From Hypomyces perniciosus (Eukaryota; Ascomycota; Sordariomycetes; Hypocreales; Hypocreaceae), in contig SPDT01000003.1 of NCBI GenBank assembly GCA_008477525.1, forward strand, positions 1,984,001-2,048,000: DNA of 64,000 nucleotides, in the 5' to 3' direction. Shown here one piece after another: positions 1 through 64,000 of the stretch (the stretch's first letter is position 1; every line of letters starts with the position of its first letter). The translations under genes were made by a program, and so were the position numbers. The notes under the pieces are model-generated. The model saw only the letters and a program-made list of their open reading frames with translations. It was not told the DNA's origin and did no database searches.

Positions 1-1241
1 GCTCCAAGTAATACTTCCCTTACGCCTCTGGCCCGGAATATCCTCCATCGTCATCACCCCTCCAAAGCCATGGTTCAACTTCAGCCCCTGAGGAAACTCT
101 GGCCCAAACATGAGCTTGACATCAGGGTGGTGACAAATACCCTCAAGCATCGCACTCTGCGCCTCATTCAGCTGTGGCGTAAACATCTGTCGTGCAGTCT
201 CAGCTGACACCACACCCGGCTCATCGTTGAGAAAAGCACGCAGTACGCGCGCGTAGTCATCCGCTGTGGTGAAGAGGCCCGCTCCACCGCTCTCCATGGT
301 GGGATTAGGAGGGACAGGGTCGAAGAACACAAGTTCACCACTGGGCAAGCGGAGGCCGACCTCAATCTTACGGTCGGCTACTTGCGGGAGCTTCTCAGGT
401 TGGAAGCCGGAGTCGTTCATACCCAATGGATCGAGGACGTGCTGCTTGATGAACTCGCCGATGCTCTGACCCGTGAGTTTTTCGAGAAGGATGCCAGCCC
501 AGTCGAGTGCGGAGCCATACACCCAGCCGTCGCCGGGGGCAAACTTGAGTGGCGTGGTGTAGCCCTCCTTGGTCCAGAATTGCATTGAAGCCGTGCGGCC
601 GATGGCTTTAGACCATTTCTGAAGGTCTGGGTCTGCAACATCGTAGCCGAGACCAACGGTATGGGTCAGAAGATGTCTAGTTTCAGGTAAATACATGGTA
701 CCCAGTGAGTCGTGGGCATGTACGGTCAAATGCAGCACTTCATGATATCAAAGTGGATGGGACTTACTTCAGAGTGATGGGTGTCGTATTGTTCTCCAGA
801 ATAGGCAGGTCCTCCGGTGTGAAGCCTCGCAAAATTTGCATCTCTCCCAGCTCAGGTACCAACTCTCGGAGATCGTCTTCGAGTCCTATTTTCCCCTGTT
901 CAACGAGTTGTAAAAGAGCTGGCGTGGTGAGAAGCTTGGTAAGGGAGGCGACCCAAGCAAAAGAATCGCCGCCAAATTTGGTTGAGTTGACGTCGAGGCC
1001 GACACGACCAGCTGAGCCCGAGTAAATGGCTCCTGAGAAGAAGAAAAGTTTAGCAAAGAATAATGATGAATTTTGAAGAGTCCATCATGACAGCTTGGAA
1101 GATGGTTCCACGAGCATATGAATGGTAAATGAGGGGCTCACCATCTTTGTTAGTCACTACAAAGGCCGCTCCAAGCATCTTATCTTTGGTATCATCGCCC
1201 TGAGCAACGTTTTCTTGTAAGATTGCATTTAATTTCTCCAT
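1..1241 (-). CDS. Serine beta-lactamase-like hydrolase/acyltransferase (class C, LovD/EstB type), 3' end beyond window
   Basis: The protein starts at the ATG at 1241 and runs off the left edge. Two introns are visible: 1111-1033 (GTGGAA...CTCAG) and 767-677 (GTAAGT...CTAG). Removing them gives one continuous frame. The penicillin-binding fold is recognisable: the catalytic SxxK motif lies in WVASLTKLLT, followed by LLTHTVGLGYD, typical of fungal LovD/EstB-like members, and the second-motif tyrosine in VYGSALDW. Further on come a GMNDSGF block and a G-G-A-G-L-F-T-T-ADDYARV stretch typical of the family C-terminal half. The family includes esterases, D-aminopeptidases and polyketide acyltransferases, so the substrate cannot be named. 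There is no obvious signal peptide. It is divergent from the Nudix gene, only about 220 bp away. The KTG-like third motif would lie beyond the edge. Confidence 0.87.
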
Positions 1242-1462
1242 GGTTCCGGAATTGAGAACAGAAAAGTTGTTGTAGTTTCAATGGTCTTGATGCCCGAGAG
1301 ACATCGGAGCTCCAATGGGATACAAATTGAGAGCGATTCATGACGAATCCAAGACCCCTCAAAGAAGAGCACGAGCCAACGCTCCCGAACGTTGGCTTTC
1401 TTTCTCTTCCACACCTCTCGAAGCGAGCCGATCCAACTTGGGCCAATCGCACCCCCGCCATC

Positions 1463-2482
1463 ATGTCCACTCCTCGACGGACGTCATCCGGGCTGCTGGA
1501 CCTCATCACGCTCGTTGATAAGTAAGCTACTGAACAACAGTTTGTCACCCATAGCCGCCGTGCTAATGCAGTCCTCATCAGCGTGCCTCTGGACTTTGAG
1601 CGAATTTGCTCTCCATATTACCGTCTGCTCCTGGCCCCTGACCCCAGGCCCCATGGCTACGTTAACCCAAACACGGTAGCTCGCATGCCGTGGCCATCAA
1701 GCTTCAGCATCGACCACGACAAGGGCGAAGTGGTCCTCACTGCCCCCCCAGTCGGCACCACCCTATCTGCGCATGCCAATGCGGCATTTCAGCAAGCTGT
1801 CGATGGGGCCATTGACGGCAACGTGTTCCCCACGTTGAATGGCATGCACAGCGAGTTCTTCCTCGTTGTAGGCGCCAGGGAATTCGTCCAGATTGAACGC
1901 TTTGCCGCGACATTGTTTGGTATCGGGACCCGTGGCGCACACTTGACAGCATATACGCGGACTCCCGAGGGCGAACTGCGCATCTGGGTCGCGCGGCGGA
2001 GCAAGACACTGTTCACCTACCCAGGCATGTTGGACAGCACCGTCGCGGGCGGCGTCAAAGCAAGCGACACGCCGCTCGACTGTATCCTCGCTGAGTCGAC
2101 CGAAGAAGCGTCCCTTCCCGTATCTCTTGTCGGGCCGCGTGTGCGGGCCACGGGTGTCATCACGCTAGCGAACCGCAACCCGCTGACGGAGCTGTTTCAC
2201 TCGGAGATTCTGTACGTGTACGACCTAGAGCTGTCGGGCCAAGGGGAGGAGATTCCGCGGCTGGGCGACGACGGCGAGGTCGAGGAGTTTGTGCTGATGA
2301 GCTGCGGCGAGGTGAAGCAGCGCATGCTGGGCGGTGAGTTCAAGCCCAACGTGTGTCCTGTCATGATTGACTTTTTGGTGCGGCATGGAGAGATCACACC
2401 AGAGGGAGAGCCGGACTATATTGAGATTTGCACAAGGCTGAGGAGAAAGCTGCCGGTGCCAACCACATCAGAGGGGTGCTGA
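1463..2482 (+). CDS. DUF4743/Nudix hydrolase (thiamine pyrophosphokinase-related)
   Basis: There are two exons, 1463-1521 and 1582-2482. The intron has donor GTAAGC, branch-like TGCTAAT and acceptor CAG. Joining gives LITLVDNVPLDFER, which matches the N-terminal start of this family better than an ATG at 1586 would. The protein is about 319 aa. The N-terminal half resembles the DUF4743 domain found before Nudix domains in fungal TPK-related proteins such as yeast YJR142W. The Nudix box is GGVKASDTPLDCILAESTEEASL: the EE pair is kept, but the usual first glutamate and the arginine are replaced. In yeast such proteins are thought to hydrolyse damaged thiamine diphosphate derivatives. That role is family knowledge and is not shown here. 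Probably cytosolic. Confidence 0.85.
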
Positions 2483-4242
2483 AACGAACAGAAGGCTGAG
2501 TGAGTAAAGGTATGGTGATATATATATATATATATACCTGGTATATATAGTATGTAGTTGGGTAAGTTGAAGGTTGAAGGTCTGTCACCTCACAAACTCG
2601 TCATCAGTAGCATCAGAAGATAGGAAGGAGCGATTGCTCGGTACTAGATGTCCAAGAATAGAAACAGACAGCCTCCTCCCAATAAATCTACGGCATACCA
2701 TGAAAGCCAACAGAAATGATACTCATGGCAGGCATCTATAAGCAATAAGAACACGTCCAGCAAATGTTTTGCAGGATTATACGACGTACTTCGTAATACA
2801 TACCTCGTACGCTGCATTTACTGCACAAATAACCGTCCCTCACTCGCCATAGGGTACCTTTAGCAGACCATCAGATAATATACATTCCTGACCGTACTTT
2901 TTTTTTCTTCACTCTTTTAGGTATTTATTTAATTTATTTAATATGTTGCAAGAAATCTATGTGAAACGCACATGTCACCTCTCCCCCGCACACACACACA
3001 CGCATCGCACCCAAAATTCCACACACACCTCTTCTTCCTCACGCAACAACATCGTCAAACCCCCCACACGCGACACAACATTCTCTGTCATGGGTATTTT
3101 GCTTTTCAATATCATACGTACGTACGCACGCACGCCATACTCCATATACTCCATACTATCGTTTTATCCACGACTCCAGTGAGCCGTATCTCGCCAATCC
3201 AATCCAATCCAATCCAATCCAACGCCATCATCCAAACCCAAGCCTTCAACCACCAAAGCCAAAAAAAATAAAAATAAAAAAATCACCAGCAAATTTTGTG
3301 CGCCTCTCAGCACCACCAAATCCATACAAGATCCAGCCAGCTAGCTAATAGCCAGACTCCCTCCTACGTATCTCCCTCCCCCCTTCTACTCACCATATCA
3401 TTTCATTACTCCATTTCTTAATGTCTCAATCACAAAATCTTCATGTCTCGCGCCCTTGGCAACACCACCAATTCCTTCTCCCTTCACATGCCCTTCCTTG
3501 ATGATATCACAGGATCCACTCCACATATATATGTATATGTCATCTGCCATGTATGCTATGCAACCTACGCCATGCTAACTCTTCCAATAGATCATCATGT
3601 TTATTCCACAACAGGCGCCATACAGTCGCGTCAAGCCTCTTGTCGAGCCTCTTGTCAAGTCTCTTGTCAAGCTTTTGACTCCTACATGAAAGAGCTTCAA
3701 CGTCACCTTCACTCATCAAAATTGGCTTCACTTTGTCAATACCAGACCAAAATGCGCGGGACGTCATCACGTCCTGGTATTATACACTTCATCTTACACC
3801 CTACGTACGAGAGAGGCGGCGCCAACTGCAAACCCCCCTCCAGCCTTTCGCGCGTCTGAAGCAAAAAAACGATGCAACGCATAAGATCCTCCCGCAAAAG
3901 TCACGACGCAAAATGGGCTGCTGCTGTCGTCAACCAAACTCCCCAGCGCCTTGGCCCCTCCTTGATGCATCCGCGGTCCATCCGTCCATCCTTTTAGCGG
4001 CCCTCCTATCCACAAAAAAAGGCATCTTGCCCCAACGTGGTACCAGCAACCATCGTCGAGAGATGTTGAAATCCTCCTCCAAAATACTAAGTGTATCCTT
4101 CTCCGTCTCCCATCTTCGTGGGCTCCTGGCGATTATGCGTGACCATTCCTCGTCACATCACGTCATCGTCAACGTACTTCTTCTCACTCTTACACACGTG
4201 CAGCTAGGATATTCATTGGTTCTTCTTGGAGGAAACAGCTCT
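2483..4242. other. Convergent 3' intergenic region with simple repeats
   Basis: No gene is supported here. The stretch separates the 3' ends of the Nudix gene and bdf1. It holds a (TA)n run at about 2519-2536, a CA-rich run at about 2992-3001, an ATCCA-type pentamer array at about 3195-3220, and three 12-bp copies of CTCTTGTCAAG-like sequence at about 3638-3672. Open frames present lack codon-level conservation features and domains. Confidence 0.6.
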
Positions 4243-7208
4243 TTATTCTTCCTCCGAATCGGAGTCATCGCTGGACTCGTCATGTTGGTTCGGCGACGTC
4301 GCATGGGCTACGTCATCCGTGGGCTCCTGACCCGGCTTGTACAGCTGACTGATGGCTGTCAATTGTGCGATGCGTGCCTCCTGCTCCTGCGCACTCATGG
4401 GCTTGTTCTTCTTGGGCTTTGCTGCGTTTTTAGGAATCTGCTTTGCGGGAACCGCCCTGTTAACCTCGGGCGACTTGGTGGTGACGACGGCTGAATCTTT
4501 ACCAAAGCCTGGGAGAACTTTCTTGCAAAGCTCCCACAGCTTGAGCAGGGCCTCGTTGCTAAGCTGATCAATGTCCAATTCAAGTTCGCCCTCGTTATTT
4601 TCCTGTTTGGCGTCGCCGTTAGTTCATCATCGCCAAAACACACACACACACACACACATATTCTACCAGGAATCGACTTACGTTCTGACCGGTATCGCGC
4701 TTGATGATGTCAATAGCACGGTCAAGGTGAGGGTACTCGAGATCGTTGATGGCGCTTGCAATCTGGTCCTTGTCCGCGGCTGACAGGCTCTTCTTAGGAG
4801 CTGGCTTCTTGGTGTGGCTGCTGCTCGACTTCTTGGGTGGCGGGACGTTACCCGTCGACTTGCGGTTCGGGACACTACCGGACGGTTTGCTCTTACTTGG
4901 CTTGCTGGACTTCTTGGATGACTTCTCCTGCTTGGCCTTGGCCTCACCCTGGCTTTGCGCCGCCTTGTACAGAGCCCCCTGGACCGTTTCGACAATCACC
5001 TTCTGGCAGTCAATCAAGCTTTGGTTCGAGCCAGAGCCAAACATGCGGTTGAGCTTCCTGGTCTCCTCTTCCAGCTTTGCCTGGAGTTCCTGAATCTCCT
5101 TGGCAAGGTCTGGGCCAGGAGCAGATGCTTCTTCCTCTTCACTCTCATCATCGTCATCATCGTCACTAGCGTTGGATGCAGACGCAGGAGGGGCATTTGC
5201 CTTGGCGTACCTCGCCAGCCAAGCATCCTTGGCCTTCATCTGCTGGTTATACAAGTCCTCAAGCTGCTTGGCCACCATGGACACAGGGTTGCCCTGCTCG
5301 GGCGGACCGTTAAACTGGTAGCAGTTGGTGAAGATCAGCCTCACGTTCCTGTCAAAATCCTTCAAACTGGGGATGTCACCGCCATTCAACAGGCGCGACA
5401 CCTTACCCAAGTCCATGGGCTTCTTAATGATGGAGTAGTACTCAGGTATGTTAAGGCCCTCTGCGTCAACCGCATCTAGGAACCACGAGTTGATCAGCTG
5501 GTTCTTGGGGTGCATGAGCTCCACCAAAACCTCGTCACAAAATTGAAGCTCAGGCTTGAGCTTCTTGCGTGAAGGCTTGGTTGTATAGTCAATGTCCTTG
5601 GGCTTCGGTGCCCGTACGGTCCGCTTCGGCCTGTCGCCTTCAGTGGCCGTTGAGCTCCGACGATCGGCATTGTGGTCTTGGGGTGCAGCCGGTGGAGGGC
5701 GAGGCTTCGTTTCTTGCACTTCACGAGGCGGCGGGGGACTTGATGCAGGACCAGATGACTGTCTTTGCACGGCAGCGACAGCGTCAGAGCCAGGCAAGAT
5801 GCGATGCTCGCGAGGAGGCTTGGGCTTGGCTACAGATTTTGGTCGAGCGGGCTCCTCCTCTGGTATCAGCATCGACTCCTGCCATACTGCCCGTATCGCA
5901 TAGTAAGCAGAAGCCGTGACCTCGTGTGCAGCGCCGTTGAAGGTCATAGTGTTTTCGTAGATGAGTGCCAAGTCCTTCTTCACGTCGCCAAACGTAGTGT
6001 AAACCGCGCCAGGGTCACGCAAGTTTCGGTCAATCTCGCCAAGGTCCATGGGCCTTTCAATCCTAGCAAGATATGATTCCCCCAACGCAGGCCACAGCTT
6101 CGGAACCGAATCGCGGAAGTGTCCACCGTGCTTCGTCTTCTTCACCCGGGCGATAATCTTGCGCATCTCGCGGCGCTGGTGCGGAGTGATCTTCTTGGTG
6201 GTCGTGTCAGCATCCTCCCACTGGGTCAGAGTAGCTAGACGACCCAAAGCACCATCGCCGCTTGGGGCGGGAGTCCCAACAGTAGGTGTCGCTGAGGGCT
6301 CATCCTCCTCCTTGGGCTCTGTCTTGGCTCTCTTGGGCGCAGGCTCATCCCCAAAGTCATCTTCACGCTCTCGGGAGATCTTAGCAGTGGGCGGCGCATC
6401 CGCCATGGACACCTCGATAGAGGTATCGACGGGCGACGTTGATTCGATGTCGGGCTGGGACGTGTTTGCGGGACCAGCGTCGACGGCAGAGTCACCAGCC
6501 TTTGCGAAATCCTTAGAAGGCTTCTCGTCGGACATGACGGCATCCACGTCGGGCGCTTTGGTCGCTGGGCTTTTCGACTCGGGCGGCGAGGCTGGTTTCG
6601 GAGCAGTTTCATCACGCACAGGTTCTTTGGTGGTGGTTGAGGAGGCGATGGTATCATTTGCATTGGTGGCGTCTGTCATCTGTATATCTTCCGTCTTCGT
6701 CTCTTGCGATGCTGATTCAGCCTTTTGGGTAGATTCCTCCTTCACTTCTGACTGCTCGGTCTTTATATCCTCCGTCTTCTCAGTAACTTTCTCCTCGCAT
6801 TTGGTCGAAGCGTCATCATCAGTGGGCTTATCGTCGGCGTTGGCGGGAGGTTTTTCTTTCGTCGCATCCGCGCCATTCGTAGTCGCGACTCCGTTCGTGA
6901 CGGCATCACTGGGCGAAGAGGACTTGCCGTTTACCAAGGGCGTGGGCGCATCGGACTTGTCTGGGGGGGGAGTCTTGTCCGATTCGGATTTTGGTGACTT
7001 GTGACTGCACGGGAAAAAGGAAGCCACGTCAGTATCGCAAAACTTGGGCAGCGACGAAGGTAGCAAAAAATTCAAGGTTTTTTTTGGACGATAAATCGTG
7101 CATGCGCATGACGACTCACCCGTTGACATCAGCCTTCTCCTTCTCCAGCACGGGTTCCTGCGCCTTAGGATCCAACACGGAGGTGTCTGGTGCAGGTGAC
7201 GACGCCAT
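4243..7208 (-). CDS. bdf1: BET-family double bromodomain protein Bdf1
   Basis: There are three exons: 7208-7120, 7004-4682 and 4602-4243. Introns are 7119-7005 (GTGAGT...GCAG) and 4681-4603 (GTAAGT...ACAG). After an acidic, disordered N-terminal third come bromodomain 1 (HQRREMRKII to the MTFNGAAHEVT acetyl-lysine asparagine region) and bromodomain 2 (LQFCDEVLVELM to NCYQFNGPPEQGN, with the expected asparagine). A Lys/Ser-rich linker follows, then a C-terminal ET domain that is split by the second intron (AADKDQIASAINDLEYPHLD, then DIDQLSNEALLKLWELCKKV). An acidic serine tail ends the protein. BET proteins bind acetylated histone H4 and work with TFIID in the nucleus. The first exon, MASSPAPDTSVLDPK, joins in frame. 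The continuous open frame that runs through both introns gives wrong ends. Confidence 0.95.
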
Positions 7209-9618
7209 GATTGCCATTCGCGATGAGAGAGGGTGGGAAAAAGGGCGACTTTAGCGACCGAGACGCGACATCAAACACAGCGCACTCGCTGGCGCGCGAT
7301 GGAGAGATCCGAGGCTGCAGGCGCGATCAAGATGGAGCTGAGCGGCGCGCGACGCGATGATGATGGCGACGATGATGATGCAGGAAGTAACTTCTTTTAT
7401 GCGGCGTTTTTTTCGCACGAGGAGGGGCGAATAGGCGATGACGAAAGGAGCTGAAGACAAGCTGAAAGCAGTATGCTTGCGCGCGACCGAAGTCAGTTGT
7501 CGTTGCTGCAGAGATGCGCAGCAGCGAAAGCTCAGATGCGCCGGAGACAATGACAACAAACAATAAATAAGACCGGAGCTTTACTTATTGTTTGCAGCAG
7601 CAGCGCATTCAACTAATAAAACACGCTGCAGCTCCGGGGTGATTTATGATGCAACAGACAATAGAGGCTTTGCGCGCAAAGAAGTTAATTGTGACGATGG
7701 TTTCGTCACGATATGCTGCATGCAAGGTCTAGGTGTAGGTGTAGCTTCCCCCCAAGGTAGTATGTATTTCTGGGGCCTAGAATTGCGGCGCAAGGTTGCG
7801 AAAGGACGGTGGTTGGTTAAAATTTAGCACCAGTAGGTGTAGGTACCTTGCGACAAAAGTGGCGAGGAAGAGACGTGGGCGTAAAATAAATAAAAATATG
7901 GTTGGTGGTGGCAGGCAGGGAGGTACCTCGGGTAAGTATTATTTATTTCGTTTTTTTCTGGTAGGTGTGTGTATTTTTTTCTCGGATTTCGGCGGAAAAG
8001 AGGGGGGAAGGGGGGAGGGGGAGAAGAGGGGAGTTAGGAGGGTCTTTGAGGAAAAGCGCGTGCACGTCAGTGAAATTTTGCCGGTCGGAGGCGCGGTGCT
8101 ATTTATGAGAAGAAAGGCAAACTCCGCGACAAGGCGTTGATTTGTTTCTATCGGGGTCATGGCCCAAAAAGGCTGGGCGTGTGTGGGCGAAATTTACTTT
8201 GGCGGGCGCAACGGCTAAGGGGGGCGTGGCTGAGGACTGTCTGGGGGCTTACGCGGCAATGATGATTGGACAGGAGGGGGTGGAGATGTGGCGCGCCACC
8301 GCTTGGTTGAAGTTGATTCTGCATGGGCCACCCTGTGGCGCCACAGTCACGCATTGAGAGAAGCACCGTTTATTATTGTGGGCGGGACGAGGCTGGGGCT
8401 TTTGGGAACTGACCGCGTTTTTGCCATTCCCCTTTTGCCCTTGTTTGCGGGACGGGGCCGATGGCCGCACCCAGAAGATTCGGTCAGTGACACAGGAAGC
8501 TCACCTTGGAGTTTGGTAATACCGAGCAGTCGTAGTGTGTAGTACTAGTGCTCTGTAATAGCGAAGCGACAAGACAAAGAGTATTCAGAGTACGGAGTGC
8601 TGGCTGTCAGTCAGCAATGTTCCCTGAAACTGTTGGGCACTCATACGCTCGAGCAACCATTGACCGGAAATAGACAAAATAGCGTCGATGGAGCTTTGGT
8701 CTGGTGGGTTCGCGAGAAATGGGAGGCTGTTGACCGTGTTGATGATGCAAGGAGCCCCATCCAGCTCATCATGCATCCGAGCAAGGAGAGAGAGGAAAAC
8801 ACATGTCCATTCAGTCGATGGAGAAAGGTGCGTGTCGTCCCAACTTGTGTGTCGTGGACGATTTCGTTGTTGAAAAAGATTGGGTTCCCTTTGGGTGCTT
8901 TGCAAAGCAAAAAAATGACGAGGCCGGGTCAATGGTTTCAATGTTCGTACTTCGTACGCGTGTGGATAGCTTGAAGGTATGTGCTGCACATGCCCCCGGA
9001 CGCGACTTTTTGCGACACAATCGTTCAAACGGGGTGGTCTCATGCAATAAATTTCACCGTAGAAAAAAAAAAGGCTTGTGGCGGCCGGATGCCCCTAGCC
9101 TGATCAGGTGATTTTGTATCTTGAAAAACTCGCAATTTACTTGGCCCCAAAAGTGAGATGCAAGCGGCCAATGAGTAGCCTCGAGTGGATATGCAAAAGT
9201 CGATTTATGACCAATCAGGCATAGCAACATTTTAGTGCCAGACCGAGATAAGGTATTAAGGTGAGACTCAGAAAGCTGGCCTTATTGCACGTGACCACAC
9301 TCCCTTATCCACCATATCGGCAGCATGTGATATGTCACATGATACATAGATTAGATAGCAGTGATTATGTCATCCTCTTTTTCTCCAAAGCAAGGTGGAG
9401 ACCAAGGCGCTAAGCTTGGGTGAGTCCAAAAAAAAAGTTCACTCAGCCATATCGAGTGGTCGCCGTGAAATTTTCCACAGGACCGTTTGAACAGCTTAGT
9501 TTCGCGGAAGACGACTCGATTTCGTTTTACAGAGTCATTTCTGTAGTTTCGCCCTTGCGGTTGAGACTTTTCCACCTTTCCACCTCAGTCTTCTGCAATT
9601 CCTAGTCCTCGAGCTCCC
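7209..9618. other. Divergent promoter region between bdf1 and utp5
   Basis: These 2.4 kb hold no recognisable gene. The bdf1-proximal part has GATGAT and poly-T/A runs. The distal part has one TACTTCGTA motif (8948-8956). Open frames on both strands are short and lack domains. A long 5' UTR or non-coding RNA cannot be excluded from sequence alone. Confidence 0.5.
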
Positions 9619-10836
9619 ATGCCCATGTCAACGACAAAGAGAAGAGCGCCGGCTAAGCTGGCTGCTCCCGTCGTCAAATCAACCGCCAAACGGCCGGCCA
9701 AAACCACAATTGACGAGACCCGCACGTCAGTTTCTGGAACCGACGCTCTGCAGAGCTCCCAGGTCGAGGCGATCGAAATTTCATCCGACCCCGACAGCGA
9801 CGAGGACATCTCGGACGCTGATGACAACGATGAGAGCAATGGCAGCGCAGAGGATTCCAAGCCCGTCGCCGCATCACTAGCCCACGTCAATGGCAACCAG
9901 AACCCCTCCAAAGACGAGGCTGATGATGCTGGCTCCGATGCCGAAGCTACCTCTCCATCCTTTGGCGAGCTGCTCCGCGGCAACGAGGCCATCGACGTTA
10001 CTGCCATGCTCCAGCAGTCCGCTTCGGACAACAGCGCTGTGGCTCGAACTGCACGAACCGCAATCGCCCCTCCTACTCACCAGTCCCTCACCACCGTCCT
10101 TTCCCAAGCTCTGCAGACAGATGACACAGACCTCCTCGAGTCTTGTCTACACACCACCGACCTCCCCACCATCCGAAACACAATCGAGCGCATCGACAGC
10201 TCTCTGGCCGGCATCCTGCTTACCAAGCTCGCTGCGCGGTTACATCGACGGCCCGGCCGCGCTGGAACCCTCATGACCTGGGTGCAGTGGACTCTGATTG
10301 CCCACGGTGGCGCTCTCGCGTCGCAGCCCAAAGTCATTCAGAACCTACACAGCTTACAAAAGGTGCTGGCGGAGAGAGCCAAGGGTCTCAACAGCCTGTT
10401 GGCTTTGAAGGGCAAGCTGGACATCCTCGAGGGTCAGATGGAGCTGCGGAGAAAGATGCAACGAAGCTCGGGTCATATCCAACAAGACGAGGACGATGCC
10501 GACGAAGAGGATGTGATCTACGTGGAAGGCGAAGATGAGGCTGAGCAAAAGGATCTTGCAAATGGAATCCGCTCACGGAGGAGACGTGCTGGCGCAGATG
10601 ACGACGAAGACGACGCCATTGTTGCAAACGGCTTCATCGGCGATTCCGAGGACGAAGAAGAAGACTCTGCGGAAGAAGACGAAGACAGCGACGACGCCGA
10701 GGAGCCGCTGGATGAGGACGAGGTCGACTACGACGATGTGGACGAGTCCATGGCCGAGGACGAGGAGAGCGATGTGGAGGTCGCCCCGCCCTCCAAGGTC
10801 CAAAAGGTGGCGAGGGCATTTGGCAAAAAGAAGTGA
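9619..10836 (+). CDS. utp5: U3 snoRNP/SSU-processome protein Utp5 (Utp12-domain)
   Basis: This is a single-exon gene of 405 aa. The N-terminal third is low complexity and acidic. A Utp12-type domain lies at about residues 140-280, with LLTKLAARLHRRPGRAGTL, MTWVQWTLIAHGG and GLNSLLALKGKLDILEGQM. The C-terminal third is a long Asp/Glu-rich tail ending in a basic KVARAFGKKK. Compared with yeast Utp5 and human WDR43 it lacks the N-terminal WD40 propeller, so it matches the short form I associate with filamentous fungi. Utp5 belongs to the t-UTP/UtpA subcomplex, which acts in the nucleolus on 18S pre-rRNA and rDNA transcription. The start is the first of two closely spaced ATGs (9619, 9625); either is possible. 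Confidence 0.85.
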   Translation: MPMSTTKRRAPAKLAAPVVKSTAKRPAKTTIDETRTSVSGTDALQSSQVEAIEISSDPDSDEDISDADDNDESNGSAEDSKPVAASLAHVNGNQNPSKDEADDAGSDAEATSPSFGELLRGNEAIDVTAMLQQSASDNSAVARTARTAIAPPTHQSLTTVLSQALQTDDTDLLESCLHTTDLPTIRNTIERIDSSLAGILLTKLAARLHRRPGRAGTLMTWVQWTLIAHGGALASQPKVIQNLHSLQKVLAERAKGLNSLLALKGKLDILEGQMELRRKMQRSSGHIQQDEDDADEEDVIYVEGEDEAEQKDLANGIRSRRRRAGADDDEDDAIVANGFIGDSEDEEEDSAEEDEDSDDAEEPLDEDEVDYDDVDESMAEDEESDVEVAPPSKVQKVARAFGKKK

Positions 10837-11698
10837 AAAAAAAGTGAAAATTCTATGTGAAGGGAAAGGGGGGGAGGGGGGTAGGGGGTTTGAGTGTACA
10901 GAGCATTGGCCTTGGACTTTGCAGGCTCGCTTGGCGTTGGGTTAATTTCTTGTCAAGAGTAGATTCTGGTTTGTATGTGGAAATATATCACGAGGTTCAT
11001 ATCTTGCAGTTTGTGTGGTCTTTCGCATCTAGAATGACTGTAGTGCACCACCATCCTGAAAACTCGAGCATCAATCGTCGAGGAGTGCCTCTCTCGATAT
11101 CTCATTCAACACAACGCGAGCAAAATCTGCTTATTATCTACACATGTCTCGCTACAGGTATATATGCAAACACGAAGAACCTTTTCTTCTTCCTCTCTCT
11201 CTCTGTCCTCGTTCCCATCCCTCCATGCAAGAAAAAAACCGACACAAAAAAAAAGACAGCATTCTGTTTCTGCCTCTACGCATCTGTCTGCGCAATTCCC
11301 AGGTCCCTGCCATTCCGGAAAAACAAAACAGAAAAGTGTACGCCTTATTTCCTTCGACCCCCCTCAAGCGCGATGCAAGAAACAAAAGAGAAAGGAAAAA
11401 AACAAAGGGGGAAAGAAGAGGAAAATGGGCCGTCTATGGCTCTGGCAAAAAAGAACCATTAAAAAACCGTATATGTAATAACCCTCATCCCCCTGTTTTC
11501 CGAGTGCCGAGATGCTGTGTGCGTGTGTGTGAAGGAGAAAATCTCCTGTGCGACGTAAACAATTGTAAGGAAAACGCTTTTATCAAGGAATGATGTAGAA
11601 TCACGACAAGAGAGCGTCAAGTCAGTGAAAAGAGCATGCGGCGAGCTTTTGTGTCGCCGCCAGTCCTACGCAGTGTAGGAAGGAATGTGGGCGAGATT
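10837..11698. other. Convergent 3' intergenic region
   Basis: This A- and G-rich spacer lies between two converging genes. Long A runs and a G-rich tract (10860-10890) are seen. Open frames here are composed of Lys/Arg and Ser runs from simple sequence and are not supported as genes. Confidence 0.55.
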
Positions 11699-13576
11699 TT
11701 AGATAGCCCAACTGCCTCTTCTCTCTCTGACACCCCATGCCAGCGGGTCCAGGCTGTCTAAGTCAGGGTGCTGTCTGGCCCATTCGATGATGTATACCCT
11801 CAATGCCAGCCATCTGGGACACCGATCATCTTCTAGAGTTTCCTCCAGCTTCAGCTCCACCATATGGCCTATGGCAACCTGCTTCTCGTCGTTTCGCCGC
11901 AAGTCGTCGATGCTCACACGACTAATCCTAGACAACTCCTCATCAAAGCCACGTGCCATGGCAGGATACCCCAGGGACAAGTAATTGTAGACCTGCGTTA
12001 CAAATTCTTCGCCAAATTCTTGCGAGATCTTCTCGTCTCGCTCCGCCCGGGCCTTTTCACGTTGCAATCGCTCATTTAAGCCGTGCAGCATGTGAAGCCC
12101 TTTCGGCTCTGCGCTCTTCTGGCGTGGTTCTGCACTCCAGAGACCAGGTTCGGAGGTGCTTTCAGATGAGCCAGAGGACGACCACAAAGAGGCCGGCTCC
12201 TCACTTATCGCACGGGTCTCAAGTTCACATGTGCAGGGCTTCCGGGGTGTGGCCGGCGGATGTGGCGTCACAATCATCTTCGGGTTGTGCAGGTCGGGGG
12301 GCACAATGAACCCGCCGGTTGATTCCGACCTGCAGCAATACCCCCTCCAGAGCCCACCCTGGCCCGATACATCCCGATTCTGTTCATCAATCAGATGCTG
12401 CTCAAACGGATGATCGGTCTCCAGCTTCGTCAGCTTTGGAGATGGACACTGTCGAAAAACCAGTTCTTTTCCAAGCATGGGAGGAGATGCAGCCTGAAGC
12501 ATTTTCAGATATTTGGGGTCCTCGGGCGGGAAGCGGAAGCCACCAAACGGCCTGCCGAAGGGGCCGTGGTTGTGACGTCCGGACTCTAGCGGCATGTGAG
12601 ACACCGATGTGTGGGGCAGGTTCGGGACTGGCTTACCTGTGGATGCCGACTGGTGCGCGGCGGAGGGATCAGCATGTCTCGCCTGGGCTTGTGTCATAAC
12701 ATGACGGTTGGCTTCGCCGAGGGCTAGGTGTAGCTCAGCCAAGGAATCACTCCTGTGATCAGGAGAGGGCGGTTTAGTAGTTGTCCACATTGGGTCGGGA
12801 GGCGAAGGTAGCTCCATCTTATCAAGGTCCGAGTCCGATCGGATCATGATTGCGTCTTCGTCCTCCTCCTCCTCCTCATCCTTCTCATCCTCCTCATCCT
12901 CCCCCCTTTCATGCGCAATCTGCAGTGCATGGTCTTGCATGTGCTTGTGCCACCAATTCAAGCCCAAGTTTGATGACTTGCGTCGGACTCTAGGCTGCCG
13001 ATACTCCTCATTCTGAGGGGTCCCTTGAGGGGAGTTTTCGCTCCCTGAACTGTCCCGAAAGTAGAAGTGAGCGACACCACCCTCACGGGGGCGACTGTTG
13101 GGGAAGGCTGCAAGCGCAGCCTCCTCCATTTGCCTTGCGGCCTCCTTTGCCGCCAACTCCAGCAGATATTCCTTGACTCCCTCCTCTTCTGTCTCCCGCC
13201 GAGTGGGGGGCATCTGCCGTAAGGCTTCATCGTCAAGAAAAAGATAGCCAAGCTGCCGCCGATTAGCCTTTGGCTTGGCAGAGTAGATGTGGTTGGTGTA
13301 AGGCGTGATGTCAGTCTTGTCTGTAGGTCGAGTTGCAGGTCCTGGGTCGCCAACCCTTCGAACCCGTCTGGATGTTTCGATGAGTTGAGGAGCAAAGCGA
13401 CGGCGTCCACGGCGTTCGAAGTGGGGTGAGGGGGATCGCGGAGAGGGTTCTGGCGTCAACTCGGGGTTTGGCCCAATCCGGGGCTGTGACGATGCCGTAC
13501 TCTTTCGGATGGATTGAAACGTCGTCTCGATCGGAACGGGCATAAAGCGCCGCCGCGGCTGGTCCGGATTTGCCAT
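11699..13576 (-). CDS. Conserved ascomycete protein of unknown function, 625 aa
   Basis: This is one uninterrupted exon. The frame also opens at a GTG at 13594, but the first ATG in frame is at 13576 (MANPDQPRRRFMPVPIET), which I take as the start. I do not recognise a named domain. An N-terminal block is rich in basic and proline residues and includes a striking motif, PATRPTDKTDITPYTNHIY, that looks conserved. A coiled segment around EYLLELAAKEAARQMEEA follows, then an acidic stretch (about residues 220-240) and disordered Pro/Ser sequence. A C-terminal folded segment of about 110 residues contains FVTQVYNYLSLGYPAMARGF and ends in LDPLAWGVRERRGSW. No signal peptide or membrane segment is present. 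The composition suggests a nuclear or cytosolic regulatory protein, but no function can be assigned. Confidence 0.75.
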   Translation of the reverse strand: MANPDQPRRRFMPVPIETTFQSIRKSTASSQPRIGPNPELTPEPSPRSPSPHFERRGRRRFAPQLIETSRRVRRVGDPGPATRPTDKTDITPYTNHIYSAKPKANRRQLGYLFLDDEALRQMPPTRRETEEEGVKEYLLELAAKEAARQMEEAALAAFPNSRPREGGVAHFYFRDSSGSENSPQGTPQNEEYRQPRVRRKSSNLGLNWWHKHMQDHALQIAHERGEDEEDEKDEEEEEDEDAIMIRSDSDLDKMELPSPPDPMWTTTKPPSPDHRSDSLAELHLALGEANRHVMTQAQARHADPSAAHQSASTGKPVPNLPHTSVSHMPLESGRHNHGPFGRPFGGFRFPPEDPKYLKMLQAASPPMLGKELVFRQCPSPKLTKLETDHPFEQHLIDEQNRDVSGQGGLWRGYCCRSESTGGFIVPPDLHNPKMIVTPHPPATPRKPCTCELETRAISEEPASLWSSSGSSESTSEPGLWSAEPRQKSAEPKGLHMLHGLNERLQREKARAERDEKISQEFGEEFVTQVYNYLSLGYPAMARGFDEELSRISRVSIDDLRRNDEKQVAIGHMVELKLEETLEDDRCPRWLALRVYIIEWARQHPDLDSLDPLAWGVRERRGSWAI

Positions 13577-16500
13577 GGCGGTGGTCGATGACACCTCAGG
13601 GCCAGAGGATCGGGCTACAGGCGAGCAGGAGGCTTGCTGGAAGATCCAAGCAAGTGGTGAAGTGGTAAAGCGAGGGCATGCCCTCGGCTGGCTATGTGGT
13701 TCGGCAAGCAGCGGAAACGTCAGACCAGACGGAATTCTGTTCAGGGCGGGGTTCTAATAGCAAAACAGCAATGCTGCAGCCGGTTAGGACTGGCTGGAAC
13801 AGCGAATCGACGATGCAGCAGCCTTTTCCACGAGCTATTGCCTGCGGAGACGGAGTTGGAGGTCCCAGGGTCACCAAAAAGAGGGTGGATGAACGTGTGT
13901 ACAGAACCTGGTGGTGCTAAGTAACCCGTCCTTCGGTGGAGTCGGGACCCTTGTGGCTTGTCTCTCTTGTGGTGGGATGATGTGCTGGGGGTGTCGGCAC
14001 AGTGAGAATGAGGGGTTTGCCAATGAATTTGCACTGTTCTTAGGCACCACCAATCGCCATGAAACAAACCGTATAAAACAATGTCTTGACACTGTACTCC
14101 GTATTTCGACTCGTTTTGACAGCCACCACGACACGACATCAAGCCCCTCTTCAGCAACTGGCTCTTATCGTAAGATTTTAACCCCGTAAAAATCGCCAGC
14201 CCGGTTCGCTGCCCAAGGACGACGGACACATGCCGTTGCGGGCGTTGAGATGCCGCCTTTTGGCATCAATTTCTTAGTCAACTTTCTTTGACGATCATGC
14301 GTATTTGGCTAATCTCAGCTTGATGGCTCCCAGGGCCTGTCCTGGCCACGACTCTCCAAGGAATGCAAGGCCGTTGCCTGCAGACCATGCATGTCGACAT
14401 GAAATTAATCCATCGAATCCATGGAAGCTCGAGGCCACGAACCGGCAATCTCGCCAACCCCTGCATGGACAAATGTCTTCGGTGCTGGGCTTCTTTCCCG
14501 CAAGCCCCCTGCTGTCGCCCCTTCATTCCTTTGCCAACTTGTTGGTGATGGATGCATCGTGATGTACGGCTCCTCAAGGAAGCCGGTCGCGAGAGTTGAG
14601 GACGGGTGCGCCAAGTAGGATGCAGAATGCTCACAATGCAGCCGATCTCGGAGAGTTTTCTGCCACCGCTCCAGTAGGCTCGATAATACGAGTCACCTAA
14701 AGGAAACACGAGATTTCGCCTGGAGTAATGGTAAATTGCAAGATTCAGGAGGCTCAATTTCAGCCACTTTTACCCTTTTTCCTCATTGCCAGCTGTTCCC
14801 CTGAGCCGCGACATCTGCGAGGAATTGTCAGAAAAAGCAATCATGTCGCCTGGGTAGCATGGTACGAGTATGCCATGGTGCAGCATCTTCCCCCTGCAGC
14901 CATTCCCAGAGCGCCGGTGCAGCAACCTGGCGTGAACCCCATGCTAAGGCCAAGTTTGCTTCATGAGATTGTGCGTGCGCGTGGCTGGATGCGACTGATC
15001 GGAACGCCAAGCGACCCAAGAAACGATGCCCAGACAAACGTGTTTTCGCTCGGACGATGGTCGGGTTCTAGAATTGTTTCGCTTGTTGACAGCTTCCATG
15101 AATGATCATGGCATCAATTATTAGTACTCGTACTCACAAAATGGAATTTCCAGCTTTCACGATATCTTGACACATGTCAAACATCTCCATCGAAAAGTGG
15201 ATTCTGTGTGACATGTATTGATGCACTTTTTTTTTTATGGCACACCGCCAAGACCGTTCAACACTGACTGTCACTGACATCTACGCGCGAGACATGATCG
15301 TCATAGCCTCTGACGTGGAGGGACAAACTGCAAGAATCATTACAAAGCAGAGGAATATTATTGCATTGGACTGCATATGGCGGCACTGTCACGATATATT
15401 TGAGAAGGCAGATTTGTAGACGCCGAGTCGCCGCCTACCCTAGAGAAAAATGCTCATTTTGGAGGGATGGATATTATTTTCATGCGGTGCAATGCATAAT
15501 TGCTTGTCATATACGAAGTAAAGCTTGGCAATATGCCGAGACATTGTCTATCGTCTGTCCCATCTTCAAGTTTCAACCTCCCCAGGCTTGGTTGCACTAA
15601 TTTGGGGCAGTCGTACTGAACTCTCTCCTCTTTGCCAACGGGATTGATATCTAGGTACATAGTAGTACTTCGTATACGACTGAAATCTCCAGCTCACGTA
15701 GCTCGTAGCTTCAATACGTACGAAGTACTAATAATACTAGTACTCGCGACGTAACGTTGTACGGAATGGAGTGGCACAGGAAGAGAAGCAGCACGTTCCC
15801 TGTCAATCTACCCGTGGCTGTTTGTCTCCGACGAGAGCACAATATGGCAGATGCCGAGAGGACTGAAGCCACAGGGTTGTGCCACAGGTGTTACTCGTAC
15901 TCAATATCAGGAACTAACGAGATTGCAAGGCCTGAATGTGTTACCCTGCCCCCAGAGTCCTGATGATTTGCGAGTGCAACAATACCCGAACGGCTATCTA
16001 ACCGCACTTACGAAGTAGTACGAAGTATGCTGTCCCAAAAATAGCCCGTGATGAGGCTATCGCAGTGCCAAGACCAGTACTCCGTACTATCCTCATCGAT
16101 ACGAGAAGATATTAGGACGACCGTCCTATACTGCCCACGTTGGGCCTCGATAACAGGTCGCAGATGAGACCATCGCAACTCTTCCCCATACCACTACGAA
16201 GTACTACTCCGTCCTATTTAAAGGAAACGACCGGTGGAAGATGGCGCGCCAAAACCCACGGATGTTTCACCCGCAACCGTGTTTGGGGACTGCCGAGAAG
16301 CCGGGACATGCCTACAAGCACCTTAACATGTAATTATTACATAATAATACTAGTCGGAGTTGTCGTACTTCTAGTATCAACGGTCAACCTTGGCGACGAT
16401 CATGACTTGGTCTCGGTTTCGCCCGCTGAAGTATGTACAAGTACTACTCGTACTGCTCCATGATGACAACTCAATCATGGCGAAATGCAACGTTCTACGA

Positions 16501-18047
16501 AGTAGTTAGAACGCCAACTGTTCTTTAAAAGTTAATGGATCGAAATATACTTCGTAGATCTCGTTGCAAAATAGCGTGCGTGCGATCGTCTGCAGCCTGA
16601 GCTGACTCTCTTTTGGGCGTGGAGGAGCCAATCGGGCGGTGTGCGCGACAGCTTAGGAACGGTCATTGAAGGCACTAGGGCGCTGTGGCTTTACGGCCCA
16701 GTGAGCGCTAGCGGCCGTGTTTGTGCTGAAGCCCCGTAGCCCCAGGCACTTTGGCCCATTCCGGCGCACTCTAAAAAAAACTTCAGTGGCCAACATGCTC
16801 CCATGGCTCACGATTGCACTCGTAAATGATGTCGTCGGCTATGGAGATTATTGTCATACATGCAGTAGCACACATGCATTTAAATAGCTTGCATGACAAG
16901 CTCAAGAGACCTTCAGCCCAAAGATAGCCAGTGGTAGCAGGAATGATAAGCTTACGAGTAGTACGGATTGGTGATTGGTGCCTGTAAAATCGCCGGAACA
17001 AAGCCCTGGCTGGATCCTTGCATCACAAAAAGCCCAAAGAGAGAGCAGACTTGGAAGGGATCGACAGATCAGCACGGCCATTCTCGATCGCATCAGGGCA
17101 AGTTGAGAAGTACCGGCCTCGCATGACCTTTGTCTCGTCCCTCATAGTACCCCATACTAGATACTACATAGGATAACTACTATCTATATACATAGTACTA
17201 CTACTACTAAACGGCGTGCTACCTCGAGGCCAAAGAGGACCGACAAGAGAAGGTTTGACAGTCCGACGTTTAGGTACTTCGGAGTTGGTGCTAAAAGAGA
17301 CTCCACGATATAGTACTCCATACAGAGTACGGAGTACTAAGGGGCTTGTTTGTGTCGTGTGACAGACAAACATTCAGAGATCTCTCTCCGGATTCTGTTT
17401 CTTTGTTTCTCTGCCATTGCAACAGCCAACGCCGCATCCGTCCCTTTTTACGAAGTACTCCATATCGTATCAGCAGTTTGCGCCAGTTTGCTGCTGTTGC
17501 CGGGGTTTTCCTCGTTAGTGGTTTGCCGCCATCGGATCGGCCACCCATTCAACCAATCTACAGGCCCAGGATCTTTGTTTGCCCACCGCCCAATACTAGT
17601 AGCAGCTCCGTTATCTATCTACTCCTACTTACTATCTATCCATCTATCCATCTATCCATTCACCTATTCACCTTCTTTTCATACAAAACACCCATCGCAG
17701 ACAATCGTAACACTGCGTACGCCACGAAAGGAAAAAAAAACACACACCATTTTTAGAGTCAACAACACGAGAGCAGAGGCATGACCACAAGCCTTACGAG
17801 CCTCACAAGCCTCGCCTCGCCCTGGTTGGTCCCTTGCGCAGCCGTGTCTCGTTCATGTCTCGGCCGTCACGCGCCCAACTGAGAGACACACTCGCCACAG
17901 CAGAAGACGATTCGTCTGTTTGGCCATCCCCGAATAGCGAGACGGACAGCATCGAAAGACATTGTCGTGCGCATTGGACCAATACGAGGTTGCATCCCCC
18001 CCGTGGCGCTTCTGTTGCCCGCCCTTAGCCCGGGGCGTTCCATCGCC
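13577..18047. other. 4.5-kb intergenic region rich in TACGAAGTA/TACTCCGTA motifs
   Basis: No convincing gene is seen. Between about 15,650 and 17,460 the nonamer TACGAAGTA or its complement TACTTCGTA occurs at 15666, 15719, 16009, 16019, 16195, 16496, 16548 and 17449. Related TACTCCGTA forms are near 16080 and 17310-17340. A pyrimidine-rich CTATCCAT array at about 17630-17660 and the stretch 17,700-18,047 probably belong to the promoter and leader of the next gene. Confidence 0.5.
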
Positions 18048-21000
18048 ATGACTCTGGCAGCAGAATCTGCACCAGCGCAGCAGTTGTCTGGCCGCGACAA
18101 TGACAATGACGACACGGCCATCAACAGAGCCCTCTCGCCGTTGGCCTCGACCTCGACCTCGACCCCGACGACCACATTAAGCCCCGCGTCCACGTCGTTT
18201 CTGCCCGTTGTCGAGCGTGTCTGCACGCCCTTGAGCCTGTTCCTTGACTCTGCGCCGAACAGCAGCAGTGGCAAGTTGTTGTTGTCTAGCGACGCTATTG
18301 AGTCTGCTGCCACGGTCCGCCAGCGTTATCTCAACATGTCGCCCACGGCTGCGAGACCTGTAGAGTACTCGTACTCCGGTCGTGCTGCTGCAGGCATGGA
18401 AGACATTGCTGCTTCTGCCTCTGTTCGTCTCTCTGCTAGCTCTTCTGCGCCATGTGTCGCCCAGGATGGCCGAGAGGGCCCCAAAATTATCGCTACAGCT
18501 ACTAATAACAGTAAGTAAGCATGGCATCTCCAGAGGCGTCATTTCGGTTACGTTGCTCCAGAGCCCCAGCCAGCGCACGCACGCGCCAGGGGTCAGCAGC
18601 ATGGCCGGGATCCTCTTCCGGACATGTCGGCCTTAACTTTACTCGTATCGTCCGTCCCCTGAGGCTGACTTTCATGCAGGGCCTCATCTCTCGTTTCCCG
18701 AAGATCCCCCATTACGCACTGGCAGCGTGCAGCCAAGCACCACACTCGCCCATCCCAAACCCATCCTCCACCTCGCCACTGACAGCAAGAGCATTTCCAT
18801 CAAGCCCGACCTGACCACCCGGTCCGCATCGGCCCTGAGCAACATTGCACAGCTTGAGGCCACCGCCGAGAGGCTGTCTATGACCAGCTCCATCGACGAT
18901 GCTATCCGTGAACTGCATGGCGAATTGAAACGAAGCGACAGCCGACGATCCTCGAATCTAGCTGCCAGCATCAGGGCAGCCTCCGCTGACGAATACTCTA
19001 CCTCTGCCGCTGCACGGCTCAGACGACATCCTTCCACGTCCTCTTCCGCTGTTGCACGTCACAGGGGCTACTCTCCAGCCGCATATGTGATGTCCCCAAG
19101 CCACTCCCTCACAGGTCGGATGCGATCTGGTTCCAAGACCTCGACTGGCGGCCCCGACTATGATGTCAATTCGATACTCTCACGCCATGATCCCGGCAAG
19201 AGCTCAGTTAGGAGCGTGCGGTCGGCCAAGCCGTCCTTGGCAGAAATCTCTGAGTCGGAGCCTATTTCGCTCACCCAAGATGTCCTCGACGAGGTCGACG
19301 CCTCTCCAGTCGAGCAAGTCCACAACGATGATAATACAAGGCGTATTCTAGAGCAGGATACTGTTACTATGCCCAACACATCTGATTTGCATCAGATGAT
19401 GGAAGGCAGTTTTACTCATCGGTCTGGTCCGGATCTGACCTTGGCGAATCCTGACGAGCAACCCTACCAGGAGAGCGAAGAAGAGAGACCCCCTACCTCT
19501 AACTCCAACACTACTTCCCAACAAGCCCAGGACGCCTTTATCGACTTTGATGGTGTCCATTGCGAGGCCCATGATGGCCAGCATACCCCGCCCCAGATGG
19601 AGCCAGTGATGCAACCTGAGATGCATCCAGAGGTCTCCTCGCCCAAACCGTCTTTGAATGACTTGGAAATGGTGAAACCGCAGTCGTACTATGACCAACG
19701 AACTGGCCAGCAGATGTTGTACTACCCGGCTCGTGTCCCTGCCATGCTGAACCTGCCGCCCAAGCTTTCAAACAAACCCAAAGCTGCCCAACGAAACCAG
19801 CGACGATCCCAAATTTTGAGTGTCATGATGGATGGCAAGGGTTCGCCGGACAAGAGACAATCAGTTATTCCCGACTTGGAGAAGTCATGGCTACCTGATC
19901 CCCTATCTGGCCATCGGAACTCGTTTGCTGCGTTGTCAACAGCTGATCAATTACAGGAGGCTGAAGTGGCCCCAGCTCAGCCTGTCCAACCAGAGGAGCC
20001 TACGCCCCAGCCGGAGACTGAGACAGAGTCTACACCTGAGGCACTGCGGCGCCCACAGCGACTGTCAAAGATGGATATAGACAAGCGCAAGTCGAAAGCG
20101 TCACCGCTGGACAACGTCCCTGCGCATCTACGGGCGAGCGTCTTCTTTGACCTGCCTTCTGACATTCCAGAGATCGAAATCAAGGACGGCTCAGCTATGG
20201 CTACTCTCGACAGCATTTTGGACGCGTCTGCAAATGCACCTGTCAGCGCCTTCACCGACCATGTGTACGCTGGAAAGTTGGGGCCCGAGATCTACGGCAG
20301 GGAGAAGAAGCACAAATCTATAGCGTCTGTACCAGCGCTCAGCCTCGCCGGCGATTCCCCAGCCAAAAAGCGGTCGTCTCTGATGTTGCTCAACAAACGC
20401 AGCAGCAGTTACAACAGCGAGGAGAAGAGCGGGACCAACTCCACTCCAAGTGCTATGAACACGGAGCATGAGAATCACACATCGACCCACGACACCGAGA
20501 TCGATAACGTAATGAGCGTCGCTACGACTGAGCAGAAGGATGCTGAGGGCGAGGAGCCGCAGCAGGAAGGGGTTTTCCAGGGACCACCCACCACGCTTCT
20601 TGCTGAGCTCCAGATGCGGAAGCAGCACCAGAAGCAGCGGGTGCGCAATCCAGTCCATGCGTTTCCCGAGGGGATGCGTGCGACTCTCCTGGAGATGGAC
20701 GCAGTAGCTGAAACCCAGCGCAAGCAACGCCAGAAACAACGTGTGCAGCTTGCGTGGGAGGAACAAGATTCTCATCTTGACCAGAATGGATCAGACGACG
20801 AAGATGTGCCTCTTGCCGTTCTTGCCGCGATGCAGCAGGGAGCCAAGAACATGGCCGACCTTGAGCGGCCTCTTGGATTGATGGAGATTCGGGAAATGGA
20901 GGACAATGAACCACTTAGTCAACGCCAGGCGCGACTGCAGGGACGAGACTCTCTGTTTGTTCCCCAGCGCCAAAACGTTCTCAGCTTGTCTGCCCCAAGG

Positions 21001-21927
21001 ATGATGGAGGTGCAACCTGTGGCTCCCCCTCCTGTCATCGTGAGACAAAGCCCCGTGCCCCCTGAAGATGAGAATGAGGAGGAAACGCTTGGAGCAAGAA
21101 GACGACGTCTGGCAGACGGTCATCTTCCCAAGGCTCGACCTGTCAGCAGCGCTTTCTCGACGGAGCTTCTAAGCCAGTTTGGCGACTTGGAAGAGAAGGA
21201 GACAAAGGATAAACCAACAATCAACAGGAATGAGAACACCACACCCAATGTTAACGGTGAGGAAGAGACCCTTGGCCAGCGCCGTCGCCGTCTGCAAGCT
21301 GAGCGGGAGGCACGAGAGCGAGAGATGAGCTATAGCAATCTCGTAGGCGAACCAGCAAAGAAGCCCGCCCGACGTGTGAGCATGGCGGATATGCTTACCG
21401 TGCATCAAAAGAGGGACCCCGATTTCTATGTTGTGCAAGAGAGACGTCGACTAGAAGAGCAACAGCGAGTGGCAGAGCAGGAGGCTAGGATGACTTTCAT
21501 GAGGTCTCAGATGCCCACGTCTTTGACAGGACCGAACAATGGTCGCAATGGAGGCTTCCGAGGTGGAGTGTACAACGACGGGACTGGCGGTCTTGGCCCT
21601 GAAGGAGCAAAATCCAGTCCGGCTCTTCACACGCAGAGCTTCAACAACGGACACGCAAAGCGGGCGAGTATGATGGCGGGCGGCTACGGTTCTCCGATAC
21701 GTGGACCCATGCACCAGCCATCATACAGCTCCCTTGGCGGTTTCGGAAACGCGAACGCGCCGGGCTACAATGGCAGGAACACCATGAGCATGTATGGAGC
21801 AGGCGGCATGTATGGTGCTGGTTATGGCGCAGGAATGCTCCAGCCAGGGATGCCGACGCCTATGACGATGAACAACCCCAACAGCATGGACCGAGTCGAG
21901 AGATGGCGACAGAGCGTGCAGCCATAG
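18048..21927 (+). CDS. Large disordered fungal protein with E(T/P)L(G/S)xRxxRL repeats, 1236 aa
   Basis: There are two exons, 18048-18510 and 18680-21927. The intron starts GTAAGTAAGC and ends TTTCATGCAG. The exon-2 frame has no nearby ATG (its longest open frame begins at a GTG), and splicing to the upstream exon gives a continuous NRPHLSFPEDPPLRTGS. I choose the ATG at 18048 with a favourable CATCGCCATGA context. The protein is mostly Ser/Thr/Gln-rich and probably disordered. Three related short repeats lie near the C-terminal third: EPLSQRQARL (about 20,908), EETLGARRRRL (about 21,080) and EETLGQRRRRL (about 21,260). The last is followed by a charged helical segment. The extreme C-terminus is Gly/Met/Tyr-rich and low complexity. 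I do not recognise the family. It looks like a cytoskeletal or cell-end scaffold, but that is a guess. Confidence 0.75.
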
Positions 21928-22333
21928 ACATGAGTTATCCTTTTCCTTTGTTTGGATACAGCGAGCCGCCTACCATATGTTTCTTTTGTGGACGAATTGG
22001 GAAAGCGAATATGCTTAAAAACGGGCACATTGTTGTAGTATTATTTTACGGCGAGATACACGAATCGGTTGATCTCGGGGGATTTTTCCAATGGCTCTAG
22101 CATTGCAACGGCGCAGAATATTGGAATTCGGAGACTTACAGTATACTAAATATAGTATCTTTAATGAGAGGGAAGAGAACAACAGTTGGGCTAGTTCGCT
22201 TCTGACATGTAATGGATAGAAAGTATATTACTATACGATATGGGTTTGAACTCGATACAACAAAGTCATACATAGCCTTCTATCAAGTATGTTTCCTTTT
22301 ATGCTGGTCATGTTCCACTCCACAATCAGGTAG
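21928..22333. other. Convergent 3' spacer
   Basis: This AT-leaning 3' flank lies between two converging genes. No feature is seen apart from likely polyadenylation sequence. Confidence 0.5.
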
Positions 22334-24325
22334 TTAGTACACATATCTAAACCCCTTCTTCTCATAATCCGTCAAATCACCAAACTGTTCATCCATCGAA
22401 ACTTGCACGTCCCTCCCCTCCCTCTCACCACGCCTTTTATTCTCCAGCGCACAGCCCACCGCATAAGCAGCCAGACATGCGATCAATACCACACACGCGA
22501 TGATGATGACGGTTAGAGCGGTGGTGTAGCCTGGTGCTTCGTGGGAGAGGAAGGTTTGCGGCGCGATGATGTTGGCGAGGGAGAAGGCGAGGAAGATGGT
22601 CCCGTTGATGGTGAGTTTTTTGGTGTGGCCTGAGACGTTAGATATGGAGAGGGAGAGGCCTGGAGGGTTCTGCTGTTAGTTGGGAGTGATGGATGAAGGG
22701 GAGAGGGAGAGGTACTGGTTGCGAAGGCGCCCCAGAGGCAGTGGATGAGGTAGAAGCTGATCAGTCTCCCTACTTTATCGTCATGCGGTAGTTCTGGTGG
22801 TAGATATTTCAGTCTTGCTCAATCCATGGGATAGGGGGGAGCATACGTCTTAAGAGAACGGTAAAAACAAGAGGGATGATACAATATAGTCCAGCAGATA
22901 GGCATCGCTTGTTAGTTAACCGACGCTGCGGCAGTGCCACGATAAGGCCGGATAAGGAGAGGATGACGCTCAAGGGCATGCCGAGCAAAACGGTGGTGAG
23001 TTTGCCGTAGCCGAAGCCGGAGATGATTTGTGCGCTGAAGCCGTTGAGGCCTCCTCCAGGGATGCCTATGCAGAAGAAGATGAGGAAGAGGAGGTAGGTT
23101 TTGTAGTCTGTGAAGGCCTCGCGGACTTGGTACCATTTGAGTTTCTGTAGCGGGGGATTGGGAGGTCAATATGTATGTTTACTCAGGAGGTTGAGATGGA
23201 TCGGGAAGAGAGGATTTGCCTTGTTTTGGATACCAGTCATGTTGCCCTGTACGCGGTGTAGGGCTATGTATTTCTCTTTACCCCTGAGGAATTTATCTGA
23301 AAGAGGAGAGCCTGGCAGCCAGAGGAAGAGAACGATGCTCCAGACAATTGTGAGAGCTCCATTGGCGAGGAAGAGGAGACGCCAGTTTGCGATCTTGGTG
23401 TGAGCATGGCCGATGCCGTATGAAACGAGGCCGGTAATCAACTACCATATACGCACTCCCGTTAGCCCCAAGACGTCACTCACCTCCTTTACAGGACAGA
23501 TGCTGAGACGAGAGAAGTGGAAGGGGGACTGACGCTGTACACGCTGGTAAACGACCACGCCGTCCTCACCGGCTGCTCCGCCTTGGTGTACCACATCGAA
23601 TTCAGAATGGCCACAGACGGAAACAGCGGTGCTTCGAGAACGCCCATCGCAAAGCGCAGGACCATAAGGCCCGCGGCGTTTTGCGCGGCTGCGAGGCACA
23701 TGACGGAGATGCCCCATAGGAAGACGGCGACGCTGACGGTCTTGTCAATGGGGAGTTTTTGGATGATGGCGCCGGAGGGGTACTCTGCGAGGAGCCAGCC
23801 GATGTGGAAGAGGGAGATGACTGTAGAGGCACGGAGAGGTGAGTTTGGCTATAAGTATGGGAGAGGGAGAGGGAAAGGATGGAGGAGGGGGGATGAGAGG
23901 CGTACCCCAGTTGTATTCTTGGCCTACGAGATGAGTATCTTCGTTCATGCCGTAGAGGGAGGCATTAGACATGAGACTCTTCTGATGAAACGGTCAACTT
24001 TGCGGGAAGAAACTGCTGTTATCATGATATGCAGACTTACATCAATAGCACCAATGGTGATAGTCCCGACAATGAGGGGAATCAAGCGCCAATCAATCTT
24101 CCTCAGAACCTTGTTTGCTTCCTGTTTATCATAATTTCCCCATTCGGCCACATGATCACGGAGGTAAGCTGCCGCAGGGGTCTCTTCTTGTGGGCTGATG
24201 CCGGCATCTTCTTCGTGTACCGCAACGACCTGCTTCTCATTGCTAGAAGAGGAGCCGCGACGCCACCACTGCTGTTTTGACTGGCATTGCAGGTCGGTAT
24301 CAGACTGGGGTTCTTGTTGAAACAT
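22334..24325 (-). CDS. MFS permease, Dal5-type anion:cation symporter (ACS family)
   Basis: The gene starts at 24325 (MFQQEPQSDTDLQCQ) and ends at 22334 (GFRYVY stop), with seven exons. The main ones are 24325-24041, 23981-23906, 23820-23534, 23441-23220 and 23144-22847, followed by two C-terminal exons. The joined product shows the ACS layout: a cytosolic N-terminus, VLRKIDWRLIPLIVGTI entering TM1, SLYGMNEDTHLVGQEYNW, VLRFAMGVLEAPLFPS in TM4-5, a central loop ending near HRVQGNMTGIQNK, KWYQVREAFTDYKTYL before TM7, and TM12 followed by a polar tail with DEQFGDLTDYEKKGF. Such permeases import small organic anions such as allantoate, nicotinate, pantothenate or phthalate-like compounds; the substrate is not predictable. 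The intron after GIQNK appears to use a GC donor (AAG/GCAAAT) instead of GT. Confidence 0.88.
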
Positions 24326-24987
24326 GATGGGCTCTAAAGCTCAATGTGTGTCGTATGTTGAGTTGAGCTGACCCTGTTGATATTGGGATGGATATGCGTG
24401 CATGGACATGGTTATAATGTTTTGCAAAGGCGATCATACCCCGCGAATCCAAGACAGAACCATCATTGATTTGGCCAGTTTGGTCAACCAACCCCTTTTG
24501 TGATACGTGTTTGTGAAATCTGGCTGGCTGAAGAACCTGTCTCGGTTCGTGAGGTATTGTCTTAGGTTAATCTTCACTAGGGAGAGCGGCAAGGGAAGCG
24601 AAGATCGGTCCATCTAGATTCCAGAGGTGAAAGATGATCGATCGTCTGGTCTGGAAAAGGGAACTTGGCATGTTGGCTCGAGAAACTTTGACGCAATACA
24701 TTGATGCTAGGAGGATAGTTTCAGAAGCCTGCAACAAGTTCTTGTGTTGTTGAGAATAGACATACATAATCCCGAGAGAAAAGGAAATCCCCTGAATGTC
24801 TTGGAACATGAAGATGTGGTTGTGGCTGGAGAGTTTGGCATGTTTGTCTGAGAAGCCCTTGTGTAGCAGTATGTAGGTGAATGCCAGCCGATATTTTTAG
24901 AGACGTCTCGCAAGTGAGCGTCTGGTCTGGAACGTGAAGAAGGGCAAAAAAGAAACAGACTTGAGGATCAAAAAGATCAAAAAGACG
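24326..24987. other. Upstream region of MFS gene, no gene seen
   Basis: This is the presumed promoter and leader of the permease. Two related segments, around 24640-24720 and 24830-24900, repeat short phrases (CTTGGCATGTT, GAAACTTTG/GAAGCCCTTG) but are not clear repeats. No coding feature is supported. Confidence 0.4.
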
Positions 24988-25078
24988 TGATCTCGCCCGG
25001 GTTCGAACCGGGGACCTTTTCGGTGGTGTTCAACTGAATTTGTGAACGAAACGTCATAACCAACTAGACCACGAGACC
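24988..25078 (-). tRNA. tRNA-Val(CAC) with a 17-nt intron
   Basis: On the minus strand the acceptor stem GGTCTCG pairs with CGAGATC, followed by discriminator A. The D arm contains GTCTAGTTGGTTATGAC. The anticodon stem TTTCG pairs with CGAAA. The T arm is CCCGG-TTCGAAC-CCGGG. Loop positions 32-37 read TTCACA, giving anticodon CAC (Val, codon GTG). Seventeen extra bases sit directly after position 37, the standard place for nuclear tRNA introns. The mature tRNA is 74 nt without CCA. Confidence 0.92.
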
Positions 25079-25384
25079 GGGATATGAGTGATGGCATGGC
25101 AGCGAGATAGAAGCTCGGCATTTTGTTTGTTCGAGCAGAACGGCTGAGAGCAAAAAGGAGAAAAGCAGACTGTAGTAGATAGATAGAGACTGAGTAGATA
25201 CTGAGTACTGAATTATTATTATATGCTGTCAAAATGGCATCAATGAGGCAAGAATGTGGATCAATAAACAGAAAAGGCTTCATTATATATATGCAGAATC
25301 TATGCAGAATCTATGCCAAAACTGTCTGACGCTCTCTATTTCATTGCCGTGTTGAACGCAATCATCATACATTATCATTAAGCC
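25079..25384. other. Spacer between tRNA-Val and amino-acid permease 3' end
   Basis: This 306-bp AT-rich spacer contains no supported gene. Confidence 0.4.
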
Positions 25385-27252
25385 TTAAGCCGAATCCTCA
25401 TATTCTCGGTCGGCTTGTTCCAAAGCGGTTTGTAAATCTATTTCGGCCAGCGACACGATCTTGGTCTTCTTGTAGAACTTCCATATTAAATATGCTCCTA
25501 GTACAAGCGGGAGATTCCTGTGGGCTTGAAGTGAGTAGCCATAGATGAGATTTGGGGGAGGGGGGGGGAGCCTCTTGAGTGAGGGTAACTTACAGATATG
25601 CGGACACAAAGCCGCTTGCGCTCCAGTTGCCCGTTGTGAAAACGGCAAATCCGCTGGTAAAGAAGATGAGAATGCACATGGCGAGTGCAGCGTACGAGGT
25701 ATACACTGGAGTAAATTTGTCAGTTATGTGATTCACGAGCTGCTATTGAGATGTCGAGCGTGGAGGGACTCCCAACACCTTAAAGGGTCCCAAACTTACA
25801 TGTCCATGAATTGCTCCACGGGAGCCTCTCGCGTGAGATTCCTTGTACCTGTAATGCTTTCCGCAAGCGAATATGATTGAGCAGCAACGCACTCCATGAA
25901 ATTAAAACGCCCGCGCCGACCAAGTTAATGAGCCAGTAAAAGACATCGAGAGCCGAGCTGGAGAGTGACATGAACGATAAGAGCGAAAAGACGCCATACA
26001 GTGCGACTGCCATATACGGGACGCCCCAGGACGTCGTTCGGAGGAAGATTTGAGGAGCCTGACGCTTCAGAGCGAGACCGTACAGGACTCGTGTACCCGA
26101 CAGGAGGGCCTGATTTGAAGAGGACCAGGCGGAGGTGATGACGATGGCGTTAACGATGGAGGGAATAGCTGGGAGACCAGCGGCCGAGGCGGCGATGACA
26201 AAAGGACTCTGGGCTGCGGTTCCAGAATCATCGCTGAGACGCTCATCGGTGCTCTTGACCAACATTCCGACGCAGAGGATAGCGAGAAGATAGAACAACA
26301 GGATTCTGATGAACACGTTCTTGCAGGCCTTGGGGATCGCCTTTCGCGGGTTGGCAGTCTCGGCACCGGCCATGGCGAGGGATTCGACTCCAGCGAAGGA
26401 GAACACAGCGCTCGTCGTGGCGCTCCAGTAGCCTAGGAACTTGCCCAGGTTCCCTGTAGCAATGTACTCGACAAACGGGCCTGGATCCCTCCAGTAATCG
26501 AAGTAGATGGCCGGGGTACCCTTGATACCGCCAAAGTCGATGACAAACGACAGGATGATCAAGAACACGACCAGAAGAATCTTAAGCCAAGCGAAAAAGT
26601 ACTCGACCTCTCCATAAACGTGAATCAAACTGAATCCAATGGCGACGGTCAAGATGATGAAGACGATGATCCAGACAGACGGGTTGAGGTCGGGGAGCCA
26701 GAATTGGAACAGAACGCAGATGGCGGTGATCTCGGACGGAATGGAGAGCAGGTTTCCATAGACAATGTTCCAGCCCACGGCGAACCCAAAGGCCGGATCA
26801 ACCAGGAACTCGGAATGCCGCACAAAGGAGCCCGTGACGGGAAGCAAGGCCGACACCTCGCCGAGGGCAAACTGCACGGCACTCACGACGAGACCTATAG
26901 TGGCGTATCCGAGAAGCGCGCCGAGCGGTCCTCCGGTCTGGATGGCGCTGCCGAGGCTGAGGAAGAGACCTGTTCCAATGGCGCCGGCAATACCCAACAT
27001 TGAGAGGTGGCGCTCCTGGAGGCCACGCTTGAGATCGCGCTGCTCCGTGGCAGTGATGAGATCGCCATCGAGATCGTTGGCTCCGGGTCCCTTTGGCGGT
27101 GGCTGCTCTACGTCCGACTGGTATCCCGTAATCCGCAGGGCATCGCCAGCGGCGCCATGGCCCTTGAAGTCTCCTTGGGTAGTGGTGTTGTAGCCAGCGG
27201 ATCCAGAATCAAGTAGCGGCGACATTGTGTTGGGCGAGGTTGAGCTCGGCAT
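25385..27252 (-). CDS. Amino-acid permease (APC superfamily, YAT type)
   Basis: There are three exons: 27252-25800, 25705-25594 and 25517-25385. The introns begin GTAAGT and GTAAGTT and end CCAG and ACAG. The in-frame open reading upstream of 27252 begins with a TTG, so the ATG of MPSSTSPNTMSPLLDSG is preferred. After an N-terminal cytosolic segment of about 80 residues the YAT signature appears: ERHLSMLGIAGAIGTGLFL in TM1, then FALGEVSALLPVTGSFVRH, AVGWN, GGIKGTPAIYF, and AGVESLAMAGAETANPRKAIPKA in the conserved loop after TM6. About twelve hydrophobic segments are visible, and the C-terminal tail ends EQADREYEDSA. It imports amino acids across the plasma membrane by proton symport. The layout resembles proline/GABA-type or general permeases, but specificity cannot be read from sequence. 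Confidence 0.92.
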
Positions 27253-28148
27253 TCCTCTGATGCTGTCTCTCGCTCTCACTGTCTCACCAACCAAAGGAGG
27301 ACAACGAGATGACGAAAGGACGGGCGAGTCTGTCGCTTTTCAAGCTTTCATCTCTTAGTGACCTTTCGACACGCGGATACGTAATAGGCTGAAGTGGTAG
27401 GGGCTTCGTGACCAGGCCAGGGAGGACAAAAGGACCTTTGCGAAGACAGAGACTGGAAGGAGGAAAAAAAAGTCGGGCGGATTTAGCGTGAGTATGGCGA
27501 TATCGCCATCGGGCCCTGGCCTCACTCCATCAAGCCAAGTGGATGAGCTTTCGAGGGCGCCCCACGATGGTTCCACGGCTAATTAGACTCTGCATTACTA
27601 TTGGAAAGCCAATCCTTATAAGTGGCAGCACATAATAGTACGTACTGGTATTACTGGTAGTACTAATATTAGTAGTACTACTATTAGTATTATTAGTAGT
27701 AATACCACTCGTACTCGTACATCGTACAGATGTTGATAACGGTCGGCTGAAGGCGGCAATTAATGGGCCCAATATTGAGATTTAGGATGCATTAGTGGCC
27801 GAACCCCAACAGCACGACAGCAGCTTGGCAGCCTCACAGCTTATGGACATGGATTCCTCTTTTAGAGTTGTCAAACGCCGCCCTATATAGCGATAACGCC
27901 GGACGCGCAGTGTCTGAGCGTCATAAAGAGGGCTAATTGCGGAGCAGAATCGCGCGAGCAATAACCACGTCTAACAGATCCAAGCAAGTATTAAAACCCC
28001 CACGTATGTCGCGATCTGTTCGTATAACCCACAGGGGATAGGGTCTCAACACGGGAAGCCATCGCCAACAACCCAACCAGAGAGTGCTCTAGACAAAAAG
28101 CTCTAGACAAAAAGAAAGACGACGACGAATCTTGCAAAAAGAGCAAAA
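27253..28148. other. Upstream region of permease with an imperfect palindrome
   Basis: This is the presumed promoter of the permease. At 27,646-27,707 a TAG/ACT-rich near-palindrome has perfect 9-bp outer arms (GGTATTACT / AGTAATACC) and a perfect 12-bp core (AGTAGTACTACT). The rest holds no gene. Confidence 0.5.
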
Positions 28149-28267
28149 ACATACAACAGCCGGTGTTCGCCAGTGGTCACCCACCTGACTACTAATCTGC
28201 CTCTTATTAGCTTGACTATGGGAGAGCGGACGGGATCCCGTATATTCTAATAGATATGGTCGTATGT
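28149..28267 (-). rRNA. 5S rRNA, copy 1 (119 nt, carries transitions)
   Basis: Read on the minus strand it begins ACATACGACCATAT and ends GGCTGTTGTATGT, so the two ends pair as the 5S helix I. The internal promoter region and the GGGTGGGTGACCA-type block are recognisable. A T run follows the 3' end, as expected for RNA polymerase III termination. It differs from copy 2 by several substitutions, mostly transitions. Some of them weaken stems (for example CCAATGG becomes CTAATAG on the plus strand), so it may be a pseudogene. Confidence 0.85.
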
Positions 28268-28332
28268 GACAGCCTGCCTCTCAACTCACACTATATCCAC
28301 CGACCTTCGCATATCAGCCAAAAAGGCAAAAA

Positions 28333-28451
28333 ACATACAACAGCCGGTGTTCGCTGGTGGTCACCCACCCAACTACTAATCTGCCTCTCATTGGCTTGAC
28401 TATGGGAGAGCGGACGGGATCCCGTATATTCCAATGGATATGGTCGTATGT
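28333..28451 (-). rRNA. 5S rRNA, copy 2 (119 nt, best preserved)
   Basis: The minus-strand sequence has matching ends ACATACGACC / TTGTATGT, the conserved CGGGATCCCGTCCGCTC segment, TTAGTAGTTGGGTGGGTGA and ACCACCAGCGAACACCGGC. A T6 run follows the 3' end. It is nearest to known filamentous-ascomycete 5S rRNA among the three copies here and is probably the functional one. Dispersed single 5S genes are usual in this group, but tight clusters are not. Confidence 0.9.
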
Positions 28452-28524
28452 GATGGTTGGTCTCTCAGCTCACATAATATCCGCACGACCATGTAACAGT
28501 AAACAGAAAGAAATATTTAAAAAA

Positions 28525-28612
28525 TATATAATATTAGCTGGTATTTACTAGTAGTTACCTACCTAACTACTAATCTACTACTAGTTAATAGTTTATTTAT
28601 AAAGGAGTAAAT
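28525..28612 (-). pseudogene. Third 5S rRNA copy, heavily mutated (RIP-like)
   Basis: The plus strand here aligns base by base with the 3' two thirds of the two 5S copies (AACTACTAATCT is kept exactly). Most C residues have become T and several G residues A: for instance CAACAGCCGG reads TAATATTAGC. The decay continues into the AT-rich block to the right. Confidence 0.75.
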
Positions 28613-28930
28613 AAAGAATTTACCTTAATTATTAAATATATTTTAAAAATTTATAAATAAATATTTTAAAATAATAATATATTGTTTATTGATAAAAATA
28701 TAAAAATATTTAAATTAAAAGAATTTAATTAAAAAATATATTATAAACTTTATTTTTAAATTTCTTTTATTAATAATTATTAATTTAAATAATTTTTATA
28801 AAAAAAGTAATAATAATATATTAATTATAGGATAAAGTTAATATTTAATTATATATATATAAATATTTTACTTTTATAATAAAGTAAAAATTAAAGGTAT
28901 AGTGTTATAATATAGTTAAAATAGACGGTT
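28613..28930. repeat. AT-rich, RIP-like block
   Basis: The sequence is almost only A and T, with no reading frame and frequent TA dinucleotides. This is the usual end state of repeats mutated by RIP in ascomycetes. The original repeat cannot be identified. Confidence 0.65.
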
Positions 28931-29003
28931 ATTTATTAGTGTAAGTTACAGGTTATATGCCTGCCTGTCTAGCAGATAGGCGGGGGGCCTTACAGTTAGT
29001 CGG

Positions 29004-29092
29004 TGATACACAATGGGGTGGAAAGAGTGGAATGGATGATAAAGGGGGAAGGAAAGGAAAGGAAAGGGAAGGATACGCTTTTATGTGTATCA
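29004..29092. mobile_element. Solo mini-LTR A (89 bp) with 5-bp target duplication
   Basis: The element begins TGATACACA and ends TGTGTATCA, giving TG...CA termini with a 9-bp terminal inverted repeat. It is flanked on both sides by GTCGG (28999-29003 and 29093-29097). The interior has a GGAAA-type pentamer array. A related copy in the opposite orientation lies at 34524-34617. A 5-bp target duplication and TG...CA ends are hallmarks of LTR retrotransposons. The very small LTR suggests a TRIM/SMART-type non-autonomous element. Confidence 0.78.
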
Positions 29093-29097
29093 GTCGG

Positions 29098-30179
29098 CCC
29101 GGCTTTCGTAGTTAACCCGCCGAGTAACCTGCACTATCAGCTACAATTTGCTGAGGTGTACACTTCACTTTTGCTGGTCTGGTATAACGGTTTGATAGAA
29201 ATTAAGAAAGAAGAAAATGGTCCTTTTCTGTCTTTCCTTGAATTGTAAAAGCGCAAGGTAAGCATCGTGGGTGATTCCACCCCCCGATACTATACAGCAA
29301 CACTCTCCTTGGCTCACTGCTTGCCAGTACAGTCTGTTGGTCCTCGTCTCTACCTCTGACTCTCGATATTTGTTTTCATGCTGACAGGGCTTGCAAAATG
29401 CAGGCACCAAAACCCAGCCGCCGCAGTCCTCCGAGACCATTGACCCTACCACCTCACTCAAGGAGTATCGGTCTACTTTCACAACACAACATCTTCCCGA
29501 CATCGCCCTTCTATCATCCAATGCCCCCTCTAGCCTGCTCTAAGCACAGCAGCCATATTCCGCGCCCGATTCTGTGACTGACTGGTCAGTATACATCAGC
29601 CCCTGCTCACTCGAGCTGCAGGCTGACTGTCATAGCCTAGGGGAAGCTGTTGACAGGTGCCCGTATCCTCTAGGATACCTTCGTCTCAGAGAGACTCGCT
29701 AGGACGCTGGCTTCGAGAGCCATCATTGGATTCACGTGGGCTGATAAAAGGAAAAAAATGATTTAGGTTCCCCCAACGGGTAACAACCAATTACATGACA
29801 TGCACGCATGATCACCTCCGCTCCCGAAACCAGACGCATGGTCGATGACTCGAATATTACATTGCCTGCGTCAGTGCACAAAATTCCTCTATACTCTGTA
29901 TCAAGTATATTACTAACCATGTATATAGAGTAGCATACGCGGACATTGCGGTGGAGGCCTGGGAGATGGCTTTCTAGTTGGCAGGAATGTTCATTTGGCT
30001 TGGGATGCCATGGTGTGGTTTATTTTGTTTGTTCCGTCCCCATGTCAATCATCCACTTACTTGTATATACGGAGTATATACTCGCGAATAAGTATAGTAT
30101 CTTGGACGAAGCTGAGGTAATCGAGCAGATCGACTGAAATATATACAAATCTCTTATATACCTTGTCCATTTCTATTTG
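29098..30179. other. Non-genic accessory DNA
   Basis: No gene is recognised. Short open frames exist on both strands but have no domains. A frame at about 29,390-29,540 (plus) reads as polar sequence with an early stop and could be a decayed exon. Confidence 0.4.
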
Positions 30180-31285
30180 ACGCCATGCATATTGACTTGA
30201 GTGATGTCGGCATGCCGCATTTTCACAGCGTCATGCTTTTCTCTGAACTGAGTCCCGAGACCACGAAGTCCTTGTGGAAGCGGCGCTGCACTCCTGCGCG
30301 TATCGAGGGTGGCGTTCCAATTGCTCCTGGCGGCGCATTCTCGATCGGCGCCACACTGACGATCAATTATGGATCCGAGAAACAAAAGCCCGAGTGACTT
30401 CCGGGGCTGTTTTCGGGAAAAACCAACTGATGCCCCGGCGTGACGGAGCCTGGCGGCGGCTCGGACGTCGAGGGCCTCCAGACAACCGCGGAAAAGTCTG
30501 CGGATAGCAAATTCTGCGTTGCCAATGGCGCCCAGAAATGGATTTCGGGAGCTCCATGGGCAACCCATATGACTACTTGTGATCCATCTCAACAGTCCCA
30601 GCGTCTCCAGGGAGAAGATTCACAACAGCGGACAAAATGCTGGTGGTGCAAGCTTCGTGGATCTCGACAGTGTCAAAGTTCCAGTTGGGAATCGTCTCGG
30701 CGGAGAAAATGAAGGGTTCGGCATTATTATGAAGAACTTTGACTAGGAGAGATTCATACTCGCAGTCCAATGCAACCGAAAGAGCCGAACTTGCCTTGCC
30801 ATGTCTTTTGCATACGCAATGGATCGTAAGGCGTTTCGCAAGCCCTTGATTGATAACCAAGTTATCCGACGTAAACTAGCTAAAATTACACATCGAGTGG
30901 AGGCACACTGAGCCTGGTTGGAGCAGATTGCCTTCCAAGTCAACTCTTCAAATTTGGGATGGCAGACCCCTGAAGTTGCTGGCCAGATAGCCTTGGCGAA
31001 AGTTAAAGGCGGCCAGATGGTTGAGCTTGCATCCAGGGAGGCACAATAGGTGTTTGGTGGTGCTAGCTATCAGATGGGTTGATGAGGATCAACAGTGGAA
31101 CATATCAGTCGAGACCTTAGAATGCTAGTGAGTATCCGTAATGACCACAGCAGAATAACCAACGATGCGAATACAGAAACTAAGGATTAACAGGCTGTAG
31201 GAGGGGGTAGCGAGATTCTTGCGGACCTTGTAGTAAGACAAGAGATGGTGCCATTTAAGAGGCAATTAAAGATCTAAGTTGGGAG
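30180..31285 (+). pseudogene. Acyl-CoA dehydrogenase pseudogene
   Basis: Successive frames give clear acyl-CoA dehydrogenase segments: PGGAFSIGATLTINYGSEKQK near 30,330; a TEPGGGSDVEGLQTTAEKSAD flavin/substrate segment near 30,440-30,510; NGAQKWISGAPWATHMTT near 30,520; GGASFVDLDSVKVPVGN near 30,640; then ERFILAVQCNRKSRTCLA through WLEQIAFQVNSSNLGWQ to about 31,020. Further C-terminal pieces are VEHISRDLRML (31,100) and AVGGGSEILADLVVRQEM (31,200). Frames shift near 30,400 and 30,600, and three in-frame stops (30744, 30909, 31047) interrupt the C-terminal domain. Each stop is one C-to-T or G-to-A change from the expected Gln or Trp codon. The gene is dead. In the intact family the enzyme oxidises acyl-CoA thioesters using FAD. 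Confidence 0.88.
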
Positions 31286-31800
31286 ATGATTAGGCCCAAG
31301 ATGCTCTATATACATAATCCGAAACCCCAGTACATCAGAAATGAGTGTTTCATCATCTTGACAAGCGACCTTTGTGGCTCGAAGTTAACTTATCGAGGGC
31401 GGCTAGTGGTGAATCTGTACTCAACCATTTGAAGCAGTTAAAGTGATGATGTGTTAGAGTACCGTTTTGCTTCACCAACTTACGTGATAGAACAGGTGGC
31501 CAGTATGCAATTTGGTCACGCTTAAGACCTGGATTCAGTTGCGGGTCTTAGTCGTAGTTCTGAGAAAGGAAGACCATCTCTGTGACGATCCAGGCTGATT
31601 CCTAACAACCAAACTGAGGCTTGGTAGGGTTTATGTTGCAGAGTGATCAGGGCCCGGGATGCGAAATGGATGCATTAATGGTACAGCTGTCAAAGCCGAA
31701 TTGCCATCTCTCCTTGATCATGTCCCTGATGCAGCTTCATCCGTAAAGTAGAGCATTCTTAACCATCTTCAACATCAATAAATATCATTAAAGCCACCAT
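31286..31800. other. Spacer between pseudogene and GH43 gene
   Basis: No feature is recognised. It is the 3' flank of both the acyl-CoA dehydrogenase remnant (plus) and the xylosidase gene (minus). Confidence 0.4.
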
Positions 31801-33414
31801 TTAAGCCTCATAGCGATCCGTCTTAAACTGCACAGGCCGATACACAAACCCCCCAAACGCAGCCTTCTTGCCCATACCATTCAAATCAGAACACGCCATC
31901 CCCACAAACGCCCCCGTAAAGCTCCCATGCGCCCCGTTTCCACCGCACTCATCCGACACGATGGACGCGTCAAACGCCGGCCCGAACTTTTGCAGCTCCC
32001 CGTCTCCCACGGCGTAGAAAAACTGCCCTTCCCGTCCGCGGACGCTAACCGCCAGCTTGACCTCACCTTCGTTCGGGATCTGCGCAGCTGGGAATCCCGG
32101 TTCCTTCAGCTCGCCGTCCGGGTAGGACTCTTCGGAACTCATAATGAGCAGCTCCCGCTGTCCGTCTGAGTGCGCTGTAACAGTGAGGTAAAAGAAGTTG
32201 TAGCGCGAGTAGTACAGAGTTAACCCCGCAAACTGTCTCTCGTCTTCGGGCGAGAAATCCACTGTCGTCTCCACGTCAAACGAGAAGTGAGTCTGCCGCC
32301 TCGCGACGAGCGCCTGCTCAAACCATGACCCGATTGTCTCCCTGCCCGTCAGGAGGAGCTTCCCGCCTTGCAGCTCAAAGATACGTTCCGGCTCAGGCGT
32401 TCGCAGCCACTGAAAGTCCTTGTGAAGCTCACCGTCGAAAGTGTAGCGCTGCTCGGCCCAGTAGTTGGTGTCGTCGCGCGTGCCGGGAACGTCGATGTAT
32501 AGTGATGGTACCGGCCCATCCTTGACGTACAGCCAGTCGTCATCGCCCCAGTAGGCTTCTTGGATTGCGGTTTCGCGACCGAGAACGCAGCGGCGTTCCT
32601 GTGTTGTTGGGCGCCCGGTGAGGTGGACGAGGTATGTCCGTCCCTTAGGTGTCTCGACTATGTCGCCGTGGCCGGAGCGCTGTAATGGCACAAAGGGGTG
32701 GTCCTTTGCTGTGAGAATGTGTTTCTCTGGGTGAACTTCGTACGGGCCCCAGATGTCCTTCGACCGCGCAAGAGTGCAAGCGTGGTCAAATACAGTGCCA
32801 CCCTCGGCCGTGAGCAGGTAATACCAGCCGTTTCGCTTATACAAGTGTGGTGCCTCCGTTAGCTTCAAGTCGGTCCCCTCAAAGATATTCTTCCGCGGCC
32901 CAACCAATTTGCCCTGTACGGGGTCAAACTCCTGCAGCGCGATCCCAGCGAAGAGGAGCGGCCGCTTACGATGATCCCACAGCATGTTCACAAACCACTT
33001 CTTCCCATCCTCATCGTGAAACAGTGACGGGTCGAAACCTGAGGAATTTGCATATACAGGATCCGACCAGGGCCCTTCAATCTTGGGCGCATTAATAATG
33101 TAGTTGTGCGCATCCTTGAAAGACCCGTCCTTGCGCTTCACATCCGTGTACACGAGCCAGAACTTCTCGCCATCGTGCGTCAGGCACGGCGCCCACACGC
33201 CGCAGCTGTCCGGGTCACCGCGCATGTCCAGCTGGCTCTTGCGGCTCAGCGGTCGAACGACCAGGTCCCAGTTCGCCAGGTCTCTGGAGTGGTGGATCTG
33301 CACGCCTGGGAACCACTCAAACGTGGATGTGGCGATGTAGTAGTCCTCACCCACTCGGACGATAGAGGGGTCCGGGTTAAAGCCGGGGAGGATGGGGTTG
33401 CGCACAAGAGGCAT
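31801..33414 (-). CDS. GH43 beta-xylosidase/alpha-L-arabinofuranosidase, intracellular
   Basis: This is one exon of 537 aa. The N-terminal five-bladed propeller carries the GH43 residues at the spacing of the Selenomonas XynB/SXA type (D14/D127/E186 there). Here they are D15 in GFNPDPSI (general base), D128 in SSGFDPSLF (pKa modulator) and E187 in KLTEAPHLY (general acid). The C-terminal half is the beta-sandwich found in this subfamily, with FAGLTLYYSRYNFFYLTV. No signal peptide is present, so it probably cleaves imported xylo-oligosaccharides in the cytosol. The lack of introns and the bacterial-like subfamily allow for ancient transfer. It stands intact between decayed DNA (an acyl-CoA dehydrogenase pseudogene, AT-rich blocks) inside a pair of opposed solo LTRs. 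Confidence 0.93.
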   Translation of the reverse strand: MPLVRNPILPGFNPDPSIVRVGEDYYIATSTFEWFPGVQIHHSRDLANWDLVVRPLSRKSQLDMRGDPDSCGVWAPCLTHDGEKFWLVYTDVKRKDGSFKDAHNYIINAPKIEGPWSDPVYANSSGFDPSLFHDEDGKKWFVNMLWDHRKRPLLFAGIALQEFDPVQGKLVGPRKNIFEGTDLKLTEAPHLYKRNGWYYLLTAEGGTVFDHACTLARSKDIWGPYEVHPEKHILTAKDHPFVPLQRSGHGDIVETPKGRTYLVHLTGRPTTQERRCVLGRETAIQEAYWGDDDWLYVKDGPVPSLYIDVPGTRDDTNYWAEQRYTFDGELHKDFQWLRTPEPERIFELQGGKLLLTGRETIGSWFEQALVARRQTHFSFDVETTVDFSPEDERQFAGLTLYYSRYNFFYLTVTAHSDGQRELLIMSSEESYPDGELKEPGFPAAQIPNEGEVKLAVSVRGREGQFFYAVGDGELQKFGPAFDASIVSDECGGNGAHGSFTGAFVGMACSDLNGMGKKAAFGGFVYRPVQFKTDRYEA

Positions 33415-34060
33415 CTTATCTGTACGAAAAGAAAAAGTAGTAAGTCAGTGAAGTGAGTGAGTAAAGCAAGAAGCTTAAACGACCGGCGATGACATACGTC
33501 TATTAAATATTGCGTGTAGCGGCTGTCCGCGTCGCATTTAGCCGGAGCTGACGGAGCTCAGCACCGCGTGGATGCTATATAGGCTAAATCCTGCGCTACC
33601 GAGCACGGGATGGAGGGTCTGGAGAAGTTGTAATGTCAGGAATGGATTCAGCCATCCAAGGACCGGATAGAAGAGCGTCGATTCAATCATTTCCAAGTCA
33701 TCTATGTGCCCTCATGCTGTTGATCTACAATTGATAAGATGCATCAGGCAAGTTGCCCGACAGATTAGGGAGTTTACACAGAACTCCACAGCATCATCTG
33801 TGTATCCGATAACCAAGGCATTCGCAGCTTCTCCAGCGTGAGCACGAACAAAATCTTGTGTGCTTTGCATGTCATGTAACTGGAAACGGCATTGACAAAT
33901 GTTAATACAGAGCACAGTCGGCTGTGGGTGACATTGGCACAAAAGAAAACAGTGAGCATCGGTGTCGGCGCTGAGCCCGCCTTTAACGACAGTGGTTTGT
34001 CTTGATGATTAATAAATCGGTAGAAAGGCATAAGTATGGTGGCACATTAGCCAATATTTG
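33415..34060. other. Upstream region of GH43 gene
   Basis: This is the presumed promoter. No other gene is recognised. Confidence 0.4.
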
Positions 34061-34340
34061 CAAAAGGCGCAAATGACCATTTTTTGTAAATTAAGAAAAC
34101 TGCAAAATAGTAAAAATCATATATTTTAACAATTTACATAATATTATAGCCTTAACCTTAAAAGGTTACAGTATATTTAACTGCTATAAGATAATATCTA
34201 TTACTATATTGAAAAGTAATACTATAAAGTATTCAAATAAATAATTTATATATATATATATATATATAAATCTTTGTTAAGAGACCGGAAGCTCTAGAGC
34301 TCTCTTAATATTATATAGGCCGGAATATATATATAAGAAG
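34061..34340. repeat. AT-rich, RIP-like block
   Basis: A/T-dominated sequence with a (TA)n run at 34,245-34,267 and no reading frames. It resembles the block at 28.6-28.9 kb. Confidence 0.55.
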
Positions 34341-34523
34341 TAACTGTAGTCCCTGAAGATATGGAACTTTAAAGACCAGTAAACTACTACTGCTATACCT
34401 AGCTACTAGTTCCTGGCATATTACCTGCTTATTAGTATCTATCTTCCCTTTAAGTAACTACTTTAACCTCCTTTACTTTTCCTTAGGGTCACAGCCGCTT
34501 GCCTAATCCGTCTGCCTATATAG

Positions 34524-34617
34524 TGATACACATAAAAGCATATCCTTCCCTTTCCTTTCCTTTCCTTTCCTTCCCTTTATTATCCCTATTCCACTCTTTC
34601 CACCCCATTGTGTATCA
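34524..34617. mobile_element. Solo mini-LTR B (94 bp), inverted relative to copy A
   Basis: It begins TGATACACA and ends TGTGTATCA. Its reverse complement matches copy A along the whole length, with one extra pentamer unit and a few substitutions. The flanks are TATAG (34519-34523) and TATGG (34618-34622), a 5-bp target duplication with one transition. Together the two copies bracket 5.4 kb. Confidence 0.75.
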
Positions 34618-34925
34618 TATGGTAGCAATTTCATGATTCCGATCGTGTAATCAGCTTCCGCTGCCAGATACAGCCAAACGCAACCAACAAACACCAACCA
34701 AGCTGCAACCAGACCTATCTACGACTAAGTCGTCCCTTTCATTAGGCCTGAACGGCAGCTTCAATCCGGCTCGATCAGACCTGCCGGATAACGCGTTTTC
34801 CTTCATTCTTTCATTCCTCAGCGTTCAATAACGCGTTTCCTTGCTTCCTTCGCGTTTAGCGTTATTTCTTTCTTTCGATTTGACCAACTTCATGATGGGC
34901 CTATTCAATCAGCCCGATTAACTCG

Positions 34926-35190
34926 AACAACAGCGGGCCTGGCACCTATATCAGCAAGATCTACAGCGCCGAACCTGTGGATTATGCCGCCAGACCTTCC
35001 CATCGCGAAATCAGCTATTTCTTCACCTTCAATCGCGCTGCCCAGCTAGCCCGATCGAATTCAAGCCCGTCAGCCGTTCAAGCCGAATCCAACGTTTCGA
35101 ACAACGCCGACTTGAACAACGCGAATTCGACCGACCTAGCCGACCCGAACAACGCGGCCCCATTCAACGCGGGGCTATACGCAAATAAAA
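34926..35190 (+). pseudogene. Retrotransposon gag-like fragment with a CCHC/C2H2-type zinc finger
   Basis: One frame reads QQRAWHLYQQDLQRR, then a C-x2-C finger (TCGLCRQTFPSRNQLF) continuing to HLQSRC, followed by an Arg/Gln/Glu-rich tail that ends at a stop near 35,190. No start or neighbouring pol domain remains. The pattern resembles the zinc-finger tails of fungal retroelement proteins, so a decayed transposon is the best reading. Confidence 0.45.
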
Positions 35191-35853
35191 ACAAGCTCTA
35201 TACACCAACTATATCCTATATACTCAAAGTCCTAAATATATAAACTATTTTCTAAGTCGAATATTAATTATAAGAATAAGTAGAAGGTATTGTACTAGTC
35301 TATGGCAGGTGGTGGGGACTTATGTACCTTATATAAATCCGAAATTATTGCCTTGTTCTCGGATAATGGTGTTCGACCAACCTGATCAGATAGCCGACCC
35401 AGATGCAGGTATCAATGGCATGGTGAATTGTCGGAATTTTCAGGTGTCCAGAATGGCCCTCTATTGTAAAAAATTGAGGCTGATTACATGACTGTCAGGC
35501 GATGGGTTTAGTGAAGGAAAGTGAAAGACTCTGGTAGTAGAATAGCACTGTAATAGTAGTCTACACGCTGTAGTTCCGTAGTGTATGGGGTGACATGTGA
35601 CTGTATTGATCTCTGCCCTTCCCCTATTCCTGGGGCGAAGGCCTCCTCTTTATACCTATCTTTATGCTAGTCCCTAGTGCCCCTGCGGCTTTGTGGCTTG
35701 TCAGTGTAGCCCTTGACCATCTTTCGTTCCCTAGCAATGTCTGTATTGAACGCTGGCACTGGATAGGACTAGATATATCATCAGAAGTTTCTGTTGGAGT
35801 ATCTCCTTTGTTGATGAAGCAACATTCATCTTCGTTTATGACTCTCGGGAGAT
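35191..35853. other. Non-genic spacer
   Basis: Nothing is recognised apart from short open frames. It is the 3' flank of the 2EXR gene. Confidence 0.4.
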
Positions 35854-36873
35854 CTATTTCTTTAAGTCGCTACAAGTAAGAATACCGAGATATTCATCAA
35901 TGTCAAAGGACGAGCCGACCGGGATCAAGTCTAGGGTTCCCCATCGCACGTACGACCATTGTCCCAACCTTTCCAGCTTGTTGATGAAAAAAGCCGAGTT
36001 CATTATCTCCTCTCCGTTAGCATCCCACGATATCTCCCTGCGCTCAGTTTCGACGTATTCCATGTCGAGGTCGTAGAATACCCGAGGTGGTGTTGTTCGT
36101 GTGGACGCTTGCGGTGTGGGAGTGCTCCGGTCGATTAACCAGACGAAGCAATCCATTTCGCCCCATAAGATATCTTGTATTAAGCGAGCAACGAACCCAC
36201 GGGCGCTAGGTTCTCGATCAAAGAGGTAAAAACCTCCCGGCCAGTCGAGGTTCCAGCTCGGGCCAAATTCAACGGCGAGATGCCGAACGGGTCCAAAGCC
36301 CCGGGCCAGAGTTGTAAAAGCAAGATCACACCATATATTCTCCCAATCAATATCTAAACCCCAGTCCTTGGGAGTAAAGCAGAAGACGTCCTTATATGGT
36401 TGGACCATAAGACACCAGTCTTGGTCATGTTGAGGAACTGTTACTAATGCCGGAAGGTGCTCGTTAACATAAAGGTGCTCGTTAAAATAAGGGTGTCTTT
36501 CAGAGACGTAGCTCATCTCATGCTGGTAATCTTTTTTGGATTCTTTGTTGATTATGTCCCTGGACTCCTTACACGCCGTCCAGAGGCCGGCATCCCAGAA
36601 GTAGACAGATCGCTTGCCCGGGATATTTGAAGAATCACCCTGCATGCCACCTATTTTCGGTACGGCAGACATATGATAGCGAGAAATGCTAGAATTGAAG
36701 TACTCCAGGAGTGTGAGCGACTCAAGGTTACTTTCGTTTGCGTCCTTGTTGCTGGTAATGAAGAAATGATGCAAACCGCCGGTGTAGCCAGATGGCCGAA
36801 TCGCAAGCTCCCAGATCCGAAGCCTAAGCTCATACGGCAGATTTGGAAAGGGATGGAAGGTCGATAGAGCCAT
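35854..36873 (-). CDS. 2EXR-domain protein, 339 aa
   Basis: This is a single exon starting MALSTFHPFPNLPYELRLRIWE, the hallmark N-terminal 2EXR motif (F-x-x-F-x-x-L-P-x-E-L-R-x-x-I-W). A middle region with ACKESRDI matches the second conserved part, where these proteins often have a C-x-E-S/R pattern. The rest is typical for the family: aromatic-rich with no signal peptide or membrane segment. 2EXR proteins form large, fast-changing families in Sordariomycetes and Leotiomycetes, often in accessory regions. Their biochemical role is unknown. An AT-rich RIP-like tract lies upstream. Confidence 0.85.
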   Translation of the reverse strand: MALSTFHPFPNLPYELRLRIWELAIRPSGYTGGLHHFFITSNKDANESNLESLTLLEYFNSSISRYHMSAVPKIGGMQGDSSNIPGKRSVYFWDAGLWTACKESRDIINKESKKDYQHEMSYVSERHPYFNEHLYVNEHLPALVTVPQHDQDWCLMVQPYKDVFCFTPKDWGLDIDWENIWCDLAFTTLARGFGPVRHLAVEFGPSWNLDWPGGFYLFDREPSARGFVARLIQDILWGEMDCFVWLIDRSTPTPQASTRTTPPRVFYDLDMEYVETERREISWDANGEEIMNSAFFINKLERLGQWSYVRWGTLDLIPVGSSFDIDEYLGILTCSDLKK

Positions 36874-37169
36874 TTTGCAAGAATTCTCGTTTTCGTCGTC
36901 GATATAGAGATGGTGATCTTCCCGTAGGCAAATGCGGACGATTCGTGATGAGCGTGACTGAAGACAGCGTCGAATGGGATAAGAAAGAAAGCGAAGGAGG
37001 AAGGGCTTTAAGTAAAAGAGAAAGCTTTGACTTTGGCTTGACAGGAGAGAGAAACTTTAAGAAAATTATTGTTGACACGCACATCTCTCTTTGCAGACAA
37101 GTTTATAACCTTCAATCGTGCTTTACCCTCCCCGCCACCACGCCTCGCTACCATTACTTAGCATGAGAA

Positions 37170-37530
37170 ATTAGGTTTAGTACGGAATATATATACCTAG
37201 ATAAAAGTTCCGCTCCTTCTAAAAATCCCACCAAATTATTACTTGAACAGTCCGCGAAGAAAAACAGTATAAATAAGATTTATTATAAAAAGAAAGTGAA
37301 GTAATATATAATTTATTACTTGAAGCTATATAAAATATATTTATTAGAATTAATTTTTTTTGACAAGGGATAAGGAAATAAAGCTTAAAGTTCAAGTAAA
37401 ATTCAAATTTTAGTTATAGCGTATTATGGCGGACTTTACTCTGTATAGTGGGTTAACTTTATAAAAATTAAATCTTTGTCTTAAAGCACAAAAAAATAAT
37501 TGTTGTTTCTACTGCATACTTTAACCTTTA
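37170..37530. repeat. AT-rich, RIP-like block
   Basis: A/T-dominated non-coding sequence between the 2EXR promoter and the 3' end of the micro-exon gene. Confidence 0.5.
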
Positions 37531-37572
37531 GCAATTAATACTTTGACCGCCGGACAGGCGAACCTACATTGC

Positions 37573-39116
37573 TCATTCTTCTTCCTGTGCATTAATCGTC
37601 AGCCATCACACTCATACTGGCGCCTGTGATAGATACCTACGGAGACGAGGAGGGTGTTGGTGTTGGCGGCATCGGCTGCCGCCCGGGCCTTCTCGTCGTT
37701 GATCAAGCGCTATAAAGCTCACGTGTTAGTCTATAGCTCTATAGTGTCGTAAGTGGTAGCGTAACTTACTGTGGCTTCTTCTTCGAAGTTCTATAATATA
37801 CCAAGGCTGTCAGTTTTCCACGAAGCTTAGGCACCAGGGGGTTTCTCACGGGTTCCTCGGGCATCGCCTGCTCAAGGGTCTGTAAGTACCTCTCAGAAAA
37901 TGGATGCAAGGGTACTTACCTCGAGCTTTCTCTCCCAGATCTTTACATTTCGCATGGCATTAATCGCACTGGAAAAAGTACGCGAAATCAAATTCAACAG
38001 TACTTACGGCGGCATTCTTGACAGCGTTCTATGCAACGCGTCAATCAGTCCAACTATCTAAAAGCCATGGAGAGTGGTATACATACGTCAAGATACTGTT
38101 TGGCCTCCTTTGTACCCATGAGATAAGCGATCACCTTTGATAAATGAAAAGACACAATACTTACAAAGACGGCCTTCTGGTAGAACTTCCCGACAGTTAC
38201 AGGTAAGATAACGGCAGCAAGCGCAAGACATGAACAGGGGATCTCACAAGGGTTTGGCCACGCCAATACTACATTCAGTCAGAAAGGCATATCGAATCAA
38301 ACAGCAGAAGCATACGTACGGCGGCATTCTCCTCGGCTGCCTGGAAGTAGTTGTCTCGTTAATAGGAACACTGCCATATAGACACGCGATGTACGTACCT
38401 TTCTCGTTCCAGGCTGACAGAAATCAGAACCTGGAGTTACCTTGCATACACAACCGGACGCAGGGCTTACCTTCGCACGCTTCTTCTCAGAACAAGTTAG
38501 CTTGGAGAGGGAGATTAAGGCGTAAAGGGGATGGCAATATACCTTGGCCGGGGGGCCAGCGGGCTCGCGCTCAGGCTAGTTCACAATGATCAGCAGCTTT
38601 CAAGACATGCAAGGCTTCATGATGCTCGGCCTTACGGTTGGGGAGGGGGCGGCGGCGGCGGCGGAGGTGGAGATGGAAGACATCTAGAAGCGTTACAAGG
38701 TTTTTTCGACTAGATCTAAAGCTTAACGGTCGACATACGGCGGACGCATGGCGCTGAGATCATGTTAGTGCTCTATCAAATGATAATACAGTGTTTGACT
38801 TACCTTCCCGGGCTTCTTGCCACGGGGCTTGCCATTTGGCTTCGCCTACCAAGGATATCAGTCTCCTTGTATATTAACCAGTTATTGCGTTTGACCGTCG
38901 TCGCAGGTTGAACAGGGGAGGGGGCCTCGGTGAAGACAGAATGGTGATGGGCGATGGCGAAAGGACAATCCAATGCCATTGGTTCGAGCGGAGGCAAAGG
39001 ATATCGAACATGCTCGTGGAGGTGAGAGCAGTTACGTACTGTGAGCTTGGTATGCTAAGTATAGTTAGTTAGCCAGTGGATTGAGCCATAGCAGAAGAAT
39101 AGCTCACATCGTTCAT
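37573..39116 (-). CDS. Micro-exon gene: about 18 tiny phase-0 exons, eight of 21 nt each
   Basis: On the minus strand at least 17 GT-AG introns with strong donors (GTAAGT, GTACGT, GTATGT, GTGAGA) separate very short exons. All exons are multiples of three in one continuous frame. Proposed exons: 39116-39108, 39054-39040, 38845-38804, 38753-38739, 38683-38636, 38575-38543, 38485-38471, 38413-38399, 38340-38320, 38268-38248, 38185-38165, 38107-38087, 38028-38008, 37940-37920, 37870-37850, 37790-37770, 37709-37641 and 37584-37573. The product is about 146 aa: a basic start (KPNGKPRGKKPGK), an Ala/Ser/Pro segment, a KKRAK cluster, then eight seven-residue exons (for example AAEENAA, FYQKAVF, NFEEEAT) and an acidic EEE end. 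It looks helical. There is no signal peptide and no known domain. For the exons at 38107, 37940 and 37870 I chose among several acceptors. The 5' end is uncertain: an exon near 39,330-39,267 could join in frame directly to 39124-39108. Confidence 0.6.
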
Positions 39117-39597
39117 TGCAAAGACTAGCAATAGGAAGACGTGGTGTTAGCCTGTTCCTGAGGAACGAATATTTTCAGTCACCTACTGGTTCAGAGAGCG
39201 ATCTACGTCAACAGTTAGAATAGCGAAGACTATCATGGGGAAACAGGCAGGACAGGATATACTCACGTTTGGGCTCGTGGGTTTGTAAGAAGAGAACTCG
39301 GATTTGACGGGCGGCATGGGATTTGAGATTGAGCATCGTGGGCACCCGCCAGTAGCACCTTCCCCCAACAGAATCTACATCACGTCCATAGAGAAAGTAA
39401 AGCCACACCGTAATTCCTTCCAAGGTAAGCATACAGAGAGGACTGTATTCAATTTCGTCGGACAATGTGGTTTGCTTCTCCTCCAACTGTGGCAACCGTG
39501 ACAGTAACGACAGCACCATCAGATTACTATACTGCATTGCGTCTACACATCAACTTTACTGCTACTAGTGCCATAAAAACTCATTTATATACTGATA
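39117..39597. promoter_or_regulatory. Divergent upstream region of micro-exon and coiled-coil genes
   Basis: These 480 bp hold probable 5' exons of the micro-exon gene: a GTGAGT donor at 39267 and short sequence between an acceptor at about 39,144 and a GTAGGT donor at about 39,127. They also include the start region of the plus-strand gene at 39598. The two genes are head-to-head and may share a promoter. Confidence 0.4.
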
Positions 39598-40821
39598 ATG
39601 TCTATCCCAACTCGCATGGTCTCCTCCCTTCCTGAAAGGTCCGCGAAACGAAAGCGCGATGGGCTCGCCCAGCATATCATGGACGAATTCGAGAGACGCC
39701 GAGACTCTGGATCAATGAGTCCAGAGACTGACCGGATTGGTGCCATCTTGTATGAAATGGCTAACAATTCTTTAGACAATGGCGAAGTCGACCAGCAACT
39801 GCTCTTAGCAGGGTGGGAGTCGTTCGCTAAGGCAGCCGATAAGACCCGTGAGGCTCGAGCCGTCCAAGACAAGCACAACGCCCGTATCGCCGAACTCGAG
39901 CGACAGATCGAGGTCGCCAAGGCTGCCAAACTCGAGGCGATGGCCAAAATTAAAGAAGCCGACGCCGAGATGGAAAGAGTCAAATCCGAAGCAGAAAAAG
40001 CACGCGCCGACGAAATCGAGGCCACCAATCGTATCAAAGACATCGACTTTCTTTTTGAAGTCAGCGATTGGGCAGCAGATGTTTTGGAAAATGTTTCAAT
40101 TTCCGAGAAGAAACTTGCCTTTGCGCAGGATCATTCCAGGCTCATTAGGGTCCATAGAAGTCGCGGACTGGAGCCAGGACTTGCCCAAAGTCAAGCAAAC
40201 TCCGACCTCCAGTGGACAGCCATGCATAACCGCTTATGCACGGATACTCACGAATGTGTAACAGAGGAAACAGATCGCCTGAAGGAGTGGAAGGATGATG
40301 GTAGGAAGGCCGATTTGGCGCCGTCAACTCCCTTCCTGGACCGCATCGAACTTCTTTGCAACAACGCAGGCATACCCAGATCGACATGCCTCGAGTGGGT
40401 GCGCCTCTACAGCGATCGCAATGAGCTCGCTCATAAGCCCCCGCCTCGACCGAACGACTTCAAGTTAGCGGCTCCCAATGACGAAGTCAACTGGGCGGCT
40501 ATGAAGGCAGCCGTCTCTGCCAAGAAAGATGAGGTTCAAGAAAGATGCAAAGCGGGCAAGCTCGATGAGAAGAAGTCCGATATCTTCATCCAACTCATCG
40601 ATGCATACTGGTCCTTATTCTGTGTCGGATCAGACGAGGATGGAAACCCGATACCAAGGGTCGACAAAGAAAAGGCCGACGACAAGGGAAATCACAAACG
40701 CCACCGACCAAGAAGGGGCCCCTCCGCGCCACCTCACTATCCCAGTCCATATAAACATGGCACATGGGACGATCTTCTCGGAAAGAAAGAAGAGGACAAC
40801 AAGGTCGAGAAATATGAGTAA
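39598..40821 (+). CDS. Coiled-coil protein of unknown function, 407 aa
   Basis: This is a single exon with an ATG at 39598; a second ATG at residue 7 is possible. The N-terminus carries a short basic stretch (RSAKRKRDGL). Residues of about 85-145 form a long heptad coiled coil (RIAELERQIEVAKAAKLEAM and onward to KARADEIEATNR). The middle region has a possibly folded segment with FLDRIELLCNNAG and CLEWVRLYSDRNELAHK. The C-terminal tail is basic and disordered (HKRHRPRRGPSAPP). There is no signal peptide or membrane segment, and I do not recognise the family. It is divergently transcribed from the micro-exon gene, whose predicted product is also helical and charged, so a partnership is conceivable but unproven. 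Confidence 0.75.
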   Translation: MSIPTRMVSSLPERSAKRKRDGLAQHIMDEFERRRDSGSMSPETDRIGAILYEMANNSLDNGEVDQQLLLAGWESFAKAADKTREARAVQDKHNARIAELERQIEVAKAAKLEAMAKIKEADAEMERVKSEAEKARADEIEATNRIKDIDFLFEVSDWAADVLENVSISEKKLAFAQDHSRLIRVHRSRGLEPGLAQSQANSDLQWTAMHNRLCTDTHECVTEETDRLKEWKDDGRKADLAPSTPFLDRIELLCNNAGIPRSTCLEWVRLYSDRNELAHKPPPRPNDFKLAAPNDEVNWAAMKAAVSAKKDEVQERCKAGKLDEKKSDIFIQLIDAYWSLFCVGSDEDGNPIPRVDKEKADDKGNHKRHRPRRGPSAPPHYPSPYKHGTWDDLLGKKEEDNKVEKYE

Positions 40822-42076
40822 GTGGCTGTGACCAGCTCTCACGTCTAGGTGCAGTCTCCCTTCAGTCCTCGCTTCTTCAGATTTTCAGTTTGATCAAGTT
40901 TCAGAACGCGCACTCGCAACAAGCGGGCCATCTTGCACATCAACACATGATCAAAGAAATCCTCGTCAGGCATCTTTTCCATCGAGATTAGATATGCCGC
41001 GTTCCAGCATCGCTGAGTTCGTAGAGGTCCCTCCTTTCCATTAGGCTAAGAGGCGATTGCAAATCCTTCTCGGGCATCTTTTCCATTGAGATTAGATGTA
41101 CCACGTCCCAACGTCGTTGAGGTCGTAAAGAAGGTCCCTCTCTTCTGCGAGGAGGAGAGGCGGCCCTCACCACCCCATCGGGGGGGAGGGCAAGGGCGGC
41201 GAAGTCGGATTCCTACAACCTCCTCGCGGTGCCGCCCGGGGACCTGATTCTCTCAGCAGAGAATTATAGGCAATGTAGGAGACGCATACTATGGTTCAAC
41301 GAGGCGTAATCCTGCTAGGCGGGTATTCCCGGTACGCATCCTTCTCCTTATATACCAGGATGCGGAGAAAAGCTCCCACACACATGACTGGTTACTGACA
41401 ACAACAACTTGGGACTAAAAAAGTCCACTACCGGCAATCGAAACTGTTGGGAATCTTGAGCACCAATACGATACGGCTCGCACGATCGGTTCGGTGAATT
41501 TGTCTTTCTCCCCATCAGTCAGCCCACCAGAATGGCGCCCCATCTACTCCCTCACGAGCTGTCATCTGTGCTTAATCGCCTTCCAACGACATCTGGAAAT
41601 GGATAATGCAAAGCGAAAAACAGTCGTATGCAAGTCAACCCCCCCCGGAGTCATATTCATTCTCCTCATGTGTACGCAGACTGACCATGTCCTCCACATC
41701 CAGCACGTCCAATTCGGCACCCGTATCATCACTGCCATGGGGGGGATGATACTGATCCATTCAATGTGGCATTTCCCCACGACCCCGAAATACATTCTCT
41801 CCAATCTTTTCAACTTGCAGCCCTATATTCTTTGTCAGTAACTCGGAAAATGAAAAAAAGAAACCCTCAACTTTTATCATCAATCAGTCAAAGATTTCTT
41901 GTTGGGCAGCGACGCCTCTGAGTGGGAAATGGTGCCACATAACCATGGAGGAGGTAAATTTTATTATCTTCCAGGCGTAATAGGATATATAACTACAGCG
42001 CCTCGTGGATGATCCTGCAGGCTTCATTTTAGCATAAACCCTGGCTAGCTAAGGCTTGATGTTATATACATGGGAA
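40822..42076. other. Intergenic region with a ~100-bp duplication and one small ORF
   Basis: Two copies of a segment containing GGCATCTTTTCCAT and GAGATTAGAT lie at about 40,970-41,032 and 41,071-41,137. They look like an old tandem duplication. A minus-strand small frame (41760-41635, 41 codons, start MDQYHPPHGS, acidic, end DSGGG) has no known domain and is only weakly supported. Nothing else is recognised. Confidence 0.45.
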
Positions 42077-43859
42077 TTATACAGTTCCAGGGCCTGTGAT
42101 AGTACATTCAACATTCCAGAAAAGAACGGCGTCGTCGTATAGTGACCCGCCTATATTGTTGCAATTTGACGCGCCGCGGCTGCTAACGCAGGAGACCTGT
42201 GTGTTGCCATCGCACGTCATAGTTCCCACACTATCTTTCGACCCAGAATATTTGCAGTTAGTGAAATGTTCAATATTGAAAGCCGGCATGCTCTCTGGGT
42301 AAGGCAATGTGCCACCACTATTCACAAGGTCATGGTAGGTGCACAGGCTATCGTCGGTGAAGACGCCGTTGATGTTGAAGACGTGCCAAACTATCGGAGT
42401 GTACTCGTGAGGCTGAGGGGTATCAAATTCCTCGCTGATGAGGACGATGGACGTGTATGTTTGCTGTTGCGGTGGTGGATGCACGGGCGGGATCCAGATA
42501 CCATCGGGTCTACAAGGGCAGCCGAAGTTGTCGTTGGTGCAAATGGGGTTGCCGCCATTGAAGGAACCGTTGCAACCATCGGCAGAGCAGCTGTTAACTC
42601 CACCACACGTCGCCTTGGAAAGGTCAGCGAACGAAGTGCAGGGTTTAGGGTTAGGAGGACACTGGACAGCAACTTACAGCAACCGGGTTACAGACACAAC
42701 CTTTGAAGTTGCCGGTGCATACTGACGTGCGGCCATTATTGAAGGAGCCGTTGCAGCCACCTTTATCGCAGTCTTGAATCTTGCCACAGGTGTTCTTATA
42801 TACACGTTAGCCACTGCAGGGTTAAGACGCACAAGGACGAATGTCCGGCCACATACCGCGGTAGCTTTGCATTTACACCCCTTGAAGTTCCCCTGGCAGC
42901 GAGCCACGCCCTCGGCATCGTAGCCGCCTGCACACCCTCTGTCATCACAACCCTGCATGGGGCCACAAGTGGCGTCTATTCTCTGGCAAACGCAGCCCTT
43001 GAAGAAATTGGTGCAGACAGGCAAAGGCGTCTCGCTGATGAAATTCCCGTCGCAGTTGCCCTTATCACAAGGTTGCGGTTCGCCACAGGTTCCTGCATTG
43101 GACTTGCATTCGCACCCCCGGAAGTTGCCTGTGCAATATGCCTTGCCGTTGTTGAGGTTGAATTGACCGTTGCAGCCGTTCTTTGCGCAATCCTGTGCTG
43201 GGCCGCATGTATCGGGCTGTGGCAAGCAGTCACACCCCTGAAAGTTGCCTGTACATTTCGCAAATGGTACATTACCGAGGCCATTAAAGGATCCAGAGCA
43301 TCCGTGGAGGTCGCAGGATAGATGTGAGCCGCAGGTCTTGTCTGATGCCTTACACTCACAACCTTTAAAGTTGCCTGTGCATTGTGCGAATGGTACGTTG
43401 CCGAGACCATTGAAGGAGCCGGCACAGCCATTATTATCGCAAGGGGCATGCGGTCCGCAGGTATCTGCCTTTGCTGTACAGTTACAGCCCATAAAGTTAC
43501 CTGTACACACAGCGTACGGCACATTGCCGAGGTTGTTGAACGAGCCTTCGCATCCATTTTGGTCGCAAGATGCATGCGGCCCGCACGAATCAACTGATGC
43601 CAGGCACTCGCATCCCTCGAAATTACCAGTGCACTGAGCGTACTTGACATTACCTAGACCATTGAAGGAGCCAGCGCATCCATTCTTATTGCAAGCCTGA
43701 CGAGGCCCACAGGTCTTGTCTGTGATCTTGCACTGGCAACCCTTTTTGCTGCCACCTGTGCAGGTCGGGTACTTTGTGTTTCCAAGGAACTTCCCTGCAC
43801 AATCTTCTATATCGCAACTTTGGACTCCCGAGCAAGCGGTGCCGGTAGGAGCGGACATT
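42077..43859 (-). CDS. Cysteine-rich decarepeat protein
   Basis: The exons are 43859-42857, 42794-42678 and 42613-42077, with introns GTATGT...TATAAG and GTAAGT...CCAAG. The product has ten consecutive repeats of about 38-42 residues with six cysteines in the pattern C-x5-C-x3-5-C-x12-16-C-x5-6-C-x-C. Examples are CGPHASCDQNGCEGSFNNLG followed by CTGNFMGCNC. The first five repeats are close copies; the last five are more diverged. A non-repeat C-terminal domain of about 130 residues with four or more cysteines follows (start PPPQQQTYTSI). Such dense disulfide patterns imply an extracellular protein, yet the first ATG in this frame (43859) gives no signal peptide. It begins only 35 bp after the stop of the GH105 gene on the same strand. 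It may therefore be a C-terminal extension of that secreted enzyme joined by an unrecognised intron, or a gene that lost its 5' end. The repeat may bind a carbohydrate; that is inference. Confidence 0.7.
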
Positions 43860-43893
43860 TCACTAAAGGTGACGCGGGCGCCGCCAAGCACAG

Positions 43894-44062
43894 TCAAGAT
43901 ATCGATAGGCCCAATGCCAGGATGCGAGATAGTGGTAGGAGAGGGCCCCGACAGACACCGGCATTTAAACAGTCTCTAAACGCCGTGTAGAGGAAAACTG
44001 TAAAGGCCTGTCCCTCGGGGGATCCAGCGGTGTATTGGTTATGGTCCTTCCAGTTATATGGG
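43894..44062 (-). pseudogene. 3' part of GH105 gene split by hAT insertion
   Basis: This continues the third exon of the GH105 gene beyond the transposon. It encodes NPYNWKDHNQYTAGSPEGQA, then FLYTAFRDCLNAGVC, and stops at 43894. If the element and one target-duplication copy are removed, the codon broken at the insertion site is restored (Asn in PAVNPYNW) and the summed exon lengths are divisible by three, giving 390 aa. Confidence 0.85.
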
Positions 44063-44070
44063 TTCACAGC
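44063..44070. repeat. Target-site duplication, left copy (TTCACAGC)
   Basis: Perfect 8-bp match to 47489-47496 on the other side of the transposon, the length expected for hAT elements. Confidence 0.93.
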
Positions 44071-47000
44071 CAGGCTGGCGATCCATTCCATTTCCATCCA
44101 CGCAGCCTTAGCTGAGTGGATGGACGTCCATTTCAGTCAACGTGCAGTGGAATGGGTGGAATGGACGCCCAGAGCAGTCGCATGGAATGGATGGAAATGG
44201 AAATGGATGCGTGGATGGGGTTACCTAAATAGGAAAGGTATCGCGCTAATAGATTAGTTACTATATATAGTACTCACCACAGTCACTGTAACCATCTCAA
44301 TGATCACCAAGCAACAAAATTCATTATACAGGATATCTCTCTTATTATACATAATTAAAACAAGCACTTTCTTAATGAGCCCAGGCTCTAGCCAGTGCGC
44401 TATAAATAAAGTCTAGAGAGGGATAGTACATACAATTCGCCCACCTGTTACTTCACGAGCTTCTATAAAGCTCAGTTCGGCAAGCGGATCGGTATCCGAT
44501 AACTCAACCTCTTCAAGAAGCTTCTCCACACTTCGAATATATCCCCCACGAAGCCACGATCTCACCGTCTGCGTCATTCCAATTGTACTAGCATCCAGAT
44601 TTGCCCGGTCATCTCGAACCATTCTGCCGGCCGTAGAGAAAAGTCTCTCAACGTCAGCAGACATTGGAAGAGTAGAAAGAACATCAAGGGCCATCCGTGA
44701 TAGGCGAGGATATTCCTCCCGTCTGTCGCACCAATAGCTGATGGGATCCAGGATCCTCTGATCCGATTTATGTACGTCTCGAAACCAATCGTTATATTCA
44801 TCTCCCACAGCTGACGAAGCAGGAGTGAATGGCGACTGTAATAATGCCGGCGCCTGACGAGACTCCTCGCAGTACTCGTTGAAGGGATTTCGATAAGTTC
44901 GCTGCTTCTTCATAACCGGTTCTCGGTCTCGAGAAACGACCTGCGGATCGTATTGAGACCTATACAGCCCCTCCACAAGGGACTTTGCAGTCTGGATCCA
45001 TTCTGGGCGATCTGCCCATATGTCCTCAAAGTATCCCCAACGATATGCTGGATGAAGCGCGACAGCTGCATAATAGACCGGTGTCTCATCAAGCCGCGAG
45101 TAGTACTCATCAAGTTTCTTCCAGCAGAGATTAATATTGACCTTGAAGTGCTCAGGGTCGGGATATCGATGAGCAGCGGCCTTATATACCTCCATTTTAT
45201 TAAGCAGGTACTCGTAGCCAAACATAAGATCCCAAGAGCATCCATATGCTTTAGTATAGCCATACTTTCGCATCCGCTGTCGACCGTCACCTTCAAGGGT
45301 AATTAAAACATGCTCAAAATGTTGGAGGACCTCGTTAAAAAGAGCGATAATATTCCAATCCTTCTCATCGAGTTTGTTGTCATCCCTGAGACAAAGTGGC
45401 ATTTCACTCCTCGACTTCTTTCCCCTTAAAATTGACCCTTCCCACTCGTTTTTCTGCCTATACCAGAGTTCTTCAAGGAAGTCCTTCAGGAGAAGAGCGC
45501 GTCGGATCATGTAAAGAGTAGAAAGCCAACGAGTTACCACATCAGTAATGACATCTAGAGGCTTTTTTGCTTGTATTGTCGGATCCTCAGACTTCTCGAA
45601 CGCGACCAACTGAAGAGACCGAAGGAGATTAGTTAGTAAGTCTGAACGATGAATCCAAACGACAAGGTTATGGAGTTTCCCAATAGGGCCTTTCCGTCTC
45701 CACATCTCATGGGCCTTCGCATTAAGCGCCTCATTTCCAAGGATATCATCCTCAAATGCCTCAGAGTCATGGCCAAAAAGCAGCGCTTTAACAGCAAGAT
45801 TAAGGATATGGCCAAAGCAGCGTAATCGCCGGGTTTCTCCCTTAAAGCCCAGCGCTTTTCCGATTTCCTTCATCGCTGTATCGTTGTTGCTGGCGTTATC
45901 AAGTGTAAAGTATCCGACCTTCTGGGTTATATCATAGCTCCGAAGGATATCGACAACATGAGCAGCAATATTCTCCCCAGAATGACGATCGACAAGCTCT
46001 GGAAGTCCAAGGACAAGTTTTTGTGGCTGGCCAACGGTATCAAGAAAATAGCAAACGATTCCATATAGAGCATGGCGATTATTCGACCTCCAGCCATCGA
46101 ACGCTATGTGAATCAGCCCTGGGGCTGCCGCCAACACTCGCTTTATTTCCTCTATGTTTTCTTCGTACACCTTAAGGATGCGTCTGCGAACGGTATCGTG
46201 GGTGATATGTGCCTCGGTCGTCTTCACGAGGGGATTGAGGTACTCGAAAACTGCGCGGAGGTACGGATCTTCGCTTTGTCGGAAGGAGGAATTACTGTTG
46301 ATGATCCAACAGACTACCAAGCGCTGGAAGGCTAATCGATCAAAACGGCCGATGATCTGGTTGGCAATCTGCTGTTCTCGCGAGTTATATGTGTTCAGCT
46401 TCATCATCTCGGCGATATTCCTTGATGACGTATTCTCTTTTGCTTTACTTGGCGGCTTCCGCCTGCCTGAAGGATCCCAGATACTGTGGTCGGTCCAGAG
46501 GTGGATCTCTGCGTTCTGTGTGCCATTCGAGGCAGTCGAGTGAGGTTTTTGCTTACTACTCTTTACGCAGACCTTGCAAACCCATCGCCGCTTTGTATCA
46601 TCGTCGCTCTTCTCGATATCGTAACCGAATTGCCATATCCATGACGATATGGATGCGCAACGCTGGGATTGAGTATACCCAGGGAAGTATTTCCAAGGGA
46701 AAAGGTCCCACAGGTTCTCCTGGTCCTCCTGGGCCTGTATCTGAGGATGCATAGGGTTAATAAATTATGCTTATGGCGATTCCATTAATAAAAAATTCAT
46801 ATACGAAGTACATAAAACCCTTTCTCCTAATAGAAGTTCAACGCGCCTGAACGCGGTAACTAAGAACGCGAAATCTCCACGCTCCTGGCTACCAAAAAAA
46901 AAAAATCTTCCATAATCACTACTAACATATGTAAGAGCAAAATGTATAGTGATTTGTTAGTGGTGACTTAAGTTTAGCGTCCCTCTAGTTTTATACTAGG

Positions 47001-47488
47001 CTAAGTGATGCAGGTATTTTTATAGCTTAACTTGATGCGAAAACCTGACAGTTATTACGGAGTACATAAATACAGTTTTTAAAAAAGATATTTATTATAA
47101 TTGGAATAGAGTTGGCCTTTCTAGCAATATACTAAAATATATATAATAAGATTCATTTCTCTCTATATAGCTATATATTAAATGCATATAGATTTAGTTT
47201 CGTTTACCTACTCTTCCAATGATATATAGGGTATGTTGGCGGAGGGTCAGGTAGAACAAGCACGGAGTCTCTGGTAATGATGTCACTGACTTGGGCAATG
47301 GTAAGTATACTATTTTAGGGTGATGATTAAGCGCCCCCCTGCTTCCATTTCCATCCACGGGACCCTTCCGTGGATGGATGGATTATGTAATGGCAGGCGC
47401 GATGGAATGGATGGAAATGGATGCACGGGCCATTCATTTCCATAAATGGACGCCCGTGGAAATGGACGTGGAATGGATCGCCACCCTG
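44071..47488. mobile_element. Complete hAT DNA transposon (3418 bp)
   Basis: Terminal inverted repeats of about 20 bp bound the element: CAGGCTGGCGATCCATTCCA on the left and, on the complementary strand, CAGGGTGGCGATCCATTCCA on the right (one mismatch). A perfect 8-bp duplication TTCACAGC flanks it. Sub-terminal regions (44,090-44,220 and 47,340-47,480) carry many GGAATGGA/GGAAATGGA-type short repeats in both orientations, as is usual for transposase binding zones. One intact transposase gene lies inside, so the element looks autonomous and fairly recent. Confidence 0.93.
44413..46752 (-). CDS. hAT-family transposase, 779 aa, intact
   Basis: This is one uninterrupted exon with its ATG at 46752. 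Near the N-terminus C59, C62, H84 and H89 form a BED-type zinc finger (WVCKVC ... HLWTDH). The RNase-H-like core shows IHIAFDGWRSNNRHALYG with the first catalytic Asp (D219) and YFTLDNASNND with the second (D285). CFGHILNLAVKALL follows, then TRWLSTLYMIRRAL. The C-terminal hAT dimerisation domain spans about residues 672-745 and includes DPISYWCDRREEYPRLSRMA, LSTLPMSADVERLFSTAG and the following R-x-x-L region. The enzyme would excise and reinsert the element by hairpin-type cut-and-paste and create the 8-bp duplication seen here. No stop or frameshift is present. Confidence 0.95.
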   Translation of the reverse strand: MHPQIQAQEDQENLWDLFPWKYFPGYTQSQRCASISSWIWQFGYDIEKSDDDTKRRWVCKVCVKSSKQKPHSTASNGTQNAEIHLWTDHSIWDPSGRRKPPSKAKENTSSRNIAEMMKLNTYNSREQQIANQIIGRFDRLAFQRLVVCWIINSNSSFRQSEDPYLRAVFEYLNPLVKTTEAHITHDTVRRRILKVYEENIEEIKRVLAAAPGLIHIAFDGWRSNNRHALYGIVCYFLDTVGQPQKLVLGLPELVDRHSGENIAAHVVDILRSYDITQKVGYFTLDNASNNDTAMKEIGKALGFKGETRRLRCFGHILNLAVKALLFGHDSEAFEDDILGNEALNAKAHEMWRRKGPIGKLHNLVVWIHRSDLLTNLLRSLQLVAFEKSEDPTIQAKKPLDVITDVVTRWLSTLYMIRRALLLKDFLEELWYRQKNEWEGSILRGKKSRSEMPLCLRDDNKLDEKDWNIIALFNEVLQHFEHVLITLEGDGRQRMRKYGYTKAYGCSWDLMFGYEYLLNKMEVYKAAAHRYPDPEHFKVNINLCWKKLDEYYSRLDETPVYYAAVALHPAYRWGYFEDIWADRPEWIQTAKSLVEGLYRSQYDPQVVSRDREPVMKKQRTYRNPFNEYCEESRQAPALLQSPFTPASSAVGDEYNDWFRDVHKSDQRILDPISYWCDRREEYPRLSRMALDVLSTLPMSADVERLFSTAGRMVRDDRANLDASTIGMTQTVRSWLRGGYIRSVEKLLEEVELSDTDPLAELSFIEAREVTGGRIVCTIPL

Positions 47489-47496
47489 TTCACAGC
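47489..47496. repeat. Target-site duplication, right copy (TTCACAGC)
   Basis: Perfect 8-bp partner of 44063-44070. It lies within the third exon of the GH105 gene. Confidence 0.93.
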
Positions 47497-48608
47497 AGGC
47501 GAGAAGATGCCGTTGTCTCCCTCTTTTCCACCAAGGACTTTGCGATTATTATCGGCCCAGGTGATATATTGCTTTCCGAACATACCTATCTCGTTTTAGC
47601 ATTCATTTCCGAGTAAGCAACGTGAGGAATATAAGAGGTTCGCGTACCTGGGTCATTGACAGCCATTCGGTAAGCTATAGCCGATAGCACAGCTGTCCCA
47701 GAGATCTCGCCAAACCAGCTGCCGTCGCCGAGATAGTTGTGTAGGAGACCATTATCTGTCCCAGACTGCATAGCCCCATCGAGAATCTCTTTGATCCAAG
47801 ACTTTAGCTGGCCAGCTTGCGACCCTAGATTGCCTGATGAACTGGACCACTTCTGCAGTGTATAGAGTACCCGGGTCATTCCAAGAGCTGCCCAGCCATT
47901 ACCTGTGGACCATAGCCCGGTATCCTGAGACTGTGGCCCGATAATATGTTGCCAGTTTAGATTTCCCCCCTTTAGAACTGCACGATGCAGCCTAATCTGG
48001 TTCACAGTCTCAGCCATAAGAGACACATTATTCTGTTGGACGGCCATGTACGCCACTAGTAATGATGGTTAGTTATAATCAATGTATAGCAATGGATATT
48101 TAGACATACAGAACGGGAAAGACATGGCCACATTATCAGCCCAAAGCTCGGCCACATCAGGTCGATGGGAGATAGCGCCGTTAGAATACCTCGGCGCGTC
48201 ATTAAGTAGATAATTAGCTTCGCGGATAGAGGCATCAATATATTTATTATCTGACTGGCCAAGTAGCAGAGCAGAGACACCAAGCGAGGCTGGGTCACCA
48301 ACAGCAGAATTGGCAACAAATACTTGCGAGTTAGTATTGATGAATTGGCGGGCGTATTTGAGAGCGAGGGTAGTCTCGGGGTTAGCCTTAGGAATTTTGC
48401 CGCCTGGGAAGGGATCGCTACTATACACCGATAACTCTGGGTTATACAGCTCTAGTAGGGCTTCTGCAGCTATGCCCCATTCCCACGAATGTGCGGCCTT
48501 GGCGACCATAACTTGAGCTGCTTCGTAGACGTTGTAGCCGGCAACAACATCATTGGCTAAGCAGGTGGTGGCAAAGAGCCCCAGCGAGAGGGATAGTGTT
48601 GTATGCAT
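47489..48608 (-). pseudogene. GH105 (YteR-like) glycosidase, 5' part, interrupted by hAT element
   Basis: The exons are 48608-48110, 48055-47648 and 47585-47489; the gene then continues at 44062. The N-terminus MHTTLSLSLGLFATTCLA is a signal peptide, so the enzyme was secreted. The (alpha/alpha)6 barrel features are HRPDVAELWADNVAMSFPFL (with the Asp equivalent to the catalytic residue of YteR), WQHIIGP, TGLWSTGNGWAALGM and a GDGSWFGEISGTA segment. Family members hydrolyse unsaturated rhamnogalacturonan or related disaccharides. Fungal members are often annotated as cell-wall glycosyl hydrolase YteR. The gene lacks point-mutation stops, so disruption is recent. As it stands the open frame ends within the transposon. 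Confidence 0.88.
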
Positions 48609-49005
48609 CTTGGCGACTCTGGCCGTACTGAGAAGCTATGCAAGTCAACGAGACGGGAGTGATGCAATAGGGAAATACATAAGATTCCTCTTCAGCTATA
48701 TACTAATAGTATTGAAAGGACCAGCTTGTCTTCCTAATTTGGCAACTCGTGTCAAGTTAATCCTATACGTTGCCCGGAAAGTGGCTTCGTCAACTAACGG
48801 GGACTAGAACTTTCTAGCTTAACAGACTCGCTGCCATTGTGGTGACTACGAAGTACCCGTTCGGGTCATCCACACTGGGGCGCCGCAGAGCGTGTATTCG
48901 GTTCAGGAGGATGGAGCTCCTAGGGGGTAGTCGCGCAGCGCTGCATGAGGGCCGGGCAAGGCAAGACGGGGCGCCGCAGGGCTGGTAAGGCGTACGGGGT
49001 GGACC

Positions 49006-49210
49006 GGCCGCCGCTAGTTAAGAAGCAGGATGTCTATCGGCCGCCACTAAGAAGTAAGATACTATCCATCTGCCGCTGCTAAGAAGCAAGATATCCAGCA
49101 GCTGCTACTAAGAAGCGAGATTTCCATTGTCCGCCGCTAAGGAATGAGATTTCAATTTTCCGCTGCCAAGGAATGAGATGGCGCGGAGTCAGCTGCCACT
49201 AATAAGAGAC
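49006..49210. repeat. Degenerate ~36-bp tandem repeat
   Basis: Recurring cores GCCGCNNCTAAGAAGCAAGAT and GCCGCTAAGGAATGAGAT are spaced about 30-38 bp apart. Units differ mainly by transitions. Confidence 0.6.
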
Positions 49211-49659
49211 ACGGCAATAGTTGCCGGTTATGAAGCTTACTTTAAGGTAGTTCTGTCAGGGGATGGCTAAACTAGTCACGACTATCTAGGCACCGTATAC
49301 GAAGTATTCCACTTCTCTCCACTCTGCTAACTTGCTATATACTAGCGTAAACTAGAGATAGGAAAAGGTTGGTGCGATTAAGGAGCTTAAGTATACTATA
49401 TATGGATGACACTAGGGTTTATATGGGCCAGTGGCGCTGTTTAGCGGCCAGCGGATTTACTGTGTATATACGGTATACGATAGCTCTATTCATCAAGCTT
49501 ACTTTGTAGTATTCTGCTTACAGTTGGAGTCTATCCTCCCTAATACTACTACAGCCAAGGGCTGCGTAGGACAAAAATAAGTGGACAGCTTACGGGCTTG
49601 GATCTCTATCTGAGTTGTTCTAAACAACCATCATAAGCCCTATCGTTGGACGGAAGTTA

Positions 49660-49915
49660 ATAACCGCAACGACACAGTCATCTTCACAATATAGGTTCAG
49701 AAAGGCACTTGAATTCCATCTTTCTTCATCTCTTCTGCTAATGTCCTCCGAAAAAACGTCCTCTATCAATGATAGTTTCCTGGCCCGCCAATCTATAGTG
49801 CCAGAGGAACGCGACGCGTTCCTCTTCCCCACAGCTTTAGACCTTCCTTGAGTTCCACATCGCAAGTTCCTTCGCTTCGTTTTCTCCGAGTCTTCCGACC
49901 CAATACACACTATCC
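49660..49915 (-). pseudogene. Duplicated coding fragment, left copy
   Basis: The minus-strand frame contains KRRNLRCGTQGRSKAVGKR, then NASRSSGTIDWRARKLS. The right copy (53,690-53,905) has KRRKLRRGTRGGAKDVKQR and NATRSRYTIKWLAWKLS. Both the DNA and the peptide are similar, so a coding sequence was probably duplicated. No family is recognised. The two copies lie on either side of the WSC-subtilase gene. Confidence 0.45.
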
Positions 49916-50206
49916 AACAACTATACGACATTATTCCTGCTCGTGTAATTTAACATCTCACGGACCTCATCTCTACACACGACAAGTGCTTACACCGGGA
50001 GGATACGAAGGATTCCAAGTTTCTATACCATGCACAGTGGGGAGAAGAAAGTTTCGGTAACTGTTGTAAGGCAACTCTATCGAAGATTTACCGAAACCTT
50101 TTACGCGGCAATGTAGAAGCTGGTAGCTGGTTGATATATATGCAAGGCTGAGCGCAGAAGCTGGCCTACCAAAGATCGTTTCCCATACTGCCCTAAGCTG
50201 GTTGAG

Positions 50207-53200
50207 ATGGCAGTCTTTACATCCGTTCATCGCCGCATTGCCGGCGCAGGCATGTTTCTCCTGCTGTTGACTGGCTCCTTGGCTGCATCCAAAAGCAGCA
50301 ATATTGCTAAAGTCTCCCAGCGAGGACTATCCAAAGATGCCTCCTGCCCCAACGGATGGCTCTGTCAGCAGTCCAGTTGTGACGCGGCCGCCTGTTCAGC
50401 GGGAGAGGTTTGCATTTCGTTTGAGGGCACCATTGTATGCGCACCGGCTGGTCAGACATGGTGTGCACTCAATCCCAAGACATTCGAAGCTGTAGAATGC
50501 TCCAACGGGGGTGTTTGCTGGTGCGTTTCATCTTCATAAGCCTATCCAATTTCCTTAAATGCCGTGGCGACACTAACACATCTGCAGTCATGGAAACTGC
50601 TACAAGTCCGGTACCGTATGCTGTGATAATGCTTCTATCCAGTGTACTATTGGAGACTTGTGTCTTGCATGCCCCAGTGGTGACACTTGCACAACTGGAG
50701 CGTCTACGTGCGCCGCTGGCGGTGGATCGCCGCCTCTGTCGTCGTCGTCGTCGTCGTCAAAGCCTTCGTCCCACAGCACGTCTATACGCCAAACAACAGC
50801 AGCTCCACCAATGACTACTACCAAATCGAGCTCATCATCAACACCAGTACAACAACCCGCATCATCCACAACGAGTACGCCAACCAAGCCTACGATCGTA
50901 CAGCAGCATGGCAACTATAAATATAGCGGGTGCTATATTGATAGCTCTGATTCCCGTGTCTTAGTTGTCGCCAATAGCGCTGATGCAAGCTCGAATGGAA
51001 TGACAGTTGAAAAATGTATAGCATTGGCGGACAAACAAAACCTACGCTACGCTGGCCTCGAGGTCGGCTCAGAATGCTTTATGGGAAATACCCTTCATTC
51101 CCTTACTAAGGCTCCAGACAGTGACTGCAATACTGTTTGCGCTGGCTCGCCTACTGAGTATTGTGGTCAGGGTAATAGGCTGCAGGTCTATGAGGACACA
51201 ACGTGGTCTGATCCTACCTTGGATGAGCTTACCCAGGCCCTACTGCAATATAACAATACCCTATTTGAGTTGCAGACGCTTACTGGGCAATACAATGACC
51301 TTATTCAACAGTGGGCAAATCAGCAGAAAGCCAATGGTGGTCAGAAGCGGTGGTTGCCCAGGAGGCGAAGTCGAACTATAACTGTTACCGAGCTGGACAA
51401 TACATTGACCGACATGGAGAATCGATATCCTCACTTGCGGGCTCTTTTAGGTATGTTCTGGACTATTAGTTGTCTCCATGAAATCATCCCTAACCTTGCG
51501 AATAGATGAGGCAGCACGGAATGGAGGTGTTCTCTATCGTCGTGGAGGCAGCGCAGATGTTTTACGGCCAGGCCAGTCTAACCCCTTTGTTGATGCTCCA
51601 AATCTACAAAACGCACAGCAGGCCTTTGATATTCCCCTCAAGCCACTTGCAGATGTGCAAACCGCAATAGAAGATGATCTTCGGTCAATTGCCGAGTCAA
51701 CCAGCTCGACCACGCCGCTCCTGAACACGGCCAGAGACTTGGAAGTCTCAGGCACGGCGGTAAGTTACCCGGAGGTTACTTTGATTCGCAACTAACCCTC
51801 GATTGCAGAACAACGCCATCGGCAAGATCAGCGGTGCTAGTCTTGCAGCTATAGCAGCTGGTCATGGCATTTGTAAGTACATCTTGATAATGCACAGGAT
51901 GACATGGAACTGACTTTGTGTCTTCGTATCTAGTTGCTCTTCTGGCCCTGATATTCCTTCATCTACATCCTTCCAGCGACAATAGTAATCCATCAACTAC
52001 ACCACATTCGCAACCAACTTCCGTTACAGTCACTTCTACGACCAGCTCTCCTACCGCATCGGCGACCCCGTATCTCCTTGTTGCAGCAGACGGCGTCTCG
52101 GTCGATCAATTCCAGGCTTTCACCGACAAATTGTCCTCCCATCCCGACACTGATATCATCAACAGCCCATTTGCAATTGCGCGGGTAGTCAGTCTAAATG
52201 ACACGGAATTGGAAGATGTGCAGCAGAACAAAATAGTCTTCTCCGCAACAGAAAATGAACTCCCTGATATCTTCCAGGACATTAAAAATCCGAAGAGGAA
52301 CTTGACTCTCGAAGAATTGCCAAAGCTAGGCCTTGAAAAACGGACCGATAACCCAAGAGGCACTGCTGAACCCGGCAGCACGATACCAGCAACCCAGTTG
52401 ATCGGCCGTAAAGGGCTCTCTGGACTCACTATTGGCCACCTTACTTCACTGTCTCAGAAATGGTTTACCGAGGCTACCACCGACGGGTTTGACTATGTTT
52501 ATGAGAAGGACCCAGGAAAGGGCACCTTTATCTACGTTATTGATGAGGGTGTTGATCTGAGTCACCCAGAATTTATTGGAATCCCGAAAGAGCAGATCAT
52601 TATCAACAACTTCGTCCCTAAAAACACCCACGGCACTAAGGTTGCTGGACAGGCAGTAGGAAAGGTCCTCGGCGTCGCGTCATCTGCAACATTGGTTGAT
52701 ATTGCCAGTTCCTCAAAAACTGAAAAAGACGTTCTAGACGCTTTAACTGCAACATATAATGATATTATTGCAAAAGGGCGGCAAGGAAAGGCTGTTGTTA
52801 ATATGTCCTGGAGTATGCCCTCCAAAGGCCGGCTTTCGCAGAACTATTGGCTAGCGAAATCTATGCGAAGGTTCATCGATATTGGTGCTGTTCCTGTTCT
52901 TGCTGCCGGCAATAACGGCAAGCTACCCGGATCAGCCGGGCTTTACGATGAAGGGGTCCCTCAATTTTACATTTCAAGTATTGATGGGCTTATTATCGTT
53001 GGCTCAGTGGATGAAAATGGAAAACGAGATGCCTTTACTGCCAAATGCGACGCCAGAAACACCTTATCAACATGCCTATCAGCATATGCCAGGGGCTCCG
53101 GATTGGTAGTTGCGGATAGTAGTACTGGTTACTACGACTCTGATGAGAACGGTACATCTTTCGCGGCACCAATTGTCTCCGGCTTGGTTGCATATCTCAT

Positions 53201-53578
53201 GGCCCATCCAAATGCCAATATCCAGAGCCAAGTCTACGCTGGCGGCAATGCGCAGATTGCAGAAAATGTGGACTTTATCATCAACAAGTGGAGTTGGTCG
53301 CGTAATCCAACGGGTGGTATTGACTGGCCTAATATTGCTTGGAACGGCGTTGTTGGCAATGCCTGCAACTTGAATGCTGGACCAAACGGCAAGGTTGCGG
53401 CTACACCGGATGAGGATGGTGGTCAACTGGTTTTGAAGACTACTGAGTCGCCATTGACTGGTGTAAGTACTTGGTCCCTCCCCAGGTCTCTGTATACTAA
53501 CTTTATACCAAGGTCACCAACTCTTGTCCTTAGACTGACAAGCTTGAATCGCCGGGTGACTCTGTATCATCACGATAG
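50207..53578 (+). CDS. WSC-domain / transmembrane / subtilisin-like (S8) fusion protein, 1022 aa
   Basis: There are six exons: 50207-50520, 50588-51450, 51506-51759, 51809-51872, 51934-53462 and 53534-53578. The lengths sum to 1023 codons. Order of parts: signal peptide (to about residue 27); a cysteine-rich region (about 45-150, with CHGNC and SGTVCCDNAS); a Ser/Thr linker; a WSC domain (about 210-290, YSGCYIDSSDSR to SPTEYCGQGNRLQVY); a polar helical segment ending before a hydrophobic stretch at about 485-508 (ASLAAIAAGHGIFALLALIF); another Ser/Thr linker; and an S8 domain with D702 (YVIDEGVD), H731 (NTHGTKVAG), an AAGNNG oxyanion segment and S907 (ENGTSFAAPIV). All three catalytic residues are present. 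With a cleaved signal peptide and one stop-transfer segment, the protease would face the cytosol and the WSC part the wall. The end of the last exon is uncertain: an earlier acceptor would give VTNSCP and stop. Confidence 0.82.
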
Positions 53579-54371
53579 TAGCTGGTTCTTCAACCGCTCA
53601 AGACTATGGTGCCAAGAAGAGATAGGTCGTGTCTGCATCGAGGGTTATGTTTTTGTTGCGTAAAGCGGATCGTATAGTCAGCACATTCATTTCACTATAC
53701 GGGTCGAAAGGCACCTGAATTCCTGCTCTGTTCATCGCCCCTGCTGATGTCTGAAGAACCATGCCCCGTATCTCTGATAGTTTCCACGCCAGCCACTTGA
53801 TAGTGTATCTGGAACGCGTCGCGTTCCTCTGTTTCACATCTTTAGCTCCCCCTCGAGTTCCACGTCGCAATTTCCTTCGTTTCAATTTCAACAGAGTTTT
53901 CCCCCTAGTCCGCACTATCCGACAGTTTTGTGTAGCACATGGAATCCTGTATTGCCAAGTTGAAAATATTTATACAGAGAATATACGTTATTAAGGTATC
54001 GAGCACACACTGGCCACGGTATCTCTTTTCTTGTAGATATACAATTGAACCTTCAATCAAGATGACGGCGGCGTCGCTGCTGCCCGCAACAACCCATTCC
54101 AGCTGCAAGACTCTCCATCTTGCTATCAGACCACGGGCACACTCGCTTGCGGATTACGTTAATGATACTAGAGTACAAATAGGCAAGAAGTTTTGCAAGT
54201 CTGTCTGTGTAAACGGCCGTTTGCTCATACTCCATAGCCCTTGCCCATGTTGTGTAATTATTTACCAAAGTATATAGTGACATAGTGCTTGTTATGTATA
54301 ACAATGTGAAGATTCAATGGCCCTAATACAGTATCCCTTGCGGGAACCCGGTCTCCTATGACTTACGACGC
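53579..54371. other. Spacer holding the right copy of the duplicated fragment
   Basis: Apart from the duplicated fragment at 53,690-53,905 no feature is recognised. It is the 3' flank of the Zn2Cys6 gene. Confidence 0.4.
53690..53905 (-). pseudogene. Duplicated coding fragment, right copy
   Basis: Direct-orientation counterpart of 49,660-49,915. Shared plus-strand words include GAAAGGCAC, TGAATTCC, TGATAGTTTCC, CGCGTTCCTCT and GAGTTCCAC. The translated minus-strand frame is Lys/Arg-rich. It may be a remnant of a gene that was duplicated together with, or used to insert, the protease gene. Confidence 0.45.
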
Positions 54372-56019
54372 CTATAGTGACATTGAAACGGCTCGATCCC
54401 AACCGGGCAACCTTATCTGCGGTAGGGCTGGCCGTGCAGGTCCCCATCGCGCAAACGTCGCTGTCTCCAGCTGCGCTATAGCCTTTTTATATATTTCTTT
54501 ATCTTCCTCGGGCATACAGCTCGGATAATTGTCCATATACTCGGTGGCTCCACGGACGTTGTATCGTGCACATAATGGGGATCGTTTACCATGCCGGTAC
54601 ACATTGTGGCTGATACTGGCATCGCCTAGGATCCGAATTGCCGATTGTATTGCTGCATGTGATTGTGCTTTTTGTGCCACCGTGAAGGTGTCCTCGCTGG
54701 GTAATATGTCTATGAGGAATAAGGTGTGTTGGTGTAATAGGTAAATGGCCCTGCCACGAGGCAATTAGCCAAGAACTAGCTAACAAATACAATAGCAGAT
54801 AGAAAAAGTTCATGAGAGAGTGCAATCACATACCTCATTGTTGTTGCTATGGGGCTGGGCGACAGTGATTGGTTGCGACCGAATACATCGATTATGACAG
54901 CCAAGAAGCGCCAGAGGCAGGCATCAAGCTCCTTGATTTCGTGTATCAGATCAGGCACCATGGCCTGCGACTTCATGAAGACAAACACTTGGTCCAGAAG
55001 CCGTACAGCCTGTGCCTGGAGTGCGAAACTACAGTTGTCCTGTGAGTTGGAGACAACCGGGCTCGGGCTTGTGGGATTGTAAGTGAGGTCCGAAGGTAGC
55101 TGTGCACCCTGAGGTGGGATGTCGGTTACTGGGCGATATAATCTATGTGGAAATAGCGAAAGGATGATCCTGCAATTAGTTTTAGTGACATGGGGCAAGG
55201 GGGTCGTGCTATGGAGACTGACCTTTCGAACACGACTACTCCCCACCACATATTGATCTCCTCCAGGGTGGATTCTGTATAAGGCGCTGTATTATCAGTC
55301 AAAGCTGGATTAGACTCCATATCCAATACACACGCCATTCTCGCACACGCCCCGATAGAGATAGCGGCCGCATCCTGCCGTCCAGTCGCAAACTCAAACG
55401 CACTAATCAACAGTGCCGCCTGAACGAGTGTAGGAGACACACATCTCACGACCTGGACATGCCCAAAGAGTGTCTTGACAGAGATGTACAGCGAATCTTC
55501 GGGACCCGCCTTGCTGATGGACTGTGACGTTGGAACACCCAGAAGGCAAATAGCCAGCAGCATAATCGAAAAGTCTGCCGATGGAGGAGCGGATCGGCCG
55601 CCAATCTCGGCGACACCCTTGAAGACACGGCCCGGATGCACTACCGGCAACCACATGTGCGGCCCGCTAAAGTAACAAACCAGGGCATCATGCAGGTTCA
55701 TGCCGAGCAGATTCGGCACGTCGCACACGTACAGATGCAACACCTGGTCGAGGGTCTCGGGTGGGCGGCCGCCGCTGGTAGAGGGTATAGACAGTAGAGG
55801 TCTGGGCGGCGTGAGTGAGGCTGAAGTCGAGGTCTTTGAAGGGCTCCGGGATTCTCGATGCATAATCGCGTCATCGTTCCAGTCGTAGGAGCAAGCCAAC
55901 CCGCGATGCTGGCAGTATCCGCACGTGGGCATGAACTTGTCGCAACCCTTCTTGCGGCTGCGGCATGTTGCACAGACATTGCCTGCTAGCCTGGCGGCCG
56001 ACGACATCTTTTTACTCAT
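54372..56019 (-). CDS. Zn(II)2Cys6 transcription factor
   Basis: There are three exons: 56019-55223, 55169-54834 and 54750-54372. Introns start GTCAGT and GTATGT. The N-terminal binuclear zinc cluster is complete, with spacing C-x2-C-x6-C-x6-C-x2-C-x6-C (VCATCRSRKKGCDKFMPTC then GYCQHRGLAC). The start at 56019 (MSKKMSSAARL) could also be the Met four residues later. The middle region matches the fungal-specific transcription factor domain, with ISIGACARMACVLDME and EEINMWWGVVVFERII. The C-terminus has no known motif. It is a nuclear DNA-binding activator or repressor. Neighbours give no obvious target pathway: the upstream BTB gene and the ABC transporter point the other way. The next transporter is 3.7 kb off, so local control of it is only a possibility. 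Confidence 0.9.
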
Positions 56020-56955
56020 CCACCAGAACTCGGAGTTTTTCGGGATACCTTTCTTGAAGACTTGTCTGGTGTTTGAGCGGCTGATGAAGGGGGAGGACGA
56101 GGGTTGTAGGTTGTTGGTTTGAAAGGTCCGGGGGCGGCCGCTAGACCACTTTCAGCGCCCGAAATGCCGGACCCAGGATAGTAATAAGCAGTACTTCGTA
56201 TACGGAGGAGCTTTTATAGTCAGCTGATAGGCCATCACTAAGCCTGTCATGGAGATATCTAGGGACGATTGAATCTATGTACTAGGTATACCGTATATGG
56301 TGTTGAGGTTGCCGGGGCTGACGCATCTGCGGGCTTGCGGTAGTCCGTACGTATTATCATCACCACAACATAAAATGTCCCGCGTATATCAAAATCTCGA
56401 AATTTTGACTGACTTCCTTCCCGGTCAGGGCTTTGAAGAGCTTTGCTAAAAAGATTCAAGAGCTACGTCACGAAAAGTATATGGCAGACCGAGAGATTGA
56501 ACGAAAAACGGAGCGAATAAATGCGATCGGCTCCAAGAAGCGAGTACTTAAATAGTTATTTGCTTGATCAAGCTAGCAACGTGCTGGGAGTCGAATAGCA
56601 GGGTTGAACGTAAATTGAATGTAGCCCCGAAGACGGGAATGCTTCATTGTATCGAATTTGGCAGTGTGCATAACATCCAATAAGCGTAGGATTGAAGACT
56701 ATAATCGCATGCATTTATTGACGGCTTCCCGCATGAGGAGGGGTATTTGGTATTTGGTGACTTTATGAACTAATGTGTGTGGTGCTTTTTTAGTAACTGT
56801 TGGCCCTGGGCTGATGTTAAGCCTTCATGTTCCATGTCGGGCATATGCATGGGGCCCAACATCATCCCCAACACCCATACTTGGTATTTCCACCTCAAAT
56901 GCCCTTTCCCTCGTCTTAACTTCTGTTTGGAAAAAATTCACATGCCATCTTGGAA
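56020..56955. promoter_or_regulatory. Divergent upstream region of Zn2Cys6 and BTB genes
   Basis: No gene is supported in this 936-bp stretch. A TACTTCGTA motif lies near 56,194. It probably holds the promoters of both flanking genes. Confidence 0.45.
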
Positions 56956-58081
56956 ATGCCGGCAAAGACTCCAGCTCTAATCCTGGTCCAGTCGATGGAC
57001 TCTGGAGAATTTAGCGATCTGACATTCGTTTCCAATGAAGAGGAATTCAAGGTCCATAAAGTCATCGTTTGTCAACAGTCCCCAGTCATCAAAGCAGCGG
57101 TCAGAGGGCCATTCGAGGTAATACGACTCTTTTGGCCATGACGGCACCTCGAAGATTTACATTTTTACTAAATTTGGTGCTGACAGGAATCTCACACGAA
57201 TGTCATTCGGATGGACAAGTTCCAGCCTAGTACCGTGAAGCGAATGATCCAGTTCATGTACACCGGCGATTATGATAATCCCATAGATAAATATGGAGAC
57301 GGTCAGGATGCTCCTTTGGGCAACGACAGTGAGAGAGAGGAAAGTATGCTTACCTGCTCACATGGCGGTGGATGACGTGAAGTTGATCGACTTAGAAACG
57401 GGTGAAGCAATAAAGACGCCACAATTCGGTAGTGTGGAAGAGAGCGACGCCGACTCTGTGTCCTCAGAAAGACCTATCTCATTGGGGTCATACAGGCCAG
57501 CAATAAAGACGGCTCTGTTCGAACACATTCAAGTCAACTCAATTGGCGACTACTATGGCCTTGATGAACTTGTTTCATTGGCGAATACGAAGATCGAGAC
57601 TCTTCTTGGAATAGACAGTCGGAGCGAACCGTGGGTTGTGGCAAATCTCCCTGCCGCAACAGAGGCCGCGATCAAGTCAACGGGAGACAAAGGGCTTCTG
57701 GACATTTTCGCCACGTCGGTGGAGAAAAACCTCTTGAAGATCCAAGATTGGGATGAATTTGAGAGTTTAGAAATTTTGTCGGAGTTCTCGGCCAAGGTTT
57801 TGAAGAATTGTGCCGCAACCATCGAATCCCTCATGACCAAGCTCGAGGTGAGCAAGCTTCAACATGAACTCGAGGAGGCGAGCCTCACAGAAGAAATTGT
57901 CGTGAAGGATAGGGAAATTGAAGAAAAAGACGCCCGCATCATGAAAATGATGCTTGCCATGGCAAAACTGAGGGAGACAGATTATTGCAGAAACACGTGT
58001 TGCGACGCTGACTTCCAACCTTACATAGACCCGATCGAGTGCATTCTGCGTTGCAAAAAGTGCCGCTGCAAGCATAATTGA
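56956..58081 (+). CDS. BTB/POZ-domain protein, 334 aa
   Basis: The exons are 56956-57117, 57187-57343 and 57396-58081. Introns start GTAATA and GTATGC. The second intron is needed because the exon-2 frame otherwise stops at a TGA near 57,373, and joining there continues KTGEAIKTPQFG in the correct frame. The BTB fold covers about residues 15-105: GEFSDLTFVSNEEEFKVHKV, CQQSPVIKAAVRGPFE, and KRMIQFMYTGDYDNP. A variable acidic loop follows. Then HIQVNSIGDYYGLDELVSLA continues the BTB-BACK-like helices typical of fungal members. A coiled coil lies at about 255-300. The C-terminus is cysteine-rich (CRNTCCDADF, CILRCKKCRCKHN) and could bind a metal. Fungal BTB proteins are abundant and mostly uncharacterised. 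A Cul3 adaptor role is possible for the family. Confidence 0.83.
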
Positions 58082-58439
58082 TATAGAGGACTTGGTCAAG
58101 CTATGTTGATATATATAATCTAGGTAGATAGGGTAGGCAAGTTGAGGGTTGTTGGCCTACTACCTGGATACCATCGCAATGGTGGTTCGCTATGAGCTGG
58201 TCGAAGGCGCTGCCGTACAATTCCAGCAATTTGTTCGAGATACGCGCCCACATCAGCGTGAAAAACATATCATCGCACTGACTCTACGACTGACTTGAAG
58301 CTGGGACCATCAACTACTGACTGACGACTTACTGTACTCCCGCACTGTAAAGGCCCTTTGTTTAAAACGCCGGCATCGATTCTCGGGTTCAAGGCATCCA
58401 GTCGTCAAACAGAGGGGCGTCGGTCGTCTCAGGACATTA

Positions 58440-58720
58440 TGCAGCCTATAAGATCTTCTCTTTGGCTCATTGCTCTGTAGCCTGTGGCGATGTGGAATGG
58501 GAAGATGGAGTTGTCTCATCAACTTCAGCTACTGTCCCGGTCGCAACGCCCATCAATGTCCTGAGAGCTCGTTGCCCAGCGTCAGCTTCGAGATTTCTAC
58601 CGCAATTATCCTCTCCTATCTTTCGGCGAGGCCGGTCCAGGCGCTCGACAGACTGGTAGGTGCATGGCATTCCATTCCGTTTGCAACGGGCACGCTGAAC
58701 TTCCAAAGAGTTCGAGATCG
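58440..58720 (-). pseudogene. Zn2Cys6 transcription factor fragment
   Basis: The minus strand shows a C-x6-C pattern in ARCKRNGMPCTY followed by a typical Arg/Lys linker (RLDRPRRKIGED). The usual CxxC start is missing and the frame ends at a stop after about 70 residues. It is a remnant or an unrecognised multi-exon 5' part. Confidence 0.4.
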
Positions 58721-58769
58721 TTATTATGGGGCAAAACGCGTCTTCGACTCACGGTTAACCTTCAAAGAA

Positions 58770-59026
58770 GGCGGTAGCTTTGAGCGGGCCGGGTCGTTGA
58801 ACAATCCTCCGACGTCGCTGCTAACAGCCCTGACGAAATTGGAGACAGAACATGAGTTAACGGGATCAAATATCCCCAGCATCCTTCAAAAGATTAGGCA
58901 AAAGTACCCGAAAGCAGCGAAGAAGTATTTAAAGTCCAATTCGCTTCAGGACATACTGTTCAAAGCACATTATGCCCATATCAGCGAGCCTAGTCTTGGT
59001 AGATTGCAATGCTGCTGTGGGCGATG
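58770..59026 (+). CDS. Hypothetical ORF fragment
   Basis: An open plus-strand frame has a polar, helical composition and ends GRLQCCCGR. A GTAGAT donor-like site after HISEPSL could lead to a further exon. No family is recognised. The upstream part of the frame overlaps the opposite-strand zinc-cluster remnant, so the start is unknown. Confidence 0.3.
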
Positions 59027-59710
59027 ACGCTGAAAATAATCAGGAGGAGGAAGAGTGTCAACCTCAGTAACGGATAGTTCCACATCACGGCACATTCCTT
59101 CATTCCAACGAACATTCTTTGATTCCTAACTAGCTTGCAACAACAGCCGGATCCGTAAGTCAATGACGATATCATGACAACTAGATTTCCTAGATCTGGG
59201 TGGTCATGATCAATTAGTTAGCAAGTTTTCATGTATTTAAGCAGCAGCTTTTCCCACCTAACTTGGGAGCAGCAGGAGTGTCGAATTCAATCATTTCAAT
59301 CCACCAAATGAGCCCTCATACTGTTGATCTGTGATTGATAAAGAGGACGATGAAGGAGAGGAAGAAGGATTAGATATAGAAGAGGGAGAAACCTATTGGT
59401 AGTGACAACCTCATAGCTAGGCTGACGAAGTGCAGGCAAGAATTTCAATGAACAACATCCACTAACCGACTAATAAAGCATTCTATATGTGCTATTGGCT
59501 GCCTGGTATATTCAATAGCTGGCAGCATCCTTTCCTGCATGAACCTTTACTGTGGGCCGCGTAAGCGTACCCACTTGTGGGGAAAGCTGGAAGACACCTA
59601 GAAGCCTGCTTACGACAAGGGGCTTGTGAGGTCAATCTTGAACCAATTCTAGTGTGTGCCTTAGCTGCTACGACTTGCTATTCTATTGACCACTCATTCC
59701 GTACCTTTGA

Positions 59711-62700
59711 ATGGGCGTTTCACTTATCAGCCATTTCATCTCTAAGAAGATCTTCGTACGACGCATTGACAACAGCATCGTTTCACTGCTGCTGATCTCG
59801 AGCGGAACCTTCGAGGCAGCCACAATGGCCCCAGAGCCGGCAAATGTTTTACATACTGTATCTACAACCTGTGCCGCAATATTTCTATTAATTCTCCCTG
59901 TCAGACTCTGGAAGCTTCGTAACTCTAGCATTAGAAATACTCGAAATTGGCAAGGGCCCTTCAAGGCCGTCAGTACCCCTCCCGCCAAGATTCCGAATTT
60001 TGTATCTAATACCAGTAACGGCCTTAGGCTCTTGGAGTATTGCTCTCAGTCATATTGTCCTCATATTGGACAAAAGTCTCAAGCTTGGATGTTCAGCAGA
60101 AGACCAACCTGTTGGTCTCGCTATTTGCTTCAATACTTGCTGCTCTGGGTCTAGGCCTGCTTCTACTCCAGGAGCAACATCGGTCTCATAGAGCTTCAGA
60201 TCTAGCTACGCTATATCTTCTTGCATCTATACTGTGCGATGCCATCTACCTACTTATGCCCTCCAAGGTCGGTAAACTCGCGAATACCTCACGTCCGGTG
60301 CTTCTTCGTTGTTGCATACACTTGGCGCTTTTGGTGCTTGAGTGTTGCACCAAGCGCCCGGCATTTAGTGCTCTCAGCAAGCACCAATCTCCCGAGGAAC
60401 TCTACGGCGTCTTGAGTAGGGTTTTGTTTGTATGGATCAATCCAATTCTTCTTCAAGGGTACAAGAATATCCTCATCAACCAAGATTCGCCTCCCCTCAG
60501 TCAAAACATGAAGCCAGAGTTCACAAGAAAGGCAATACTTCAAGCATGGTCTCAGCGAGGTTAGCCAGGAACCCCGAAACACTTGTCTTCTTACTTCTCA
60601 CAAGACTAGCCAAGCCCGAAACGAAGACGAGTTTACCTCTAGCTTTAATGAAATGTCTGAAGGGACCATTTTTTGCTGCCGTTATGCCTCGACTATTTCT
60701 GATCGTCTTTCGCTATTCTCAGCCTACCTTGATCAAAGAGTCTATCAGATACGTTGTGGCATATCCTGGGGACGCGGAAAGCAGCTATAGATTTTGGCTT
60801 GTTGTATCAGCTGTGGCTATCTATGTTGGCCTTGCCGTAAGGTCCAGTCCCTGTTCTCTCTCTCCGGGCGCTAACGTTTAACTTCAGCTATCAACAGCTG
60901 TGTACCAACACCGCATAAACAGACTGAAACTCATGACCAGAAGTGCCCTTGTGGGGCTTATTCATGAAAAGACCATGAAGTCACCTAGCGTCGCTTACGA
61001 TAACGGCGAGGCCACTACACTCATGAGTACTGATGCGGATAGTCTCGATGGGATTGCCGAAATGGTCCACGAAACATGGGCCCAAGTCATTGAAGTACTG
61101 ATTGGTATAGGACTTCTAGCTAGTCAAGTGGGTTGGATCTGGCCTCTTCCGCTCTTTTTAATTTATTGTGAGTATATTCTCATAGCTCTTCGACTTGAAA
61201 CTAAAATGCGTAGTATGTTCATACATGAGTCGATTTGTTGCAAAGTATTTACAGCTTCGCCAAAAGGCTTGGAACAACGCAACACAAAATCGCATAGCTG
61301 CTACAAGCTCTGTGCTAAGCGCAATGAAAGTCGTCAAAATGCTTGGATTCCAACACAATCTTACAAATCGCATTCAAGAGCTTCGGAAAGGGGAGCTCTG
61401 GGAGGCCTCGAAACTTAGATGGATTATGGTTTACTACAACGCGTCTGGTTTGTCGAGCGCTGAATGGCTTTGACATTTACGTATAAGCTGACGTAAATAT
61501 AGCCAATGCGCTCGGGATATTCTCTCCAGCTATCACACTCGTTATTTTTGCTGTGGTATCAGTCGCTCGTGGCGGCAACCTGGATATAGAAACGGCATTC
61601 ACCACCATGGCCATCTTGAGCATGGTCACACATCCTGCAAACATGGTCACGACTATTGTGCCACGCGCAGCAGCAGCATTCTCTGGATTCGAAAGAATCC
61701 AAGCATTTTTACTTCGACAATCTTTACAAGCCAATCGTGGAACACTACCGAGAAGTACTCTGCACAACTTGTCCTGGGACCCGGCATCTGGCCACTTGAC
61801 AGAACCTAGCCCTGCTATTCAAATCCATCAACTAAGAATTGGCCATAAACAGCTTGTCTTGGAGAGCATCAACATTGAAGTAGCCGCTGGATCACTCGCC
61901 ATTATATCGGGTCCTACTGGCAGCGGCAAATCGACTTTGTTGCGCGCTATGCTTGGAGAAGTAGTCCCAGCCCATGGGTCAATTAGTCTGTCAACACGAC
62001 AGATAGCATACTGTGCTCAGAAACCGTGGCTACCTAATGGGACTATCAAGGAAGTTATTTACGGTGCTACTGAAATTTACAGTGCCAGTGACCAAGATCA
62101 TGAAAGATGGTATCATGAGGTAACAAATATATGTTGTCTCACTCATGACTTCGATTCCCTTCCCGATGGAGATCAGACACAAATTGGAAGTAGGGGGCTC
62201 AATTTGTCTGGAGGACAGAGGCAGCGGGTGGTATGTTTCTCAGGACTGCCAGATAGAGATTGAGTTAACAATTGCAGACACTCGCACGTGCATTATTTGC
62301 AAGATGCAACATACTTCTGTTGGATGACACCTTCAGTGGACTAGATGGTGAAACAGAGCAAACTGTCTTTGCTAATCTATTTGGGTCTACTGGTTTAATT
62401 CAACGGCTGAAGACTACTGTGGTCCTCGTTTCTAATTCGTGTAAGTTCTTCCTTTCCCATTCTCCAGTTCACTGACTTACTTCTGGATAGCTCAGTACTT
62501 CCAATCTGCGGATCACATTGTGGTTCTGGGGGATCATGGAATTATAGATCAAGGGAATTGGCAGAACATCAAGATAAAAGCTGTATCCATAGCAAAGTTC
62601 TCTTCCGGCCATCACGCCAAGGACAACGCCGTCCTGTCAGCAAACTTTGATAAACTCAGCGCCCAATTGCGAGCAAAAGACGAGACTGAAATAGACCTTG

Positions 62701-64000
62701 CAAGACAGAGCGGCGATCCCGCTCTATATGGTAATTTCCCCTCTCATATCCATGGATGCAACTAATATGAGCGTAGGTTACTATTTGGGTTTCATTGATT
62801 TTATGAACCTTTTCTTTCTTATCACCAGCACTGTATTATATGCTTTCTTCATCAATTTTCCTCAATACTGGCTTCAGTTATGGACAGAGTCGGGGAGCAG
62901 AAACACCACGTTCTACGTTGGTGGATTTCTCTTTCTATCAACCATGTCGTGGATGTCAACCAGCGCTCAGATGTGGTAGGTTTCCCGCAGATTTCCAGCC
63001 GCTCATTGTTATTAAAAGCCCAGTAGGTCCATTCTTATCCGACTTGCTCCACAATCTGGGTCGCGGTTACATCAACGTCTTCTACACATTGTAACGAGGT
63101 TAATATGCCTCATTTTCAAGACCCTAGCAGGATGATCCAAGGATGGCTAATAATAAATAGCGCTCCCTTGTCCTACTTCTCCAAAACCGATAATGGCTCA
63201 ATGTTAAATAGGTAAAGGTATATGTTCGCATATGCAGATTAATGCTAATGGTTGATGTCTAGATTTAGTCAAGACATTCAGCTTATTGACAAGCAGTTGC
63301 CATCAGCACTTCAGACTGTTGTAACTCGTAGGTATCAAATTTCCTCTCTCAAAAAGGTCTTGAGGTAACAACACTGTCAGAAATTTTCAAGCTCGTCATG
63401 CAGATTATACTTCTTTGCATGGCCGAAAAATGGCTCACAGTGTCTTTACCGGCTTGTATGCTTTTGGTCTATGTTGTCCAAAAGGTTTATCTTCGGACGT
63501 CAAGGCAACTCCGATTTTTGGAACTGGAGTCCCGGGCAGGGGTTTTCTCGAGTTTCTTGGAATCTGTGAGTATTTAACACTTGATTGCTATGAGCAGCTG
63601 ATCATAATTTGCCAGGTTGAGGGCCTGGAAACAATACGGTCGTTTGGCTGGTCTAGAGCCGTAATACAGGACAACATACTAAGCGTCGACAACTCCCAGC
63701 GTCCTGAATTTCTCCTTTTGTGTCTGCAGAGGTGGCTCAACATCGTCTTAGATCTTTTGGCTGCGGCTGTTGCAACAAGTGTTGTTGCTATAGCTGTAGC
63801 ATTTCGAGAGCATGTGAGTGGTGCACAAGTCGGAATTGCGCTCAACATTATGCTCGTAGCAAGCACAACATTGCTGAAACTTGTGGAGAGTTGGACCACG
63901 CTAGAGACTTCTCTCCCGGTGCCATTGCTCGCTTGAAAACACTCGAGAAAATGACTCCGTTCGAGGGTGGAGAGGCTTGCAGCTTGGAGCCCCCCGAAAA
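59711..64000 (+). CDS. ABCC/MRP-type multidrug transporter, 3' end beyond window
   Basis: A multi-exon gene starts near 59711 and runs off the right edge before the second nucleotide-binding domain. An N-terminal membrane domain (59.7-60.4 kb) precedes the linker ELYGVLSRVLFVWINPILLQ. TMD1 includes YSQPTLIKESIRYV and MSTDADSLDGIAEMVHETWA. NBD1 has Walker A (GPTGSGKSTLL, about 61,910), QKPWLPNGTIKEVI, signature LSGGQRQRV (about 62,205) split from TLARALFARCNILLLDDTFSGLD (Walker B, 62,280-62,340) by an intron, then VVLVSNS. TMD2 begins about 62,777 and includes APLSYFSKTDNGSMLN and GLETIRSFGWSRAVIQDN. Clear introns are 60560-60609, 60839-60887, and those near 61,170, 61,450, 62,230 and 63,100. 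Exon joins between 59,965 and 60,060 are unclear. The frame breaks near 63,920. The family exports drugs, conjugates or secondary metabolites at plasma or vacuolar membrane. Confidence 0.85.

Follow-up and report, generated by a model that had tools for sequence, protein, structure and literature searches.

The window analysed here is a stretch of 64,000 nt of the Hypomyces perniciosus genome (contig SPDT01000003.1, positions 1984001-2048000; assembly 44.0 Mb, 23 contigs), and all coordinates below are window coordinates. On its minus strand, from 39116 to 37573, lies a series of exons and introns whose spliced frame is open, which agrees with the first-pass annotation of this DNA. In an 18-exon model the introns are 50-67 nt long, apart from a single intron of 194 nt, and 15 of the 18 exons are at most 36 nt, while 17 of the 18 are at most 51 nt. 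If exon 15 is 18 nt, the spliced ORF measures 438 nt, a stop following 145 codons; the 441-nt frame claimed earlier is obtained if that exon is 21 nt. Two 5' UTR-type introns precede the coding part: one of 64 nt (39203..39266, minus strand; donor score 4.8, branch site TCTAAC), which the frame-free chain includes at two of its three intron rates, and one of 62 nt (39125..39186, minus strand; donor 5.0, branch site GCTAAC), which it includes at all three. Between them a UTR-type exon of 16 nt (39202-39187, minus strand) carries an in-frame TGA. With the two introns (39266-39203 and 39186-39125) spliced out, this TGA stands five codons ahead of the ATG at 39116, and thus, given the upstream splices, 39116 is the earliest possible start in its frame.

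All exons of the model lie on the minus strand. Exon 1 (39108..39116; MND, with the proposed start codon) is common to the 18-exon model and the gene model. Exon 2 (39040..39054; 15 nt, HTKLT) has an in-frame alternative of 159 nt (39054-38896), and the 42-nt exon 3 (38804..38845), rich in Lys, Gly and Pro, is again present in both models. Exon 4 (38739..38753, 15 nt), the Ser/Ala-rich exon 5 (38636..38683, 48 nt), exon 6 (38543..38575, 33 nt) and exon 8 (38399..38413, 15 nt) were recovered by the gene model and by the frame-free chain alike; exon 7 (38471..38485, KKRAK) is 15 nt, or 12 nt if the acceptor at 38482 is used. The 21-nt exons begin with exon 9 (38320..38340, AAEENAA), to which exon 13 is similar and which becomes 25 nt in strict model runs, and exon 10 (38248..38268, YWRGQTL), which is followed by a weak intron. 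Exon 11 (38165..38185, FYQKAVF) and exon 12 (38087..38107, EAKQYLD) are 21 nt as modelled and shrink to 12 and 9 nt if the CAG acceptors at 38176 and 38095, respectively, are used. Exon 13 (38008..38028, 21 nt, NAVKNAA) is shared by the 18-exon model and the gene model, and exon 14 (37920..37940, 21 nt, IWERKLE) has an AAG acceptor. Exon 15 (37850..37867, AMPEEP) is 18 nt, with 21 or 30 nt available through upstream in-frame acceptors, the 21-nt choice having the worst score of the three. The last exons, found by both the gene model and the frame-free chain, are exon 16 (37770..37790, 21 nt, NFEEEAT), the charged, Ala-rich exon 17 (37641..37709, 69 nt) and exon 18 (37573..37584, 12 nt, EEE plus stop).

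The splice-site series at the locus is real and beyond chance. The gene model used a codon table from long open frames, together with splice matrices that were started from general fungal values and then refitted to genes predicted in 234 kb of the genome, excluding any prediction that overlaps the locus; the intron-length prior (57 nt, sd 10) was fixed with the locus already known, and the predicted introns have a median of 61.5-65.5 nt. A training set of counted consensus introns proved too noisy and was dropped in favour of the gene model (67 in the sequence against 41 in one shuffle). The best frame-free intron chain, which uses no codon information, consists of 13 introns with a score of 35.5, compared with a mean of 2.7 (sd 2.2, maximum 10.4) in 300 shuffles. 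Among 508 tiled real segments covering 234 kb on both strands, the top two (23.4 and 22.1) overlap the locus and the third scores 16.1. Nine donors scoring at least 5 fall within 1.3 kb at the locus against 1.06 expected, the next-best place in the 234 kb (both strands) having six; the lead is smaller at other cut-offs (19 vs 14 at 4 or more, 6 vs 5 at 5.5 or more). All 17 donors of the 18-exon model score at least 3 and 15 of the 17 at least 4, levels attained by 15% and 6%, respectively, of all GT dinucleotides in the window. At the loosest intron rate the frame-free parse gives 15 introns and 14 exons, nine of which are multiples of three (15, 48, 33, 12, 15, 21, 18, 21 and 69 nt); of the other five, two are UTR-type exons (16 and 17 nt) and three are larger blocks that the 18-exon model breaks up by introns (235, 182 and 109 nt). 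Between exons 3 and 18, all nine exons resolved by this parse are divisible by three. Stricter rates yield 6 of 12 and 5 of 10 exons divisible by three. In the comparison set of 96 introns from well-scored predicted genes, phases 0, 1 and 2 occur 29, 34 and 33 times.

Several individual exons can be drawn in more than one way. Introns 10, 11 and 13 have total scores of 0.4, 1.3 and 2.3, with AAG ends and without a good branch site; introns 2 and 6 are also low (1.5 and 1.7), and the other twelve score 3.4-9.1. Competing sites occur at exons 2, 7, 11, 12 and 15. The 15-nt form of exon 2 uses donor 39039 (score 4.9) and the 194-nt intron, and the 159-nt form, which the gene model chose at all four intron rates, uses donor 38895 (score 0.95) and a 50-nt intron. 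Exons 11 and 12 can be read as 21 + 21 nt, as 12 + 9 nt or as one 90-nt block. Out-of-frame competition is present at exon 9, where a rival acceptor and a rival donor lie 4 nt away, and at exon 2, with a competing acceptor 16 nt away. On a segment begun just before exon 1, at 39124, and with the acceptor cut-off of the genome-wide run lifted, the gene model joined ATG 39116 to the stop at 37573 as one gene at all four intron rates, with 15 exons at 1/300, 16 at 1/60 and 1/30, and 17 at 1/15. Every one of the 17 exons in the 1/15 parse is in phase 0 and divisible by three, and exons 9, 10, 13, 14 and 16 measure 21 nt; at 1/300 there are three 21-nt exons (13, 14 and 16). At 1/300, 1/60 and 1/30 exon 9 is 25 nt and exons 10-12 form a 182-nt block, neither divisible by three. 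In the genome-wide run the locus came out as two genes, the start being ATG 39519, which lies in a different frame; a longer segment (39560-37400) gave the same start. A run with the gene-start cost removed broke the locus into many tiny genes, and the normal cost was restored. An exact phase-0 set of 15-18 exons, nearly all multiples of three, is well supported without being proved. Of the about 18 tiny phase-0 exons first proposed, what stands is that there are many, tiny and mostly symmetric in phase 0, with the count lying between 15 and 18; the proposed run of eight consecutive 21-nt exons did not hold, since five (exons 9, 10, 13, 14 and 16) are defensible.

The exons carry a coding signal. 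Their codon score in the proposed frame is 44.3, whereas 5000 in-exon shuffles average -5.3 (sd 9.7) and never attain the observed value; this test is partly selected, as the exon set was picked beforehand in that frame. Per codon the score is 0.27, and 39 well-scored genes range from 0.07 to 0.31. The other two frames score near zero and contain 2 and 3 stops. The GC content is 0.61 in exons vs 0.45 in introns, and a frame open across 145 codons arises in 1.4% of in-exon shuffles. Retention of any of 10 of the 17 introns introduces a stop, and only introns 6, 7 and 11 can be retained with neither a stop nor a change of frame. Whatever its origin and use, we are confident that the locus holds a genuine coding gene spliced from many tiny exons. 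In the search of RNA families none reached its gathering score, the single listed match (E 0.27) being on the other strand. Host genes of snoRNAs occur in other fungi; such a role was set aside here, with introns of 50-67 nt and no snoRNA family matched.

The predicted protein has a net charge of +13 over its N-terminal 64 residues and -8 over the remainder. Its basic N-terminal half bears Lys/Arg clusters resembling nuclear localisation signals, and the acidic C-terminal half is probably helical. Across exons 9-14 the hydrophobicity has a period of 7 (p 0.0013, or about 0.013 after allowing for ten periods), which lends modest support to the earlier suggestion of a seven-residue module; the ordinary helix periods are weaker (3.6, p 0.037; 3.5, p 0.11). 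These two values do not establish a classical coiled coil. Because the ordinary helix periods are weaker than period 7, helix design and likeness among the exons are inseparable as its source. By plain hydropathy there is neither a signal peptide nor a membrane span from ATG 39116 (best 12-residue mean -0.5 near the N terminus, and 0.96 anywhere, in the Ser/Ala run), a result obtained for this start. The 145-residue model has no cysteine, and the 144-nt extension of exon 2 would add two. The product is probably an orphan, non-secreted protein with a basic and a helical part; that it acts as a nuclear helical adaptor is a suggestion we offer with low confidence.

Searches for relatives of this protein were negative. 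Two protein searches returned 149 and 163 candidates, none at E<=10, and no Pfam family scored above its cut-off. Across protein, family and solved-structure searches nothing went beyond chance (lamin, E 0.77; CCDC53, E 2.7). In its own genome the query found the locus itself (E 2.1e-5) and one match on contig C4 (E 1.7, 21% identity), and no second copy of the locus DNA was found there. A neighbouring 2EXR protein matched 58 proteins, the best relative being 54% identical; the species therefore seems to be absent from the protein collection. Those of the 2EXR matches that carry a name belong to the Sordariomycetes, in most cases to Fusarium; Neonectria and Metarhizium rank among the best of them. 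The gene at the locus is apparently lineage-restricted. In a Pfam scan of 20 open frames in the window, several had the families of a filamentous ascomycete (2EXR, a fungal Zn-cluster factor, GH43 and WSC). The divergent neighbour at 39598-40991 (plus strand) encodes a charged product of about 440 residues with no Pfam family in its main frame, and because the two starts are 482 nt apart a shared promoter is possible. Further along, an open frame at 44416-46764 (minus strand) has the C-terminal dimerisation domain of a hAT-family transposase, 29-nt tandem repeats form two overlapping rows at 49019-49179, and at 50207-53578 (plus strand) a WSC-domain frame is followed by a subtilase frame, which the gene model merges.

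About 28 kb from the locus, beyond the window end at 66635-68923 in window coordinates, lies an argininosuccinate synthase gene (NCBIfam TIGR00032, E 1.3e-126; structure 2nz2, presumably the human enzyme, E 3.1e-119). It is the second-best donor cluster at cut-off 5. Its model has 14 exons, among which a 15-nt and a 5-nt exon both fall within an ungapped alignment to 2nz2, so this fungus splices tiny exons in a conserved gene. About 22 residues of the model are absent from relatives and probably reflect an unrecognised intron, and the alignment to 2nz2 does not reach the first exon; another exon, of 19 nt, is predicted. The gene resembles the locus in its dense short introns and very small exons, and differs in having mostly longer exons that are not all multiples of three and in encoding a conserved enzyme. 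What the DNA shows, in sum, is a locus dense in splice sites whose exons carry a coding signal, and a conserved gene elsewhere in this genome that contains tiny exons.

We then compared the 21-nt exons with one another. Seven of them resemble one another more closely than they do after codon shuffling (mean, p 0.012; best pair, p 0.047), and the seven heptads exceed within-heptad shuffles in likeness (p 0.0004). Over the exon end and donor, exons 9 and 13 are identical at 17 of 18 bases. A comparison of each exon with 25 nt of flank (0 of 200 shuffles) was inflated by the shared donor consensus, and a donor-matched control was used instead: windows of exon end plus intron start for exons 9-16 resemble one another more than eight windows taken from 142 control donors do (mean, p 0.002), the closest pair being exons 9 and 13 (p 0.0025). 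The intron bodies give no such signal, neither for the 17 introns against shuffles (best pair, p 0.19) nor for introns 9 and 13 alone (p 0.40). A block duplication of exons 9-12 into 13-16 has weak support (p 0.042), with no likeness in its introns (best pair, p 0.98). Spread of introner-type introns was rejected, the 17 introns not being alike. The indication of duplication thus comes from exon ends, and mainly from one pair. Some exon duplication is likely, and the array as a whole may have arisen in this way.

Taken together, the evidence leads us to lean towards an orphan coding gene whose seven-codon phase-0 exon owes its repeated occurrence in part to duplication and which yields mostly one constitutive mRNA. 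The short introns would be removed by ordinary intron-definition splicing, and part of the array may derive from duplicated exon-intron units with a pitch of about 80 nt and breakpoints in introns; breakpoints so placed would have kept phase 0, the 21-nt size and the seven-residue period. The main product would be a single mostly constitutive mRNA, with small in-frame variants conceivable at exons 2, 7, 11, 12 and 15, where splice sites compete. We consider it unlikely, yet deserving of serious attention, that a small orphan gene instead gained its introns singly and that the equal sizes and common phase are partly chance and partly acceptor choice. That account fits the robust 21-nt exons numbering only five, the intron bodies not being alike and an intron-dense conserved gene lying nearby, and it is opposed by the phase 0 of the resolved part, against 29/34/33 in other introns, and by an exon likeness in excess of controls.

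The preferred exon-duplication reading also has to be set against regulated skipping and inclusion of the 21-nt exons, through which, by analogy with schistosome micro-exon genes (MEGs), the locus might generate many variants of a helical protein. All 18 model exons are symmetric, so the frame would survive skipping, a seven-residue step would preserve the hydrophobic period, and there are several weak introns and competing in-frame acceptors; some competing sites are nevertheless out of frame (exons 9 and 2), no signal-peptide-like start follows from ATG 39116, and the argininosuccinate synthase nearby has tiny exons plainly needed for its protein. We regard this proposal as rather improbable. 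Skipping of whole phase-0 exons with preservation of the reading frame is possible from the exon layout. A narrower version, in which each 21-nt phase-0 exon encodes one seven-residue helical repeat and splicing sets the length of a molecular ruler, we hold to be a long shot; if true, exon skipping or duplication would change the helix by one repeat while the frame and hydrophobic register are kept. Least probable, and by our estimate very much so, is a spliced non-coding or decaying locus with real splice sites and an open frame that specifies no functional protein: protein and family searches with no homologue are in its favour, and the codon usage, the GC contrast, the 145-codon open frame (1.4% of shuffles) and the absence of any RNA family at gathering score argue against it.

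The layout invites comparison with known systems. In schistosome MEGs about 80% of the coding region is in symmetric exons of 6-36 nt, according to PMC5825161. Much of the coding sequence here would likewise lie in short symmetric exons, 64% in the 18-exon model and less with the 159-nt exon 2. Unlike MEGs, whose product is secreted or membrane-anchored, the locus shows no signal-peptide-like start from ATG 39116 by hydropathy, and protein searches found no sequence relation to them. Bicycle proteins of aphids are secreted and have a CYC motif, which is unmatched in our cysteine-free 145-residue model. Their genes are described as having about 17 exons on average, the internal ones being unusually small and sharing a single phase (PMC9168663); the locus is similar in its many small one-phase internal exons, the phase being 2 in bicycle genes and 0 in the 18-exon model and the 17-exon parse. 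In vertebrate TNNT3 (fast skeletal troponin T), the 5' alternative exons are reported to be mostly of one phase class, and the protein has a heptad-repeat region (PMC2447309). The likeness, one-phase exons plus heptads, is by description only, and in TNNT3 the heptads lie apart from the alternative 5' exons, whereas here the tiny exons span the predicted helical part. Among filamentous ascomycetes, a microexon is reported in Xlr2 of Trichoderma virens (PMC11121469), whose authors stated in 2024 that no functional microexons had been described in filamentous fungi until then and that fungal microexon tests had been limited to Schizosaccharomyces pombe. Xlr2 has one regulated microexon, in contrast to the array at this locus. 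For arrays of tiny symmetric exons, the open literature gave schistosomes and aphids and none from fungi among the matches listed.

A layout for which animal parasites and gall insects have been the best-known examples thus appears, as far as the genomic sequence indicates, to occur in an ascomycete. The case suggests that annotation pipelines could overlook such genes. If confirmed, the locus would offer a simple, genetically tractable ascomycete system with short introns in which to study how the spliceosome handles exons of 9-21 nt, and it would also serve questions of gene origin (exon duplication vs intron gain) and of isoforms.
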